Of a DNA stretch of 64,000 nucleotides, positions 1 through 64,000 are shown piece after piece; the first letter of the stretch is position 1, and every line of letters starts with the position of its first letter. Under the pieces are notes generated by a model that saw only the letters and a list, made by a program, of their open reading frames with translations, had not been told where the DNA came from and did no database searches. The stretch spans positions 186,001 through 250,000 of the forward strand of contig JANSWW010000001.1 of the NCBI GenBank assembly GCA_024743275.1. Direction: 5' to 3'. The position numbers and the translations under genes were made by a program. This stretch comes from Alphaproteobacteria bacterium (GTDB lineage: Bacteria > Pseudomonadota > Alphaproteobacteria > JANSWW01).

Positions 1-1
1 C

Positions 2-988
2 AAGGTGCACGCGACCGACGCCACCAACGCGTCCCGCACCAATCTCTTCAACATCCATAGCCAGGACTGGGACGACGACCTGTTGGACCTGTTCCGCGTG
101 CCGCGCTCAATGCTGCCGGAGGTCAAGGACTGCGCCGCCGATTTCGGCATGGTCGAGGCCGACATTCTCGGCGCGGCGGTGCCGATTCTGGGCAACGCCG
201 GAGACCAGCAGGCGGCCACCATCGGCCAGGCCTGCTTCACCCCCGGTTCCATGAAGTCGACCTATGGGACGGGCTGCTTCGCCCTGCTCAACATCGGCGA
301 GCGGGCGGTGACCTCGCAAAACCGTTTGCTCACCACCTTGGCGTACAGGCTCGACGGCCGGCCGACCTATGCCCTGGAGGGCTCGATCTTCGTCGCCGGG
401 GCGGCCGTGCAATGGCTGCGAGACGGGCTCAAGGTGATCGAGCGCGCCAATCAGGTGGGTCCGCTTTCGCTCGACGCCGACCCCGAACAAAACGTCATCC
501 TGGTGCCCGCTTTCACCGGTCTCGGCGCGCCCTATTGGGACCCGGAGGCCCGTGGCGCCCTGTTCGGCCTGACCCGTGCCACCGGCCCCGCGGAACTGGC
601 CAAGGCGGCGCTCGATTCGGTCGCCTATCAGACCGCCGACCTGCTGGAGGCGATGCGGGCGGACTGGCCGGCCGCGTCGGACGCGGAGGTGGTCCTCCGG
701 GTCGACGGGGGCATGACGGCGAGCGATCAGGCGATGCAGCGCCTCGCGGACATTCTGGGGGCTCCGGTCGACCGGCCCATCGTGATGGAGACGACCGCGC
801 TCGGAGCAGCCTGGCTCGCCGGCTATAAGGCCGGGGTCTGGCCAGACCGGGAGGGTTTCGCGCAAAGCTGGCGGCTGGACCGGACATTTACGCCGGTCCT
901 CGACCCGGCGGCCCGTCAGAAATGCCTCGCCACGTGGCGTGACGCCGTCCGCCGGACGCTCACGGGACCCGCCGCCCACCAGGCCTGA
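2..988 (+). CDS. glpK: Glycerol kinase, C-terminal part (5' end outside window)
   Basis: Glycerol kinase phosphorylates glycerol to glycerol 3-phosphate with ATP in the cytoplasm. The frame is open from base 2, so the start lies upstream of the window. The visible 328 residues include the FGGY-family C-terminal nucleotide-binding domain. Typical signatures are the [13 protein letters not shown] stretch (about residues 175-187 of the visible part), the LRVDGGM segment that contacts ATP, and [11 protein letters not shown] near the C-terminus. The roughly 170-residue N-terminal portion is missing because of the window edge, not because of mutation. The next gene starts about 125 bases downstream with its own ribosome-binding site, so the two are probably not coupled. 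I am confident of the family and fairly confident that the substrate is glycerol. Confidence 0.93.
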
Positions 989-1114
989 CCGCCCGGCCCG
1001 GTGTCGGTTCGATGTGCGTCATGGCACTTCCAACCCAGCCTTGAATTGACAGGGCGTCCCGAGATGCACACCTTCCGGGCAGTCTCTTGCCGTAAATCAA
1101 GGAAAGAAAAGTCA

Positions 1115-1615
1115 ATGGACGCCACCGAGCTTCGGGCGATTCAGGCCCCGATCAAGCAAGGCTACAAGGAAAACCCGGAGACCGCGATCGTCCCGGCCCA
1201 TGCGGAGGCCCGCCTCGGCGCCAACATCACCGTCGAGGTCCCCGGCTGGGGCGGACAGAACATAACCGCCGGGATTCACAAGGCCGCCGGGGGCACCGGC
1301 CAGGCCGCCTGTTCCGCCGACATGCTGCTCGAAGCGCTCGTCGCCTGCGCCGGCGTGACCCTCAGTTCCGTCGCCACGGCGATGGGAATCACGCTCGGCC
1401 CGAACACGGTCGTCAAGGCGGATGGCGAGTGGGATGCGCGGGGCACCCTCGGGGTCTCCAAGGAAGTGCCCGTCGGCATGACCAAGATCTCGCTCAGCTT
1501 CGATCTCGATACCGACGCCGACGAGAAGACCAAGGAAAAGCTGATCCAGCTCACCGAACGGTTCTGCGTCATCTATCAGACCCTGAAGAACCCGCCGCGG
1601 ATGGGCTTGGGCTGA
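1115..1615 (+). CDS. OsmC/Ohr-family protein
   Basis: This is a 166-residue member of the OsmC/Ohr family, whose cytoplasmic dimers reduce organic hydroperoxides with a two-cysteine active site. The two cysteines are visible: one in the ALVACAG segment in the middle of the chain and one in the ERFCVIYQT segment near the C-terminus. I chose the ATG at 1115 because a purine-rich site (aaggaaag) lies 8-15 bases upstream. A longer reading from 1001 would add 38 residues that do not resemble the family. It lies just upstream of the NDH-SelD fusion gene (10-base gap), so the two may be co-transcribed. Whether it is a true peroxidase or a related OsmC-like thiol protein cannot be decided here. Confidence 0.85.
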   Translation: MDATELRAIQAPIKQGYKENPETAIVPAHAEARLGANITVEVPGWGGQNITAGIHKAAGGTGQAACSADMLLEALVACAGVTLSSVATAMGITLGPNTVVKADGEWDARGTLGVSKEVPVGMTKISLSFDLDTDADEKTKEKLIQLTERFCVIYQTLKNPPRMGLG

Positions 1616-1625
1616 CCCCGGTCCG

Positions 1626-3845
1626 GTGACGGGCGCGGCGTCCGGCATGCACAGCGATCCCCTGCCCCAGGTCCGGGACCTGGTGTTTCTGGGCGGCGGG
1701 CACACCCATGCCCTGGTTTTGCGGAAATGGGGGATGAAACCGGTCCGGGGCGTTCGGGTCACGCTGATCAACCCGGATGTGACGGCGCCTTATACCGGCA
1801 TGCTGCCGGGCTATATCGCGGGCCATTACGACCGGGACAGCCTCGACATCGATCTTGTCCGGCTGGCCCGGTTCGCCGGCGCCCGCCTGATCGTCGGGAC
1901 GGCCACCGGCATCGACCGGGAGGCGAAGACGGTCACCGTGCCGGGCCGGCCGCCGATCCCCTATGACGTGCTGTCGGTCGATATCGGGATTACCTCGGAC
2001 CTGCCCAGCCTTCCGGGGTTCCGGCAGCATGGGGTCGCGGCCAAACCGCTCGCCGGTTTCGCCCGCGGTTGGGAGAGCTTCGTCGCCCGGATCAAGGCCG
2101 AGAACCGGCGCCCAAATGTGACCGTGATCGGCGGCGGCGTCGCCGGGGCCGAACTGGCCCTTGCCATGGCCCACCGGCTCAACACCCAAGGGACCTCCGG
2201 CCAGATCACCATCGTCGAATCCCTCACCCCTTTGGAAGACCTCGGGCAAATGGCCCGGGAGAGACTGCTGCAGGCCCTCGCCGACTATCGGATCGAGGTC
2301 CGGGAGGGGGTGACCGCCGAGGAGATCTCGGCCGAGGGCGTCACCCTGACCAATGGCGGCTTTCTCGCCGCCGACCTCGTGGTCGGCGCGGCCGGCGCCC
2401 GGCCCCATGACTGGCTGGCCGACACCGGCCTCGCGCTGACCAACGGCTTCATCACCGTTAACGCCGACCTTAGGGCGCGCAACGACCCGGATATCTTTGC
2501 CGCCGGCGACTGCGCCCATCTCGCCCACGCCCCGCGGCCGAAGGCGGGGGTCTATGCCGTCCGCGCGGCCCCGACGCTTTACGGCAACCTCAAATCGATC
2601 CTAACCGATTGGCCTCTCAAGCCCTTCCGCCCCCAGCGGGATTATCTCAAGCTGATCTCCCTCGGGCGCCAGGCGGCCCTCGCCGACAAGTTCAACATCG
2701 GGCTCCAGGGAAGCTGGCTCTGGCGTCTCAAGGACCGGATCGACCGGGACTTCATGGCCCAGTTCGACGACCTGCCGGAGATGGAACCGCCCGCCCCGCC
2801 CTCCGACCGCAATGTCGCCTCCGGCGTTCGGGCCGCCCTCGGGGACGGCCAGCCGATCTGCGGCGGCTGCGGCGCCAAGGTCGGCCCCTCCGAGTTGACC
2901 GCCGTCCTCTCGCGGCTCTCGGGGCTCTCCCATCCGGACATCCTGACCGGCCCGGGCGACGACGCCGCGGTGGTACGGATCGGCGACCGCCGACAAGTGA
3001 TCTCCGCCGATCATCTCAGGGCCTTCACGGAAGATCCCTGGATGATGGGCCGGATCGCCGCCCTGCACGCGCTCGGAGATGTCTGGGCCATGGGGGCGGC
3101 TCCCCAGGCGGCGCTCGCCACCGTCATCCTGCCGCCCATGAGCCCGACCCTCCAACAGCGCACCCTGACGGATATCCTGGAAGGGGCCGCCTCCGCCCTG
3201 GGCGATGCGGGCAGCGCCCTGGCCGGAGGGCATACCACCCAGGGCGCGGAATTGACCGTCGGTTTCACCGTCACCGGGATGGCGCGGGGCGAGCCGATCC
3301 GGGTCGACGGCGGGCGGCCCGGCGATCGGTTGATCCTCACCCAGCCGATCGGCGTCGGTGTGGTCCTCGCCGCCGAGATGGTCCTCAAGGCCCGGGGCCG
3401 ATGGGTCCAGGGCTGCTGGGACGAGATGCTCCACAGCCAGGCGGATGCCGCCCGGATTCTGGCGGAAAGCGCCCATGCCATGACCGATGTCACGGGATTC
3501 GGCCTTGCCGGCCATCTGCTCGCCATGCTGCGCCCAGCGGGGCTGGCGGCCAAGGTCGACCTCGCGCGGGTTCCACTTCTGGACGGCGCGCTCGAGCTTA
3601 CCCGGATGGGGGTGCGCTCCACGCTCTATCCGCAGAACCGTGAGCAGGCCGAGGGGATCGATCTGCCGGACGATCCGAGGACGCCGCTGTTGTTCGACCC
3701 GCAGACCGCCGGCGGTCTGCTCGCCGCCGTGCCGGATGCCGAGGCGCCACGGGTCTGCAGCCGCCTCAGGGCCGCCGGCTACGACGCCGAGATCATCGGA
3801 CAGATCCTGCCGGACGGCAGGCCCGGACACCTCACCTTCGCCTAG
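1626..3845 (+). CDS. selD: Fused FAD-dependent NADH dehydrogenase-like / selenide, water dikinase SelD
   Basis: SelD makes selenophosphate from selenide and ATP. Here it is the C-terminal half of a 739-residue fusion. Residues about 15-380 form a pyridine nucleotide-disulphide oxidoreductase of the NDH type, with an N-terminal FLGGGHTHA dinucleotide fold, a second NAD-binding fold at VIGGGVAGAE, and an AAGDCA FAD motif. Residues about 405-739 are SelD. The catalytic position is a cysteine (Cys415 in CGGCGAK), not selenocysteine, and the paired lysine is Lys418. GPGDDAAV and AGGHT motifs follow. The start used is GTG 1626; ATG 1647 is equally possible. The gene converges on mnmH, which uses selenophosphate. 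The stop codon is part of a 14-bp palindrome (3843-3856). Confidence 0.93.
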   Translation: MTGAASGMHSDPLPQVRDLVFLGGGHTHALVLRKWGMKPVRGVRVTLINPDVTAPYTGMLPGYIAGHYDRDSLDIDLVRLARFAGARLIVGTATGIDREAKTVTVPGRPPIPYDVLSVDIGITSDLPSLPGFRQHGVAAKPLAGFARGWESFVARIKAENRRPNVTVIGGGVAGAELALAMAHRLNTQGTSGQITIVESLTPLEDLGQMARERLLQALADYRIEVREGVTAEEISAEGVTLTNGGFLAADLVVGAAGARPHDWLADTGLALTNGFITVNADLRARNDPDIFAAGDCAHLAHAPRPKAGVYAVRAAPTLYGNLKSILTDWPLKPFRPQRDYLKLISLGRQAALADKFNIGLQGSWLWRLKDRIDRDFMAQFDDLPEMEPPAPPSDRNVASGVRAALGDGQPICGGCGAKVGPSELTAVLSRLSGLSHPDILTGPGDDAAVVRIGDRRQVISADHLRAFTEDPWMMGRIAALHALGDVWAMGAAPQAALATVILPPMSPTLQQRTLTDILEGAASALGDAGSALAGGHTTQGAELTVGFTVTGMARGEPIRVDGGRPGDRLILTQPIGVGVVLAAEMVLKARGRWVQGCWDEMLHSQADAARILAESAHAMTDVTGFGLAGHLLAMLRPAGLAAKVDLARVPLLDGALELTRMGVRSTLYPQNREQAEGIDLPDDPRTPLLFDPQTAGGLLAAVPDAEAPRVCSRLRAAGYDAEIIGQILPDGRPGHLTFA

Positions 3846-3856
3846 GTCATGACCCA
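3843..3856. repeat. TAGGTCATGACCYA-type palindrome, copy 1
   Basis: The sequence is TAGGTCATGACCCA with a perfect ten-base palindromic core (3845-3854). Its first three bases are the stop codon of selD. It lies between the ends of the convergent genes selD and mnmH. Related copies are at 36402-36415 and 58485-58498. Its function is unknown. Confidence 0.6.
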
Positions 3857-3870
3857 TTGATGCTCCACAC

Positions 3871-4953
3871 CTAGCCCATCGTCCGCTGGTCCGGGGTCAA
3901 ACGGTCGACCGCCGCCTCGATGGCGGGCACGGCGTCGGCCAACCCTCGATCGTCGAGCCCGGCGATCGACACCGCCGCCACCTGCCCGTTCAGGCCCTTC
4001 TCGCGCGCTTTTCCGTAGCGTGGATCATAGTGATGGGCGATCAATTCGGCCGCGAGATCTTCCAGGGCACCGGCCCGCAGCAGCCCGATCCAGTGGGAAA
4101 CCCGCTCCCTCCCCTGAATCGGGGTCAGGCTCTCGATGATCCGCTCGAACCCGGAAGGATCTGCGACCCGCTCCCGATAGGTGCGGACCAGATAGCGGGC
4201 CCGTTCCGGCGCCGGGGCCGCCAATTCGATCCGCGGCGCCGCCTGCATCGCCCGCCAAAGGGTCGTGGGAATATGGCGGTCGCCGATCTTGGACGATTCC
4301 GCCTCAATCAGAACCGGCCGGTCCGGGTCGAGCCCGGCGAACGCCATCGCGATCCCGCCTTCCAGCCGTTTCTGGGTCGGCTGCCCCTGGGTCATCGCGC
4401 CGAACACCGACCCCCGATGGGCGGCCAATCCTTCAAGATCGACGACCTGATGCCCCCGCTCCCGCAACAGTCCGAGGATCTCGGTCTTCGCCGTGCCGGT
4501 GTTGCCGTCCAACAGGATCAGGCGATGGGGAATGGGGTCGTTATGGCAGAAATCGACGACCTTGCGCCGATAGGCCCGGTACCCGCCCTCAAGCACGGAC
4601 ACCCGCCAGCCGATCTCGGAGAGAATGGTCGCAAAGGCGCCCGAGCGTTGACCGCCCCGCCAGCAATACACGAAGGGACGCCAGTCATGGGGCATGTCCG
4701 CGAGTTGGGTCTCGAGATGATGGGCGACATTCCGGGCGATCAGGGCCGCCCCGATCTTGCGGGCCTTGAACGGGCTCTCCCGCTTATAAATCGTCCCGAC
4801 CCGCGCCCGCTCTTCATCGGAGAGCACCGGCATACTGGTCGCGCCGGGTAGATGATCGTCGGCGAACTCGGCGGGCGATCGGACGTCAACCAATGCGTTT
4901 ATTGAGACTTTTTCCAAATCGGATAGTTTGCACATAGTAAATTTCATTCTCAT
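3871..4953 (-). CDS. mnmH: tRNA 2-selenouridine synthase
   Basis: MnmH (SelU/YbbB) replaces sulphur by selenium in 2-thiouridine at the wobble position of certain tRNAs, using selenophosphate. The 360-residue chain has an N-terminal rhodanese domain with the active cysteine in FVYCWRGGQRSGA, and a C-terminal P-loop domain with GNTGTAKT as Walker A. The start at 4953 gives 22 residues before the DVRSPAEF motif, as in the family. A GGAAGG site lies about 12 bases upstream. Other methionines at 4989, 4947 and 4935 are possible. It converges on selD with 25 bases between the stops, so the selenophosphate maker and user are adjacent. The upstream region is AT-rich and shared with a divergent chemoreceptor gene. 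Confidence 0.93.
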   Translation of the reverse strand: MRMKFTMCKLSDLEKVSINALVDVRSPAEFADDHLPGATSMPVLSDEERARVGTIYKRESPFKARKIGAALIARNVAHHLETQLADMPHDWRPFVYCWRGGQRSGAFATILSEIGWRVSVLEGGYRAYRRKVVDFCHNDPIPHRLILLDGNTGTAKTEILGLLRERGHQVVDLEGLAAHRGSVFGAMTQGQPTQKRLEGGIAMAFAGLDPDRPVLIEAESSKIGDRHIPTTLWRAMQAAPRIELAAPAPERARYLVRTYRERVADPSGFERIIESLTPIQGRERVSHWIGLLRAGALEDLAAELIAHHYDPRYGKAREKGLNGQVAAVSIAGLDDRGLADAVPAIEAAVDRLTPDQRTMG

Positions 4954-5203
4954 GATTAATAAAGACCTTCCATTCCCCAAAAAAACCATACGGATGGCTA
5001 GAGCATTCCACCGCTATAGGTGAAAAAGTCACAAGAAGGCGGATTTTTAATTGGTTTACGTATTCAAAAGTATAGCGAAATACCATTAAGATAAATGCCT
5101 AGTTAATAAATTGTTCGGATTTTCCCTTTATTTTCCTGATCTGGGGTTCATGTCCATCCGGAATGAAAAACCTGGTTTCGAACGCGGTCATATGGGGGAT
5201 CCG
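4954..5203. promoter_or_regulatory. AT-rich divergent intergenic region
   Basis: About 250 bases separate mnmH from the first chemoreceptor gene. They are visibly AT-rich in an otherwise GC-rich window, with runs such as ggatttttaattgg and tagttaataaattg. Promoters for both genes should lie here, but I cannot assign -35/-10 elements with confidence. No reading frame here looks like a protein. A similar AT-rich block precedes the related chemoreceptor gene at 54204. Confidence 0.5.
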
Positions 5204-7213
5204 ATGACACTCAAATCGATCAAGATCAGCACCAAGATATATACGGGCTTCGGCGTCGTTGTCGCACTTTTGATTGCAATCGGCGCTGTCGCCTTTGTGG
5301 GTGCCTACCGCGCCGCCACAGACTTTGGCGAGTATCGCGGCACGGCCCGGTCGACCAACGGGCTGAGCGAGGTTCAGGAGAGCCTCCTCATGACCCGCTT
5401 GGGGGTCAAGGATTTCGTCATCGAGGCCTCCGAGGAGCGCATCGCGACCGTCCGCGAGAGGGCAGCGAAGACAAAGCAACTCGCGGCCACCGCCAAGGAA
5501 CTGGCGACCCGCCCGGAAGAAATTGAGACCCTGCAGCGGGTCGTCGCGGGTCTGGAGGAATACGCGGCCACCTTCGATCAGGTCGTCGGGAAGCAGGCGC
5601 AACGGAACGAACTGGTTCGCGGCACCCTCGACAATATCGGGCCGAAAATGCGAACCGATCTAGAGAGCGTGATGGATCTAGCCTTCGCGCTCGACGAGCC
5701 AGGCGCGACCTATTATGCCGGAAGCGCGATGACCCGGCTGATGCTGGTCCGGTTCTATGTCCAAAAATACCTCATCACAAATTACGAAGAGGACTTTGAA
5801 AGGGCGGTTCAGGAAGGCGACGCCCTGCTCATGAGCCTCCGCGATCTCAAGCAGGAAATCGCCGACCCCTCCCGGACCGAGGCGGTCGATCTCATCGTCG
5901 CCGACGCCACGACCTATCTGGACACGTTCAAGGCCGTCTACCAGACGATCAGCGCCCGGAACGATCTCATCGTCAACGGCCTCGATCAGATCGGCCCGCG
6001 GATCGCGGCGACCGCCGGCGGCCTGCAGGATCAGAACAAGCAGATCCAGGACACCATCGGCCCGCAATTGAGCCAGGACTTCCTCATGCAGGAATGGATC
6101 GTCGCGATCGCGGCCTTGGTCGCCCTGGTGATCGGCGTCGTCGCCGCCTTCGCCATCGGCCGGTCGATCAGCAATCCGATCAGCCTGATGACCGGCGCCA
6201 TGCGGCAACTGGCGGAAGGCGACAAGGCCGCCGAGATCCCGGCCCGCGACCACAAGGACGAGATCGGCGACATGGCCGGGGCGGTCCAGGTGTTCAAGGA
6301 CAACATGATCAAGGCGGACGAGTTGGCCGAGGCCCAGCGCGCCGACCAGGAGACGCGTGAGCGGCGGGCACAGCGGCTGGCCGAGCTGACCGCCAGCTTC
6401 GACAGCAGCGTGGCCGGCATCCTGCAGACGGTCTCCGCCGCCTCGCAGCAGATGAAGCAGACGTCCGAGAAGATGACGGCGCTGTCGTCGGAGACGACTC
6501 AGCAAACGGCCCGGGTGAAGGACACGTCCACCCAGGCCCTGCAGAACGTGCAGACCGTCGCGGCGGCGTCGGAGGAACTGGCCGGCTCGATCGCGGAGAT
6601 CAGCAGCCAGGTCGCGACCTCCACCCAGATCGCCGGCAAAGCGGTCTCGACGGCGGACGATGCCCAAAACCAGGTCGAAGGCCTGGTGCGGAGCGCCAAC
6701 CGGATCAACGAGGTGGTCGATCTGATCAACGACATCGCCGAACAGACCAACCTGCTGGCGCTGAACGCCACCATCGAGGCGGCCCGGGCGGGCGAGGCCG
6801 GCAAGGGCTTCGCGGTCGTCGCCTCGGAGGTGAAGAGCCTCGCCAACCAGACCGGCAACGCGACCCAGGACATCGCCTCTCAGATCTCGGAGGTTCAGCA
6901 GGCCAGCACGGCCGCCGCGGCCGCGATCAAGGAGATCACGGGGATCATCGGGGAGATCAACGAGATCTCGACCTCCATCGCCTCGGCGGTCGAGGAACAG
7001 ACCTCCGCGACCCAGGAGATCGCCCGCAACATCGACGAGGCCGCCTCCGGGACCCAGAACGTCACCACCGATCTGGAGACCGTGGATCACGCGGCCAACA
7101 GCTCCGGTCAGGCGGCGAGCGAGGTCCTGACCGCCTCGGACGAGTTGGAGACCCGGTCGAACGAACTCAACCGGCTGATCCAGTCCTTCCTGGGCGATGT
7201 GAAGACGGCCTGA
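5204..7213 (+). CDS. Methyl-accepting chemotaxis protein with HBM-type sensor domain
   Basis: This inner-membrane chemoreceptor signals to CheA/CheW. The 669 residues show a first transmembrane segment (about 12-32), a long helical periplasmic domain (about 35-300) resembling the helical bimodular (HBM) sensor, a second membrane segment (about 310-330), a HAMP linker, and a cytoplasmic methyl-accepting domain. The hairpin tip contains the conserved [22 protein letters not shown] run (given here in two parts: [13 protein letters not shown], then AGKGFAVVA). ATG 5204 is preferred because GGGGGAT lies 5-10 bases upstream and the protein then begins right before the membrane segment. No C-terminal CheR-docking pentapeptide is seen. 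It is a clear paralogue of the gene at 54204. HBM receptors often bind organic acids, but the ligand is unknown here. Confidence 0.92.
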
Positions 7214-7237
7214 TCGTCGGCAACATCCCCCATTCTC

Positions 7238-7268
7238 AAAGGGCGGCCCCGGGGCCGCCCTTTTTCTT
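7238..7268 (+). terminator. Rho-independent terminator of the chemoreceptor gene
   Basis: A GGGCGGCCCC/GGGGCCGCCC stem (7241-7260) is followed directly by a T run. It lies 27 bases after the chemoreceptor stop codon. Confidence 0.9.
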
Positions 7269-7334
7269 GTCCGTGCCGTGAAATCCGCGTGGTAAACAAC
7301 CCCTCGGTTTCGCCTTTCATCGGACGCCTCCCCC

Positions 7335-8654
7335 ATGATCCCGTTTCTCACCCGACAGCCGCCGGCCGTCCTTCTGGGCTTTCTCTTCCTGGTCGTGGCG
7401 GTGGAAGGCGTGCTGGCCGCCAATCTCTATCTCTCCGGCCGCCTCGGGGATTGGCATCACTTCTTTTATGCGGCCGACGCGGTGCGCCTGGGTGACAACC
7501 CCTACGGGGCCCATGCCCGCGGCTATCTCTATCCGCCGCTGCTGGCCTTCCTGCTGCAACCGCTCCTACCCTTGGGATATGAAACCGCCGGCGCCGTTTG
7601 GGTGCTGCTCATGGCCGGCGTCATCGCGCTGTCCGCGTGGTTCGGGTTCCGGATCGTTGCGGAGCTGACGGAGGATGCCAAACGCGCGGCGTGGATCACG
7701 CTGGGTGTCTTTCTGCTGGTCGTGGAGAAGATGTACTCGACCCTGAAAAACGCCCAGACCGACGCCCTGATCCTCTTCTGCCTCGTGGCCGGCCTCTATT
7801 GGATCCGCCGGTATCCGGTCGCGGCCGGCCTCGCGGTCGCCTTCGCGGCAGCGATCAAGTTTCACGCCTTGTTGCTGATCCTGGTGTTCCTCATTCGGGG
7901 CGACCATCGCGCCCTGTTGGCGAGCCTTGCCGGCTTCGCCGTCCTGCTCCTCGTCCCGGCGGCGCAGGTGGGATGGGACACCAATCTCCTCTGGCTCGGT
8001 CAGACTTTCGGCGGGCTCTTGGCGATGGTTCAGGACGTGCCGATGGACCGTGCCGGGACCGGCCCGCTGGCCGCCGCCGCCGTGGCGCCCATCACCTGGG
8101 AGCGCTCGGTCTCGCTGACCAGCGCCTTCAGCCGCCTTGGGGCCGCCTATCCGGACCTATCCTCCACGGCGGTGGGCGCCGGGTTCCTCGCCGTCATCGG
8201 ACTTTGCGTCGCCATGGTGCTGCGGAGCTATAGCGACGCCGGTCTCAACGCATTCTGGCGCAAGAGCGGCACCGCCCTCTCGGAGTCGGCCCAACGCGCC
8301 CTGCGGCTCTGCGACTGGTCGCTGGCGGTCACGATCATCCTGGTGTTCTCGCCACAGACCACCGGCCGGCACTACATGCTGGCCTTCCTACCGGTCCTGT
8401 TGATGGGCATCGCCGCGTCCAAAGAGCTCAAGGACGACGGCAACCGCACCGTTCTCTATTTGATGGCGACCATCCCACTGGCGCTCTATCTCCCGCCCTC
8501 CGATCTGGAGGCGCTGCTCGGCGCCTGGAAGGCGATCGGCGGACTGAGCTGGGTTTTCCTGGCCGCGATGTTGATCGTCCTGCGGCGTTATCTCATACGC
8601 TTGGATGCGTCCGCGCCAACCGCCGATAGGAGAGATAAGAGAAAGGCAGGGTGA
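7335..8654 (+). CDS. GT87/DUF2029-type integral membrane glycosyltransferase
   Basis: The 439-residue protein is very hydrophobic, with about ten membrane helices. An early acidic loop reads GDWHHFFYAADAVRLGDNPY and is followed by YLYPPLLAFLLQPL. This layout (loop with D, then NPY, then YPP) fits the GT87 family of polyprenyl-phosphate-sugar-dependent mannosyl/glycosyltransferases, which act at the membrane on lipid or polymer acceptors. The exact substrate is unknown. No strong ribosome-binding site precedes ATG 7335. Its 3' end overlaps the 3' end of pssA on the other strand by 62 bases. It follows a terminator, so it is probably transcribed alone. Confidence 0.75.
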   Translation: MIPFLTRQPPAVLLGFLFLVVAVEGVLAANLYLSGRLGDWHHFFYAADAVRLGDNPYGAHARGYLYPPLLAFLLQPLLPLGYETAGAVWVLLMAGVIALSAWFGFRIVAELTEDAKRAAWITLGVFLLVVEKMYSTLKNAQTDALILFCLVAGLYWIRRYPVAAGLAVAFAAAIKFHALLLILVFLIRGDHRALLASLAGFAVLLLVPAAQVGWDTNLLWLGQTFGGLLAMVQDVPMDRAGTGPLAAAAVAPITWERSVSLTSAFSRLGAAYPDLSSTAVGAGFLAVIGLCVAMVLRSYSDAGLNAFWRKSGTALSESAQRALRLCDWSLAVTIILVFSPQTTGRHYMLAFLPVLLMGIAASKELKDDGNRTVLYLMATIPLALYLPPSDLEALLGAWKAIGGLSWVFLAAMLIVLRRYLIRLDASAPTADRRDKRKAG

Positions 8655-9363
8655 CAAGATAGACCAGCAGCACACAGCAGAGGGACAGCCACGGGGCGGT
8701 CACCAAGCTGGCGACGACAAGCCCCGCGCCGAGCAGCACCGGCAGAACCATCCTTTGCGGAATCATGATCTGCTTGAAGGCGTAGGTCGGGATCTGGCTC
8801 GCCATCAACAGGCCCACCGCCGCCAGCCAAAAGGACAGGGCGACCGGATATTCCTTGAGCCCAAGCTGGAACTGGAAATCGGCGATCATCGGCAACAGCG
8901 CCAAACCGGCCCCCGCCGGCGCCGGGACTCCGGTGAAAAAGCCGGCGGCGAAGGCCGGCTTATCGTCGTCCTCGAGCCGGACATTGAAGCGGGCGAGGCG
9001 CAGAATGCAGCATGTCCCGAACAGCAGCACCGCCATCCAGCCATAGCGGCTCAAATCGATGGTCGACCACATGAACAGAACCACCGCCGGGACGACGCCG
9101 AAGCAGACGAGGTCCGAGAGCGAGTCCAACTCGGCCCCGAATTTGGACTGGGCCTTCAACAGGCGCGCCATCCGGCCGTCGAGCGCGTCGAACACGGACG
9201 CGAGCAGGATCATCATCACCGCCAGCTCCCACCGCTCGTCGAGCGCGAAGCGCAGGGCCGAGACCCCGGAACAGAACGCCGCCACCGTGATGATGTTGGG
9301 CAGCAGCTTGTTGATCGAGAGGAGCTTCAGCCGCTTCGGCCGGTTCGGGACGCTGAAGTTCAT
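8593..9363 (-). CDS. pssA: CDP-diacylglycerol-serine O-phosphatidyltransferase
   Basis: PssA makes phosphatidylserine from CDP-diacylglycerol and serine, the first step to phosphatidylethanolamine. The 256-residue membrane protein carries the full CDP-alcohol phosphotransferase signature D-G-x2-A-R-x8-G-x3-D-x3-D, starting at DGRMAR. Several hydrophobic helices follow. ATG 9363 overlaps the psd stop codon as ATGA, so translation is coupled to psd, whose product acts on PssA's lipid. A longer reading upstream would run into the psd coding region. The 3' end overlaps the convergent glycosyltransferase gene by 62 bases. Confidence 0.95.
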   Translation of the reverse strand: MNFSVPNRPKRLKLLSINKLLPNIITVAAFCSGVSALRFALDERWELAVMMILLASVFDALDGRMARLLKAQSKFGAELDSLSDLVCFGVVPAVVLFMWSTIDLSRYGWMAVLLFGTCCILRLARFNVRLEDDDKPAFAAGFFTGVPAPAGAGLALLPMIADFQFQLGLKEYPVALSFWLAAVGLLMASQIPTYAFKQIMIPQRMVLPVLLGAGLVVASLVTAPWLSLCCVLLVYLVTLPFSYLSYRRLARTHPSV

Positions 9364-10046
9364 CGCACCTCGCCTTCCCGGGCGGGCTCCTGGGCGGTGA
9401 TGTCGGCGATGACCGTCTCCCCCGCCACGCAACGCTGACCGAGCGCCACCAGCGGCGCGATATCCGGCGGCAAATAGACATCGACCCGGCTGCCGAAGCG
9501 AATGAGGCCCATCCGTTCGCCGGCCCGCATTTCCTGCCCCTCGGCGATCTTACAGACGATCCGCCGGGCGACCAGACCGGCGATCTGGACGAAGGCCAAC
9601 GGACGGTCGTCGGCCGTGGTCATGGCGACGAGCTGGCGTTCGTTCTTTTCGCTGGCCTTGTCGAGGGACGCGTTGACGAAGGCACCGGGGACATAGACCA
9701 GCTTCTCGATCCGACCGTCGACCGGCACCCGGTTCACATGCACGTCGAAGACATTCATGAAAATGCAAACGCGCTGGGTTTCCCCCTCGCCCATGCCCAG
9801 TTCCTTGGGCCAGGGCGCGGGGCCGGCGGAGACGACCACCCCGTCCGCCGGGCTGATGATCAGCCCCTGGCGCGTCGGCGTCACGCGGGCCGGATCGCGG
9901 AAGAAATAGACACACCACGCGGTCAGGATCAGACCGGGGACCACCAGCCAATCGGCGATCCATGCCAGGACGATCGTCAGAACGGCGAAGATGGCGATAA
10001 AGGGCCGCCCTTCACGGGCGATCGGGACCAGAACCGTGCTCAGCAC
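9360..10046 (-). CDS. psd: Phosphatidylserine decarboxylase proenzyme
   Basis: Psd decarboxylates phosphatidylserine to phosphatidylethanolamine. The 228-residue protein is of the short bacterial type. It has an N-terminal membrane region (about 15-45), an FFRDPAR motif, an FMNVFDVHVNRVP segment, and the self-cleavage site in RFGSRVDVY. The serine of Gly-Ser becomes the pyruvoyl group of the alpha chain. The start is GTG, with an AAAGAG site about 10 bases upstream. An ATG 16 bases further upstream is in another frame. It is the first gene of a psd-pssA pair with overlapping stop and start codons. Confidence 0.95.
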   Translation of the reverse strand: MLSTVLVPIAREGRPFIAIFAVLTIVLAWIADWLVVPGLILTAWCVYFFRDPARVTPTRQGLIISPADGVVVSAGPAPWPKELGMGEGETQRVCIFMNVFDVHVNRVPVDGRIEKLVYVPGAFVNASLDKASEKNERQLVAMTTADDRPLAFVQIAGLVARRIVCKIAEGQEMRAGERMGLIRFGSRVDVYLPPDIAPLVALGQRCVAGETVIADITAQEPAREGEVR

Positions 10047-10208
10047 CAGCGCGCTCTTTCATAAAAATGAAACAAGAATGGGCGGGGTAGCACAATTCCT
10101 CCGCCGAGACTATCGCTCTCGCCCGGCACGGCGTAGGCTTCCGGCAAAGATCAACCCAAGCGGATCGCAGGCCCCCAGAAACAAGGGCCAACCAGATGGG
10201 AGGCGGAC

Positions 10209-10598
10209 ATGAACCAGATGTGGAAAGGGCAGGCTTTCACCGTCAGCCATGCCGACAGCGGGGCGTTCGAAAGCGACGGACTGCGGTCCTTCTTCGAATA
10301 CCGGCCGCTCGGCATCACCGAGGCGACCGGCGGGCGCTACGGCGCCCATGTGATCCGGGCGGTTCCGGGCAAGCACTCGGCCGGCGTCTGGCACACCCAC
10401 GATCTCGATTTCCAGATGGTCTATGTGCTCAAGGGCTGGGTCGTCTTCGAGTATGAGGGCAACGGCGAACATATCCTGCGCGCGGGCTCTTGCGTGCTGC
10501 AGCCGCCCGGCATTAAGCATCGTGAGGTCCGGCATTCCGACGATATGGAGCTGATCGAGATCACCTCGCCGGCGGAATTCGCCACCCACGAAGTCTGA
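10209..10598 (+). CDS. Small cupin-domain protein
   Basis: This 129-residue single-domain cupin shows the metal-binding motif 1 as HSAGVWHTHDLDFQMVYVLKG (histidines of HTH, then a downstream acidic residue) and motif 2 around PPGIKHREVRHS. Cupins of this size can be enzymes or binding proteins. Nothing here fixes the reaction. A GGGAGG site lies just upstream of ATG 10209. The gene is 25 bases ahead of an FAD amine-oxidase-like gene, which suggests a common transcript and a role in handling a small amine or amino acid. The 162-base gap upstream is shared with psd and should hold divergent promoters. Confidence 0.8.
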   Translation: MNQMWKGQAFTVSHADSGAFESDGLRSFFEYRPLGITEATGGRYGAHVIRAVPGKHSAGVWHTHDLDFQMVYVLKGWVVFEYEGNGEHILRAGSCVLQPPGIKHREVRHSDDMELIEITSPAEFATHEV

Positions 10599-10623
10599 CG
10601 CCCTCAAGGAAAGGAAACTCGGG

Positions 10624-11931
10624 ATGACCCAAACGGCGGACGTCCTCATCATCGGCGCCGGCGTGATCGGCGCGGCCGTTGCCTTCGAGCTGTCCAAGAT
10701 GGGGCTCAAGACCCTCACTGTGGACCGCAACCGGCAGGCCGGACACGGCTCGACCGCCGGATCCTGCGCGATCATCCGCATGCACTATTCGACCTTCGAC
10801 GGGACCGCCTTCGCGTGGGAAGGCTATCACTATTGGCGCGATTGGCGGGACTATCTGGAGGCGGCGGCCGGTGAAAGCGTCGCCACCTTCCGGGAGACCG
10901 GATGCCTGGTCATGAAGACCGAGGGCAACGGCCTTCTGGAAAAGCACATGAAGAACAGCGCGGCGATCGACTGCCCCTATGAGGAATGGTCGCCCGAACA
11001 GATCACCGAGAGGCTGCCGATCTATTCGATGGAGAGCTTCGCGCCGCCGCGGGCCCGCGCCGACGCCGATTTCGGGAAATCCAATGGCGGCCATCTGCGC
11101 GGCGGGGTGTTCTGGCCAAAGGCGGGCTATGTCACCGATCCGGCCTTCTCCGCCCAGAATCTCATGGACGCTTCCCTGCGCAAGGGCGCCCGGGTCCAAA
11201 TGGGCGCCACGGTCACCGACATCCTGACCGGGGGCGGCCGGGTGAAGGGCGTCCGTCTCGCCGACGGTACGGAACTCCATGCGCCGGTGGTGATCAATGT
11301 CGCCGGGCCCGCCTCCTCCCGGATCAACGCCATGGCGGGCGTGCTCGACGACATGACAATCGAGACCCGGGCGCTCCGGCAGGAGGTGGTCCATGTGCCC
11401 GCCCCGAAAGGGTTCGATTTCGAGACCAACGGGACCATCGTCTCCGACAGCGATATCGCCTGCTATGTCCGCCCGGAGCACGGCAATCATATCCTGATCG
11501 GCAGCGAGGACCCGGAATGCGACCCCCATGTCTGGGTCGACGACGACATGGACTACAACCGGGATTTCACCGAGCAGTGGACGACCCAGGCCATGCGCTA
11601 CGGCCAGCGGGTGCCGTCGCTCGGCATCCCGTCGAAGACGCGCGGGGTGGTCGACCTCTACGATGCCTCGACGGACTGGATCCCGATCTACGACAAATCG
11701 CTGCTGCCCGGCTTCTACATGGCCTGCGGGACCAGCGGCAATCAGTATAAGAACGCCCCGATCGCCGGAAAGATGATGGCGGCCCTGGTCGACTATTGCG
11801 AGGGCGGCGCCGACCACGACAGCGCCCCGCTGCGGTTCACCCTGCCCTATATCGACCAGTCCATCGACGTCGGGTTCTATTCCCGCAAGCGGCCGATCAA
11901 CCAGGAATCGAGCTTCTCGGTTCTGGGCTAG
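10624..11931 (+). CDS. FAD-dependent oxidoreductase of the DAO/sarcosine oxidase type
   Basis: The 435-residue protein opens with an FAD-binding Rossmann motif (VLIIGAGVIGAAVAFEL, about residues 7-23) and has the DAO-family layout seen in sarcosine, dimethylglycine and D-amino-acid oxidases. An RNRQAGHGST segment near residue 40 and a C-terminal ACGTSGNQYKNAPIAG segment fit FAD binding at the two ends of the fold. Such enzymes oxidise secondary or tertiary amines; the substrate here is unknown. There is no signal peptide, so it is cytoplasmic. It sits directly behind the cupin gene and 27 bases before the sulfotransferase gene. Confidence 0.85.
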   Translation: MTQTADVLIIGAGVIGAAVAFELSKMGLKTLTVDRNRQAGHGSTAGSCAIIRMHYSTFDGTAFAWEGYHYWRDWRDYLEAAAGESVATFRETGCLVMKTEGNGLLEKHMKNSAAIDCPYEEWSPEQITERLPIYSMESFAPPRARADADFGKSNGGHLRGGVFWPKAGYVTDPAFSAQNLMDASLRKGARVQMGATVTDILTGGGRVKGVRLADGTELHAPVVINVAGPASSRINAMAGVLDDMTIETRALRQEVVHVPAPKGFDFETNGTIVSDSDIACYVRPEHGNHILIGSEDPECDPHVWVDDDMDYNRDFTEQWTTQAMRYGQRVPSLGIPSKTRGVVDLYDASTDWIPIYDKSLLPGFYMACGTSGNQYKNAPIAGKMMAALVDYCEGGADHDSAPLRFTLPYIDQSIDVGFYSRKRPINQESSFSVLG

Positions 11932-11958
11932 GCGTCGGGCAAAGAGGGGGCGTTCGCC

Positions 11959-13062
11959 ATGGCCCATCCGCTCAGCGGCGCGGACATCGACACGCTCGCG
12001 GCCGTCTTCCGGGACGGCGGCGGGCCGGACCGTTTGCCGGACCGGGCCGCGCTTTGGGGCGCCGTGCTGGGCCGCCTGCCCGCGACGCTCCTCGAAAAGA
12101 TCTTCATCGCGCGCGCCCTGCCCCGGGCGGCGGAAATGCCGCCGCCGGTCTTCATCCTCGGTCATTGGCGCTCCGGGACGACGCATCTCTACAATGTGAT
12201 GAGCCTCCATGGCTGGGGCTATGTCCCGCCGGTGGCCGTCGGTCTGCCCCATGACATGTTCGGCATCGCCCGGGCGCTGCGGCCGCTTCTGGAGCGGCAA
12301 CTGCCGGAAACGCGCTTCATCGACAATATCCCGGTAACGCCGACCAGCCCCCAGGAGGACGAGATCGCGATCGCCAACATGTCGCCGCTGTCCTTCTATC
12401 ACGGGATATACTTCCCGAAGGCGTTCGACCGCTTGATCGACCGCGGCCTGTTCTTCGACGGATGCGGTGTGGCGGAAATCGACGCCTGGTCCGAGCGCTT
12501 CGTCTATTTCATGCGGAAACTGGCCTACGACCAGAAAAAGCCCCTCCTGATCAAGAACCCGGTCTATACGGCCAGACCGGCCCTGCTTCGCAAGCTGTTC
12601 CCGGGAGCGAAGTTCATCCACATCCACCGCAATCCCCACGACGTCTTTCTGTCGATGCGGAACTTCTACAACAAGCTGCTCGGCGTCCTGGCGCTCCAGG
12701 AGGTTCCGGTGGATCTCGATGTCGACGCGACCATCCTGAGGGTCTACGACCGGATGATGCGGCGCTTCGTCGAGCAGACCGCCGGCTGGGCGGCCCCGGA
12801 TTTCGTGGAAATCCCCTATGATCGGCTGGACCGCGATCCGCTCGGCGCCATCGGACAGATCTATGAGAGCCTGGGTCTGGACGGCTTCGAGACCTTGGAG
12901 CCCCTGGCCCGCCGCTATCTCGGGGAAATCGACGGGTTCCAGAAGAACGCCTTCAAGGGCGACAAGCCGACCATCGCCAAGGTCGATGCCGCCTTGGGTC
13001 CGTGGCTCGCCCGCTGGAACTATGCCGCGCCGGATGTGGCGGAAAACGTGAGGACATCATGA
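11959..13062 (+). CDS. Sulfotransferase family protein
   Basis: The 367-residue protein has the PAPS 5'-phosphosulfate-binding loop GHWRSGTTHLYNV (about residues 70-82) and a 3'-phosphate-binding region around FIHIHRNPHDVFLS (about 215-228). These features mark it as a PAPS-dependent sulfotransferase that moves a sulfonate group to a hydroxyl or amine. There is no signal peptide. A purine-rich site (agaggggg) lies about 8 bases upstream of ATG 11959. The stop codon overlaps the start of the next gene as ATGA. It is followed by a lactonase-like lipoprotein and hopanoid genes in the same direction, so a lipid acceptor is a reasonable guess but is not shown. Confidence 0.85.
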   Translation: MAHPLSGADIDTLAAVFRDGGGPDRLPDRAALWGAVLGRLPATLLEKIFIARALPRAAEMPPPVFILGHWRSGTTHLYNVMSLHGWGYVPPVAVGLPHDMFGIARALRPLLERQLPETRFIDNIPVTPTSPQEDEIAIANMSPLSFYHGIYFPKAFDRLIDRGLFFDGCGVAEIDAWSERFVYFMRKLAYDQKKPLLIKNPVYTARPALLRKLFPGAKFIHIHRNPHDVFLSMRNFYNKLLGVLALQEVPVDLDVDATILRVYDRMMRRFVEQTAGWAAPDFVEIPYDRLDRDPLGAIGQIYESLGLDGFETLEPLARRYLGEIDGFQKNAFKGDKPTIAKVDAALGPWLARWNYAAPDVAENVRTS

Positions 13063-14081
13063 GGCTCGCCGCCCTGATCATGGCTCTTTCGGTCTCCGCG
13101 TGCGCGGTCGCCGCCGATTGCTCCGTGGCGCCGGTGACCGTGGACGGGCGTCCGCTTGCCGGGATCGAGGATATCGCCCTTATGCCCGACGGCGGCACGC
13201 TGCTGCTCTCCGCCCATGACCGCGGGGCGCCGGATGGTGGTACGGACGGGATATTCACCCTGCCCGTCGCGGCTCTGGACGATATCGCCCCCGAGGCTGT
13301 TCCCCTGCCCGGCCTTCCAAACGACCTGAACCGGCCCCATGGCATCGCCGTAGACCGGACGGGCGCGCGTCTGGCCTTCATCCACCGGCCGGGCGGCGCC
13401 ACCGGGCCGGATCACACGGAGGTCCTGTGGGGCACCCTGGGTCCGGAAGGCTTCGTGCGGAGCGGGATGATCGACGGGGAAAGGGTCTGCCGCGCCAACG
13501 ATCTGACCTTCGCCGCCGACCGGCTGCTCGTGACCCTCGACCGGCGGGGCTGCGACATCGAGACCGCGGACTTTACGCCCTGGGCCGAGACCGGTCGGGT
13601 TCTGACGATCGAGCCGGATGGCGCTGTCGGCGTCACGCGCGAACGCTTCGCCTTCGCCAATGGGATCCTCTGGGACGGCGACCGGGCGATTGTCGCCGAG
13701 ACCCGCGCCGGCGCGCTCTCAACCATCGATGGGAGCTGGTTGATCGAGTTACCCGGCGGGCCGGACAATCTCAGCTTCGCCCCGGACGGGCGGGTGATCG
13801 CCGCACTGCATCCCTCGGCCTTGCGAATCTTCTTCGGCCTCAAGCTGGGTGTCGAGCAAACGCCGAGCCTGATCGTCTCCGCCGATCTTGAGACAGGCGC
13901 GGTGAGAACGCTCTACGAGGATACAGGGTCCGAGTTCTCGGCGGCGACCAGCGCACTGATCATCGAGAACACGCTGGTCGCGGGCTCGGTGCTGGACAAG
14001 GGCCTTCTCGTCTGCCGGAACGTCGGTCCCGGTAAGGACACGGGAGCGGAGGCCGAGTTCGGCAAAAGAAACGACCAATGA
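13059..14081 (+). CDS. Paraoxonase/SMP-30-like beta-propeller, probable lipoprotein
   Basis: This 340-residue protein has a short signal sequence with a lipobox-like V-S-A-C (Cys15), so it is probably an exported lipoprotein. The mature part resembles the six-bladed propeller of paraoxonases, gluconolactonases and strictosidine synthase-like proteins. Repeated blades carry segments such as IALMPDGGTLLLSAHD, RPHGIAVD, RANDLTF and FANGILWDGDRAIVAET. The conserved Asn/Asp positions would hold a central calcium. Family members hydrolyse lactones or esters; the substrate here is unknown. ATG 13059 overlaps the sulfotransferase stop. Its own stop overlaps the next start as ATGA, so three genes are tightly coupled. 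Confidence 0.75.
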   Translation: MRLAALIMALSVSACAVAADCSVAPVTVDGRPLAGIEDIALMPDGGTLLLSAHDRGAPDGGTDGIFTLPVAALDDIAPEAVPLPGLPNDLNRPHGIAVDRTGARLAFIHRPGGATGPDHTEVLWGTLGPEGFVRSGMIDGERVCRANDLTFAADRLLVTLDRRGCDIETADFTPWAETGRVLTIEPDGAVGVTRERFAFANGILWDGDRAIVAETRAGALSTIDGSWLIELPGGPDNLSFAPDGRVIAALHPSALRIFFGLKLGVEQTPSLIVSADLETGAVRTLYEDTGSEFSAATSALIIENTLVAGSVLDKGLLVCRNVGPGKDTGAEAEFGKRNDQ

Positions 14082-15085
14082 CCACAGCCCGCCCGATCCT
14101 GGTCACCGGCGGGGCCGGCTTCATCGGCGGCCATGTCCGCCTCGCGCTGGCCGCCCGGGGATACCGGGTCCGGTCGTTGGACCTGACCACGCCGCGCACG
14201 CGTCTGGCCGACGAGCAGATCATGGAAGGGTCTGTGACGGACATGGACCAGGCGATGTCGGCTGTCGACGGCGCGGCGGGCGTCATCCACGGCGCGGCCC
14301 TCGCCCATCTGTGGCGGCGCGACCCGATGGACTTCGACCGGGTCAATGTCGAGGGCACCGCCAATATGATCCAGGCGGCGCGGGTGGCCGGAATACCCTT
14401 CCTCCATCTCTCCAGCTTCACGACCCTGGTCGGACGGACGGCCCGCGACGGCGACATCCTGGACGAAACCGTCGCGGTGGCGCCGAGTGACCTTCTCGGT
14501 GCCTATCCGCGCTCGAAGCGCCGCGCCGAACGGCTGGTCGAGGACGCGGCGAGCGAGGGGCTGCACGCACTCTCGGTCCTGCCCTCCGCCCCTGTTGGGC
14601 CTGGTGACCGGGGACTGACCCCGCCCAGCGCGATGATCCGGGATCTCGCGGCCGGCAAGACCCCGGGCCTGGTCGACTGCCTGCTCAATCTCGTGGATGT
14701 CCAGGCCCTGGCCGACGGGATCGTGACCGCCCTCGAAAAAGGCCGGAGCGGCGAACGTTACCTCCTGTGCGGGGAGGATCTGCCGATGAGCGACCTCGCC
14801 GAGCGCGTCGCCCGGATAAGCGGCACCCCTGCCCCGCGCTGGACGGTTCCGATGCCGGTGGCCCTGCTCGCCGGACGGGTCGAGGGCGTGACGGCGCGGA
14901 TCAGCGGAATTCCGCCGCAGGCGCCGCTGACCGGGGTGCGGCTGGCCGCCCGCCGGGTCCGCTTCGACGGGACGAAGGCCGCCCGCGATCTGGGCTTCCG
15001 GCCACCGCCGATCGACAAGGCCCTGGCGGGCGCGATCGCCTGGATGCGCTCCGAAGGGCTGCTGACCATGCGGGATGGATCCTAA
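14078..15085 (+). CDS. hpnA: NAD-dependent epimerase/dehydratase, HpnA-like
   Basis: This 335-residue extended SDR begins with the NAD-binding VTGGAGFIGGH motif and has the YxxxK catalytic pair as YPRSK (about residues 146-150). The sequence resembles HpnA, the hopanoid-associated sugar epimerase, notably a PSAPVGPGDRGLTP segment, a LNLVDVQALADG segment, and SGERYLLCGE in the C-terminal half. HpnA is not essential for hopanoid skeleton synthesis and its reaction is not well defined. The gene overlaps the upstream lipoprotein gene by ATGA and is 229 bases before shc. The family is certain. The HpnA identity is likely, supported by both sequence and position. Confidence 0.75.
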   Translation: MTTARPILVTGGAGFIGGHVRLALAARGYRVRSLDLTTPRTRLADEQIMEGSVTDMDQAMSAVDGAAGVIHGAALAHLWRRDPMDFDRVNVEGTANMIQAARVAGIPFLHLSSFTTLVGRTARDGDILDETVAVAPSDLLGAYPRSKRRAERLVEDAASEGLHALSVLPSAPVGPGDRGLTPPSAMIRDLAAGKTPGLVDCLLNLVDVQALADGIVTALEKGRSGERYLLCGEDLPMSDLAERVARISGTPAPRWTVPMPVALLAGRVEGVTARISGIPPQAPLTGVRLAARRVRFDGTKAARDLGFRPPPIDKALAGAIAWMRSEGLLTMRDGS

Positions 15086-15180
15086 ATGCGCACCGCGCCC
15101 AATGCCCTTCGGAACCCTATTCCACCAGCCGCGCCCGACTAATTCGCCATTCGGAAGGGAAACCGGACGCTGCGCGCCCG

Positions 15181-15208
15181 TGCAATTTGGAAAAGTTAAC
15201 GCTATATA
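15181..15208 (+). promoter_or_regulatory. shc: Possible shc promoter
   Basis: The 229-base gap before shc contains a locally AT-rich stretch with TATATA at 15203-15208 and a weak TGCAAT hexamer 16 bases upstream. This is a plausible but unproven promoter that would let shc be transcribed apart from the upstream chain. Nothing else is recognised in the gap. Confidence 0.3.
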
Positions 15209-15314
15209 GGACTAAGCCATTCCGCGCGGTCCCTAGGACCCTGTCCGACCAAGCCGGCCCGATCCGGTGCACCACCTGGTTAAGCTTGCGACAGAAGGAG
15301 CGATAAGAAGAAGA

Positions 15315-17297
15315 ATGAGCATGGCTGAGAGCACGGCCGAGCGCCAGGAGCCTGCCGGTTCCGCAGACGGCTTCTCCCCTCCTCCGCGCGCCGACCGCCA
15401 ATCCATCATCGACACCCAGGTCGCCCATCTTCTGGGCATGCAGAAGGACGACGGCCACATCGTCTTCGAACTGGAGGCCGACTGCACCATCCCAGCGGAA
15501 TATGTCCTGCTGCGCCATTTCGTCGGCGTCGTCGACGCCGGGCGCGAGGAACGGCTCGCGCGCTATATCCGCAAGCTCCAGAACCCCGACGGGTCCTGGC
15601 CGCTCTACCACGACGGCAGCGGCAACATCTCGGCCACCGTCAAGGGCTACTGGGCACTGAAGCTCGTCGGCGACGATATCGACGCCCCCCATATGAAAAA
15701 GGCGCGGGAATGGCTGTTGTCGGAAGGCGGGGCGGCCAAGGCCAATGTGTTCACCCGCATCATGATGGCGCTCTACCGGCAGATCCCGTGGCACGGCATG
15801 CCCTGTATTCCGGTCGAGGCGATCCTGATGCCGGAATGGTTCCCCTTCCACATGTCCAAGATCGCCTATTGGTCCCGCACGGTCCTGACGCCGCTGCTGA
15901 TCCTCTACGCGAAACGGGCCAAGGCCGCCAATCCGACGGGCAGGAACATCGACGAGCTGTTCGTCGTCCCGCCGGCAAAGCAGCGGAAATGGCAGATCAA
16001 TCCGACCGGCTCGAAAATCGGCGAGATGTTCCTGCTGCTGGACAAGGCCCTGCAAAAGGCTGAACCCCATTTCCCCAAGGGAGTCCGCGAGCGGGCGATC
16101 CGCAAGGCCGAGGAATTCACCTTGAGCCATCTCAACGGCGATCATGGCCTCGGCGCCATCTACCCCGCGATGGCGAACGCGGTCATGGCGCTGCACGCCC
16201 TCGGCTACAAGCGGGACAATCCGCATATGCAGGATGCCTGGAACGCGGTCGAGGAGCTGGTGGTCGACCGGGGCGAGGAGATCTATCTGCAGCCCTGCCT
16301 CTCACCGGTCTGGGACACCTCGCTCGCCGCGCACGCCCTGTTGGAGGCCGGCGAAAAGAACGGCCCACGGGTCATCGAGGCGCTCGACTGGCTGGCCGAG
16401 CGGCAAATCCTCGACCATGTCGGCGATTGGGCGGTGCGCCGTCCCAATCTGCGGCCCGGCGGCTGGGCCTTTCAATATGAGAACCCGGACTATCCCGACG
16501 TCGACGACACGGCCGTGGTGATCCTGGCCATGCATCGTGCCGATCAGGAGCGCTACCGGGTCAATATCGAGCGGGCCTGCGAATGGGTCGTCGGGATGCA
16601 GTCCAGTTCCGGCGGCTGGGGCGCCTTCGATCCCGAGAACGAGCATTTCTATCTCAACTCCATTCCCTTCGCCGATCACGGCGCGCTGCTCGACCCGCCG
16701 ACGGTGGACGTCACGGCCCGCTGCATCGGGGCGCTGGCCCAGGTCGACGAAGGGCACTATGCCGCCGCGATCCACAAGGGTGTCGGTTTCATCCGCCGGG
16801 AGCAGGCGGCCGACGGGTCCTGGTTCGGCCGCTGGGGCGCCAACTATATCTACGGGACCTGGTCGGCCCTGGTGGCGCTGAAGGCCACCGGCGAGGACAT
16901 GCACCAGCCCTATATCCGCAAGGCCGTGCAGTGGCTCAAGGATCACCAGCATGCGGATGGTGGTTGGGGAGAGACCCTGGAAAGCTACGAGGACCTCAAC
17001 AATGGTTTCTCCGCCGGGATCTCTACTCCCTCCCAGACCGCGTGGGCGTTGCTAGGCCTGATGTCGGCCGGCGAGCTCGACTCCGAAGCGGTCACGCGCG
17101 GGATCGCGTGGCTGGCCAACGCGCCCCGCGAGGCGGACGGCCCGCGCTGGGAGGAGAGCCACTGGACCGGAACCGGCTTTCCCAAGGTGTTTTATTTGAA
17201 ATATCATGGATATGCGGCTTTCTTCCCGCTCTGGGCCATGAGCCGTTACGAGAACTTGATCGCGTCGAACGACCGCGAGGTTCCCTGGGGAATCTGA
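15315..17297 (+). CDS. shc: Squalene-hopene cyclase
   Basis: Shc (HpnF) cyclises squalene to hopene/hopanol at the cytoplasmic membrane face. The 660-residue protein has the catalytic aspartate motif DxDD as Asp395-Val-Asp397-Asp398 and several QW-type repeats, such as NPDGSWPLYHDG, SSSGGWGAFD, AADGSWFGRWG and HADGGWGETLESY. Length and motif order match the bacterial family. ATG 15315 is preferred over the GTG at 15267. GAAGGAG lies about 15 bases upstream and purines run up to the start; ATG 15321 is an alternative. hpnG follows after 40 bases. Squalene synthesis genes (hpnC, hpnD, hpnE) are not in the window. Confidence 0.96.
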   Translation: MSMAESTAERQEPAGSADGFSPPPRADRQSIIDTQVAHLLGMQKDDGHIVFELEADCTIPAEYVLLRHFVGVVDAGREERLARYIRKLQNPDGSWPLYHDGSGNISATVKGYWALKLVGDDIDAPHMKKAREWLLSEGGAAKANVFTRIMMALYRQIPWHGMPCIPVEAILMPEWFPFHMSKIAYWSRTVLTPLLILYAKRAKAANPTGRNIDELFVVPPAKQRKWQINPTGSKIGEMFLLLDKALQKAEPHFPKGVRERAIRKAEEFTLSHLNGDHGLGAIYPAMANAVMALHALGYKRDNPHMQDAWNAVEELVVDRGEEIYLQPCLSPVWDTSLAAHALLEAGEKNGPRVIEALDWLAERQILDHVGDWAVRRPNLRPGGWAFQYENPDYPDVDDTAVVILAMHRADQERYRVNIERACEWVVGMQSSSGGWGAFDPENEHFYLNSIPFADHGALLDPPTVDVTARCIGALAQVDEGHYAAAIHKGVGFIRREQAADGSWFGRWGANYIYGTWSALVALKATGEDMHQPYIRKAVQWLKDHQHADGGWGETLESYEDLNNGFSAGISTPSQTAWALLGLMSAGELDSEAVTRGIAWLANAPREADGPRWEESHWTGTGFPKVFYLKYHGYAAFFPLWAMSRYENLIASNDREVPWGI

Positions 17298-17337
17298 TCG
17301 CTCGGGGTGTCCGATGGGGTCGAAAAGGGGAGAACCG

Positions 17338-18036
17338 ATGTCCGGAGACGGGAATGGCGGCCCGGCGGCCACGCCAGCCAAGATCGGCATCGTCGCCGGC
17401 ATGGAGATGGAACTGGCCGCCCTCGGACCCTGGCGGGACGACGGGCGGGTGGCGACGGCGGTCAGCGCCACCGATCCGGACCGTGCGGAAGCGGAAGCCG
17501 AAAGGCTGGCCGTGGAGGGCTGTCGGTTCCTGTTGAGCTGGGGCATCGCCGGCGGCCTCGACCCGGCGCTCGAGGCGGGCACGGTGTTCTCCGCCGTCGA
17601 GGTCCTGGCCGAGGACGGCCCGGCCGAACTACTCTACTCGCCCGCCGGCCATTTCGCCGCGCTCTACGGGTCCAACCACCCGGTCACCACGGTGGCCGAG
17701 AAGGCCGAGCTGTTCGCCAAGACCAAGGCCATCGCCGTGGATATGGAAACCCATCGGATCGCGAAGGTGGCCCACCGGCACGGCATTCCGGCCGCCGCGA
17801 TCCGCGCCATCGCCGATCCAGCGGATCGGTCGCTCCCGAAAATGGTTGATAATGTCATCGGCGAGGACGGCATGCCGCGGACATGGCCCGTGATCCTGGA
17901 TCTTCTGAAACGCCCCTGGCATATCGCCACCCTCTGGCGGCTGAAGCGGGACACGGACGAGGCGCTGGACGGCCTCAGGACCGGGGGGCGGGAATTGCTG
18001 TCCAATCTGTTGGAACGGCTGGATGCGTCGGATTGA
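17338..18036 (+). CDS. hpnG: Hopanoid-associated nucleosidase/phosphorylase HpnG
   Basis: HpnG removes adenine from adenosylhopane to give ribosylhopane, the second step in bacteriohopanepolyol side-chain building. The 232-residue chain has a nucleoside phosphorylase-like fold: a KIGIVAGMEMELAAL start, a LLSWGIAGGLDPALEAG glycine-rich segment, and DMETHRIAKVAHRHG, which fits the purine/ribose-binding region. GGGGAG lies five bases before ATG 17338. It is 40 bases downstream of shc and converges on hpnH, whose product supplies its substrate. The identity rests on both sequence and context. Confidence 0.88.
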   Translation: MSGDGNGGPAATPAKIGIVAGMEMELAALGPWRDDGRVATAVSATDPDRAEAEAERLAVEGCRFLLSWGIAGGLDPALEAGTVFSAVEVLAEDGPAELLYSPAGHFAALYGSNHPVTTVAEKAELFAKTKAIAVDMETHRIAKVAHRHGIPAAAIRAIADPADRSLPKMVDNVIGEDGMPRTWPVILDLLKRPWHIATLWRLKRDTDEALDGLRTGGRELLSNLLERLDASD

Positions 18037-18077
18037 GACGTGACCGTCCCTCTTGAAAGGGGGAAGGCCGCGGCGGG

Positions 18078-19211
18078 TTACTCCGCCGCCAGCTTGCGGG
18101 CCTCGAGCTTGTCCATCTCCTCGGCGACGATCCGGTCGTGATGCTCCTCGGCCGGACGGACATCGGAGTGATCCAGTTCCGGCGCCATCTTGCCCTCGGT
18201 CCTCAGCCCGGTCACCGCCAGCTTCAGCATCTTCAAGGGATTGGCGATGGCGAGATTGGCCGCCGTGGGCTCATAGCCGCAATGGGCCATGCAATCGTTG
18301 CACTTCTCGTAACGCCCGGTGCCGTATTTCTCCCACTCGGTGGTCTCCATCAGCTCGGTGAAGCTCTTGGCATAGCCTTCGCCCAGAAGATAACAGGGCT
18401 TCTGCCAACCGAACACGTTGCGGGTCGGCATGCCCCAGGGCGTGCAGTGCATTTCCTGATTGCCGAGTAGGAAGTCGAGGAAGATCGGCGAATGGGAGAG
18501 CGACCATTTCTTGGAACCCCGCCGTTTGCCTTCCCGGAAAACCTCGCGGAAGAACTCCTTGGTCTTGCGCCGGTTCAAGAACCACTCTTGTTCCGGCGCC
18601 CGCTCATAGGCGAAGCCCGGCGACATCGAGATGTTGACCCCGAGATCGGTACAGAAGTCGAGAAAATCCGCCAGCTCGTCCGCCGGGTATCCGTCGAAGA
18701 TGGTGACGTTCACATTGACCTGGAAACCCTTCTCCTGGGTCGCCTTGATCGCGTTGACCGCCCGCTCGAACACGCCCTTCTGATCGACCGCCTTGTCGTG
18801 GTGCTCCTTCAGTCCGTCGAGATGGACCGAGAAGAAGAGATAGGGGCTGGGCGTGAAGAGATGCAGCTTCTTTTCCAACAGCAGCGCGTTGGTGCACAGC
18901 GAGACGTAGTATTTGCGGTCCACCAGGCCGTTGACGATCTCGCCGATCTCCTTGTGGATCAGCGGTTCGCCGCCCGGGATCGCCACCATGGGGGCGCCAC
19001 ATTCCTCGGCCGCCTCGAAGCACTCCCGGGGCGTAAGACGCCGATTGAGGATCAGGTCCGGATAGTCGATTTTGCCGCAGCCCGGACAGGCCAGATTGCA
19101 TTTGAACAGCGGCTCCAGCATCAGCACCAGCGGATAGCGTTTCCGCCCCCGTAGTTTCTGGCCGATCAGATAGGTCGCGACGCGAATCTGCTGTCTCAAG
19201 GGAATGGCCAA
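18078..19211 (-). CDS. hpnH: Adenosylhopane synthase, radical SAM protein HpnH
   Basis: HpnH is a radical SAM enzyme that joins a 5'-deoxyadenosyl group to the hopene skeleton, committing it to C35 hopanoids. The 377-residue protein has the cluster motif CNLACPGC (C-x3-C-x2-C, about residues 38-45) followed by a GGEPL motif. A further cysteine pair is seen near the C-terminus (KCNDCMAHCGY). The start is TTG 19211, supported by a GGAAG site eight bases upstream and by the N-terminal MAIPLRQ, which fits the family. It lies 15 bases downstream of ispH and is the last gene of the hpnN-hpnM-ispH-hpnH set. Confidence 0.95.
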   Translation of the reverse strand: MAIPLRQQIRVATYLIGQKLRGRKRYPLVLMLEPLFKCNLACPGCGKIDYPDLILNRRLTPRECFEAAEECGAPMVAIPGGEPLIHKEIGEIVNGLVDRKYYVSLCTNALLLEKKLHLFTPSPYLFFSVHLDGLKEHHDKAVDQKGVFERAVNAIKATQEKGFQVNVNVTIFDGYPADELADFLDFCTDLGVNISMSPGFAYERAPEQEWFLNRRKTKEFFREVFREGKRRGSKKWSLSHSPIFLDFLLGNQEMHCTPWGMPTRNVFGWQKPCYLLGEGYAKSFTELMETTEWEKYGTGRYEKCNDCMAHCGYEPTAANLAIANPLKMLKLAVTGLRTEGKMAPELDHSDVRPAEEHHDRIVAEEMDKLEARKLAAE

Positions 19212-19226
19212 GGCACTGTCTTCCGG

Positions 19227-20240
19227 TTACGGGACGGGAGCATCTGAACGGGGCCGGCGACCCTCGGCCTCGCCGGCGGGTCCGGCACGCCGGCGTGCCA
19301 TGCGCGGAAGGCGAAACCGCACCTCTTCCCGTATACCACTGTCGGCCGTCTCGACAACCATATGGCGGTATCCGGCCATGCGACCAAGGGTCTCCGTCAC
19401 CAGGATTTCGGGCGCGGAGGCCCCGGCGGTGATGCCGACGGCGCCGACATCGGCGATCCAGTCGGGGTCTAGGCTCTCGGCCTCGGGCACGAGATGCGCC
19501 GCCACCCCCTCGGCCCGCGCGATCTCGACCAGGCGATTGGAATTGGAGGAATTCTCCGCGCCGATCACCAAAACCAAATCGACCTCCCGGCTGAGTTCGA
19601 TCACCGCCTGCTGGCGGTTCTGGGTGGCGTAGCAGATGTCCTTGGTGTCCTGTCCCCGCGCATGGGGCCAACGGGCCAGGATCGCCTCGATGATCCCACG
19701 GGTGTCGGAAACCGACAGTGTTGTTTGACTGATATAGGCGACCGGATCGTCCGCCGCAAAGGGGAGTGCCGTCACCGCCTCGACGGTGTCGACCACATGG
19801 ACGTCCGCGTCGATCTGGCCGAGCGTCCCGGTGACCTCCGCGTGGCCTTCATGACCGATCAGAATGACCCGATGTCCTTGTTCGGCGTAGCGCCGGCCTT
19901 CGCCATGGACGCGGGCGACCAGCGGACAGGTCGCGTCGATCACCCGCAGATCCCGCGCAGCCGCGTCCCGTTCGACCTGCCGGGAGACCCCGTGGGCCGA
20001 GAAGATCGTCACCGCGCCTTCGGGAATCGCCTCCACCTCGTCGACGAAGATCGCCCCCTTGGCCCGGAGGTCGTCGCAGACCCGGCGATTGTGGACGATC
20101 TCGTGACGGACATAGACCGGCGCGCCATGGATGGCCAGGGCGCGTTCAACCGTGGCGATCGCGCGGTCGACACCGGCACAAAAGCCGCGTGGCGCCGCCA
20201 AAACGACCCGGAGCGTATCATTCGAACCGTGTTCACTCAT
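19227..20240 (-). CDS. ispH: 4-hydroxy-3-methylbut-2-enyl diphosphate reductase
   Basis: IspH (LytB) is the last enzyme of the MEP pathway and makes IPP and DMAPP. The 337-residue protein carries three cluster-binding cysteines in PRGFCAGV (N-terminal), DATCPLV (middle) and ICYATQNRQ (C-terminal third), plus the family histidines around YVRHEIVHN and LIGHEGHAEV. Its place between hpnM and hpnH supplies isoprenoid precursors for squalene and hopanoids and is a known type of hopanoid neighbourhood. The 3' tail after GRMAGYRHMVVET is longer than usual and arginine-rich. There are 119 bases between this gene and hpnM, which may contain a separate promoter. Confidence 0.96.
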   Translation of the reverse strand: MSEHGSNDTLRVVLAAPRGFCAGVDRAIATVERALAIHGAPVYVRHEIVHNRRVCDDLRAKGAIFVDEVEAIPEGAVTIFSAHGVSRQVERDAAARDLRVIDATCPLVARVHGEGRRYAEQGHRVILIGHEGHAEVTGTLGQIDADVHVVDTVEAVTALPFAADDPVAYISQTTLSVSDTRGIIEAILARWPHARGQDTKDICYATQNRQQAVIELSREVDLVLVIGAENSSNSNRLVEIARAEGVAAHLVPEAESLDPDWIADVGAVGITAGASAPEILVTETLGRMAGYRHMVVETADSGIREEVRFRLPRMARRRAGPAGEAEGRRPRSDAPVP

Positions 20241-20359
20241 CGCGGCACTCCGTGAAGGACAGGTCCGGTCGGGACGGATCGTCGCGTCTTGGTCGTACTA
20301 TAACATTGGGACAGTTAACCAAAAAGCCAAGGCACCGCATGGCGTATCTCCGTTCGCGG

Positions 20360-20989
20360 TCATCCGATGGAATGTTCCCGAAGATAGGCGAGCAGCGCCT
20401 CCGGCCCCTGGCGGTCGATGATCGAGAGGAACTCGTCGCGCTTCAGGATGAGAAAGGAGGTTCCGCCGACCATGATGTCGATGACCAGATGTCCGCGCTC
20501 CCCGAAATCCCGGATCCGCCAGTCGACCGGCAGGATCTTGCCGTTGGCCCTCGGGATCGACGCCCGAACCAGCATGTCCCGGCGCGCCTTGCGGACATCC
20601 TCGATCCGCGGTTTGTCTTGCAGCCCCTTGCCGAATTGGGTCCGGTAGAGATCGGCGATGAACCCTGGCAGAAGCTGCCGAAACTCCTCCTTCTGGGCAT
20701 CCGTCAGCTCTCCGGCCCGGTCGCCGAGCAAAAAGCGCTCCCAAATCTCGAAGGCGAACGCCGCGTCGATCGTCCTGCGCAGCGCGCTGTTGCGTTCGCT
20801 GTCCGCCAGACCGTCGTCGGTCAATGCCGCATAAGCGCCGTTCACCAGCCGGCCAGCCGTGTCAAGCGCGGCGTCGGCAGGGGTTTGCGCCCCCGACGGG
20901 GTCGACAGCGCGATGGCCAAGGTCATCAAACCGGTCACCAATCCCGCCATCAGGCCTGCACGCAGTCGGATCATTGGCACGATAAGCAA
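20360..20989 (-). CDS. hpnM: Toluene tolerance/MlaC-like periplasmic lipid carrier HpnM
   Basis: HpnM belongs to the Ttg2D/MlaC family of periplasmic phospholipid-binding proteins and is found with HpnN in hopanoid clusters. The product is about 209 residues with an N-terminal signal peptide ending near GAQTP. The mature part has the family pattern FLLGDRAGELTDAQKEEF, then a basic IRDFGERGHLVIDIMVGG segment. The start taken is TTG 20989, because GGAGG is six bases upstream. ATG 20974 is the alternative and changes only five residues. It lies 67 bases downstream of hpnN. The inferred role is passing hopanoid or lipid across the periplasm. Confidence 0.85.
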   Translation of the reverse strand: MLIVPMIRLRAGLMAGLVTGLMTLAIALSTPSGAQTPADAALDTAGRLVNGAYAALTDDGLADSERNSALRRTIDAAFAFEIWERFLLGDRAGELTDAQKEEFRQLLPGFIADLYRTQFGKGLQDKPRIEDVRKARRDMLVRASIPRANGKILPVDWRIRDFGERGHLVIDIMVGGTSFLILKRDEFLSIIDRQGPEALLAYLREHSIG

Positions 20990-21056
20990 CCGCTTCCTCC
21001 CGGAAAATCGGTGATATTCCCGCAAGATAGGGGCAACTTCCGCACGCCGCCAGGGG

Positions 21057-23633
21057 TCAGCGTCCGGTAAATCCGCGGACCAACACAGGTGTGATCGCGA
21101 AAATCATCACAACCGAGGCCAGCATGGAGATCGCCAGCATGACCCCCATGCTGGCGGTCCCCGCATGATCGGACAGCGACAGGGTCCCGAAGGCGGCGAT
21201 CGTCGTCAACGCGCTGGCCAGTACCGCCCGGGGCGTCGACGTCCCGAACACAGTCCCGTCGCTGCGCGCCGTTCTCAGCGCCAGATGGATTCCGGAGTCC
21301 ACCCCCACCCCGATCATCAGCGGCAACACGATGATATTGGCGAAATTGAACGGGATGCCGATCAGGCTGCTGACCGCAAGGGTGATTGTGCCGGCGAGAC
21401 AGAGCGGGATGACGATGGCGGCGACCAGGGCCACACGGCGCAGGACCAGCAAGGCCAGCAGAATTGTCCCGACGAGCGCCAGCCCGGCGGCGGTCAACAT
21501 CGCCTGGGAGACCGATCCGACCGCCCCATGGATCTGTGCCGGCGGCCCCGCGGCGGCCGGGATCTCGGCATTCACCGCCTCGACGAAGGCCGCGCGGCTC
21601 GCCGCCGCCGAGACATCGCCCTTCGGCACGATGTCGACGAGATAGCGGCCATCGGCCGACCGATAGCGGTCAACCAATGCGTCGGGCAGGCTGTCGACGG
21701 TCGCGTAATCGACATCGAGCTGGGCCTCGATCCGGCCGATCAGCTGCGGAAAGAAGCGGAAGATGCCGGCCGCGAGTGCCCGATCGGTAACCGGGTCCGT
21801 GCTTTCCCGCCATCCGTCGATCTCCCGCGCCAGGACATCGGCTTCCGCCAGGCCAAGGGCCCGCAAGCGGTCCGGCAATCGGTCCAAAAGCGCCTCCGTC
21901 TCCGGTTCCGATGCAAGGGCGACAGGCGTACCGACGACGATGAATTCCAGCGACGGCCAGGCGAGGTCGATCAGCATCAGCTTCTCGTCCTGATCCTTAG
22001 GCACCAGATCCCCCAGCCAAAGGGCGTTCTCGACCTCCGGCACGGCGTCCAGGCGCGCGGCCATCGCGACCGCTTCCTCGCGCGACTCCGCGATCACCCC
22101 CATGCGCTGGGGCGCCCGGTCCGGGTCCTGGAGCAACCAGTCATAGGCTTGGACCGAGGCCGCGTCGGGATTGCGCAGTTTCATCGGATCGGCATCGAAG
22201 CGGGCCTGCGGCGCCTGGAACAGCGAGGCGGCGCCCACCAGGATCGCCACCAGGATCAAGCCCCGGGCCACCGGTCGCGGCAGCGACGGCAGGGCCGGAA
22301 CCGACCGTCCCCCCAGAATGCCGGGCCTCAGCGCCACGAGTGCCGGGATCACCGTGATCGAGGCGAGGAAGGCGATCAGAACCCCCACCCCACCGATCAG
22401 TCCGAGCTGAGCCATGCCGACGAAGTCCGTCGCGGTAAACGCCAGAAAGGCGATGGACGTGGTTATGGCCGAGAGAAACAGGGCGGCGCCGATCTCGTTT
22501 CCCGAGACCACGACGGCCTCGGCCGCGAAGGTCCCCTTCTGCGCCTCCTCCTCCAGATGACTCAGGAAATGGATCGCGAAATCGATCCCGAGTCCGACCA
22601 TGAGCACGACGAAGGCGATGGAAATGAGGTTGAGGGCGCCAACGGCGGCGGCGGTGAACCCGACCGTCAACACCAAGGTGACCAGCAGCGTCGCCAGGGC
22701 CACGGCGACACGTCCGGGCCGGCGCAGGGCGGCGAACAGCACAAGGGTCACCAGGCCGACGGACAGCAACAGCGAGAGGCCCAGTTGCGCGGTCACCGAT
22801 TCCAGTTCCTCCGCGCGCAGCACCGGATCGCCGGTGATACCGACCTCGACCAGTCCCGCCAACTCCGGATCGAGGGCGGCGACCGCATCCCGGACGAGGG
22901 AGATCGCTGGCTTGGCGGGGCTCAAGCGGGTGAAGTCGAGGACCGGTTCCACGCCGATGGTCCTCAGGATGAATGCCCCCGTGTCCCCATCGGAAAAGGC
23001 CGCCTGCCAATCGAAGGGCCGCGGACTCCCCTGGCGCTCGGCCGCGAAAACCGCCGCCGCCTCGGCCAGGAAGGGGGCCAACGCCTTCGGATCGATATCG
23101 GCGCCGGCCGCCAGATCGACGGCCCCGTCGAGGGCGGTCAGGAACCCGTCCAAGCTTTGGTCCACGCGCAGTTCGGCCAGCACGTTGGAGGCCTGGCTCA
23201 GACGGAACAGCCGCCTGTCGAGGGTGTCCAGATCGTCGTAGAGCAGGCCGTGGGAGACCAGGAACGCGTCCTCCGACGGCGCGAAAACCCGCGCGATGTC
23301 TCCGTCGTGACCGGTCAATCTCGCGGTGAGTTGCGCGACCGCGGCATCCGCCGCATCACGATGCCGCGATCTGACCAAGACCAGGATCGTCCGTTTGGTG
23401 GCCGGAAAGGCCTCCGCGATCGCCCGCGTCTGTGCCTGGAAGTCGAGATCTTCCGACAGCATCCGGCTTGAATCCGTATCGATCTTGAGCCCCGTCGCCA
23501 AAGCGATCGAGCCCATCATCAAAAGGCCGACCACGAAAAGCACCCGACGGGGGGCACGGAAGACGGCGGCGGCCCACCAACTCACGAAGCGGGTAAGCCC
23601 GTCATGCCCGAAAGTGTTGTCGAGATGCCTCAC
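21057..23633 (-). CDS. hpnN: RND-family hopanoid transporter HpnN
   Basis: HpnN is an inner-membrane RND/MMPL-type transporter that moves hopanoids to the outer membrane. The 858-residue chain has the duplicated RND plan: one membrane helix, a large periplasmic loop, five helices with GLGIDFAIHFLSHL, then a second half ending in GVGVDSGIHLALRTA and a final helix bundle. The start GTG 23633 has GAGGAG about 10 bases upstream; upstream readings up to 23699 are less likely. hpnM, ispH and hpnH follow in the same direction. mlaA diverges from it, so the intergenic region 23634-23818 should hold both promoters. Confidence 0.92.
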   Translation of the reverse strand: MRHLDNTFGHDGLTRFVSWWAAAVFRAPRRVLFVVGLLMMGSIALATGLKIDTDSSRMLSEDLDFQAQTRAIAEAFPATKRTILVLVRSRHRDAADAAVAQLTARLTGHDGDIARVFAPSEDAFLVSHGLLYDDLDTLDRRLFRLSQASNVLAELRVDQSLDGFLTALDGAVDLAAGADIDPKALAPFLAEAAAVFAAERQGSPRPFDWQAAFSDGDTGAFILRTIGVEPVLDFTRLSPAKPAISLVRDAVAALDPELAGLVEVGITGDPVLRAEELESVTAQLGLSLLLSVGLVTLVLFAALRRPGRVAVALATLLVTLVLTVGFTAAAVGALNLISIAFVVLMVGLGIDFAIHFLSHLEEEAQKGTFAAEAVVVSGNEIGAALFLSAITTSIAFLAFTATDFVGMAQLGLIGGVGVLIAFLASITVIPALVALRPGILGGRSVPALPSLPRPVARGLILVAILVGAASLFQAPQARFDADPMKLRNPDAASVQAYDWLLQDPDRAPQRMGVIAESREEAVAMAARLDAVPEVENALWLGDLVPKDQDEKLMLIDLAWPSLEFIVVGTPVALASEPETEALLDRLPDRLRALGLAEADVLAREIDGWRESTDPVTDRALAAGIFRFFPQLIGRIEAQLDVDYATVDSLPDALVDRYRSADGRYLVDIVPKGDVSAAASRAAFVEAVNAEIPAAAGPPAQIHGAVGSVSQAMLTAAGLALVGTILLALLVLRRVALVAAIVIPLCLAGTITLAVSSLIGIPFNFANIIVLPLMIGVGVDSGIHLALRTARSDGTVFGTSTPRAVLASALTTIAAFGTLSLSDHAGTASMGVMLAISMLASVVMIFAITPVLVRGFTGR

Positions 23634-23818
23634 CTGCGCCCGCTCCTCGCCTCGGACAGCGCCATGATCCTTGCTCCCTCTGGGCGGTTTAGAGTACACG
23701 CACTATATCTGGTATCATCCGAAGGACAGCCGCAATCGCTTCGCGGCGCGGAAACCTGTTAGGCCTTGATCGCTTCCCATATCCCGGTAGTGTCCAAGGG
23801 CATTGGAGAGGAACACAA

Positions 23819-24586
23819 ATGACGGTCATGAAGTCGTTTAAGGGTGCCATGATCGGGGTTGCCGTTCTTTCTCTCGGTGCCTGCGCCAATGTGGAATACA
23901 GCGACGATTTCGCCGCGATGGATCCCTATGAGGATACCAACCGCGCGATTCATTCCTTCAATGTGGCGCTCGACCGCAATGTCCTCCAGCCGGTTTCCCA
24001 AGGCTACGACTTCGTCACGCCGGCGACGTTCAAACTGATGCTCGGAAACGGCTTCGACCACCTCACCGAGCCGGTGAACATGGTCAATCATTTCCTCCAG
24101 GGCGAGCCCATGTCGGGGGCCCAGAGCTTCGGTCGGATCGCCATCAACACCCTGGTGGGGATGGGCGGCTTCCTGGATCCGGCGACCGATTTCGGCCTGC
24201 CGCGGGAAGAAACCGACTTCGGCGTCACGCTCGGCAAATGGGGTGTGGAATCCGGCCCCTATCTGGTTCTGCCCTTCCTCGGGCCGACCACCGGCCGCGA
24301 TATCGGCGGCTTCGTTGTCGACAGCGCCTTCGCGCCGATGACCTATCTCTCCTATGTCCCGGCCGATGTGACGGTGATGGACTCGGTGGTCACCGGCGTC
24401 CGGGTGACCGACCTCGTCGATTCTCGGCACCGCAACGCCGATCTGATCGACGAGGTCCTCTACGAGAGCCTGGACAGCTATGTGACGCTCCGCTCGGTCT
24501 ATCTCCAGCGCCGCCGCGCCCTGGTCAGCAACGGTATCGACGACGACACCCTGCCGAGCATCTTCGACGAAGAAGAAACCAACTAA
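23819..24586 (+). CDS. mlaA: MlaA (VacJ) family lipoprotein
   Basis: MlaA is an outer-membrane lipoprotein that removes surface phospholipids and hands them to MlaC for return to the inner membrane. The 255-residue protein has a signal peptide with lipobox L-G-A-C. The conserved core includes DPYEDTNRAIHSFN, an AINTLVGMGGFLDPA segment, TLGKWGVESGPYLVLPFLGP, and a SYVPADVTVMDSV region. GGAGAGG precedes ATG 23819. It diverges from hpnN and its 3' end overlaps greB by four bases. An MlaA next to the MlaC-like HpnM and the transporter HpnN suggests a shared lipid route. Confidence 0.93.
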   Translation: MTVMKSFKGAMIGVAVLSLGACANVEYSDDFAAMDPYEDTNRAIHSFNVALDRNVLQPVSQGYDFVTPATFKLMLGNGFDHLTEPVNMVNHFLQGEPMSGAQSFGRIAINTLVGMGGFLDPATDFGLPREETDFGVTLGKWGVESGPYLVLPFLGPTTGRDIGGFVVDSAFAPMTYLSYVPADVTVMDSVVTGVRVTDLVDSRHRNADLIDEVLYESLDSYVTLRSVYLQRRRALVSNGIDDDTLPSIFDEEETN

Positions 24587-25158
24587 GCACACGTCCCTTC
24601 GTATCTGACATCGACGATTTCGAGGAAACGCTCCCCCGCCGGAGTCCGCAGCCGCACCTCGTCGCCGACCCGGGCCTTCAGAAAGGCTTTTGCGATGGGA
24701 CTGACCCAACTTACCTCGCCCCGATCCGTATTCGCCTCGTCGACGCCGACGATCCGGATGGTCTTTTCGATCTCGTCGGGGTCGTCCCCGTCGATATAGG
24801 TCACCGTGGCGCCGAAAAAGACCTGGTCCTTGTGCGGCGAGGCCGCCGGGTCGACCACTTCCGCGATCTCCAACCGTTTCATCAGAAAACGCATGCGCCG
24901 GTCGATCTCCCGCAGGCGCTTCTTGCCATAGATATAGTCGCCGTTTTCCGAGCGGTCGCCGTTGCCGGCCGCCCAGGACACCACCTCGACGATCTTCGGC
25001 CGCTCGACGGTCCGAAGGTCCTTCAGCTCGGCCTGTAGCGCCGCGAATCCCCGGGGCGTCATGTAATTCTTGGCGCCCTTGGGCAGGGTCGGACCCACCG
25101 GCTGGTCCGCCGCCTGATCGTCGTCGTTGTCCGTCTCTTTGGTGAAGGCTTTGCTCAT
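24583..25158 (-). CDS. greB: Transcription elongation factor GreB
   Basis: GreB stimulates RNA cleavage by backtracked RNA polymerase. The 191-residue product has the N-terminal coiled-coil domain (about 30-105) with the acidic tip in GDRSENGDYIYGKKRLREIDRR (first part GDRSENGDYIYG). The C-terminal FKBP-like domain includes a VSWVSPIAKAFL segment and VGDEVRLRTPAGE. The YIYGKK form favours GreB over GreA. An acidic extension of about 25 residues precedes the core. ATG 25158 is chosen because upstream codons do not resemble the family. It converges on mlaA with a four-base overlap. Confidence 0.92.
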   Translation of the reverse strand: MSKAFTKETDNDDDQAADQPVGPTLPKGAKNYMTPRGFAALQAELKDLRTVERPKIVEVVSWAAGNGDRSENGDYIYGKKRLREIDRRMRFLMKRLEIAEVVDPAASPHKDQVFFGATVTYIDGDDPDEIEKTIRIVGVDEANTDRGEVSWVSPIAKAFLKARVGDEVRLRTPAGERFLEIVDVRYEGTCA

Positions 25159-25336
25159 GGGTCCACAGGGTCGATAGATGGCTTGTCTCAGAGGGTGGGG
25201 ATCGCGGGCTCTGAGCACAAGACATTGCTGCGCCGCACCATCGTGACTTGAGCCTTTGCCGATGAACCGGCACTGTGTTCTCGGTGAAGGTTTGCGGGCC
25301 ACGCCTTGGCGGTAATGTCTTCTCGGAGATGACGCG

Positions 25337-27982
25337 ATGAATGTCATGGGACCGCGGGGTCTGTCGAGCGAAGAGGCTGCGCGGCGGCTTGCGGAGATCG
25401 GCCCGAACAAGCTGCCGGAACCGAAGGAGGCGGGCGCGCTGGAATTGTTCCTGCGCCAATTCCTCAGTCCCTTCATCTATCTCTTGCTGGTCGCCGGGAT
25501 CGTGTCCCTGGTCATTCAGCAATATCCCAGCGCGGTCTTCATCGGGATCGTGCTGCTGATCAATGCCGGGATCGGCACCTTTCAGGAATATGCCGCCCAG
25601 CGGTCCGCCTCCGCCCTGCGCCAGCTCGTGCGCGGCGAGGCGCGGGTCAGCCGCGACGGGCTGATCCGCACCGTCGATGCCACCGACATCGTCCCCGGCG
25701 ACCTCGTCCACCTGGGCTCCGGCGACAAGGTCCCCGCCGATATCAAGCTTTTCGGCGCCAAGGACCTGACGGTCGACGAATCCATGCTCACCGGGGAATC
25801 GGTCGCGGTGGAGAAAAACAACGCGATCGATTCCTCGCCCATGGACCCGATTTCCGACCGGACCGACATGTGCTTCGCCGGCACCGTGGTCACGGCGGGG
25901 CGCGGCATGGGCCTGGTGGAAAGCACGGCGCTGAAGACCGCCATCGGCTCGATCGCCAAGGAAATCGGCGAAGGCCGGGCCTCGGAACCACCGCTGATCG
26001 TCCGAATCAGGAAATTCACCTATCAGCTCGCCTGCGGGATCGTGCTGGCCATCGTCGCCCTGGTGCTGCTGATGGTCTCGGTCGGGGGCTATGACATCAA
26101 CGCCATCGCCCTGATGGCCATCGGTCTCGCCGTTTCGGTCATTCCCGAGGGCCTGCCCGCGGCCGTCACCGTGGCCCTCGCCATCGGCATGAGCCGGATG
26201 GCCGAGGCCAATGTGATCATCCGCAAGCTGGTGGCGGTGGAAGCGCTCGGGTCCTGTACCTTCATTTGTTCCGACAAGACCGGGACGCTGACCGTCAACG
26301 ACCTCACCATCAAGAAGGTGGTGCTGCCCGGCGGGACCGTCTTCGACGTCAGCGGCGAAGGGGTCGGTCCGGGGGAAATCCTCACCCCGGAGAACGATAG
26401 CCGGCTCGAGGAGATCTGCCGCAGCGGCATCTTCGCCAATGAAAGCTATCTCTACTACGCCGGTCAGGATTGGACCGCCGACGGCGACATCGTCGACATC
26501 GCCTTCCTGGTCCTTGCGAAGAAGCTGGGGCTCTCGTTGCAGTCGGTGCGCGAGGAGGAAACCCTGATCGAGACCATCCCCTACGAGTCCGAACGGGCCA
26601 TGTCCGGGATCCTCACGACAACCGATGGGGAGCATTTCCTCCATGTGAAGGGCAGTCCCGAGAAGATCCTGGAGATGTCCACCCACATGCTGACCCGACA
26701 CGGGCGGGTGGAGATCGACCATGCGGCCGTTCAAAAGGAGTTCGAGGAGCTGGCCAAGAATGGCTATCGGGTCATCGCAGTCGCCCGGCGGGAAGGGGCG
26801 GACAGCACCAACGCGCTAGAGCAGCTCGCACAGATGACCCTGTTGGGCATGGTGGCGATGATCGACCCGGTCCGGCCCGAGGCGAAACGGGCGGTTCAGC
26901 GCTGCCGGCGTGGCGGCATCGAGGTCGCCATGGTCACCGGGGATCATCCGGCGACGGCGAAGGCCATCGCCATGGAGATCGGGATCTGCGGACCGGACGA
27001 TCGGGTCGTGACCGGCCAGGACCTGCGTGATGCCGAAGCGAAGGGACAGGCCACCCTCGATGCCGCGATCATCGACGCCCGGGTCTTCGCCCGGGTCGAA
27101 CCGCTGCAAAAGCAGCAGATCGTCGAAAGCCTGATGAAGGCCGGGCATTTCGTGGCGGTGACCGGCGACGGGGTCAACGACGCACCGGCGATGCGGCGGG
27201 CCAATGTCGGGGTCGCCATGGGCAAGCGCGGCACCGATGTCGCAAAGGAGGCGGCGGATCTGATCATCACCGACGACCGCTTCGCGTCCATCGTCGAGGG
27301 CATCGAGCAGGGTCGCATCGTCTACAACAATATCCGCAAGGTGATCGCCCTCCTGGCCGCCACCGGGTTCTCCGCCCTGGTCCTGTTCTTCCTGACCGTG
27401 CTCGCCGGGCTGCCGATGCCGATGATCGCGGTGCAGCTCCTCTGGCTCAATCTGGTCGCCAACGGCTTCCAGGATGTGGCGCTTGCCTTCGAACCGAAGG
27501 AAGGCAAGGAACTCGACCAGCGGCCGCGCAAACCGACGGAGCCGATCTTCGACCGCCGCATCATCGAGCATGTGCTGGTTGTTGGCGGCGCCATGGGCCT
27601 CCTCGCCTTCGCCACCTTCTCGTGGCTGATCGACGCCGGCTATGACGAGGATGCGGCCCGCAATCTCACGCTGATGCTGATGATCCTCTTCGGGAACATC
27701 CACGCGCTGTCCAGCCGGTCGGAGCACCAATCCCTGTTCACCATGCCCTTGATGGCCAACAAATTCTTGATCTGTGCGGTCCCGTTGGCCCAACTCGTTC
27801 ACATCGGGACCATCTACGTCCCGGGCCTTAACGACGTCTTGGCCTTGCAACCGATCGCGCTGACCGAATGGCTGTCCCTGTTGGGCATCGCGCTGATCCT
27901 GCTGGTGGTGGAGGAAACCCATAAGGCCTGGAACCGCCGGCGCGACCGCCGCCTGAAAAACCCCTCCAACCTCCCCTTATGA
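25337..27982 (+). CDS. P2-type cation-transporting ATPase of unknown ion specificity
   Basis: This 881-residue membrane pump has all core P-type motifs: LTGES in the actuator domain, the phosphorylated aspartate in CSDKTGTLT, a nucleotide-binding domain, VTGDHPATAKA, and [10 protein letters not shown]. Membrane helix 4 has PEGLPAAVT as in SERCA-like calcium pumps. However, alignment by eye to SERCA helices 5 and 6 replaces Asn768 by Gly, Glu771 by Ala, Thr799 by Ala and Asp800 by Asn (LNLVANG), so calcium transport cannot be assumed. GGAG lies eight bases before ATG 25337. The stop codon falls in the loop of a strong hairpin. It is probably monocistronic. Confidence 0.88.
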   Translation: MNVMGPRGLSSEEAARRLAEIGPNKLPEPKEAGALELFLRQFLSPFIYLLLVAGIVSLVIQQYPSAVFIGIVLLINAGIGTFQEYAAQRSASALRQLVRGEARVSRDGLIRTVDATDIVPGDLVHLGSGDKVPADIKLFGAKDLTVDESMLTGESVAVEKNNAIDSSPMDPISDRTDMCFAGTVVTAGRGMGLVESTALKTAIGSIAKEIGEGRASEPPLIVRIRKFTYQLACGIVLAIVALVLLMVSVGGYDINAIALMAIGLAVSVIPEGLPAAVTVALAIGMSRMAEANVIIRKLVAVEALGSCTFICSDKTGTLTVNDLTIKKVVLPGGTVFDVSGEGVGPGEILTPENDSRLEEICRSGIFANESYLYYAGQDWTADGDIVDIAFLVLAKKLGLSLQSVREEETLIETIPYESERAMSGILTTTDGEHFLHVKGSPEKILEMSTHMLTRHGRVEIDHAAVQKEFEELAKNGYRVIAVARREGADSTNALEQLAQMTLLGMVAMIDPVRPEAKRAVQRCRRGGIEVAMVTGDHPATAKAIAMEIGICGPDDRVVTGQDLRDAEAKGQATLDAAIIDARVFARVEPLQKQQIVESLMKAGHFVAVTGDGVNDAPAMRRANVGVAMGKRGTDVAKEAADLIITDDRFASIVEGIEQGRIVYNNIRKVIALLAATGFSALVLFFLTVLAGLPMPMIAVQLLWLNLVANGFQDVALAFEPKEGKELDQRPRKPTEPIFDRRIIEHVLVVGGAMGLLAFATFSWLIDAGYDEDAARNLTLMLMILFGNIHALSSRSEHQSLFTMPLMANKFLICAVPLAQLVHIGTIYVPGLNDVLALQPIALTEWLSLLGIALILLVVEETHKAWNRRRDRRLKNPSNLPL

Positions 27983-28025
27983 AGGGGAGGCTACCGACTA
28001 GCGCCCATCCCTTCACAAGGGAGGG
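27970..28025. repeat. Pair of CTCCCCTT/AAGGGGAG palindromes
   Basis: The first element, 27970-27990, is a perfect nine-base-pair stem (CCTCCCCTT / AAGGGGAGG) with loop ATG. The stop codon of the P2 ATPase lies across this loop. The second, 28005-28025, has a TCCCTT/AAGGGA stem with loop CAC and flanking CC/GG. They sit between two convergent genes and could act as a two-way terminator or be copies of a dispersed palindromic repeat. T runs are absent, so the terminator role is uncertain. Confidence 0.65.
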
Positions 28026-28045
28026 GGTGAGCGCGCGGCGGCGGG

Positions 28046-28855
28046 TTACCCCATCGGGCTGAAGCGCAGGGAGAGGCAGGACATGCCGCCGTCGAGCTTG
28101 GCGGCCTCGGAGTTACCGATCTGCCGCACCCGGTAGCCCGCGTCGTTCACCCGCGCGGCGGTCTCCGGAAAACCCTCGGGCATGAGCACCAGATCGTTGA
28201 AGCGGATGCTGTTCGCGGCCGCCTCCTCGCCCGGCGCCGTCAGGACGACCTCATAGCCCTCGAAGCAGCCGGTGCGGGCCAGCCTTTCGGTGGCCAGCAC
28301 GGTCTTGTCGTCCAAAACGGAACAATCCGTCTTGAAATGCAGCACATCCGGCGGCGTTTGCAGTTCTCGCACCCCATAGCCCCAGGGGCGAAGTCTGTCG
28401 GTGAGCTCCGCCACCCCCGCCGCGTCCGTCCGGTCTGATTTGCCGACCAGAATGTCCCGCTCGATCACGAGAATGTCGCCACCCTCGATAAAGCCCGGCC
28501 CCTCGATCTCCAGGACCCGGTCATAGTTATCCCGCAACGCCTCGGCGATCGACGGCGTCTCGCCCCGCCGGCTGGCCGCCCCCGGCCGCATCACGACCGC
28601 CCCTTCCGGCAAGCAGAGGGCCGCATCTTCGATGAAGACGGCATCGGGAAAACCCGGCAGCGCAGGCAGAACAGTCACCTCGGCCCCGGTTTCCCGGAGT
28701 GCCGCGACATAGTCGTCGTGATGCGCCCTGAACAGATCGAGATCCGGCGTGCCGGTGTCCATCGCCCGCAGTCCGTCGACGATCTCCGGACCCGGGCGCC
28801 GGGTCAGGGCATGGGTGAAGGAATAGGTTTGGGGGTAGCTGTGGGATCCGGTCAC
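28046..28855 (-). CDS. ddaH: Dimethylarginine dimethylaminohydrolase family protein
   Basis: DDAH hydrolyses asymmetric dimethylarginine or monomethylarginine to citrulline and a methylamine. The 269-residue protein matches the family along its length: FPDAVFIEDAALC, MRPGAASRRGET, a GGDILVIERDILVGKS segment, the catalytic histidine in VLHFKTD, and the nucleophile Cys260 in DGGMSCLSLRF. Related amidinotransferase-fold enzymes such as arginine deiminase are longer. The GTG start at 28855 overlaps the cueR stop as GTGA, with GGAGGAGG nine bases upstream, so it is translationally coupled to the copper regulator. This is an unusual partner. A clear function in copper stress is not established. Confidence 0.88.
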   Translation of the reverse strand: MTGSHSYPQTYSFTHALTRRPGPEIVDGLRAMDTGTPDLDLFRAHHDDYVAALRETGAEVTVLPALPGFPDAVFIEDAALCLPEGAVVMRPGAASRRGETPSIAEALRDNYDRVLEIEGPGFIEGGDILVIERDILVGKSDRTDAAGVAELTDRLRPWGYGVRELQTPPDVLHFKTDCSVLDDKTVLATERLARTGCFEGYEVVLTAPGEEAAANSIRFNDLVLMPEGFPETAARVNDAGYRVRQIGNSEAAKLDGGMSCLSLRFSPMG

Positions 28856-29250
28856 GATGTCACCTCCTCCCCCGCCAAGTCGGCGAGGATCGGGCAATCC
28901 GGCTTGCCGTCGCCATGGCAGCGCTCCACCAGATGGGACAGGGTCGCCCGCATCCCCTCAAGCTCCGATATCTTCCGGTCGATCCGATCCAGATGCTCCG
29001 TGGCGATGGACTTGACGTCGGCGCTCGCCCGATCGTCGTCCTCGTAGAGGGCCAGCAACACCCGGCATTCCTCGACGGTGAAACCGAGTGAGCGGGCCCG
29101 GGCCAGAAAGGCCAACTTATGGATATCCTTCTCGACGAAGGCGCGGTAGCCATTCCCGTCCCGCGCGGGGCGGACCAGCCCGATATCCTCGTAATATCGG
29201 ATCGTCTTCGCCGGCAGGCCGCTCCTGGCGGCCGCTTCGCCGATATTCAT
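28852..29250 (-). CDS. cueR: MerR-family copper regulator CueR
   Basis: CueR is a Cu(I)-sensing MerR-type activator that twists promoters with over-long spacers. The 132-residue protein has the N-terminal winged helix (IGEAAARSGLPAKTIRYYE), a dimerisation helix, and the metal loop C-x7-C (CHGDGKPDC) near the C-terminus. That spacing is the copper-type spacing of CueR. ATG 29250 lies four bases after the stop of the SHOCT gene; an upstream in-frame reading would overlap that gene. It is the middle gene of a SHOCT-cueR-ddaH set that diverges from copA. Confidence 0.93.
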   Translation of the reverse strand: MNIGEAAARSGLPAKTIRYYEDIGLVRPARDGNGYRAFVEKDIHKLAFLARARSLGFTVEECRVLLALYEDDDRASADVKSIATEHLDRIDRKISELEGMRATLSHLVERCHGDGKPDCPILADLAGEEVTS

Positions 29251-29254
29251 GCCT

Positions 29255-29611
29255 TCAGTCCTCCAGCGCCTTCTTGCGCACCGCATATTCGTCCGCGTCG
29301 ATCTCGCCCTTGGCAAGGCGTTCGCGCAAAATCCGCAGGGCATCATCACCGCCCTGGTCGGGCTTCCCGCCGATGTCACCCCGGACGATCTTGGTGATCA
29401 CATAGGCCGCCCCGACGAGAAGCGCAAAGAACAGGATCATCATGACCGGACCCATGAACCAGCCGCCCCCCATCATGCCAGGCCCCATCATCCGGTGCGG
29501 TCCATAGCCGCCATATCCGCCGGATGCCATGTCGGCGAAGCCAGTCCCGACCGCTCCCAGGGTCATGACCACGAACGCGAAGATGCTTATTCCAATAGTC
29601 CGATAGCCCAT
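29255..29611 (-). CDS. Small membrane protein with C-terminal SHOCT domain
   Basis: The 118-residue protein has an N-terminal signal/membrane segment, a Gly/Met/His-rich stretch (HRMMGPGMMGGG, about residues 39-50), a second membrane segment (about 52-73), and a C-terminal SHOCT domain (ALRILRERLAKGEIDADEY). Methionine-rich exported segments are often able to bind Cu(I), so a copper-related role fits its position. It is first in the SHOCT-cueR-ddaH unit and starts 50 bases after a CueR-type promoter. Its molecular function is unknown. Confidence 0.8.
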   Translation of the reverse strand: MGYRTIGISIFAFVVMTLGAVGTGFADMASGGYGGYGPHRMMGPGMMGGGWFMGPVMMILFFALLVGAAYVITKIVRGDIGGKPDQGGDDALRILRERLAKGEIDADEYAVRKKALED

Positions 29612-29660
29612 TTCTTCCTCCTCTTCCCCACAGCCGGCGGAATTGCCGACCTCCGCCGGA

Positions 29661-29691
29661 ACGGTAGTCCTTCCGCCCGCTGGAAGGTCAA
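29661..29691 (-). promoter_or_regulatory. CueR-type promoter for the SHOCT-cueR-ddaH unit
   Basis: On the minus strand a TTGACC -35 (29691-29686) is followed by a 19-base spacer and TACCGT as -10 (29666-29661). The spacer carries the dyad CCTTCC-N7-GGAAGG. A 19-base spacer with an internal dyad is the hallmark of MerR/CueR-activated promoters. Confidence 0.8.
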
Positions 29692-29707
29692 GCCGTGACC
29701 TTTTCGC

Positions 29708-29738
29708 TTGACCCTCCAGTCACTGGAAGCCCTAAACC
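29708..29738 (+). promoter_or_regulatory. CueR-type promoter for copA
   Basis: A TTGACC -35 (29708-29713) is separated by 19 bases from TAAACC as -10 (29733-29738). Between them is a near-perfect dyad CCTCCAGT-C-ACTGGAAG. It is divergent from, and 16 bases away from, the matching promoter on the other strand. Confidence 0.8.
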
Positions 29739-29784
29739 CGATCTTAACGCGAAATGTCCCAACAGAGAATTCAGGAGCCGCTCC

Positions 29785-32241
29785 ATGGCCACGGCGACCG
29801 ACAGCGCCAGCGATATCGTCACCCGCGACCCGGTCTGCGGGATGACCGTCGATCCGACGGCGGGAAAACCGTCGCTGGACCATGACGGCCACCGCTATCA
29901 CTTCTGTGCCGAGCGGTGCCGGGATAAGTTCTCCGACGATCCGGAAAACTATATCACGGATAGGGACCCGGTCTGCGGCATGACGGTCAACCGGGCGACC
30001 GCGGCCCATATGGCCAAACATCGGGGTGAGCGTTTCTATTTCTGTGCCGAGTCGTGCCAGACCAAATTCGAGGCCGATCCGGAGAGCTATCTCGGCGACC
30101 GCCCCGCCCCGGAGCCGATGCCCGAGGGGACCCAATACACCTGCCCGATGGACCCGGAGATCGTCACGGACGAACCGGGCGACTGCCCGATCTGCGGCAT
30201 GGCCTTGGAGCCGATGACGCCGAGCCTCGATGATGGCCCCAATCCGGAACTGATCGATTTCCGTCGCCGCCTGTGGTTCGGGGTACCGCTCACCCTCGGC
30301 GTGGTGGCCCTGGAAATGGGCAGCCATCTCGGATTGCCGGTCGCGGATTGGATCGGAGCGGAGGCCGCGTTGTGGCTGCAATTGGCGCTGACAACGCCGG
30401 TCGTGTTCTGGATCGGCGCGCCTTTCTTCAAGCGCGGTTGGTCCTCGATCCTGAACCGCTCGCCCAATATGTGGACATTGATCGCCATCGGCACGGGCGC
30501 TGCCTATCTCTACAGCCTGGTCGCCCTGATCGTCCCGGGCCTCCTGCCCCCGTCCCTGTTGAGCGCGGCGGGGCTGCCGCCGGTCTATTTCGAGGCCGCC
30601 GCCGTGATCCTGATCCTGGTTCTGGTCGGCCAGATCATGGAACTGTCCGCCCGGGAAAGGACCGGCGATGCGATCCGGGCCCTGCTCAACCTCGCCCCCA
30701 AGACCGCCCGACGCGTGACCGAGGCGGGTGAGACGGACGTCCCGCTCGACGAGATCAAAAAGGGCGACCTTTTGCGGGTTCGGCCGGGAGAAAGCGTTCC
30801 GGTCGACGGCGCGGTGCGGGAGGGCGGATCCTCCATCGACGAAAGCCTGCTGACCGGTGAGCCCATCCCGGTCGAGAAGACCGTCGGCGACCCGGTGACG
30901 GGAGGGACCCTCAATAAGGCGGGGAGTTTCATCATGACCGCCGAGGCGGTCGGCGCCGACACCATGCTGTCCCGCATCGTCGACATGGTGGCGAAGGCCC
31001 AACGCAGCCGGGCGCCGATCCAAGCGGTGGCCGACCGGGTCGCCGGGATCTTCGTGCCGTCCGTGGTCGCCATCGCCGTCGTCGCCTTCGCCGCCTGGCT
31101 GCTGACCGGTCCCGAGCCGGCGCTCTCCTACGCCATCGTCGCGGCGGTCAGTGTCCTGATCATCGCCTGCCCCTGCGCCCTCGGCCTTGCGACCCCCATG
31201 TCGATCATGGTCGCCACCGGAAAGGGCGCCCAGGTCGGGGTATTGGTGCGGGATGCGGAAGCGCTGGAGAAACTCGCCCAGGTCGACGTCCTGATCGTCG
31301 ACAAGACGGGAACGCTGACCCAGGGGAAACCGGCTCTCACCGACCTGCTCACCCAGGACGATTGGCGCCAGGACGACCTGCTGGCGATGATCGCCGGTTT
31401 GGAGCAAGGCTCCGAACATCCCCTGGCCGAGGCCATCGTCGATGCCGCGCGAGAGAGGGGCCTGCCCGTCCCGGCGGCGACCGATTTCCAGGCCACCGTC
31501 GGCAAGGGTGTGACCGGCACCGTGTCGGGCCGCGGCCTGGCGCTCGGCAATGCCGGCCTGATGCGCGACCTCGCGATCGATGTCAGCGGCCTGGAAAGTC
31601 CGGCCGAGGCGCTTCAGTCCCAGGGCAAGACAGCGATGTTCGCCGCCGTCGATGGGGTCGCGGCGGGCCTGATCGGGGTTTCCGATCCGATCAAGGCGAC
31701 CACCGCCGAGGCGATCCAGGCCCTGCACGACGAGGGTCTCGAGATCGTCATGGCGACCGGGGACACCGCCCGGACGGCGGAAGCGGTGGCGTCAAGGCTG
31801 GGCATCGACCAGGTGCGCGCCGGCCTGCAGCCCGCCGACAAGGCCGATCTGATCGCCGATCTCCACGCCCAGGGCCGCACGGTCGCGATGGCGGGCGACG
31901 GGGTCAACGACGCCCCGGCCCTCGCCGCCGCCGATGTCGGGATCGCCATGGGCACCGGGGCGGATGTCGCGATGGAAAGCGCGGGCGTGACCCTGGTGAA
32001 AGGCGATCTGGGCGGCATCGTCCGGGCCCGGCGGCTGGCGCGTTCGACCATGCGCAACATCCGGCAAAACCTGTTCTTCGCCTTCGCCTACAACACGGTC
32101 GGCGTGCCGATCGCGGCGGGTGTCCTCTACCCCTTCTTCGGGGTTCTGCTGTCGCCGATCTTCGCGGCCGCGGCGATGAGCCTGTCCTCGGTCTCGGTGA
32201 TCGGTAACGCGCTCCGTTTGCGGACCACGAAGGACGTCTAA
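29785..32241 (+). CDS. copA: Copper-exporting P1B-type ATPase with two YHS domains
   Basis: CopA pumps Cu(I) out of the cytoplasm. The 818-residue protein starts with two YHS domains in tandem (each with a DPVCGMTV start and an FCAE-x2-C end, residues about 13-103). A heavy-metal-binding segment TCPMDPEIV...[10 protein letters not shown] follows. The common HMA domain (GMxCxxC) is absent. Eight membrane helices include the metal-binding CPCALG motif. The ATPase core shows LTGEP, DKTGTLT, an HP motif in GSEHPLAEA, and [13 protein letters not shown] 29785 has AGGAG 7 bases upstream. It is under a CueR-type promoter and is divergent from cueR. Confidence 0.95.
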
Positions 32242-33863
32242 GCCAGTTTGAACCCGGCATAGCCCTTGGCGGCGATGTCGGCGCAGATCTCGCGATAACG
32301 CCGCATGCCGCCGGCATAGGGCATGAACTGCCTTGGCTTGCCCGGGATGTTGGCGCCGAAATACCAGGAATGGGGTGCCTTGGGCATTACGGTCTGGTTG
32401 GCGACATCGTTGACATGGCGGTCCCAGTCCCGCGCGGCCGCCTCGGTCGCCTCGATGGTGGCCAGCCCCTTTCCGCGCAGATGCCGGATGCAGTCGGTGA
32501 TCCAGTCGACATGCTGCTCGATCGGCACCGGCATATTGCACAGGACGGATGGACTTCCAGGCCCGGTGACGGTGAAGAGATTGGGAAAGCCCGGCACCTG
32601 AAGACCGAGGTAACCGTGCGGTCCCGCCTTCCAGACCTCGCGCAGCGGTAAACCGTCCCGGCCTTGGATATCGATGCGCAGCAACGGCCCGGTCATGGCA
32701 TCGAAACCGGTGGCGAACACGATGGCGTCGAGCGGATAGTCCCGGTCCGTGGTCCTGATCCCGGTCTCGGTGACGCGCTCGATCGGGGTCGCCCGCAGAT
32801 CGACCAGGCTCACGTTTTCGCGGTTGAAGGTTTCGAAATAGCCCGTGTCGATGGGCGGCCGCTTGGAGCCGTAGGGATGGTCAATGTCGGCCAGGACCTC
32901 GGCGGTCGCGGGATCTTTCACGATCTCGCGGATCTTTTTCTTGATGAAGTCCGCGGCGGTCTTGTTCGCCGCCTCGCTGGCGATGATGTCGCGATAGGCG
33001 GTTCGGAAGCGCAGCCCGCCGATCTCCCAGGCCGCCTCATAGACCCGTTCCCGCTCCTCCGGCGTCGAATCCAGGGCCGAGCGGTCCGAGGGCAGGAAGG
33101 AGTGACCGTTCGGGCTGAAATGCATCATCCGTCGGATCTCGTCGTGATTCTCCTTCACATACCGCTTGAATCCCTCGGACAGCGGGTGATTGCGGGCCGG
33201 AATGCTGTAATTCGCCGTGCGCTGGAACACCGTCAGACGGGCCGCCTGCTCGGCGATCAGCGGGGCGGTCTGGATGCCGGTGGAGCCGGTGCCGATCTGA
33301 CCGACCCGAAGGCCGGTGAAGTCGACGCCCTCATGGGGCCATTGCCCGGTGTGATACCAGCGCCCCCGGAAGTCGCCAAGGCCGGGAATATCAGGCACGT
33401 TCGCCGCCGACAGACAGCCGACGGCCATGATCAGGAAGGGTGCTTCAAAGACCTCTCCCCCCGCCGTTTCCACCCGCCAGAGCGTCCGCTCGGCGTCGAA
33501 GCGCGCACTCGAGACACTGGTCTCGAACTGAATATCGCGGCGGAGATCGAAACGGTCGGCCACGTGATTCAGATAACCGAGGACCTCCGGCTGACCCGGG
33601 TAGCGCTCGGACCACTCCCATTCCTCGACCAGTTCCTTGGAGAACATGTAGCAATAGGAGTGGCTCTCGGAATCGCAGCGGGCACCCGGATAGCGGTTCC
33701 AATACCAGGTGCCGCCCACGTCGCCCGCCCGTTCCAGAACCTTGACCCGCAGCCCGAGATCGTCGCGCAGGCGATGGAGCTGGTAGAGGCCCGAAAACCC
33801 GGCCCCGACAACGAGGGCGTCGAAGGTCTGAACGGAGATATCGGTGGTGACATCGTTGGCCAA
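32238..33863 (-). CDS. Baeyer-Villiger-type flavin monooxygenase
   Basis: The 541-residue protein is a class B flavin monooxygenase. It has an FAD motif (GAGFSG, near residue 18), the Baeyer-Villiger fingerprint F-x-G-x3-H-x3-W-P as [12 protein letters not shown] (about residues 160-171), and an NADPH motif (GTGSTG). Such enzymes insert oxygen next to a ketone carbonyl, giving esters or lactones, or oxidise heteroatoms. The substrate is unknown. The start is TTG 33863, with AAGGGAG seven bases upstream. The gene converges on copA with a four-base overlap and has no partner on its own strand. Confidence 0.9.
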
Positions 33864-33965
33864 GGCGCACTCCCTTCACGGCGGGTCGGACAGCAAGCCT
33901 GCCGCATTCGGAAAGCAGAATCGATGGAGAAATCACCGGCGGGGGAAAGGATGGCCTCGCCCGCG

Positions 33966-35099
33966 TCACCAGAAATCGGAACTTGAGAAGCTTGTCCGGC
34001 CCTCAGACTGGCCGAAGACGATAAAGTGCTCGTAGGGGTTTATGCCGGCAATGTCGACATCGCGATAAACGGCTAGATAACGAGTCGTATCGAAGCTCGC
34101 GGTCGGATCCCGCCCCTCCCGCCAACCGAATTCCATGAAATGGACAAGCGGGTCGATCCCCGCCGCCACAACATCGGCATACTTCCCGAGATAGAAATCG
34201 GAATCGAAGGCGTCGACCATATGCTGGCCATAGGCCCGGATCAGGCCGGTGTTCGCGCCCGGATCCGGCAACCGGCCCTCGGCCTCGCCAAAGAAGATGT
34301 AGTGTTCGAACGGGTTAATGTTGGCGGCCGCGATATCCGGATAGGCCGCAAGATAGTCGGAGGTATCGAAGCTGCTGTTCGGATCGAGGCCGATCCGCCA
34401 TCCGGTTCCCGCAAAATGCTGATAGGCCTCGGCCCGGGATGCCCCGGACAGGCCCGCCTGCTGACTGTAGTAAGTGTGGGAGAACGCGTCGGGCACCGCG
34501 ATCGGCGGCTCGTTCAGCCCGGCCCGGTCCAACACTTGATCCAGGGTCAAGGTCCCGTCGGTGAAGCTGAACCGTTCGACATTCTCGATTCGATCCACAT
34601 CCCCGTCGGGCTGGGTGATAACGAGGGTATCGCCGGATTGCTCGACACGCCCGGAGCGAATCATGGACGAGCTGTATCCCAAGGATCCGTAATCGACCGT
34701 GTCGGTTCCGCCTCGGCCGTCGATCTCAAACGATCCGGTCCGGTTGAAGGTGGCGACCTGGGACCCGGAGGCGCCGTTCTGAGCGAAGACGTCGCCCTGC
34801 CAGGTCCCGACCAGCGACCGGGAGGAGTGAGAGATCGAACCGTTGACGAATTCGGTCAGCGTTATGGAGAGTTGATCCATCGTCGCCAATTCACGACCAG
34901 AGGAACTCTGATACTCGATCGACGTGATTACGTAGTCGAACGCCGTGGTGTAGTAATCCAGCTCGAACCGATACCCTGATCGAGTGTACAAGACAGCGGT
35001 GTTGTAATCGATATCCACGGCATTGATCAGGGTGAGGTCCGCCCTGACAAAGCTCGGCTCCCAGGTCTGGGGCGGCGCGTTATAGAAAACTCGCGTCAT
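33966..35099 (-). CDS. Secreted-type repeat protein with RTX-associated motifs
   Basis: The 377-residue protein has no signal peptide. Residues 1-120 are not recognised. Residues about 128-190 (GGTDTVDYGSL, then DRIENVERFSFTDGTLTL) match the NVE-L-FxDGT element common in type I-secreted, RTX-like proteins. From about residue 224 there are four copies, the first partial, of a roughly 36-residue unit: FD-x3-YL-x2-Y-D-x-AG-I-P-x2-H-x4-G-x2-EGR. The chain ends in SSSDFW, a plausible type I secretion tail. Glycine/aspartate nonapeptide repeats are missing. A calcium-binding, surface or matrix role is an inference. GGAGAAGG precedes ATG 35099. Confidence 0.7.
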   Translation of the reverse strand: MTRVFYNAPPQTWEPSFVRADLTLINAVDIDYNTAVLYTRSGYRFELDYYTTAFDYVITSIEYQSSSGRELATMDQLSITLTEFVNGSISHSSRSLVGTWQGDVFAQNGASGSQVATFNRTGSFEIDGRGGTDTVDYGSLGYSSSMIRSGRVEQSGDTLVITQPDGDVDRIENVERFSFTDGTLTLDQVLDRAGLNEPPIAVPDAFSHTYYSQQAGLSGASRAEAYQHFAGTGWRIGLDPNSSFDTSDYLAAYPDIAAANINPFEHYIFFGEAEGRLPDPGANTGLIRAYGQHMVDAFDSDFYLGKYADVVAAGIDPLVHFMEFGWREGRDPTASFDTTRYLAVYRDVDIAGINPYEHFIVFGQSEGRTSFSSSDFW

Positions 35100-35247
35100 T
35101 GCAACCTTCTCCAGTGTATCATGGGTGCCATCGGGCCACTGAGATCATTAAAGGAGCATGACAGGTGGACTTGCTGCCGATAACTTAAAAATCGGCAATG
35201 TTCACATCTTTCGGGCGTGTCAGAAACGGCAACGGGCGCCACGGAGC

Positions 35248-35748
35248 CTATTTCAAGACGATCTGGTCCGTTCCCCAAAGCCAGCCGATCAGGGCGAAAC
35301 CCAGCAGCAGCAGAATGCCGAAGACGATGCCCAGGGTTTCCAGAAAACCGCCGGACTTCTTCACCGGTTCGACTTTCGGGTTCGGGGTGGGACGGGGCTC
35401 CGGCGCGGCCGGTTTTTCCCCTTCCCCGGCATCGAGCCCGCCGCCCTTCTTGATTTCCGCCTTTACATCCTCCGGAATCGCTTGATCGGACCGTTTGTAA
35501 AAGCCCTCGCCCCGCTTGGTGATCACCTGATCGGCGAATTCGCCGGTGTCCTTGTTGTAGACCGACTTGACCATGCGGATGCCCGGCGGTTGGCCCTTGT
35601 AGATCCAGACGGAGGCTTCCGCGTAGGCCTCGTCGGCCTGATCCTTATCGCCGTAAACCCCTTCGATATACCAAGTGTCTCCCTTGGCCGGGAATTGCAT
35701 GAAGATCTCGTAGGTGTTTTCCCCATGCTGGTAGATCGGTTTCGGCAT
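35248..35748 (-). CDS. Hypothetical tail-anchored protein
   Basis: I do not recognise this 166-residue protein. Residues 1-95 form a soluble domain (start MPKPIYQHGENTYEIFMQFP) with aromatic and acidic residues. A proline/glutamate-rich linker (PAAPEPRPTPNPKVEP, about 112-127) follows, and a single hydrophobic helix near the C-terminus (LETLGIVFGILLLLGFALIG) should anchor it in the membrane with the N-terminal domain in the cytoplasm. GGGGAG lies five bases before ATG 35748. Neighbours on both sides are unrelated. Longer upstream readings have no support. Confidence 0.7.
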   Translation of the reverse strand: MPKPIYQHGENTYEIFMQFPAKGDTWYIEGVYGDKDQADEAYAEASVWIYKGQPPGIRMVKSVYNKDTGEFADQVITKRGEGFYKRSDQAIPEDVKAEIKKGGGLDAGEGEKPAAPEPRPTPNPKVEPVKKSGGFLETLGIVFGILLLLGFALIGWLWGTDQIVLK

Positions 35749-35910
35749 CCTGGCTCCCCATATCGACGAGCGATTGACACTCCTCCTCGCCCCACAATGG
35801 AACGACCCCACAATGGAACGAAAGGATAAACGGATCGTTGACGAGGGGATAGGACATGCATCCCGGCAGACGCTTGACCCCGGCGCCACGCTGCGCGATG
35901 GGTTCGCGCC

Positions 35911-36381
35911 ATGACAATACACCCCACCACCACGGTTTATGTGGACGCGGATGCCTGCCCGGTCCGGGATGAGGCCCTGAAGGTCGCCGAACGGCACCAA
36001 ACCCCGGTCAAGATCGTGTCCAACGGCGGAATCCGCCCGTCGCGCCATCCCCTCGTCGAAACGGTGATCGTACCGGAGGGCGCGGACGCCGCCGACCAGT
36101 GGATCGCCGACCGAATCGGCCCGCGCGATGTCTGCGTCACCGGCGACATCCCGCTGGCCGCCCGCTGCGTCGAGGCCGGTGCATTGGTCGTCAAACACAA
36201 TGGTGACCGGCTCGACCAACGTAATATCGGTCAGGCCCTGGGGATGCGCGACCTGATGGCCGACCTGCGAGCCGCCGACCCCCTGGCCGTGCACCGGGGC
36301 GGCAAGGGGTTCACCAAACAGGACCGGTCCCGCTTTCTCGACAGCCTGGACCGGATCCTGCGCGAAACCGCCCGCCGCTGA
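35911..36381 (+). CDS. YaiI/YqxD family (DUF188, UPF0178) protein
   Basis: This 156-residue cytoplasmic protein matches the UPF0178 family: [15 protein letters not shown] at the N-terminus, VSNGGIRPS, the acidic [13 protein letters not shown] segment, and [12 protein letters not shown]. The fold resembles PIN-type nucleases, with conserved aspartates, but no activity has been firmly assigned. It stands alone, 20 bases before a 14-bp palindrome that separates it from the convergent amidohydrolase gene. Confidence 0.92.
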
Positions 36382-36401
36382 GGCTAAGCTCTCTTTCGCC
36401 T

Positions 36402-36415
36402 TAGGTCACGACCCA
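36402..36415. repeat. TAGGTCATGACCYA-type palindrome, copy 2
   Basis: TAGGTCACGACCCA differs from the copy at 3843 by one base. It lies in the 37-base space between the convergent DUF188 and M20 amidohydrolase genes. Function unknown. Confidence 0.55.
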
Positions 36416-36418
36416 GAC

Positions 36419-37591
36419 TTACTTTGCGGGAAGCTCCTGCTCCACCAGGGCGGCCCAGAGGCTGGCACCGGTGGTGAGCACCTCGTCATTGTAGTCGTAT
36501 TCCGGATGGTGGACCGAGTGGAAATGGGTCTCGTCCCCACCGCCCAGGAAGATGAAAGCGCCCGGTCGCTCCTCCAGCATGAAGGAAAAATCCTCGCTGC
36601 CCATCAGAAGATCGGTCTCCGTTTCGATGGCCTGCGGGCCGACCACCTGGGCCGCGGCCGCGACGATCCGGTCGGTCTGCGCGGCGTGGTTGACGGTGAC
36701 CGGGTAGCCTTCCCGGTAGTCGCAGAGGATCTCGATGCCGTTGACCTTGGCCAGCGCGTCGCAGAGGTCCTGGAAATAGCTGCGGATCATGTTCCGCGTC
36801 TCCGCCGATGTGGTGCGGATCGAGGCGTCGAGCACCGCCTGGTGCGGAATGACGTTGTTCGCGGTCCCGGCATGGAACTGGGTGATGCTGACTACCGCCC
36901 CTTCGACCGGGTTGACCTTGCGCGACACGATGGTCTGGGCGGCCTGATAGATCTGCGTCCCGATGGCGATCGGGTCGACGGTCAGATGCGGGATCGCCGC
37001 GTGACCGCCCCGGCCGTTGATGGTGATCTTCATACCGTCGGCGGCGGCCAGCAGCGGTCCCTTGCGGATGGCGAATTGGTTCTTGGGAAGCTGAGGCATG
37101 TTGTGGAGGCCATAGACCGTGTCGCAATTGAAGCGGTCGAAAAGGCCGTCGTCGATCATCGCCTTGGCGCCGGCCCCGCCCTCTTCGGCCGGCTGGAAGA
37201 TCACGTTGACTGTCCCGGCGAAGTTCCGGGTCTCGGCGAGATAGCGGGCTGCCCCCAACAGGGTCGCGGTGTGCCCGTCGTGACCGCAGGCATGCATCTT
37301 GCCGGGCACCGTCGATTTATAGGCCGGATTGCCGACCTCCTGCATCGGCAGCGCGTCCATATCGGCACGAATGCCGATGCTGCCGGTGCCGTCCTGATTG
37401 CCCTTGATGACACCGACCACACCGGTCTTGCCGATCTGCTCGTGCACCTCGATGCCCCAGCTCCGCAGCTTGTCGGCGACGATGCCGGCCGTGCGGGTCT
37501 CCTCGTAGCAAAGCTCCGGATGGGCATGGAAATCCTGACGCCACTCCCGCATATCCGCCTCGAAATCGGCGATCCGGTTCTTGATGGGCAT
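36419..37591 (-). CDS. M20-family amidohydrolase (N-acyl amino acid/peptide deacylase)
   Basis: The 390-residue enzyme belongs to the M20D amidohydrolases (hippurate hydrolase/N-acyl-L-amino acid amidohydrolase). Metal-site motifs are seen in order: RADMDALPMQE, ACGHDGHTA, FQPAEEGGAGA and GLHNMP, and a C-terminal histidine in THFHSVHHPEYD. There is no signal peptide. Candidate substrates are acylated amino acids, indole amino acid conjugates or small peptides. It is 57 bases downstream of the last transporter gene of the oligopeptide operon, so it probably processes the imported compound. GGAGACACC precedes the ATG. Confidence 0.9.
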   Translation of the reverse strand: MPIKNRIADFEADMREWRQDFHAHPELCYEETRTAGIVADKLRSWGIEVHEQIGKTGVVGVIKGNQDGTGSIGIRADMDALPMQEVGNPAYKSTVPGKMHACGHDGHTATLLGAARYLAETRNFAGTVNVIFQPAEEGGAGAKAMIDDGLFDRFNCDTVYGLHNMPQLPKNQFAIRKGPLLAAADGMKITINGRGGHAAIPHLTVDPIAIGTQIYQAAQTIVSRKVNPVEGAVVSITQFHAGTANNVIPHQAVLDASIRTTSAETRNMIRSYFQDLCDALAKVNGIEILCDYREGYPVTVNHAAQTDRIVAAAAQVVGPQAIETETDLLMGSEDFSFMLEERPGAFIFLGGGDETHFHSVHHPEYDYNDEVLTTGASLWAALVEQELPAK

Positions 37592-37648
37592 GATGGTGTC
37601 TCCTGTCTCAGATTTGCGGGTGCGGCTACTGCTTTCGTATAACCAGTC

Positions 37649-38590
37649 TTACCGCCCCCGGATGCGCGGGTCGAGAGCATCCCGCAGGCCGTCCCCCATA
37701 TAGTTGACGCTCAACACGGTGAGCGAAATCGCAAGCCCCGGCCAGATCACCCGCGCCGGGTTGATATTGAGAAAGGGCACCCCGTCATAGAGCAGCCGGC
37801 CCCAGGTCGGGAAATCCGACGGGAAGCCTAGTCCGAGGAAACTGAGCGCGCTCTCCGTGATGATCGCCTGCGCCACGCCCAGGGTCGCCGAGACCATGAT
37901 CGGACTCAGGACATTGGGGAAGATATGCCGCAGAATCACCCCATGGGTCCGGGTCCCGACACTGCGCGCGGCGAGCACGAACTCGCGTTCCTTGATCGCC
38001 AGCACCTCGCTGCGCACGATCCTTGCGGCCTGCATCCAACTGGTGATGCCGATCACGAACACGATCAGAATGAAAATGCCGATCTCGGGCCCGAACATGT
38101 TCCGGAGCGGGTCCCGGAACAGCATGATGATGACCAGCAGCAGCGGCAGGATCGGCAGCGCCAGGAACAGATCGGTCAGGCGCATCAACGGACCGTCCAG
38201 GCGCCGGAAGAACCCGGCCAGCACCCCGACCAGGGTCCCGAGCGTAAGCGACAGCGCCATCGCCGTCACCCCGACCGCCAGCGAGGTCCGACCGCCGGCC
38301 AGAACCTGGGCGAACATATCCCGGCCCAGATTGTCCGTCCCCATTGGATGGGCCAGCGACATGCCCTGGTTCTTCGATCGATAATCGAGATATTGCGGGT
38401 CGATGTCGTGGATATAGGGGCCGACCAAGACGAGCAGGACGATGGTCGTGAACACCCCCACCCCGACCAGCGCGCCCTTGTGTGTCTTGAACTGCGCCCA
38501 GACGTCGAGCCACAGGGAGCGGTGCTTGAGGACCTCCGGATCCCCCGCGGGGTCGAATTCCCCCCGTCCGTTGATCGCCGGGTCAGTCAT
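37649..38590 (-). CDS. Oligopeptide-type ABC transporter permease (DppC/OppC)
   Basis: This inner-membrane permease of 313 residues has six predicted helices. The ABC-transporter coupling motif lies in the last third (EREFVLAARSVGTRTHGVILRHIFPN, beginning EREFVLAARS). An N-terminal cytoplasmic extension precedes helix 1, as in the OppC/DppC group. Its start overlaps the end of the DppB-like gene by eight bases. With the other genes at 38583-43589 it forms a peptide/nickel-class importer. Confidence 0.93.
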   Translation of the reverse strand: MTDPAINGRGEFDPAGDPEVLKHRSLWLDVWAQFKTHKGALVGVGVFTTIVLLVLVGPYIHDIDPQYLDYRSKNQGMSLAHPMGTDNLGRDMFAQVLAGGRTSLAVGVTAMALSLTLGTLVGVLAGFFRRLDGPLMRLTDLFLALPILPLLLVIIMLFRDPLRNMFGPEIGIFILIVFVIGITSWMQAARIVRSEVLAIKEREFVLAARSVGTRTHGVILRHIFPNVLSPIMVSATLGVAQAIITESALSFLGLGFPSDFPTWGRLLYDGVPFLNINPARVIWPGLAISLTVLSVNYMGDGLRDALDPRIRGR

Positions 38591-39596
38591 AGCGGATCCT
38601 CGGGTCGAGCATGCCGTAGAGCAAATCCGCGATCAGATTGAACATCACGATGAGGATCGCGAAGATAAAGGTAACGGTCTGTACCGTCGGGATGTCGGCC
38701 CCCTCGATCGCCCCGATCAGCAGATGCCCGACGCCGTTGATGCGGAAGATCTGCTCGGTGATGATCGCGCCCGCGAAGGTCGCCGGCAGACCGAGCGCGA
38801 TCACCGTGATCACCGGGATCATGCTGTTGCGCAGGACATGGACCAGCACGACGATGCGCTCGTTCAATCCCTTTGCCCGGGCGGTCCTGACATATTCCTG
38901 ATTGAGGTTGTCGAGCATGGAGGAGCGCATGAAACGGCTCAACTGCGCGGCGTTGAACAGGGCGAGGACCATCACCGGCATGATCATCTGTTTCACCTGG
39001 ACGATGAAGCTGTCGAAGTCGGTTACCTGATGGGTCGTGTCGTAGATCGACGGAAACCAGCCGAGATAGACGCTGAAGATGACGATGAAGACCGTGCCGG
39101 TGAAGAAGGTCGGGACGGAGAAGCCGACCATGGAAACGAAGGTGCCGACCTGATCGAAGGCGGAATACTGCTTGTAGGCGGAAATCACGCCGATCGGGAC
39201 GGCGATCATGATGGCGACGAGATAGGACACCCCGACGACGGTCAGGGTCTGGGGCAGCCGCGCGGCGATGAGATCGACCACCGGCGCCCGGGTCGACCAG
39301 GAGCGGACCCTGAGGCGGTTCTCGGAATCGCCGATTTGGATGCCCCAGGCCTGTTCCATCAGATTGAGCGGCTCATTGATCATGAACTGCTGCAACCATC
39401 TGAGATAGCGGATGTGGAAGGGTTCGCCGAGGCCGAGGCTAAGCTTGATCTTCTCGCGGATCTCCTCGGGGATGGTCAGCGGCAACTGCGCGGTCGGATC
39501 GCTCGGCGCCAGATCGAGCAGCGCGAAGATGATGAAGCTGATCACCAGCAAGGTCGGGATCGCGAGCAGCAATCGGCGAATGGCGTATCTCAGCAT
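38583..39596 (-). CDS. Oligopeptide-type ABC transporter permease (DppB/OppB)
   Basis: This 337-residue inner-membrane permease has the DppB-type N-terminus (MLRYAIRRLLLAIPTLLVIS), a large periplasmic loop, five further helices, and the coupling segment EYVRTARAKGLNERIV. It follows the binding-protein gene after a strong intergenic hairpin, which would lower its expression relative to the binding protein. It pairs with the next permease, which it overlaps. Confidence 0.93.
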   Translation of the reverse strand: MLRYAIRRLLLAIPTLLVISFIIFALLDLAPSDPTAQLPLTIPEEIREKIKLSLGLGEPFHIRYLRWLQQFMINEPLNLMEQAWGIQIGDSENRLRVRSWSTRAPVVDLIAARLPQTLTVVGVSYLVAIMIAVPIGVISAYKQYSAFDQVGTFVSMVGFSVPTFFTGTVFIVIFSVYLGWFPSIYDTTHQVTDFDSFIVQVKQMIMPVMVLALFNAAQLSRFMRSSMLDNLNQEYVRTARAKGLNERIVVLVHVLRNSMIPVITVIALGLPATFAGAIITEQIFRINGVGHLLIGAIEGADIPTVQTVTFIFAILIVMFNLIADLLYGMLDPRIRYD

Positions 39597-39653
39597 GGGC
39601 CGGCCCCATTCATGACGTTCCCGGACGCCCGCCGGTGCGGGGTCCCGGATTGT

Positions 39654-39694
39654 AAAAAGGCCGGTCCGGCGGGATTACCCCGCCGGACCGAAAC
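39654..39694 (-). terminator. Intercistronic hairpin after the binding-protein gene
   Basis: A 12-base-pair stem (39662-39673 with 39679-39690, loop of five) is followed on the minus strand by GGCCTTTTTAC. It lies between the substrate-binding protein and permease genes and probably acts as a partial terminator or 3' end protector. Confidence 0.75.
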
Positions 39695-39706
39695 GACGGA
39701 TTTCGA

Positions 39707-41419
39707 TTACTTCTTCCGATGCCAGTCCTGGATGTTCCACGGCGTGGCGTCCCAGGGATTGGGATAGGCGCCGCCACCGAGCGTGTTGGAACGGGCCGCA
39801 ACGCCACCACGGTGGATGAGCGGGATAATGGCGCCATAGTCGACGAGCATGTCGTTCATCTTCTTGGCGATGTCCGCCCGGTCCTCGAGCGCGGCGGTGA
39901 CCGCCAGTTTCGCGGCCAGGGCGTCATATTCCGGATCGCAATAGCGCGGCATGTTCTGGCCGATCCACTGGGTTTCCGGGCTGGGCATCTTATCGCAGGT
40001 CCAGCGCAGCATGTAGTTCTCCGGATCGGTTCCATTGAAGTTGTTCGTGTACATCTCGATGTCCGCGAAGAACTTCTGGAAGGTGTCCGGGCTGGACTGA
40101 TCGCCACCGAAGAAGACCGAGGCGCTGACGTTCTTGAGTTCGGTCTCGACGCCGATGTCCTGCCACATCTGCTTGATAAGGGCCTGGGTGCCCTGACGCA
40201 CGGAGTTGGTGGAGGTCTGGTAGAGGATCGACAGCCGCACGCCGTCCTTGGCGCGGATCCCGTCGGAACCCCGCTCCCAACCCGCTTCGTCGAGCATTTT
40301 GTTGGCGGCGTCGATGTCCTGGGTCTTGCACCAGTCATTGGCCGTCGACGCGTAGACCGCCGGTGCCGGCAGCACGTTGCAGGTCACCTGCCCGGCCTGA
40401 CCATAGCCAGCGTCGACCAGAATCTGACGGTCGATCGCCAGCGACAGGGCCCGGCGGACCGCCGGATCGCTCAGGAAGGGATGCGGGTTGTTGCCGTCCT
40501 GATAGGTCGCCCGCTTCTCGCCCAGGGCCGGGTCCGGATTGGTGAGCTGGACCTTCAGACGCTCGACCGAGGTTCCAAAGGCCGAGATCACCTCGCCCTT
40601 GCCCTTGGCTTCCATGGTGGTGAGGATTTCCGGCTCGACCTGCAGGTTCCAGGCATAGTCGAACTCGCCGGTCTCCAGGACCGCCCGGGCCGCCGACACG
40701 GCATCCCCGCCGCCCTTCAGCAGCACGCTCTCGAAATGCGGCTTGCCGGCCTCGCGGTAGTTCTCGTTCATTTCATAGAGCGCCACATCGTTCGGGCGGA
40801 ACTCCTTGATCTTGAACGGGCCGGTCCCGATGGTGCCGAAATTCTCGTCGGTGCATTCCGGCAGCTTGGCGCCCATGCAGTCCTTGAACTGGGCTTGCTG
40901 GAACACCGGCGCTTCGGCCCCGACGAAGGGTCCATAGGGGAAGGGCTTGGCGACCCCGAAAGTGATCTTCACCGTGTGGTCGTCCAACGCCTCCACGGAC
41001 GAGACGTCCTGGAAGCGCTCGATGGCGTTGCAGCCGCCCTCCGGATGCATGCAGAGATCGGCGGTGAAGACCACGTCGGCGGCCGTGAACGGCGTGCCGT
41101 CGGACCACACCACGCCCTGCTTCAGCTTCCAGGTGATCGACTTCAGATCCTCCGCGACGCCGCCATTGGCGACGGTCGGAATCTCCTCCGCAAGGGTTGG
41201 GACGAGATTGCCGTTCTCATCGTAGTTGGCCAGCGGCTCGATGATGAGCGACGAGGCGTGAATGTCCTTGGTTCCGCCCGAAAGAAACGGGTTGAGAATG
41301 GACGGGGCCTGCCAATAGAGGATGCGCAATTGACCGTCGGCGCCACGCTCGGCGTGGGCGGCGGTCGAGATCATCGTGACGGCCGTGGCCGCCATCAAGA
41401 TCGACGTGAACTTACCCAT
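39707..41419 (-). CDS. ABC transporter substrate-binding protein (SBP_bac_5, peptide type)
   Basis: The 570-residue protein has an N-terminal signal peptide ending around AAHAE and the family 5 binding-protein fold used for peptides, nickel and opines. Typical elements are SIITEPLANYDENG-like (here SLIIEPLANYDENG), WKLKQGVVWSDGTPFTAADV, GTGPFKIKEFRPND, and RRALSLAIDRQ. It would act in the periplasm and deliver substrate to the two permeases. The ligand cannot be read from the sequence. It is separated from the ATPase gene upstream by 87 bases and from the permease gene by a hairpin. Confidence 0.93.
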   Translation of the reverse strand: MGKFTSILMAATAVTMISTAAHAERGADGQLRILYWQAPSILNPFLSGGTKDIHASSLIIEPLANYDENGNLVPTLAEEIPTVANGGVAEDLKSITWKLKQGVVWSDGTPFTAADVVFTADLCMHPEGGCNAIERFQDVSSVEALDDHTVKITFGVAKPFPYGPFVGAEAPVFQQAQFKDCMGAKLPECTDENFGTIGTGPFKIKEFRPNDVALYEMNENYREAGKPHFESVLLKGGGDAVSAARAVLETGEFDYAWNLQVEPEILTTMEAKGKGEVISAFGTSVERLKVQLTNPDPALGEKRATYQDGNNPHPFLSDPAVRRALSLAIDRQILVDAGYGQAGQVTCNVLPAPAVYASTANDWCKTQDIDAANKMLDEAGWERGSDGIRAKDGVRLSILYQTSTNSVRQGTQALIKQMWQDIGVETELKNVSASVFFGGDQSSPDTFQKFFADIEMYTNNFNGTDPENYMLRWTCDKMPSPETQWIGQNMPRYCDPEYDALAAKLAVTAALEDRADIAKKMNDMLVDYGAIIPLIHRGGVAARSNTLGGGAYPNPWDATPWNIQDWHRKK

Positions 41420-41506
41420 GTGATGCTCCCTCGTTGTGATGTCGCGCCCCGGTTGGCCCGCGGTCTTCGACGATTGATACGATTCGGCGGGGCTCCTCCC
41501 GACTTG

Positions 41507-42544
41507 TCAGCCCCTCCCAAATTCCTGATCCGGATAATGACAGGCCACCCTGTGGCCCGGCTCGATCTCGCGCCATTCCGGCTCTTCCGCATGGCAGAGG
41601 TCGGTCGCGATCGGACAGCGTGTGCAGAAATTGCAGCCGGCCGGTGGATTGGCCGGGCTCGGAAGATCGCCCTTCAGGACGATGTGCTCGCGGGTCGCCT
41701 CGATCTCCGGATTGGGGATCGGGACGGCCGAGAGCAGCGCCTTGGTGTATGGATGCTTCGGATTGCTGTAGAGCGTTTCGCGGGTGGTCATCTCGACCAT
41801 CTTGCCGAGATACATGACCGCCACCCGGTCGGCGATGTGGCGGACCATGCTGAGATCATGGCTGATGAAGAGGTAGGAAAGCCCCAGCCTTTCCTGCAAC
41901 TCCTCAAGCAAATTGACCACCTGGGCCTGAATCGACACGTCGAGGGCGGCGATCGGTTCGTCGCAAACGATGAATTCCGGATTGAGGGCGAGCGCGCGGG
42001 CGATGCCGATGCGCTGCCGCTGGCCACCGGAGAATTCATGCGGATAGCGGTTGGTGAAGCGCGGATTGAGGCCGACCGCCTCCAGAAGCGCCTCGACCTT
42101 CTCGTTCTTTTCCTGCTGGCCAAGAGCGCCGTGGACCTGCAGCGGCTCGGAGATGATCGAGCCGACGGTCATCCTGGGATTGAGGCTGGCATGGGGGTCC
42201 TGGAAGACCATCTGCATGCGCGGCCGCACCTGGCGAAGCTGCTCGCCGCGCATCGGCACGATGTCCTCGCCGTCGATGAGAATACGCCCGGCCGTCGGGT
42301 CGTAGAGCCGCAGCAGCGCGCGCCCGATGGTTGACTTGCCGCAGCCGCTCTCGCCGACGAGTCCGAGAGTCTCGCCGCGCATGACCTCGAAGGAGACCCC
42401 GTCGACCGCTTTGATCGTGCCGACCTGGCGCCGCAGAATCCCGGCGTAGATCGGGAAGTGCATCTTCAGCCCTTCGATCTGGACGATCGGGCGGGCGTTG
42501 CCCGCGACCGGCGACGGCTGGGGCTCGAGCGCGCTAACGGACAT
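41507..42544 (-). CDS. Oligopeptide-type ABC transporter ATP-binding protein (DppF/OppF)
   Basis: The 345-residue ATPase has Walker [10 protein letters not shown], signature FSGGQRQR, and Walker B FIVCDEP. The C-terminal oligopeptide-ABC extension contains a cysteine cluster ([14 protein letters not shown]). ATG 42544 gives an 11-base overlap with the end of the DppD-like gene and has a GGGAG site eight bases upstream. It pairs with that gene as a heterodimeric ATPase. Confidence 0.94.
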
Positions 42545-43589
42545 CGAAAGGCTCCCCCCCATTGAAAGGCTCACCTCGGTCGATGTCCCACCAGCAGGCG
42601 ACATCATGACTGTCCCCGTTCTCCGCCAGGCCGTCGTCGACCATGCGCAGAGGGGGATTCTCCCGCCAGCAGCGCTCGAACGCGTATTGGCAGCGCGGGG
42701 CGAAAGGACAGGAGGTCGGTTCCGCATCCAGGCTGGGCGGCTGGCCGCCGATGGTGACCAACCGCTCGGACCGCTGGTCTTCCAGGCTGGGCAGGGTCTC
42801 CAGAAGGGCCTTTGTGTAGGGGTGCTTCGGTGCGCCATAGAGGCGTTTCACCGGAGCGTGCTCGACGATGAGCCCCCCATACATCACCATGACCCGGTCG
42901 GCGATCCCGGCGACCACCCCCAGATCGTGAGTGATCCAGATCATCGCCATGCCCAGTTCCTGCCTCAGTTTCCGGACGATCTCCAGAATCTGTGCCTGGA
43001 TGGTCACGTCGAGCGCGGTGGTGGGCTCGTCGGCGATCAGCATCTTCGGATCGCAGGCCAAGGCGATGGCGATCATCACCCGCTGGCGCATCCCCCCCGA
43101 GAATTGGTGCGGGTAGTCGTCGAGCCGGTCCTTGGCGGAGGGAATGCCAACCAGTTCGAGAAGCTCCGCCGCCCGCGCCCTCGCCTCCTTCTTCGACAGA
43201 CCGAGATGGGTCTGCAACGGCTCGATCAACTGGAAACCGACGGTGAAGACCGGATTGAGCGAGGTCATCGGGTCCTGAAAAATGAAACCGATCTGCCCGC
43301 CCCGGACATCCCGCAATTCGTTGGGCTTGAGTTTCAGAAGATCGCGCCCGTCGAAGATCACCTCGCCGGAGACGATACGGGCCGGCGGCATCGGGATGAG
43401 CTTCAAGAGCGACATCATGGTCACGCTCTTTCCCGATCCGCTCTCGCCGACAATACCGAGGAGTTCGCCCTCGCGGACATGGAAGCTAACGCCGTTGACG
43501 GCGTGGACGTCGTTCTCCCGGGTCGCAAACACCGTCCTCAAGTCCTTGACTTGAAGCAGGGATCGGTCGCGCGCGACGAGACTGTCCAT
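42534..43589 (-). CDS. Oligopeptide-type ABC transporter ATP-binding protein (DppD/OppD)
   Basis: The 351-residue ATPase shows Walker [10 protein letters not shown], signature FSGGMRQR, Walker B MLIADEP, and the C-terminal oligopeptide-ABC extension with a Cys pattern ([15 protein letters not shown]). ATG 43589 with GAGGG a few bases upstream is preferred over 43625. It is the first gene of a five-gene importer plus amidohydrolase unit. The 150-base gap to the divergent gamma-glutamyltransferase-like gene should hold the promoter. Confidence 0.94.
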
Positions 43590-43739
43590 CCACCGCCCTC
43601 TGCATGAAATTGCACGAATCGGCATAAACGAAAGGTTACTCTAGCGACGGCTCTTCTAGCTTGCCAACCCCAATTCAGAGACTTCACCCGTGAAACTCTG
43701 GTATACGCTGAATATCAATGGATGCGTTCGGAGGGGGTC

Positions 43740-45362
43740 ATGAAAACAGGTATTTATACTCATGGTAGGCCGGTCGTGCGTGGCCGGGACGGTATGGTGA
43801 GCGCCGCCCATCCCCTGGCGGCCTCCGCCGGCGCCCGGGTGCTCGCCGAGGGCGGCAACGCGTTCGACGCCATCGTCGCCACCGCCGCCACGCTCAATGT
43901 CGCCGAGCCTTTCATGTCCGGTTTGGCTGGCCTTGGGATCGCCACGCTCTATACCGCCACGGACAAGGAAGTTCGCGTGATCGACTTCCATCCGCCGGTT
44001 CCCCGGAACTTCGACCCGGACCGGCTGACCCGCGAAGAGACCCGCGACGGCGCCAACGCCAGCGGCATTCCGGGCAACTTGGCTGGATGGTGCGAACTCA
44101 ACCGTAAATTGGGTACATTTCCTCTGGACAGATTGCTCGCCCCGGCGATCCGATACGCCCGGGAAGGCGTGCCCCGGTCCCAGTTCTATGTCGACATGGT
44201 CAAGGTCAGCCTGCCGCGAAAAATGCAGCCCGAATGGCGCGACGTGTATTTGGACGGTCCCGACAGCGATGCGGTCGCCCTCGACAGCGTCCACCGTCAG
44301 CCCGATCTTGCGGTCACCCTGGAGGCCATCGCCGAGAACGGTCCCGGCCATCTCTATGGCGGTCCCCTGGGCCGGCGGATGATCGATCATCTGCAAAAGC
44401 TCGGCGGCTGCATGACCCTGGAGGACCTCGAAAGCGTGGAACCCGTCTGGGAGGAGGCCGTGTCCGCCTCCTATCGTGGCCTCGACGTCCATGTGCCCGC
44501 CCCGCCGGCCGAGAGTTTCCAGGTCCTGATCGCCCTCGCGCTGCTCCGGGATGTGGATTTTTCCACGCGGCCCCATCTCTCGGCGGATCATCTCGACGTG
44601 GTGATCCGGGCGATCCGGCTCGCCGCCGAGATCCGTATCCGCAACAACCGATGCACGGGCGAACGGCTGGATTACCTGCTGTCGGAGGCCTATCTGGCCC
44701 CGGTCCGCAAACGGCTACTCGACGGCGAACCGATCACCGGCCGGACGGAGCAGTTCGGCGACGGCCCGCTGGAAGACGGCCAGTCGGACGAGGCCCTTCT
44801 CAAGGGGCAGACCACCTCCATGTCGGCCATCGACCGGGAGGGTAACGTCATCTGCCTGACCCAGAGCCTGGGCCATATGTTCGGCTCCGGCGTGGTCATT
44901 CCCGGTACCGGCGTGTGTATGAACGACTTCATGTTCTGGGGCGATCTGGCGAAGGACTCCCCCAACCGGCTATCGCCCGGCCAGCGTTTCGGTATGTGCC
45001 TCGCGCCCTCCATTTCGCTCCAAGACGGGGAGCCCGCGCTCAGCCTCGGCACGCCAGGCAGCTACGGCATCCTTCAGACCCAGGTCCAGGCCATGGTCCA
45101 CCATTTCGATTACGGTCTCGACCTGCAGGCGGCGATCGACGCGCCGCGGGCGAGGCTCTGGGACGGCCGCATCGTGCATCTGGAAAACCGGGTGGAGAGC
45201 CATGTGGTCGACGAACTCCGCGCACGGGGCCACGATGTGGAGACGACCAAGGCCTTCTCCATGCAATGCGGCGGAATGCATGCGATCCGGCGCGACCCGG
45301 CCACCGGTGTGTTGAACGGTGCCGCCGATTCCCGACGGGACGGCGCCGCCGTCCCGAGCTGA
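43740..45362 (+). CDS. Gamma-glutamyltransferase-family Ntn hydrolase, cytoplasmic type
   Basis: The 540-residue protein belongs to the gamma-glutamyltranspeptidase family, which self-cleaves before a threonine nucleophile. The nucleophile is probably Thr358 in GQTTSMSAIDREGN, giving subunits of about 357 and 183 residues. Early motifs (MVSAAHPLAASAG, GGNAFDAIVA) and late ones (SLGTPGSYGILQTQ) fit the family. There is no signal peptide, unlike secreted Ggt. The residue after the Thr-Thr pair is Ser rather than the usual His, so activity may differ (acylase or gamma-glutamyl hydrolase). GGAGGGGG precedes ATG 43740. It diverges from the oligopeptide importer operon. Confidence 0.88.
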   Translation: MKTGIYTHGRPVVRGRDGMVSAAHPLAASAGARVLAEGGNAFDAIVATAATLNVAEPFMSGLAGLGIATLYTATDKEVRVIDFHPPVPRNFDPDRLTREETRDGANASGIPGNLAGWCELNRKLGTFPLDRLLAPAIRYAREGVPRSQFYVDMVKVSLPRKMQPEWRDVYLDGPDSDAVALDSVHRQPDLAVTLEAIAENGPGHLYGGPLGRRMIDHLQKLGGCMTLEDLESVEPVWEEAVSASYRGLDVHVPAPPAESFQVLIALALLRDVDFSTRPHLSADHLDVVIRAIRLAAEIRIRNNRCTGERLDYLLSEAYLAPVRKRLLDGEPITGRTEQFGDGPLEDGQSDEALLKGQTTSMSAIDREGNVICLTQSLGHMFGSGVVIPGTGVCMNDFMFWGDLAKDSPNRLSPGQRFGMCLAPSISLQDGEPALSLGTPGSYGILQTQVQAMVHHFDYGLDLQAAIDAPRARLWDGRIVHLENRVESHVVDELRARGHDVETTKAFSMQCGGMHAIRRDPATGVLNGAADSRRDGAAVPS

Positions 45363-45536
45363 CGCCCCTCTTGTAAGAGGACCTTGACGGGGCTCGGGCG
45401 ACGGGCTTTTTTGTGCCGCCCCGGAACGGAAGGAAAGGCAACGCCGGCCCTGACACCGCCGTCCTTTCTTGTCACGTCCGGAGACGAAACAATCGTTCGT
45501 TCGACAAGATCGTAAGAATTCCGAGAAGGATCCCAG

Positions 45537-47723
45537 ATGCAGGACGCCCCTTTCCCGCAAGAGCGCGAAACCTATACCCAGAGGGCCGACATCAAGGTGG
45601 CGGCCGTGCTTGCCGACTTCGTCGACAATGAAGCGCTGCCCGGCACGGGGGTCGCCGCCGACGCCTTCTGGACCGGCCTCTCCGCCCTGGTGAACGATCT
45701 CGGACCGAAAAACGCCGCCCTGCTTGAAAAGCGCGACGCCCTGCAGAAGCATATCGACGCCTGGCACCGGGAGCGGCACGGCCAGCCCCATGACCACGAG
45801 GGCTATAAGACCTTCCTCACCGATATCGGCTATCTCCTCCCCGAAGGCCCGAATTTCGAGATCGAAACGGCGAATACGGATCCGGAGATCGCCACGGTGG
45901 CGGGACCGCAACTCGTCGTGCCGATCACCAACGCGCGCTATGCCCTGAACGCGGCCAATGCGCGCTGGGGCAGCCTCTATGACGGCCTCTACGGCACGGA
46001 TGCCATGGGCAGCGCCCCGGAAATTCGCGATTACGACCGGGGTCGGGGCGCCCGTGTCGTGGCGCGGGCCCGGGTCTTCCTCGATCAGGCCTTCCCGCTC
46101 GAGGGCACGAGCCACGCCGATGTCCGGCGCTACCATGTCCATAACGGCCAATTGCTGGCCGACGACCTTCCGCTCGTCGAACCGGAGAAGTTCGTCGGCT
46201 ATCGCGGCCACCGCCGGGCGCCGGACTCGGTCCTGCTGCGCAATAACGGGCTCCATGTCGAACTGGTCTTCGACCGGACGGACATGATCGGCAGCCGCGA
46301 TCAGGCGGGCCTCGCCGATGTGCGTCTGGAGAGCGCGCTTTCCGCGATCATGGACTGCGAGGATTCGGTGGCCTGTGTCGATGCGTCGGACAAGGTCCTC
46401 GCCTACCGCAACTGGCTCGGTCTGATGAAGGGCGATCTCGCGGAGAGCTTTCAGAAGGGCGACGAGACGGTGGAGCGTAAGCTGAACCCGGATCGCACCT
46501 ATATCGACCCGAATGGCGACGAGATCTCGGTCAAGGGGCGGGCACTGATGCTGGTCCGCAATGTCGGCCATCTGATGCGCAACCCGGCGATCCTGGACAA
46601 GGACGGCAACGAGGTCTTCGAAGGCCTGATGGACGCCATGATCACGGCACTGATCGCCATCCACGACCTGAAGAAAACGGCGGGTGCGCGGAATTCGGTC
46701 GCCGGATCCGTCTATGTGGTGAAGCCGAAGATGCATGGCCCGGAGGAAATCGCCTTCGCCGACGAGATCTTCGGTCATGTGGAAACGGTCCTGGGCCTGC
46801 CGCGATACACGGTCAAGCTCGGCGTCATGGACGAGGAGCGGCGGACCAGCGTCAATCTGAAGGAGTGTATCCGCGCCGCCAAGCACCGGGTCGCCTTCAT
46901 CAACACCGGCTTCCTGGACCGGACCGGCGACGAGATCCACACCTCGATGGAAGCCGGCCCGTTCAGCCGCAAGGACTTCATCAAGCGCAAGGCCTGGATC
47001 TCCGCCTATGAGAACCAGAATGTCGACATCGGCCTCGAGTGCGGGCTGTCCGGCAAGGCGCAGATCGGCAAGGGCATGTGGGCCATGCCGGACAAGATGG
47101 CGGCGATGCTGGAAGCCAAGATCGAGCACCCCAAGGCCGGCGCCAACTGCGCCTGGGTGCCGAGCCCGACGGCGGCCACGCTGCATGCCCTCCACTACCA
47201 TCAGATCGACGTGTTCAAGGTTCAGGAAACCCTGGCCAAGGGTGGCCGCCGCGCCTATGTCGACGCCCTGCTCGACATCCCGGTCGCCAGCTACCGGAAA
47301 TGGACCCCGGCGCAGATCCGCCGCGAGGTCGAGAACAATGCGCAAGGCATTCTCGGTTATGTGGTCCGCTGGATCGACCAGGGGGTCGGCTGCTCCAAGG
47401 TGCCGGACATCAACGATGTCGGCCTTATGGAGGACCGGGCCACATGCCGGATCTCGGCCCAGCATATCGCCAACTGGCTGCACCACCACATCGTCGAAAG
47501 CGACGAGGTGGTCGAGATCATGAAGAAGATGGCCGAGGTCGTGGATCGCCAGAACGACGGCGACCCGCATTACGAGCCGATGGCGCCGGCCTTCGACGGC
47601 ATCGCCTTCCGAGCCGCCTGCGATCTGGTGTTCAAGGGCGCGGAACAGCCCTCCGGCTATACCGAACCCCTGCTCCACGCCTACCGGCTTCAGGTCAAGG
47701 CGCGGCTGCACAACGCGGCCTAG
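45537..47723 (+). CDS. glcB: Malate synthase G
   Basis: GlcB condenses glyoxylate with acetyl-CoA to malate in the glyoxylate and glycolate pathways. The 728-residue length is typical of isoform G. Recognisable segments are an [22 protein letters not shown] stretch (starting [12 protein letters not shown]), [15 protein letters not shown] in the active site, [14 protein letters not shown], and a C-terminal LHHHIVE region. AAGGA lies six bases before ATG 45537. The gene is single and ends at a strong bidirectional terminator. No glycolate oxidase or isocitrate lyase gene is nearby. Confidence 0.97.
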
Positions 47724-47748
47724 GTCCAAACACCCTAACCGATGTGAA

Positions 47749-47777
47749 AAAGGGCCGCTGAAACTCAGCGGCCCTTT
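47749..47777. terminator. Bidirectional terminator between glcB and a small gene
   Basis: A perfect 13-base-pair stem AAAGGGCCGCTGA / TCAGCGGCCCTTT has loop AAC. The left arm is preceded by further A residues, so the minus-strand transcript ends in a T run. It serves glcB and the convergent small gene. Confidence 0.9.
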
Positions 47778-47802
47778 CAGTTTCAGAGGTCTGGGGGAGC
47801 CT

Positions 47803-48048
47803 TCAGGCCGCCTTGTCGGCCGTCTTGTCGGCCGTCTTGTCGGTCGCCTTGTCCGCGTCGGACCCGCCCGTGGAGTCGGCTTTCACCGGCGCCTTCGCCT
47901 CCACAGGGGCGGCGCTCTGCGGCAGATCGGTATCGTCCCAGGAATTCGACCACATGGTCAGCGGCTCCTTCGGGTCGACCTTGAAGAACGCGATCTCGAC
48001 GCCACGCCCGATTTTTTCGTCGAGCGCTTTGAAATTAAACAACCCCAT
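47803..48048 (-). CDS. Small hypothetical protein with DKTA repeat tail
   Basis: I do not recognise this 81-residue protein. The N-terminal half (GLFNFKALDEKIGRGVEIAFF) is ordered and conserved-looking. The C-terminal half is rich in Ala, Lys, Asp and Pro and ends in DKATDKTADKTADKAA. The tail is encoded by in-frame 12-base tandem repeats at 47812-47847, so its length may vary between strains. It lies alone between a terminator and zur. Confidence 0.6.
   Translation of the reverse strand: MGLFNFKALDEKIGRGVEIAFFKVDPKEPLTMWSNSWDDTDLPQSAAPVEAKAPVKADSTGGSDADKATDKTADKTADKAA
47812..47847. repeat. 12-bp tandem repeat in a small gene
   Basis: Three units of the type CTTGTCGGCCGT (the third with changes) are adjacent, with a partial fourth. 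They encode the D-K-T-A tail of the small hypothetical protein, in frame. Confidence 0.8.
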
Positions 48049-48074
48049 TGCCTTGATCCTTCGTTTTAAAAGCC

Positions 48075-48089
48075 TAGGCCATTGACCTA
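48075..48089. repeat. Variant TAGG-N-GACCTA palindrome
   Basis: TAGGCCATTGACCTA is an imperfect, one-base-longer relative of the 14-bp palindrome found at 3843, 36402 and 58485. It lies 27 bases upstream of the small hypothetical gene. The relation is tentative. Confidence 0.3.
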
Positions 48090-48164
48090 TTCAGCGCCGC
48101 CGCCGCAAACAACCCTCCGCGACCATTTGCGTCCGTTATTTGGCCTCTGCTCTTCGCAATCCAC

Positions 48165-48587
48165 CTATGCCGAACAGGCCCGACACAGGCCACGCAATTC
48201 GACGGTCGTTTTCCTGAGGGCAAAGTCCTGGACCCGGGCGAGATGGGTGAGCTGGTCGGCCAGGGCCGAGTCGTTGATCTCGGTCACCTTGGCACAGCTC
48301 TCGCAGATGATGAAGGCGATCATCTCATGACCGTGGGTCGCCTGGCCGGAGCAGGCCGGATGGCTGCAGGCGACGAAGGCGTTGAGGCTCTCCAACCGAT
48401 GAACCAGGCCGACCTCCACCAGCTTCTCCAGCGCCCGGTAGACCTGGGGCGGCGCCCGGAATCCCTGGTCCCGCAGCCGGTCGAGGATGGCATAGGCGCT
48501 TAGCGGCCCCTCCGCCGTGCTGAGGGCGCCGAAGACCATGGCCTGATTCTTGGTGAGGTCCTGGATCGAGACCGGGGTGCCGCTCAT
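48165..48587 (-). CDS. zur: Fur-family zinc regulator Zur
   Basis: Zur represses zinc uptake genes when zinc is plentiful. The 140-residue protein has the Fur-type winged helix (APPQVYRALEKLVEVGLVHR) and a C-terminal metal-binding region. One cysteine pair is in FIICESCAKV and another near the end in LCRAC, with histidine in CSHPACSG and HGHEM. Its start overlaps the znuB stop as ATGA. The location in znuCB-zur and the nearby Zur-like box strongly favour zinc over iron as the signal. Confidence 0.92.
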   Translation of the reverse strand: MSGTPVSIQDLTKNQAMVFGALSTAEGPLSAYAILDRLRDQGFRAPPQVYRALEKLVEVGLVHRLESLNAFVACSHPACSGQATHGHEMIAFIICESCAKVTEINDSALADQLTHLARVQDFALRKTTVELRGLCRACSA

Positions 48588-49393
48588 CGCACGCTCTCCT
48601 TACGCAGCGTCATGACGCGGGGCAGCAGGCTCAAGAGGAACAGGACGAATGCCGCGACCACGATGCTCGGACCGGAAGGGGTATCCCATTCCAGCGATCC
48701 GAACAATCCGCCGACAACGGCCAACGCACCGATCCCCGCCGCCAGCACCGCCATGTGCTCTGGCCCCGTGGCGAACCGTCGCGCTGTGGCGGCAGGGATG
48801 ATCAGCAAGGCGGTGATCAACAGAACCCCGACGATCTTCATGGCGATGGCGATGACGATCGCCATCAGCAGCATGAAGATCAGATTGGCCCGGTCCGGCC
48901 GCATGCGCTCCGCCTCCGCCAGTTCGTGATTGACCGTCGCCGCGAACAGCGGATGCCAGATCCAGGCAAGTACCGCCAGAACGGCCGCCCCGCCCGCATA
49001 GATCACCGCGATGTCCGTCGCCGAGACGGCGAGGATATCACCGAACAGGAAACCCATCAGGTCGATCCGCACCCAGGTCATGAAGGCGAGCACCACCAAT
49101 CCCAAGGCCAGCGCGGAATGGGCCAGAAGCCCGAGCAGCGAATCGGCGGACAGGCTCGCCCGCCGCTGCAGCAGCAGCAGAGCAAGGGAAATGACGGCGC
49201 AGACCCCGAACACCGCCAGCGTGATGTTGACCTCGGCCAAAAGGGCAAGGGCAACGCCCAGCAAGGCCGCATGGGAAAGCGTGTCGCCGAAATAGGCGAG
49301 CCGCCGCCAAACGATGAAACAGCCGAGCGGCCCGGCGGTCAGAGCGACCCCGATCCCGGCGATCAGCGCCCGAGTGAAGAAATCATCCAGCAT
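48584..49393 (-). CDS. znuB: Zinc ABC transporter permease ZnuB
   Basis: ZnuB is the inner-membrane channel of the high-affinity zinc importer. The 269-residue protein has about eight helices, with AYFGDTLSHAALLGVAL at the family position and a GVLLITALLIIPAATAR motif. ATG 49393 overlaps the end of znuC by 11 bases; earlier methionines would extend into the His-rich znuC tail. It is in the znuC-znuB-zur operon. Confidence 0.94.
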   Translation of the reverse strand: MLDDFFTRALIAGIGVALTAGPLGCFIVWRRLAYFGDTLSHAALLGVALALLAEVNITLAVFGVCAVISLALLLLQRRASLSADSLLGLLAHSALALGLVVLAFMTWVRIDLMGFLFGDILAVSATDIAVIYAGGAAVLAVLAWIWHPLFAATVNHELAEAERMRPDRANLIFMLLMAIVIAIAMKIVGVLLITALLIIPAATARRFATGPEHMAVLAAGIGALAVVGGLFGSLEWDTPSGPSIVVAAFVLFLLSLLPRVMTLRKESVR

Positions 49394-50270
49394 GGCGGCG
49401 CTCCCCATCCCCCCGGTCATGATGCTTCCGGTCGTGATCCCCATTGTCATGAGTCCCATGATCGTGGTGACCGTCTTCGGGGTGGCAATGGTCGGTGACC
49501 GAGCCGTCGGCATGCAGCACCCGCCCGTCGGGCAGATGGGTGTGATCGTGATGATGCTCGTAGACCGCCAAGGTCGCCGCCGCCCGTCCCCCGAACAACT
49601 GGCGATATTCGGCGCTTGCCGCCACCTCTTTTGGCGCCCCTTGGCAGCAAACGTGGCCGTTCAGGCAAAGGACCCGGTCGGTCGCCGCCATGACCACGTG
49701 AAGATCGTGGGAAATCAGCAGAACTCCGCAACCGAGATCGCGGCGAATGTCGCCGATCAGATCGTAGAGCGCGATCTCGCCGGCGAAGTCGACGCCCTGC
49801 ACCGGCTCGTCGAGCACCAAAAGGTCCGGCTTGCGGGCGATGGCGCGGGCCAGCATCACCCGCTGAAACTCGCCGCCGGACAGCGTCCTGACCTCCGCCT
49901 TCCTGAGATGGTCGACGCCGGTCGCCGCGATCGCGGCGTCCACGTCCCGCGCGGACTGCCGGCCGGTCAGCCGCATGAACCGGTCGACGGTGAGCGGCAG
50001 GGTCCAGTCGATGGAGAGCTTCTGCGGGACATAGCCGACGACGAGACCGGAACGACGCTCGGTCCGCCCCTCATCGGGCGCGAGAAGGCCGAGGGCGAGC
50101 TTCGCCGTGGTCGATTTGCCGGATCCGTTGGGGCCGATCAGGGTCACGATCTCGCCGGCCTGGACCGTCAGCGAGACATCGCGGACCAGCCAGCGGCCGT
50201 CGCGCCGGACCCCGGCATGGTCGAGGCTGGCGAGAAGAGGGGAGGATGTCATGGGGGGTGCGATCTTCAT
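49383..50270 (-). CDS. znuC: Zinc ABC transporter ATP-binding protein ZnuC with His-rich tail
   Basis: ZnuC powers zinc import. The 295-residue ATPase shows Walker A GPNGSGKST, signature LSGGEFQR, Walker B LLVLDEP, and an H-loop in LISHDLHVV. The last 55 or so residues are very rich in His and Asp (YEHHHDHTHL, then HCHPEDGHHDHG and HDRKHHDRGDG), which may bind zinc in the cytoplasm. ATG 50270 is used, and ATG 50252 is possible. It diverges from znuA around a Zur-like box. Confidence 0.94.
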   Translation of the reverse strand: MKIAPPMTSSPLLASLDHAGVRRDGRWLVRDVSLTVQAGEIVTLIGPNGSGKSTTAKLALGLLAPDEGRTERRSGLVVGYVPQKLSIDWTLPLTVDRFMRLTGRQSARDVDAAIAATGVDHLRKAEVRTLSGGEFQRVMLARAIARKPDLLVLDEPVQGVDFAGEIALYDLIGDIRRDLGCGVLLISHDLHVVMAATDRVLCLNGHVCCQGAPKEVAASAEYRQLFGGRAAATLAVYEHHHDHTHLPDGRVLHADGSVTDHCHPEDGHHDHGTHDNGDHDRKHHDRGDGERRHAG

Positions 50271-50315
50271 CAATCGGTCTCTTGCCGCCGGATATGACAC
50301 ACGTTATATCGTTAC

Positions 50316-50338
50316 GCAATGTGATACTATAACGTTTC
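50316..50338. promoter_or_regulatory. Zur-like operator between znuC and znuA
   Basis: GCAATGTGATA and TATAACGTTTC flank a central C (50327); 8 of 11 positions are symmetric. The pattern resembles the AATGTTATA-N-TATAACATT Zur box of proteobacteria. It is 46 bases before the znuC start and 28 before znuA, so one box could control both directions. Confidence 0.75.
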
Positions 50339-50365
50339 AACCGACCCACCGGAGCCCCTGTCCCG

Positions 50366-51469
50366 ATGTCCCTCCTCCCCCGCGCCGCCGCCTTCGTCTC
50401 CGCCCTCGCCCTGTTTGCCCCGGCGGCCCAGGCGGACCTTAAGGTGGTCGCCTCAATCAAGCCGATCCACTCCATCGCGTCGTCGGTGATGGCCGGCGTT
50501 GGCACCCCCTCTGTTCTTATTGGTGGGGCTGCTTCGCCGCACAGCTACGCTCTGCGGCCCTCCCAGGCCCGCGCCCTTCAGGAAGCGGACGTCGTTTTCT
50601 GGGCTGGCCCGGATCTGGAGGCGTTTTTGGAAAAGCCGCTCGCGTCGCTTTCCGCCAATGCGCATCAGACCCCGTTGATGGAGTCAGAGGGACTGACCCT
50701 TCTGCCCTTCCGGGAAGGTGGCGGCTTCCAAGCCCATGATCACAGCGATCACGCTGATGGCGATCATGGCCATAAGGACCACGACCACGATAAGCACGGG
50801 CATGAAGACCATGGGCATGAAGACCATGGGCAGGACGACCATGGGCAGGACGACCATGGGCATGACGACCATGGGCATGACGACCATGGGCATGACGACC
50901 ATGGGCACGACGACCATGGGCACGACAAGCACGGCCATGAGGGCCATGCCCATGACGGGATGGACCCCCATATCTGGCTCGATCCGGTGAACGGGCAGCG
51001 CCTTGCCCTCGCCATGGCCGAGGTGCTGGCGGAAAGCGATCCGGCGAACGCCGCCCGCTATCGGGAGAACGCCGAGCGGTTCACCGCCGACATCGATGTG
51101 CTGACCGCACACCTGACGGCCGATCTTGCGCCGGTTCGCGGAACACGCTTCATCGTCTTCCATGACGCCTATCAGTATTTCGAGAACCGCTTCGGCCTGA
51201 CCTCCGCCGGCTCCATCACCATTAGCCCCGAGGTCGTTCCCGGGGCCGCGCGGGTCGGCGAGATCCGGGACCGGATTGCCGATGACAAAGCAGCCTGCGT
51301 CTTCTCGGAGCCGCAATTCGAACCGCGGCTGGTCCAGGTCGTCACCGAGGGAACGACAGCACGGACAGCCGTGCTCGACCCGCTCGGCGCCGAGTTCGAG
51401 GCGGGCCCGGCCATGTATCGCGCGCTGCTGGAGGCGATGGCGGCGTCCTTCAGGGACTGCCTTTCCTGA
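50366..51469 (+). CDS. znuA: Zinc-binding protein ZnuA
   Basis: ZnuA captures periplasmic zinc for ZnuBC. The 367-residue precursor has a signal peptide ending at AAQAD. The first zinc histidine lies in KPIHSIASSVM and others in DPHIWLDPVNG and FHDAYQYFENRFG, with the final acidic ligand region in CVFSEPQFEP. A very long His/Asp/Gly-rich loop (about residues 120-190) is built of DHGHD-type units encoded by 15-base tandem repeats. Such loops are usual in ZnuA, but this one is long and regular. It diverges from znuC around the Zur-like box. Confidence 0.95.
   Translation: MSLLPRAAAFVSALALFAPAAQADLKVVASIKPIHSIASSVMAGVGTPSVLIGGAASPHSYALRPSQARALQEADVVFWAGPDLEAFLEKPLASLSANAHQTPLMESEGLTLLPFREGGGFQAHDHSDHADGDHGHKDHDHDKHGHEDHGHEDHGQDDHGQDDHGHDDHGHDDHGHDDHGHDDHGHDKHGHEGHAHDGMDPHIWLDPVNGQRLALAMAEVLAESDPANAARYRENAERFTADIDVLTAHLTADLAPVRGTRFIVFHDAYQYFENRFGLTSAGSITISPEVVPGAARVGEIRDRIADDKAACVFSEPQFEPRLVQVVTEGTTARTAVLDPLGAEFEAGPAMYRALLEAMAASFRDCLS
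50792..50941. repeat. 15-bp tandem repeat in znuA
   Basis: About ten adjoining 15-base units of the type GACCATGGGCATGAC are present. The eight units from 50807 to 50926 are nearly identical. They encode five-residue D-H-G-H/Q-D units of the His-rich loop, in frame. Confidence 0.92.
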
Positions 51470-51473
51470 GGAT

Positions 51474-51508
51474 GTTGTCCGGACGAGGTTGTCCGGACGA
51501 GGTTGTCC
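51474..51508. repeat. 14-bp tandem repeat between znuA and the ureohydrolase gene
   Basis: Two exact copies of GTTGTCCGGACGAG are followed by a seven-base partial third. Each copy contains the palindrome TCCGGA. It begins five bases after the znuA stop codon. Confidence 0.85.
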
Positions 51509-51581
51509 CAAGGCGGACGGACCGGGTCGAGACGTGCTACAGATCGGAGTGTGAAACGCCCCCGACCGGAGACCGTTTGCC

Positions 51582-52571
51582 GTGACCGATAAGCCCTCCC
51601 CCAAGAAAATCGTCCCCGAGAAAATCGTCGCCGAGAAAACCGTCCCCGAGAAGAGCCCGCGCTATAGCGGCCTGCCGACCTTCATGCGCACGCCCTTTAG
51701 GCCCGACTGCGCCGGCCTCGACATCGCGATGGCCGGCGTGCCCTATGACGGCGGCGTCACCAACCGTCCCGGCGCCCGTCACGGCCCGCGGGAAATCCGC
51801 AACCAGTCCTCGATGATGCGGTCGATCCACCATGTGGACCGCACCGACCCCTATGCCCTCGCCCGGATCGCCGATATCGGCGACGTGCCCTTTTCCGAGG
51901 TCTACTTCCCGGACCGGGCGATGGACCAGATCACCGACTTCTACCGCACCATCCACGCCGCCGGCGCCATCCCGCTGACCGCCGGCGGCGACCACTCCAT
52001 CACCTTCCCGATCCTCCGCGCCATCGCCGCGGAGCGGCCGGTGGGCCTCGTCCACATCGACGCCCATACCGACACCTGGGACAGTTTCCAGGGGTCGAAG
52101 TTCAACCACGGCGCCCCCTTCCGGCGGGCGGTCGAGGCCGGGGTACTGGACCCGACGCGCACCATCCAGATCGGGATCAGAGGCGCACAGAATTGGCCCG
52201 ACGGCTGGGACTACTCCCGGGACTCCGGAATGCGGGTGGTCTTCATGGAAGAGGTCGAGGAGCGCGGCGTGGGCGCCATCGTCGAAGAGGCGAAAAGGGT
52301 CGTCGGCGACGGGCCGACCTATCTCTCCTTCGACATCGACAGCCTCGACCCGGTCTATGCGCCCGGGACCGGGACGCCGGAGATCGGCGGATTTTCGACC
52401 CGTGAAGCACTTCGGCTGCTGCGCGGCCTCGACGGTTTGACTCTGATTGGCGGCGATGTGGTCGAGGTCTCGCCGCCCTTCGATCAGACCGGCAACACGG
52501 CCCTGGTCGGCGCGACGATCATGTATGAGATCCTCTGCCTGCTGGCGAAGGCCGTCGCCCGCCGGGGCTGA
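51582..52571 (+). CDS. Ureohydrolase of the agmatinase/guanidinobutyrase type
   Basis: The 329-residue enzyme belongs to the arginase/agmatinase family, which hydrolyses guanidino groups to urea with a two-manganese site. The metal motifs are complete: GGDHS, HIDAHTD, and SFDIDSLDPVYAPGTGTPE. The N-terminal pattern (YSGLPTFMR) and overall size fit agmatinase, guanidinobutyrase or guanidinopropionase; these cannot be told apart by eye. Residues 9-24 are a five-residue K-I-V-P-E repeat encoded by 15-base tandem units (51606-51650). The start is GTG with GGAG about 11 bases upstream. A subtilase gene follows after seven bases. Confidence 0.9.
   Translation: MTDKPSPKKIVPEKIVAEKTVPEKSPRYSGLPTFMRTPFRPDCAGLDIAMAGVPYDGGVTNRPGARHGPREIRNQSSMMRSIHHVDRTDPYALARIADIGDVPFSEVYFPDRAMDQITDFYRTIHAAGAIPLTAGGDHSITFPILRAIAAERPVGLVHIDAHTDTWDSFQGSKFNHGAPFRRAVEAGVLDPTRTIQIGIRGAQNWPDGWDYSRDSGMRVVFMEEVEERGVGAIVEEAKRVVGDGPTYLSFDIDSLDPVYAPGTGTPEIGGFSTREALRLLRGLDGLTLIGGDVVEVSPPFDQTGNTALVGATIMYEILCLLAKAVARRG
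51606..51650. repeat. 15-bp tandem repeat at the ureohydrolase N-terminus
   Basis: Three adjacent units of AAAATCGTCCCCGAG type (with one or two changes) encode K-I/T-V-P/A-E repeats in frame, ahead of the conserved domain. Confidence 0.85.
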
Positions 52572-52578
52572 CCGCCCC

Positions 52579-53874
52579 ATGCGCGCCACCGTTTTTTTCG
52601 CCGCTCTGTTTTCTAACGCTCTGGTCCTGGTTTGCGCCGGTCCCGCCAAGGCGTTCGACGCCCTTGGCGACACGCCCGTCGCGGCGGTCCGGGAGGCGGT
52701 GGAGCGGCTCTGCCCGCTCGCCGATCTCACCGGCCTGGAGGCGCAGACCCTGCTCCCGGGAAGCTGGTTGCTTGAGGAAAGTCGGCGGCCGGCGGGTCCC
52801 TCGCCCCGGCGGATCGTCGTCAAACTCGTCCTGCCGACAGGCGATGAGCTGACGGTCGAACGCCGTCAGTTCAACGGCCGGCTCCGCCAATTCCTCGTCT
52901 CCTATGCCGATTTCGATGGGGAGACGGCACGCCCGGCGCTCCAGGCCATCGCCGATGGCGGCTGCCACATCCAGTCGGGCCGCGCCTTGCGGTCGGAAGG
53001 GAAAGCCTGGCGCTATCTCGACCAGTTGGACCCCGACCTCGTGACCCTCCGCTGGACCGAGACGGTACAGGCCCCCTGGCCCGCCGGCACGGACCCCGGC
53101 GGCGTCCGGGTGGCCCTGGTCGACTCCGGCCTCGCCTACGACCTGCCGCAATTCCGTGACCGACTGGCGCGCGGCCCCGATGGCATTCCGCTGGGCTACG
53201 ACTTCTGGGACATGGACCCCTGGCCCTATGACGGCGACGTCGCGCGGGGGCCTTTCCTGCCGATCCGGCACGGCACGGCGGTGGCCGGCATTCTCGTCCG
53301 CGAGGCACCGACGGCGGCCCTGGTCCCCTTCCGCTATCCGCGCCCGGACATGCGCCGGATGGGCGACATCGTCACCCGGGCGGCCAATGCCGGCATCCGC
53401 ATTCTGGCGATGCCGCTGGGCAGCAACCGCAAGGAGGACTGGACCGCCTTCGAGGCGGCCCTGCGGCGCCACGATGTCCTCGCCATCGTGTCGGCCGGCA
53501 ACAATGGCCGGGACATCGACCGCGCCCCGGTCTACCCGGCCGCCCTCGCCCTCGACAATATCCTCACCGTGACCTCGGCGGACGCCTTCGGGCGGCTTGC
53601 GGAAGGATCGAACTGGGGGGTGGAAAGCGTCGACATCATGCTGCCGGCGGAAAATCTCGAAACCATCGACTTCCGGGGGGCGGCCGGAACGGCCTCCGGA
53701 TCGAGCTACGCCGTGCCCCGGCTGGCGGCGCTGGCGGCAAGGCTGCTGGCGGCGGAGCCGGGCCTTGGCGCCCTCGCCCTCAAGCAGAGGATCCTGGCGC
53801 GGGCCGCCCCCTCCCCGTTCGAAAGGCGGCAGGTCGTCTCCACCGGCTGGATCCCCGACCCGCTCGCCGACTGA
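52579..53874 (+). CDS. Exported subtilisin-family (S8) serine protease
   Basis: The 431-residue precursor has a signal peptide (cleavage around AKAF, residue 25), an unknown region of about 145 residues with paired cysteines, and a compact S8 domain. The catalytic triad is Asp182 (VALVDSGL), His231 (RHGTAVAG) and Ser376 (GSSYAVP). The oxyanion asparagine is Asn308 (SAGNNG). The usual GTSMA is changed to GSSYA, but the serine is kept. ATG 52579 starts seven bases after the ureohydrolase stop, so the two may be co-transcribed. Substrate unknown; activity likely. Confidence 0.85.
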   Translation: MRATVFFAALFSNALVLVCAGPAKAFDALGDTPVAAVREAVERLCPLADLTGLEAQTLLPGSWLLEESRRPAGPSPRRIVVKLVLPTGDELTVERRQFNGRLRQFLVSYADFDGETARPALQAIADGGCHIQSGRALRSEGKAWRYLDQLDPDLVTLRWTETVQAPWPAGTDPGGVRVALVDSGLAYDLPQFRDRLARGPDGIPLGYDFWDMDPWPYDGDVARGPFLPIRHGTAVAGILVREAPTAALVPFRYPRPDMRRMGDIVTRAANAGIRILAMPLGSNRKEDWTAFEAALRRHDVLAIVSAGNNGRDIDRAPVYPAALALDNILTVTSADAFGRLAEGSNWGVESVDIMLPAENLETIDFRGAAGTASGSSYAVPRLAALAARLLAAEPGLGALALKQRILARAAPSPFERRQVVSTGWIPDPLAD

Positions 53875-54203
53875 ACGCACCGGCAGGGCCGCGGTCGCCC
53901 TCGATACGGGTGCACCTGACCCGCAAATCGCAATAGCAACGTCAATAGAATGTTGTGGGCAGTGTTGATTTCGCATCCATAGCCAATCAAGATTTGCGCA
54001 CCTAGCAATTCTTAAAAAAATGAAAATCAGCATTTTCAACTAGAAGCATTTACTTATTCATACAAATTTACCATACTTGAATATTTTGCCGTCACTATCC
54101 AAAATTAGTTTTTTATTAATTATTGTACCAGATCCTATCCTTAGGGATATTAATTTTGATCTCCCACTACTTTAGTCAACCACTGCTAAATCGGGGGAAT
54201 GAC
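53875..54203. promoter_or_regulatory. AT-rich region upstream of second chemoreceptor gene
   Basis: This 329-base stretch holds no gene. From about 53930 on it is markedly AT-rich, with long A and T runs (for example around 54010 and 54105). It should contain the promoter of the chemoreceptor gene at 54204 but I cannot name exact elements. It resembles the AT-rich block at 4954-5203. Confidence 0.5.
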
Positions 54204-56210
54204 ATGCTGAAGCGGCTTCGAATATCAACCAAAATCTATCTGGGTTTTGGCACTCTAATCGCACTCCTTTTGATTATCTCGGGAGTTGCCATCACCGGCC
54301 TGACCCTGGCCCGCGACGATTTCGGCGCATACCGACAACTTGCACGGGGGACCAATCAGGCGGGCCGATTGCAAGCGAACATGCTTTTGACACGCATGAA
54401 TGTTAAGAACTTCGTTATCAGCCAGAATGAAGAAACCATCGCCGGTGTTCAGCAAAGAGCCAAGGCGACCCTCGACCTGATCCCGCCGGCCCTTGATTTG
54501 GTGGGAGAAGGAAAGGCCTGGGAAACCTTGCTCGAAGTCGAAGAGCAAGTGCAGAACTACCAAGCGAATTTCAATCTTGTGGTCGAGGAGCAAAGCAAAC
54601 GCGACAAACTGGTCGTCGAGACACTCGACGTCGTCGGCCCGCAAATGGAACATAATCTAACGGCCGTGATGAAGAGCGCCTATGACGACAATGATGCCGA
54701 AGCGGCCTACCTGGCGGGCCAGTCGCTCCGCACCCTGCTCTTGGGGCGGATCTATGCGACCAAGTTTCTGGTCGACAACAACGCCGACAGCTACGAACGC
54801 GCCGTCAGCGAGCTCGCCACGTTTGATTCCAATCTCGAGATCCTGCTGGCCAGCCTGCAAAATCCGGATCGCCGCTCGCTTACGACGGAGACAGGGGATC
54901 TTCTCGCGACCTACTCTAAGGCGCTCGAAGGCGTCTATAGGACCATCAACAATCGCAACGACATCATCGTCAATCGTCTCGACAAGATTGGACCAGAGGT
55001 TGCGAATACACTGGAGGGGATGAAGCTTGCCAATCTCGGTCAACAGGACGAACTCGGGCCGGAGCTCGAGAACGAGATCGCCATCGCCGTGACGGCGACC
55101 ATCATTGTTGCCCTCATCGCTTTGCTTTTCGGGTCCACGGCGGCCTTTGTCGTTGGCGCGGGTATCTCCAATCCGGTCGTCGCGATGACAAGGGCGATGG
55201 GCAAACTGGCGAACGGCGATAAGTCGACCGAAATCCCCGCCCAGGATCACAAAGACGAGCTCGGCGAAATGGCCAGCGCGGTACAGGTATTCAAAGAAAA
55301 TATGGTCAAGGCCGACCAGTTGGCGGCGGAACAGAAGAAGGAGCAGCAGGTCCGTCTCGACCGTGCCCGCAAGATTGAAGAATTGGTCCGGGCGTTCGAG
55401 GACCAGGCAAGCCACGTGGTCGCCACACTTGAGACCTCGGCCGGGGAAATGTCCTCCACGGCGGACCAATTGAGCACACGCGCCACGCAGACGAGCCAGG
55501 AAAGCGGCGTCGTTGCCAGTGCGGCCGAACAAGCCGGGGCAAATGTCCAATCCGTTGCGTCGGCGACCGAGGAATTGACGACATCCATCAGCGAGATCGC
55601 CGAACAGATGCAGCAGGCGAATCATCGGGCCAGTTCCGCATCGGACGGTGCCGACTCCGCCACCAAGGCGATGTCGGTCCTCGGCAAAACGGCGGACGAC
55701 ATCGGCTCGGTCGTGAAACTGATCACCGATATCGCCGAGCAGACCAATCTATTGGCCCTGAACGCCACAATCGAAGCGGCACGCGCCGGCGAGATGGGCA
55801 AAGGCTTCGCCGTGGTTGCCGGTGAGGTCAAGAGTTTGGCGAGCCAAACGTCGAAAGCGACGGATGAGATCACGGAAAAGGTCCGGGCCATTCAGGAGGA
55901 GGCCGGGAACGCCGAAAACGTGATCGGCGACCTCAAAGCGGCGATCACGATCGTGAACGAACTGGCCACATCCGTCTCTGCCGCCGTCGAACAGCAAAGC
56001 GCGGCGACCCAGGAGATTTCCCGCAATGTCCAGGAAGCCGCGGCGGGAACACAGGAGGTGGTCAACAACATTCACAGCGTCAATGAAGGAGCGACTCAGA
56101 CCGAGACCGCCGCGGGCACCGTTTCCGATGTCGCCGGAGCGTTGACGAGCGGTGCAATTGAGATGAAACAGAACATCGAACGGTTCGTCGCAGGCATCAA
56201 GACCGCATAG
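54204..56210 (+). CDS. Methyl-accepting chemotaxis protein with HBM-type sensor domain (paralogue)
   Basis: This 668-residue chemoreceptor has the same plan as the one at 5204: a membrane helix (about 12-32), a roughly 260-residue helical periplasmic sensor, a second helix, HAMP, and the methyl-accepting domain with an [20 protein letters not shown] tip. The N-terminal [19 protein letters not shown] is very close to that of the paralogue, and both sensors share the NDIIVN/NDLIVN-RLD-IGP-type segment near their end. Divergence is greatest in the distal methylation helices. GGGGGAAT precedes ATG 54204. A hairpin follows the gene. Confidence 0.92.
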
Positions 56211-56237
56211 GTCCGGACCGGACCTTGCGGGGATCGG

Positions 56238-56267
56238 CCCGGCGGTGGCCATAACGCCACCGCCGGG
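56238..56267. terminator. Hairpin between convergent chemoreceptor and protease genes
   Basis: A 12-base-pair stem CCCGGCGGTGGC / GCCACCGCCGGG with a six-base loop lies 27 bases after the chemoreceptor stop and 4 bases beyond the protease stop. No clear T run follows in either direction, so termination may be weak or Rho-assisted. Confidence 0.6.
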
Positions 56268-56271
56268 TCCG

Positions 56272-58323
56272 CTATCGACGTGCGGGCGCGGGCGGGGCGT
56301 TGTCGATGAAGCGGCGGGCCGCCTGGGCCTGCTGCGGGTTCGCCTTGAGCAAGGCCCGATAGCCTTCCTCGGCCAGATCCGGATCATCGCCCCAAACACC
56401 CGACTGAATGGCGAAGCGCAGGATCTGGGGATCGTCGGGCGCCAGTTCCATCACCCGGCGGGCATGGTCGGTCATCTCCTCGAAGCGGGCGGCGAGTTGG
56501 AGGGACACCAAAAGGGACACCCGCGCGTTGACCGAATTCGGCACCTGCCGGACCGCCTGGGCGTGCATCGCGGCGGCGGCGTCGAAATCGCCGGCCCGGG
56601 CGAGAATGCGACCCGCCTCGAGCAGTTGACCATGATTCCGGCCGGCGGCGCAGACATCGACGAGACCTTCGGACGCCACCGTCCCGGTGGTCGCCTCTTC
56701 CATCACGGTCTCGCAGGCCGCAAGAGCCTCGCCGAGCTCTCTGGTGAGGGTCTCGGCGGTCCCGCTCTCCCGCAGCGCCAAGAGAGTTCGGACGGCGTCC
56801 AGGGGCATCGCCTCGAACCGGCCGTCGCCGCCGCCGACCGCGATGCCCACAAGATCGCCGTCGGCATCGACCAACGCCCCGCCGCTGACCCCCGGCTGCA
56901 TCCACGCCCGGACGTGGAGTCGGCCAAGGGCCGCCCCGTCGGCCGGCCCGGCGATCAGGCCACCCGGCGCGAACACCCGCACCTCCTGCCGCCCGATATC
57001 GGCCCCGACGGCGTGGAACGGGCCTTCGTCCGTGGTCTCGCCGTCGAGATCCGGGATGTAGCCTTCGGCGGGCAGCCCCTCGACCGCCAGCAACACCAGA
57101 TCACCGTCGTAGGCGGAGGGCACGACCCGCCCGCCCCGCGGCCCGTCCGGGGTATGGACGACCGCGTCCATCCGATCGCCGGTCACATGGCGGTTGGTGA
57201 CCAGCAGACCGGGGCCGATCCGGGTGGCGCTGCCGATCGGATCGAAGCTGGAGACGGGAAAGACCGCCTGGCGCATGCGGCAGACCGCCGCCGGATGGGG
57301 ACAGTCCCCCAACACCGTTTCCGGCGTTTGCGTTTTGGATACCGGCGTTTCGCTTTCAGCCTCCGCTTCCCCGAAGGACAGCGTTACCTGCCGCCGTGTG
57401 CCGTCACGTTCGATCACCACCGTCACCGGGCCGGCGGAGGGATCGATGACCGCGAAGGCCCCGATCGCGTCGCGCGGCGACCGGATCCGTCGGTCGCCGA
57501 TTTCAATCACCCGGTCGCCGGGACCGATCCCGGCCGCCGCGGCGGGGCCGGTCTCGCCTATGGCCGCCACGACAGGGGCCGCCAGCACCGCCGCCTGCTC
57601 CCGGTCCGGCGCGCGCAGCCGCCAGCCCGGCGCCGGATAGGCGACCGCGCCCTCGGTTTCGAGGGCCGTGGCGACACGGGTCAGGAGATCGGTCGAGACC
57701 GCGAAATTCACTCCGATATTGCTTTCCGCCTGCGAGGCGAAGATCGCCGAGAGCATGCCGACCAGACGGCCTTGCCGGTCGTACAGCGCGCCGCCGGACA
57801 TTCCCGGATTGACGGCGGCATCGGTCTGCACGAAGTCCTCGACCGGGTTGAACCCGGCATTGCTGACGTTGAGCGCGGAAACGACACCGCAGGTGACCGA
57901 CAGACCGAGACCATAGGCGTTGCCGACGGCGCACACCGGCTGGGCCAGGACGGGATCCGGGGCGATCCGCACCGGGGAAAGGTCTGCCTCCACCGAGAGC
58001 AACGCGATATCGCTGGCCACATCCCTCGCGATCAGCCGCGCCGGCAGGATGCGACCGTCGGACAGCCGCACGTCGATCCGCTCGGCGGGCTCGATGACAT
58101 GCCAGGCGGTCGCGATCACCCCGGCCTTGAGCACGACGCCACTGCCTTCCGGGGCGACTCCGGGTGGGCCGCCCCGCCCCCCTTGCGCCCGTCCCGGCCA
58201 CACCGGCAGCACGGAGACGACCGAGTCCCGCGCCTCGGGCGGGAGCGCCCGGGCCGGCGCGTCCGGCAAAAGGGAAAGCGTCAGGAGAACGGCGACGACG
58301 GCGGTGATCTTTCGAAACGACAT
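56272..58323 (-). CDS. Exported double-trypsin/PDZ/TPR serine protease
   Basis: The 683-residue protein has a signal peptide (residues 1-26), then a trypsin-like domain (His in ATAWHV, Asp in SDIALL, Ser in NPGMSGGAL; about 30-230), a PDZ domain (GIGPGDRVIEIGDRRI; about 240-340), a second trypsin-like domain (His in VTNRHV, Asp in DGDLVLL, Ser in QPGVSGGAL; about 350-540), and a TPR-like helical tail (about 580-670). Both triads look complete. DegP/HtrA proteins have one protease domain followed by PDZ domains, so this arrangement is unusual. It would act in the periplasm; the targets are unknown. Confidence 0.85.
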   Translation of the reverse strand: MSFRKITAVVAVLLTLSLLPDAPARALPPEARDSVVSVLPVWPGRAQGGRGGPPGVAPEGSGVVLKAGVIATAWHVIEPAERIDVRLSDGRILPARLIARDVASDIALLSVEADLSPVRIAPDPVLAQPVCAVGNAYGLGLSVTCGVVSALNVSNAGFNPVEDFVQTDAAVNPGMSGGALYDRQGRLVGMLSAIFASQAESNIGVNFAVSTDLLTRVATALETEGAVAYPAPGWRLRAPDREQAAVLAAPVVAAIGETGPAAAAGIGPGDRVIEIGDRRIRSPRDAIGAFAVIDPSAGPVTVVIERDGTRRQVTLSFGEAEAESETPVSKTQTPETVLGDCPHPAAVCRMRQAVFPVSSFDPIGSATRIGPGLLVTNRHVTGDRMDAVVHTPDGPRGGRVVPSAYDGDLVLLAVEGLPAEGYIPDLDGETTDEGPFHAVGADIGRQEVRVFAPGGLIAGPADGAALGRLHVRAWMQPGVSGGALVDADGDLVGIAVGGGDGRFEAMPLDAVRTLLALRESGTAETLTRELGEALAACETVMEEATTGTVASEGLVDVCAAGRNHGQLLEAGRILARAGDFDAAAAMHAQAVRQVPNSVNARVSLLVSLQLAARFEEMTDHARRVMELAPDDPQILRFAIQSGVWGDDPDLAEEGYRALLKANPQQAQAARRFIDNAPPAPARR

Positions 58324-58484
58324 CCCAGCGACCCCGGCGGAGGAGAATGGGGCAAGCGCCCCGGGCGTCCGCAGACTATAGGCCGGAACGGACGGGCCGT
58401 GCCAATGGCCGATGGGGCCGTGCGTCCCCGCCGTTCGTGCCCCGCCGTTCGTGCCCCGCCGCTACCCGGGAGCGCCGCACCGTC

Positions 58485-58498
58485 TAGGTCATGACCTA
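58485..58498. repeat. TAGGTCATGACCTA palindrome, copy 3
   Basis: This is a perfect 14-base palindrome. On the minus strand its first three bases are the stop codon of the small gene at 58496-58825, mirroring the way copy 1 includes the selD stop. Confidence 0.6.
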
Positions 58499-58825
58499 AA
58501 GCGGCCCGCGGGTTCCTTTCGGCCCCTCGCTGACCATCTTGAAGAGTTCCTCGATGGCGAGGAATCCCACTTCCTCCGTGTCCGACTCTTTCTGGTTCAT
58601 CTCCACGATATCCCGGGCACGGGATCTTGCCGTGCTGGAGACCTCGATCTTCTGGTGCTTGGGTAACCCGTCGAATTCTCGCTGGGCGGCCTGGTAATCC
58701 GCCGGCGCACCCGTGTGCACCGCCATCTTGATCGAGGCCACCACCGGGTGAAGACCGATGGAATCGGTCACCGCGTCGGCCAGGACTGTCAGGCACTGTT
58801 TTTCGGTCATGTCGTTCTTATTCAT
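58496..58825 (-). CDS. Hypothetical protein, 109 residues
   Basis: I do not recognise this small, soluble, mostly helical protein. It has no signal peptide. Segments such as LADAVTDSIGLHPVVASIKMAV (beginning LADAVTDSIG), DYQAAQREFDGLPKHQ and VGFLAIEELFKMV suggest a helical bundle. GGAGCG lies about ten bases before ATG 58825; a longer reading from 58870 lacks a ribosome-binding site. It is isolated between the double protease and a 477-base gap. Confidence 0.6.
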   Translation of the reverse strand: MNKNDMTEKQCLTVLADAVTDSIGLHPVVASIKMAVHTGAPADYQAAQREFDGLPKHQKIEVSSTARSRARDIVEMNQKESDTEEVGFLAIEELFKMVSEGPKGTRGPL

Positions 58826-59302
58826 TGATCGATCGCTCCAGCGACATCGTTTCCAATCCGGAATGGACAAGCAAAAGCCGTGCCTGAATTCGAAAATCGG
58901 CGAAACAGGCTTTCATCGTTGACCTTTCGCCCGGATCCTGACCCTAGAACTTCCCTGGGCATGAAGAATGAACGTAGTCGTCGCGGCACCGAAAGACATG
59001 GACGTCGGTCCGTGGACTCTGGGAATGGTGAGGGCCTCCGTCGGTGAACCCACTCACCGAGACCCGGACCTACGCAAAAAGCGTGGTCCGCGAAGTCTTT
59101 GCTGTTCGATGCCTATGGCGCCCTCGGGGCCTTGGCCTGCCGCTGTCACCTCGGGCAAGCAGGCGCGCGCAGCATCGAGTCGGCGGCGGTCTTGATGTTG
59201 GTCAGCAAATCGCTGTCGGCGATGGCCCGGAGCCTGCCATGCCAGAGCCTGCCATGCCAGAGCCGGCCATGTCGGCTCGGGTGATGTGGGGCACGGCCGA
59301 AC
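58826..59302. other. Gene-free junction region, possible degraded coding remnant
   Basis: No convincing gene is present in these 477 bases. One short plus-strand frame at about 59099 reads LLFDAYGALG, which recalls the N-terminal motif of haloacid dehalogenase type II enzymes, but nothing beyond it resembles the family. It may be a decayed gene or chance. A 15-bp tandem repeat lies at 59231-59275. Promoter signals are not evident. Confidence 0.35.
59231..59275. repeat. 15-bp tandem repeat in the junction region
   Basis: Two exact copies of AGCCTGCCATGCCAG are followed by a third with three changes. They are 28 bases beyond the 3' end of aapP. Confidence 0.85.
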
Positions 59303-60040
59303 TCATGCCCGCATCGCGTTGAAGAAGTCCCGCGTCGCCTTGTGCCGCGGGTGGGAAAAGATCGATTCCGGGGGGGCGATCTCGACGATTCGGCCATCGG
59401 CCATGAACACCACACGGTCAGCGACCGAGCGGGCAAAGCCCATTTCGTGCGTGACGCAGAGGATGGTCATGTCCTGTGCAGCCAGACCGCGCATCACGTC
59501 GAGCACCTCGGCGATCATCTCGGGATCGAGAGCGGAGGTCGGCTCGTCGAACAGCATCACCTCGGGGTGCAGGCATAGCGACCGGGCCAGCGCGACCCGT
59601 TGCTTCTGCCCGCCGGAGATCTGGTCGGGATACTTGTCGGCATGGATGTCGACGCGCATCCGCTCCAGTTGCTTCACGGCCTCGATCGTCGCGTCGGCGC
59701 GGCTTCGGCGAAGGCTGCGAATCTGCGGCAGGACGCAATTCTCGAGGACCTTCAGGTGCGGGAAGAGGTTGAAGCTCTGGAACACCATGCCCACACGCCT
59801 GCGCACCGCTGACAACTCGGCCAGGTCGTCGCCGACGTCGTGACCGAGGACGCGGAGACGTCCCTCGCTGTATGTCTCCAGTCCGTTCATGCAGCGGATC
59901 AGGGTGGACTTGCCCGACCCCGAGGGTCCGCAGACAACGACCGTCTCGCCGGCGGCGACGGTCAGAGAGATGTCCCGCAGCGCATGATGCGCGCCATAGT
60001 GTTTCTGCAGCCCTTCGACGATGATCGCGGGTTCAGCCAT
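59303..60040 (-). CDS. aapP: General L-amino-acid ABC transporter ATP-binding protein
   Basis: This 245-residue polar-amino-acid ABC ATPase (AapP/GlnQ group) has Walker A GPSGSGKST, the signature SGGQKQR, and Walker B MLFDEPTSALDPE. Its start overlaps the end of aapM by eight bases. It powers the AapJQMP importer and is the last gene of the operon. Confidence 0.94.
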   Translation of the reverse strand: MAEPAIIVEGLQKHYGAHHALRDISLTVAAGETVVVCGPSGSGKSTLIRCMNGLETYSEGRLRVLGHDVGDDLAELSAVRRRVGMVFQSFNLFPHLKVLENCVLPQIRSLRRSRADATIEAVKQLERMRVDIHADKYPDQISGGQKQRVALARSLCLHPEVMLFDEPTSALDPEMIAEVLDVMRGLAAQDMTILCVTHEMGFARSVADRVVFMADGRIVEIAPPESIFSHPRHKATRDFFNAMRA

Positions 60041-61121
60041 GCCCGACCCTCATGCGTCGTTCGAGCCATGCGCCGTAGCGCGACAGGCCGAACACGAAGG
60101 CGAAGTAGACCAGCGCCAGGAACACGTAGATCTCAATGAACTGCGCGCCCCATTCGTCCGTCCCGATCACCGCCTTGCCTGAGGCCATGACCTCGAAGAA
60201 GCCGATAACCGTTACGATGGAGGTTTCCTTGAACGTGATGACCGCTTGGTTGATTGTCGATGGAAGTGTGTTGCGGAAGGCCTGTGGCAGGAGGATGTCG
60301 ACGACTACCGACCAATAGGGCATACCGAGCGCCTGCGCGGCCTCTTCCTGCCCGGTCGACAGCGATTGCAGGCCTGCGCGGATGATCTCGGCCTGGTAGG
60401 CGGCGAAGAAGACCGCGAAGGCGACGATCACCCGGGCGAGCTTCGAGCCCTGTAGCCAGTCCGGCACCAAGATCGGGATCACCACCGCGGCCGCGAAGAG
60501 GATGGTCAAAAGCGGCAGCGAGCGGACGATGTCGATAAAGCCCCCCGTGACCATTGCGATCACCGGCAGACTCGAGCGTCGCGCCAGCGCGAACAGAACG
60601 GCGAGCGGCATGCCGAGCAGGAACACGCTGGCGAAAATGAAGAGCGTAAGCGACAACCCGCCCCACTGCTCGGTCGTCACCACGGGCAGGCCCGCGACGC
60701 CTCCGTGCATCAGCACGAAGAAGATGCCTAAGCCCGCCAGCCACAGGACGGGAAGGCGGCGCGCCGACCAGAACGCGGGAACGCAGGACACAACGATGGT
60801 CAGCGTGATGGCGAGGCAGGCGAGACTCGATCTCCATTGTTCCTCGTAAGGGTAGAGGCCAAAGAAGATTAGCCGCCAACGGTCCTCTATCACCGCCCAG
60901 CAGGCGCCAGCGTCATGTCCGCATCGGTCGCGGTTGGCGACACGCCAGACGGCGTCAAGCAGCATCCAGTCGACAACAGACAGAAGCGCCCAGACGACGA
61001 AGCCCCCGAAGGCCAGAGTGAAAAGGGCGTTGGACCAGGAGCGGAAGAAGTTCTTTCGCAGCCATCCGAGAGCGGAGTCGTTGGATGCCGGTGGTCGTTC
61101 GGGTTGGGACAGGACCACCAT
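60033..61121 (-). CDS. aapM: General L-amino-acid ABC transporter permease AapM
   Basis: This 362-residue inner-membrane permease of the HisM/AapM group has an N-terminal helix, a large periplasmic part, and a C-terminal five-helix core with the coupling motif EEAAQALGMPYWSVVVDILLPQA (starting EEAAQALGM). It begins four bases after the aapQ stop. It forms a heterodimer with AapQ. Confidence 0.93.
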   Translation of the reverse strand: MVVLSQPERPPASNDSALGWLRKNFFRSWSNALFTLAFGGFVVWALLSVVDWMLLDAVWRVANRDRCGHDAGACWAVIEDRWRLIFFGLYPYEEQWRSSLACLAITLTIVVSCVPAFWSARRLPVLWLAGLGIFFVLMHGGVAGLPVVTTEQWGGLSLTLFIFASVFLLGMPLAVLFALARRSSLPVIAMVTGGFIDIVRSLPLLTILFAAAVVIPILVPDWLQGSKLARVIVAFAVFFAAYQAEIIRAGLQSLSTGQEEAAQALGMPYWSVVVDILLPQAFRNTLPSTINQAVITFKETSIVTVIGFFEVMASGKAVIGTDEWGAQFIEIYVFLALVYFAFVFGLSRYGAWLERRMRVGHG

Positions 61122-61125
61122 CGCG

Positions 61126-62262
61126 TCAGTGCCCCCCTTTCAGCTTCAAACGTCTGTTGACGAGGTTCATCGACGTGCCGAGCGCGTAGTTCAACAGGAG
61201 GAACCCAGCCATCAAGATGCCGATCAGTTCCAGTGTCTGGCCGCTCTGGTTAATCGAGGTGGAGACGATCGCGAAGAAGTCGCTGAAGCCGATCACGAGC
61301 CCCAGCGTCGTCGCCTTCATGAGCCAGATGTACTGGTTCGCAAGCGATGGCAGCATCGCGCGGCACGCGAGCGGTATCCGGATCAGGCGGTTCACTTGCC
61401 AGGGCGACAGGCCGAGAGCGGCGCCCGCCTCCAGCTTGCCCTTTTCGACCGACAGGAGCCCTCCCCGGATGATTTCGCCGACATAGGCCGCCCCGAAGAG
61501 CGACAGCCCGACCAGCAGACCGAGGAACTCGGGCGACAGCGTCATGCCGCCCACGAAGCGTAGCCCGGCCAGTTCCGGGACGGAGACCAGCGGTGCATCT
61601 GGCACCCGGCCGGTCAGCCACAGGACGACGGCCAGGGCAATGACGGTGGCGACCACGAGTATCCTGCCACGCCGTGTAAGGTTCAGCTTCCTTCCTGCGG
61701 CCAGCACTCCGAAGGCGGCGAGGAGGGCCGCGAGTATCGTCAGGAGGTCGGTCCCCGAAAACACCGGCGCCGGCAGCACCAGCCCCCGGTTCGACAGGAA
61801 AGCCACCTCGCCCAGCGTGTACGCGTCCCGCGGCCGGGGCGTGTGGGTGAGGACGGCGTACCAGAAGACCACTTGAAGGATTGCCGGGACGTTGCGGAAG
61901 ATCTCGACGAAGGTCGTCCCAGCAAAACGGGCGAGTAGGTTCGTCGATACACGCAGGAAAGCCACAACCAGACCCAGCAGTGTTGCGAACACCAATGTCA
62001 GCACGCCGACAAGCAGAGTGTTCAAGAGACCAGCCCAGAGCACCTGCGCATAGGTAGAGCGCGAGCTGGTCTCGATCATCGAGAACGCCATCGGCCAGCC
62101 CGTCGAGCGCTCGAGAAACCCGAAGCCGGTAGCCATGCCCTGCGCCTCGATGTTGCGCTGCCCCGTGGTCCCGAGAAAGACGAAGAGCGCGACGAGGGCG
62201 GCGAAAAAGACACACTGCAGGATGGTGGCGTGTACGCGCTTGGATCTTAGGAATGCGGTCAT
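61126..62262 (-). CDS. aapQ: General L-amino-acid ABC transporter permease AapQ
   Basis: The 378-residue permease has the AapQ plan: a first helix, a long loop with FGFLERSTGWP, then a helical core with FVEIFRNVPAILQ and the coupling segment EAGAALGLSPWQVNRLI. It follows aapJ after 69 bases that contain a strong hairpin. It pairs with AapM. Confidence 0.93.
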   Translation of the reverse strand: MTAFLRSKRVHATILQCVFFAALVALFVFLGTTGQRNIEAQGMATGFGFLERSTGWPMAFSMIETSSRSTYAQVLWAGLLNTLLVGVLTLVFATLLGLVVAFLRVSTNLLARFAGTTFVEIFRNVPAILQVVFWYAVLTHTPRPRDAYTLGEVAFLSNRGLVLPAPVFSGTDLLTILAALLAAFGVLAAGRKLNLTRRGRILVVATVIALAVVLWLTGRVPDAPLVSVPELAGLRFVGGMTLSPEFLGLLVGLSLFGAAYVGEIIRGGLLSVEKGKLEAGAALGLSPWQVNRLIRIPLACRAMLPSLANQYIWLMKATTLGLVIGFSDFFAIVSTSINQSGQTLELIGILMAGFLLLNYALGTSMNLVNRRLKLKGGH

Positions 62263-62292
62263 GGCCGGGCTCCTGGGCCTACAGGATCAGGT

Positions 62293-62323
62293 GCGCCGTG
62301 CAGGAGGGTCTCCCGCACGGCGC
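62293..62323 (-). terminator. Intercistronic hairpin between aapJ and aapQ
   Basis: A 14-base-pair stem (62293-62306 with 62310-62323, one G-T pair) has a three-base loop. It sits right after the binding-protein gene and probably tunes the ratio of AapJ to the permeases. No T run follows. Confidence 0.65.
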
Positions 62324-62331
62324 GGTCACGA

Positions 62332-63366
62332 TCAGTCGAGCACGAGCGGATACAGAAGCCCGCCGTTGTTCCACAGGTTGTTCAGCCCGCGGGGCAGCTT
62401 GTAGCGCGATCCCTCCCCCACGGTCCGGTCGTAGATCTCGCCGTAGTTGCCCACAGCGCTGATCACGTTGTATGCCCAGTCGTCGCTGAGGCCGAGCCTC
62501 TCGCCAACACCCGGCGACACGCCCAGAAGCCGCTCGATCGTTGGAGAGGGCGGGCTGGCGCGGAACTCGTCCACATTCGCCTGGGTGATGCCCTCCTGTT
62601 CGGCCAAGAGAAGGGCCGAGACCATCCAGTTCACCACGTCGAGAAGCGCGTCGTCGCCCTCGCGTACGACGATCCCCTCGGGTTCAAGCTGGATCACCTC
62701 ACCGATGATGGTCAGCGAGTCCGGGTCCGGCGCGTTCACGCGTGTCGCGGCGAGGAACGGTCCGAAGCCCGCCAGCGCATCGCAGCGGCCTGCATAGAGC
62801 GCGGCCCGAAGCTCTTCCCCGCTTTCGAACGAGAGCGGCTGATACTCGATGCCGTTGCTTTCGAGATAGTCGGCCAGCACGCGCTCGACCGTTGTGCCCG
62901 CGTTGGCGCAGAACACGCCGCCTTCGAGATCGGCAATGCTCTCGGCGCCGAGTTCGGATTGCGCCATGACGTAGAAGGGTCCGATGAAGTAGGGCAGCGA
63001 GAATTGCAGCCCGAGTTCGGTGTCGCGGCTCTGGGTCCAGCCGGTGACCTTGATGATAACGTCGATGTCGCCCGACTGGATCGCCGGGAAGCGCTGCGCC
63101 CAGCTGATCGGCACGATTTGCACCGCGTCGGGCGAGCCAAGTATCGCGGTGGCCAGCGCGCGGCAGAACTCGATGTCGAAGCCCTGCCATTTGCCCTGGT
63201 CATCGACCTCCGCAAAGCCCAGATAGCTTCCGTTGTGGCCGGTGCACAGAAGGCTGCCGCGTTCTTGGATGGCCGAGAGCGTGTCCCCGGCCTGCGCCGT
63301 TGCGGGAAGCGCTGCCGAGACCGCGAGCGCCACGCCCGCCGCGAGTGTCACAATTTTCGAAGTCAT
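62332..63366 (-). CDS. aapJ: General L-amino-acid-binding periplasmic protein AapJ
   Basis: The 344-residue precursor has a signal peptide ending at ATAQAG, and a family 3 amino-acid-binding fold: GSLLCTGHNGSYLGFAEVDD (start), WQGFDIEFCRALATAILG, and DVIIKVTGWTQSRDTELG. Acidic and aromatic ligands fit broad L-amino-acid binding. ATG 63366 has AAGGAG 7 bases upstream and overlaps the stop of the enolase-superfamily gene, so transport and catabolism are linked. Confidence 0.94.
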   Translation of the reverse strand: MTSKIVTLAAGVALAVSAALPATAQAGDTLSAIQERGSLLCTGHNGSYLGFAEVDDQGKWQGFDIEFCRALATAILGSPDAVQIVPISWAQRFPAIQSGDIDVIIKVTGWTQSRDTELGLQFSLPYFIGPFYVMAQSELGAESIADLEGGVFCANAGTTVERVLADYLESNGIEYQPLSFESGEELRAALYAGRCDALAGFGPFLAATRVNAPDPDSLTIIGEVIQLEPEGIVVREGDDALLDVVNWMVSALLLAEQEGITQANVDEFRASPPSPTIERLLGVSPGVGERLGLSDDWAYNVISAVGNYGEIYDRTVGEGSRYKLPRGLNNLWNNGGLLYPLVLD

Positions 63367-64000
63367 TCTGCTCTCCTTGCTAGATTTTCGGTTTGCCCCT
63401 TGGCAGGGTCGTTTGTGATGCCCGAGTGCTGGTGGACCGAGGCGACCGCGAGCGCGCCGTGCGGCAGACATAGGCCCAGCCCCTCGCCAGTCGGCAGCCG
63501 GCACCGACCCGTGCCGTCCGCCCGCTCAAGGCGGTAGTCGTCGAAAAACACCGTATGCACGCTGTGATATTCCACGTGCGCGATGCACTCGTCGGCCGCG
63601 GCGAGGTGGCAGGCGGCGGCCAACGCGACGGCGGTAGACGACACTTCCAGGGACAGGCGCACATCGGTTCCCATGACCGCCGCGCTCAGATCCCGGACTC
63701 GCCCGATGCCGCCGCAAGCGATGGGGGCGGTCTGCAGGAAGGTCACGGCGGCGCTGTCGATCATGGCGCGGTGAAGCTCCGGCCTGTGCTCGGCCTCGAC
63801 CCCCATCACCGGCACGCCCTGTCGTACCAGCCAGGCCATCCCTTCAACATCCTGCGGCTGTACCGGGGATTGGAAGGCCTCGATTCTCTCGGCCGGCAGG
63901 GCCTCGAAGACCCGAAGCGCGGTCGCGGGCGCATAGCTGTAGACGGCATCGATGATGATCGAGACATCGGCGGGAAGCGCATTAAGAACGGCGCGGACCC
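63363..64000 (-). CDS. Mandelate racemase/muconate lactonizing enzyme family protein (partial)
   Basis: The frame is open to the window edge, so the N-terminal part (at least 150 residues) is missing. The visible 211 residues are the barrel domain of an enolase-superfamily enzyme: VSIIIDAVYSY holds a first metal aspartate, then FQSPVQPQDVEG, GVEAEHRPE, and GGIGRVRDL near the end of the barrel. In the second segment the usual glutamate metal ligand appears to be glutamine, which might change or abolish the reaction. It overlaps aapJ (ATGA), so its substrate is probably an amino acid or betaine derivative taken up by Aap. Confidence 0.8.
   Translation of the reverse strand, partial: VRAVLNALPADVSIIIDAVYSYAPATALRVFEALPAERIEAFQSPVQPQDVEGMAWLVRQGVPVMGVEAEHRPELHRAMIDSAAVTFLQTAPIACGGIGRVRDLSAAVMGTDVRLSLEVSSTAVALAAACHLAAADECIAHVEYHSVHTVFFDDYRLERADGTGRCRLPTGEGLGLCLPHGALAVASVHQHSGITNDPAKGQTENLARRAE

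Follow-up and report, generated by a model that had tools for sequence, protein, structure and literature searches.

Hopanes are leading molecular fossils. The genes for hopanoids form a canonical cluster comprising hpnA-B-C-D-E-F(shc)-G-H together with hpnM and hpnN, and the known tailoring of the head group or rings of bacteriohopanepolyol (BHP) is carried out by HpnI/K/J, which provide the cyclitol ether, and by HpnO, HpnP and HpnR (PMC12583986). A 2025 survey of alphaproteobacterial hopanoids states that hpnA, hpnB and hpnL have no established function and that the enzyme converting ribosylhopane to BHT is unknown; despite special attention, it saw no obvious new candidate genes adjoining hpn clusters (PMC12583986). 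The open-access literature, to which our search was confined, yielded no mention of a sulfated hopanoid, of a hopanoid sulfotransferase or of the gene module considered here, which would likewise act in head-group tailoring, none of the known tailoring enzymes being a sulfotransferase.

The locus lies in a 64,000-nucleotide stretch of an alphaproteobacterial contig, hereafter the window, and its features are as follows.

10624..11931, + strand: DAO-family FAD-dependent oxidoreductase, ending 27 bp upstream of the sulfotransferase gene
11959..13062, + strand: sulfotransferase (ST), PF13469/PF00685, predicted cytoplasmic
13059..14081, + strand: exported protein with a predicted paraoxonase-type six-bladed propeller fold (PON-like), probable lipoprotein (family profile, AF2 model, lipobox VSAC15)
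14078..15085, + strand: HpnA' (HpnA-prime), an extended SDR/3beta-HSD-like NAD(P) enzyme assigned to a sister subfamily of HpnA (TIGR03466 score, tree)
15086..15314, + strand: 229-bp gap between the chain and shc
15315..17297, + strand: shc/hpnF, squalene-hopene cyclase (TIGR01507, 751 bits, above cut-off)
17338..18036 (alternative start 17314), + strand: hpnG, adenosylhopane nucleosidase/phosphorylase (TIGR03468, 165.7 bits, below the cut-off of 187.1)
18078..19211, - strand: hpnH, adenosyl-hopene transferase (TIGR03470, 523 bits, above cut-off)
19227..20240, - strand: ispH, 4-hydroxy-3-methylbut-2-enyl diphosphate reductase
20360..20974, - strand: MlaC-domain protein in the hpnM position (PF05494, 3e-20)
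21057..23633, - strand: HpnN-like RND transporter (TIGR03480, 685 bits, below the cut-off of 752)

The gene content and order around the chain are those of the canonical cluster, the differences being that HpnA is replaced by its sister subfamily and that the genes for ST and the PON-like protein are added. As the preliminary description had held, the three genes overlap twice by ATGA, at 13059-13062 (ST/PON) and 14078-14081 (PON/HpnA'), and these overlaps are not due to chance, since the second has a length of exactly 4 bp in 38 out of 54 loci, and the first recurs in 33 of 53. The same description had the chain running straight into shc-hpnG, which has to be amended: 229 bp separate HpnA' from shc, such that shc could possibly be transcribed separately from its own promoter in the gap, and a consensus sigma-70 site was not found in 15086-15314. 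Farther along, hpnH, ispH and the genes for the MlaC-domain and HpnN-like proteins are convergent to shc-hpnG. The MlaC-domain protein gave no match to the HpnM model, while hpnB-E are absent from the window and from the remainder of the 544-kb contig C5 (searched minus its first 6 kb; the assembly is 93% complete). The notion that HpnN is altered in genomes carrying ST was rejected, as two of these genomes have an HpnN above cut-off, at 759 and 919 bits respectively. The FAD-dependent oxidoreductase may be co-transcribed with ST in this genome; as a fourth member of the module it was rejected, relatives being found near ST in 0 of 80 loci.

Scanning a collection of 84,980 genomes with the ST alignment yielded 513 relatives, the best 80 of which were analysed along with an even class sample of 385 genomes and a separate phylum sample of 399; a scan with the lipoprotein alone gave no matches. 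Near ST in the best 80 of the 513 we find HpnA' in 76, the PON gene in 65 and another hpn gene in 60, either HpnA' or another hpn gene lying within about 10 kb in 77, and ten of these loci contain the full run ST-PON-hpnA'-hpnB-C-D-E-shc-hpnG, with hpnB on the opposite strand. These 80 loci belong to named Parvularculales, Rhodobacterales, Rhodospirillales, Sphingomonadales, Iodidimonadales and Hyphomonadales, and also to MAGs assigned to Verrucomicrobiota, Planctomycetota and Cyanobacteriota, where contamination is possible. Ten genomes of the class sample, from 7 genera, carry ST orthologues at 45-56% identity; an HpnA-like gene adjoins ST in nine, and in the tenth (G371) a contig end cuts the locus and ST adjoins hpnM- and hpnN-like genes. 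Three loci (G310, G224, G120) display the order hpnN/hpnM, ST, PON, hpnA', hpnB, hpnC, hpnD, hpnE, shc, hpnG, so that the chain recurs within this cluster in families independent of one another, and HpnB, HpnD, HpnE, HpnH and Shc exceed the NCBIfam cut-offs in a sister locus or in the window. All 10 of these ST-bearing genomes encode a squalene-hopene cyclase, against a background of 106 of 385 (27.5%), for which the hypergeometric probability is 2e-6, or 7e-5 by genus, both values being rough because the genomes are related; the cyclase is above cut-off in 20 of 20 named ST-bearing genomes, MAGs of three other phyla included. The close ST orthologues of the phylum sample (G743, G441, G750) are all hpn-linked, and G750, from another class, provides an independent case with ST-HpnA'-HpnG-HpnH, whereas distant PF13469 sulfotransferases of that sample (at most 33% identity; seven in five genomes) are not, so that the hopanoid link is a property of this ST subfamily.

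The assignment of the chain to hopanoid biosynthesis is thus strongly supported. The preliminary description had proposed its coupling to hopanoid genes, and the 80 loci and both samples agree; the chain could have turned up mostly away from such genes, and is instead predominantly linked to them, with a few ST-bearing genomes (G347, G091) carrying it far from shc. That ST and the lipoprotein are mere passengers of a chance neighbourhood could be argued from the oxidoreductase 27 bp upstream, which shows that unrelated genes can abut; conservation of the module in some twelve named families and across several phyla, the retained 4-bp overlaps and a linkage that is rearranged yet retained make this so improbable that we reject it. 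ST with HpnA' and no PON gene is found in Verrucomicrobia, Caenispirillum, Defluviicoccus and other loci, and since several lineages do without it the PON-like protein is accessory: the core of the module is ST plus HpnA', with the paraoxonase-like protein frequent but dispensable.

A different acceptor must also be considered: the module might sulfate some other lipid or glycolipid of the envelope (a carotenoid, a different triterpenoid or an HpnB-made glycolipid, for example) and share the cluster for its squalene or for HpnN/HpnM export. This would accommodate the non-proteobacterial loci L113 and L122, where ST stands by an MMPL/RND transporter (in Phycisphaera with an MlaC-like gene as well) and not by hpnC-H, and the 20 of 80 loci with no hpn gene beyond HpnA' in reach, in some cases owing to contig ends. 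However, HpnG and HpnH, which are specific to the BHP side chain, stand in the ST gene run in many loci and in G750, and Shc is present in every ST-bearing genome examined, such that we regard another lipid acceptor as unlikely.

Several loci depart from the common pattern in other ways. The genome G347 carries a second ST copy (L047, 9652-10611; 45% identity) whose neighbourhood holds no hopanoid genes. In the Phycisphaera MAG (L113, 10028-15326) HpnA' is missing, and the neighbours of ST are an MMPL/HpnN-like transporter and an MlaC/HpnM-like gene. Distant PF13469 sulfotransferases adjoin polyketide/PUFA-synthase-like genes at L166, L167 and L170, the last with an RND/MMPL-like transporter directly downstream. 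A record titled Oceanobacillus sp. HTM 045 (L056) holds a complete hopanoid cluster of alphaproteobacterial type together with the module, and is probably mislabelled. In many Parvularculaceae (L058-L099, Marinicaulis; G091, G396, G397, G402) hpnE and hpnG are contiguous with no shc between them, and in the genomes checked the sole cyclase is encoded elsewhere by a divergent copy whose match to TIGR01507 extends to position 612 of 640; that of G091 has about 40% identity to the Shc of the window.

The third gene, which the preliminary description called HpnA-like, is aptly labelled and nevertheless distinct from HpnA. The two have the extended SDR superfamily and the cluster position in common, whereas against TIGR03466 (the hopanoid-associated sugar epimerase) the window protein scores 277 bits for a cut-off of 367.65 and HpnA' members 249-339 in one comparison and, for those adjoining ST in the class sample, 249-349, compared with 464-493 for four canonical members. 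The protein resembles HpnA, less closely SdmB and OleD, which are lipid enzymes of the 3-beta-HSD type, and even less GalE. In a tree of 44 rows (7 canonical HpnA, 31 ST-linked, 6 without an ST link) the seven canonical rows form one clade with support 100/100 and no ST-linked row inside it; 6 of the 37 rows on the non-canonical side are HpnA' without ST, and the ST-linked rows are not monophyletic (p-AU 0.006). Judged by score and tree position, then, the third gene is not canonical HpnA, a candidate we reject, but a member of a sister subfamily that is new in this analysis, and since none of the 10 ST-bearing genomes contains a TIGR03466 match above cut-off, HpnA' stands in for HpnA there. 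At the locus L137 (6465-8539) a PON-like gene and HpnA' overlap by ATGA and ST is lacking; the genome in question (G326) also encodes canonical HpnA adjoining hpnN (L138).

Enzymes of the ST family use PAPS as sulfonate donor, in the cytoplasm. The window protein matches PF13469 (Sulfotransfer_3) with 99.6 bits (4e-28; gathering cut-off 27) and also PF00685 (Sulfotransfer_1), and contains a PSB-type loop, 65-FILGHWRSGTTHL, the motif 130-SPQEDE and a 3'-PB-type motif, 224-RNPxxxxxS; across 39 ST relatives GHWRxGTT, PQEDE and the RxP...S motif (R224, S232) are invariant. By these sequence criteria ST is a predicted PAPS-dependent sulfotransferase of PF13469 with its PAPS-site motifs intact. Its AF2 model (pLDDT 91.5) finds the mycobacterial Stf9 (2z6v) and Stf1 (2zq5) as best PDB matches; with these and other PF13469 PAPS sulfotransferases ST has the fold and PAPS-site motifs in common, differing from Stf9/Stf1 in genome context and sharing about 15% identity with them. 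An APS kinase is encoded in the genome of the window (G000:C15:66695-67249), and was rejected as a discriminator: it is present in 25 of 27 ST-bearing genomes and, nearly equally commonly, in 22 of 27 hopanoid genomes without ST (p 0.21), and is therefore unspecific.

The nearest solved folds also include the sulfotransferase domains of CurM and the olefin synthase (4gbm, 4gox) and retinol dehydratase. In CurM, which acts in curacin biosynthesis, as in the olefin-synthase domains and retinol dehydratase, sulfate serves as a leaving group. The main rival on mechanism follows this precedent: ST would activate a hydroxyl of the BHP side chain for elimination or ring closure, giving an anhydro, unsaturated or cyclic hopanoid free of sulfur, with HpnA' supplying an oxidised intermediate and the PON-like protein opening or closing a lactone. 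Besides these folds, several distant PF13469 paralogues adjoin polyketide synthase genes; however, the closest folds are Stf9 and Stf1, not CurM, and the cluster has no conserved gene dedicated to elimination, which leaves the loss of the sulfate an improbable course.

The exported protein at 13059-14081 has no match in Pfam. Comparison with serum PON1, a Ca2+ lactonase/arylesterase, requires the family profile, which matches PON1 (1v04) at 7e-27, the PON1 matches of a phmmer search with the lipoprotein sequence alone being weak. The AF2 model (pLDDT 90.1) superposes on PON1 with a TM of 0.71-0.74 and an rmsd of 3.1-4.0, so the modelled fold is a six-bladed propeller like that of PON1 at about 21% identity. 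The set of PON1 ligands compared (Asn168, Asn224, Asp269, Asn270, Glu53) has equivalents throughout: by alignment the calcium ligands are kept as N147, D148, N201, D236 and N237, and E37 and D38 (GxED) correspond to Glu53/Asp54 by position only, beyond the printed alignment. His115 is kept as H94; the His115-His134 dyad is not, the His134 position being mostly Arg in the family, and for this reason we describe a paraoxonase-type hydrolase and do not name it PON. Four cysteines (21, 144, 165, 319) are invariant, which fits an exported disulfide-bonded protein; residues 12-15 of the window protein form a lipobox-like VSAC after a short signal, and such a motif occurs in 34 of 56 relatives, the rest of which look plainly secreted. 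The preliminary description of a paraoxonase-like propeller thus gains a PON1 fold and calcium ligands, which make an ester or lactone hydrolase reasonable; by analogy with PON1, and in contrast to it a bacterial protein exported from within a hopanoid cluster, it is probably a calcium hydrolase acting outside the cytoplasm.

Taken together, the module points to an undescribed hopanoid, of which a sulfated product is a well-founded hypothesis. We propose that Shc, HpnH and HpnG would make BHP, whose polyol or sugar head group would be shaped in the cytoplasm by HpnA' as an NAD(P)-dependent oxidoreductase/epimerase; that ST would move a sulfonate from PAPS to a hydroxyl of this head group, the sulfate being kept in an anionic sulfated BHP; that this product would leave by the HpnN/HpnM route; and that the Ca-dependent PON-like protein would, after export, act on the head group by opening a lactone or cleaving an ester, or alternatively remove surplus product. 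To this hopanoid-tailoring module in its entirety, sulfated BHP, export and paraoxonase-like finishing included, we assign a probability of roughly one half.

In this context, adenosylhopane only has been found in A. brasilense Sp 7 (PMC12583986). In other A. brasilense strains (L126, L127, L130, L131) ST and PON genes lie close to shc, so that, on the gene content of these relatives, an undetected anionic product is possible in this species. The wider claim is that many Alphaproteobacteria, and members of some other phyla, make a whole class of anionic sulfate-bearing BHPs by means of ST and HpnA', a paraoxonase-type enzyme finishing the product outside the cytoplasm, and that lipid surveys have overlooked this class; we put it forward tentatively, at somewhat less than even odds. 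The conserved pairing of ST with a sister of HpnA predicts a defined chemical change, and hosts from culturable genera, namely Parvularcula, Caenispirillum, Limibaculum and Azospirillum, carry the module; a charged class of hopanoids may thus have escaped lipid surveys.
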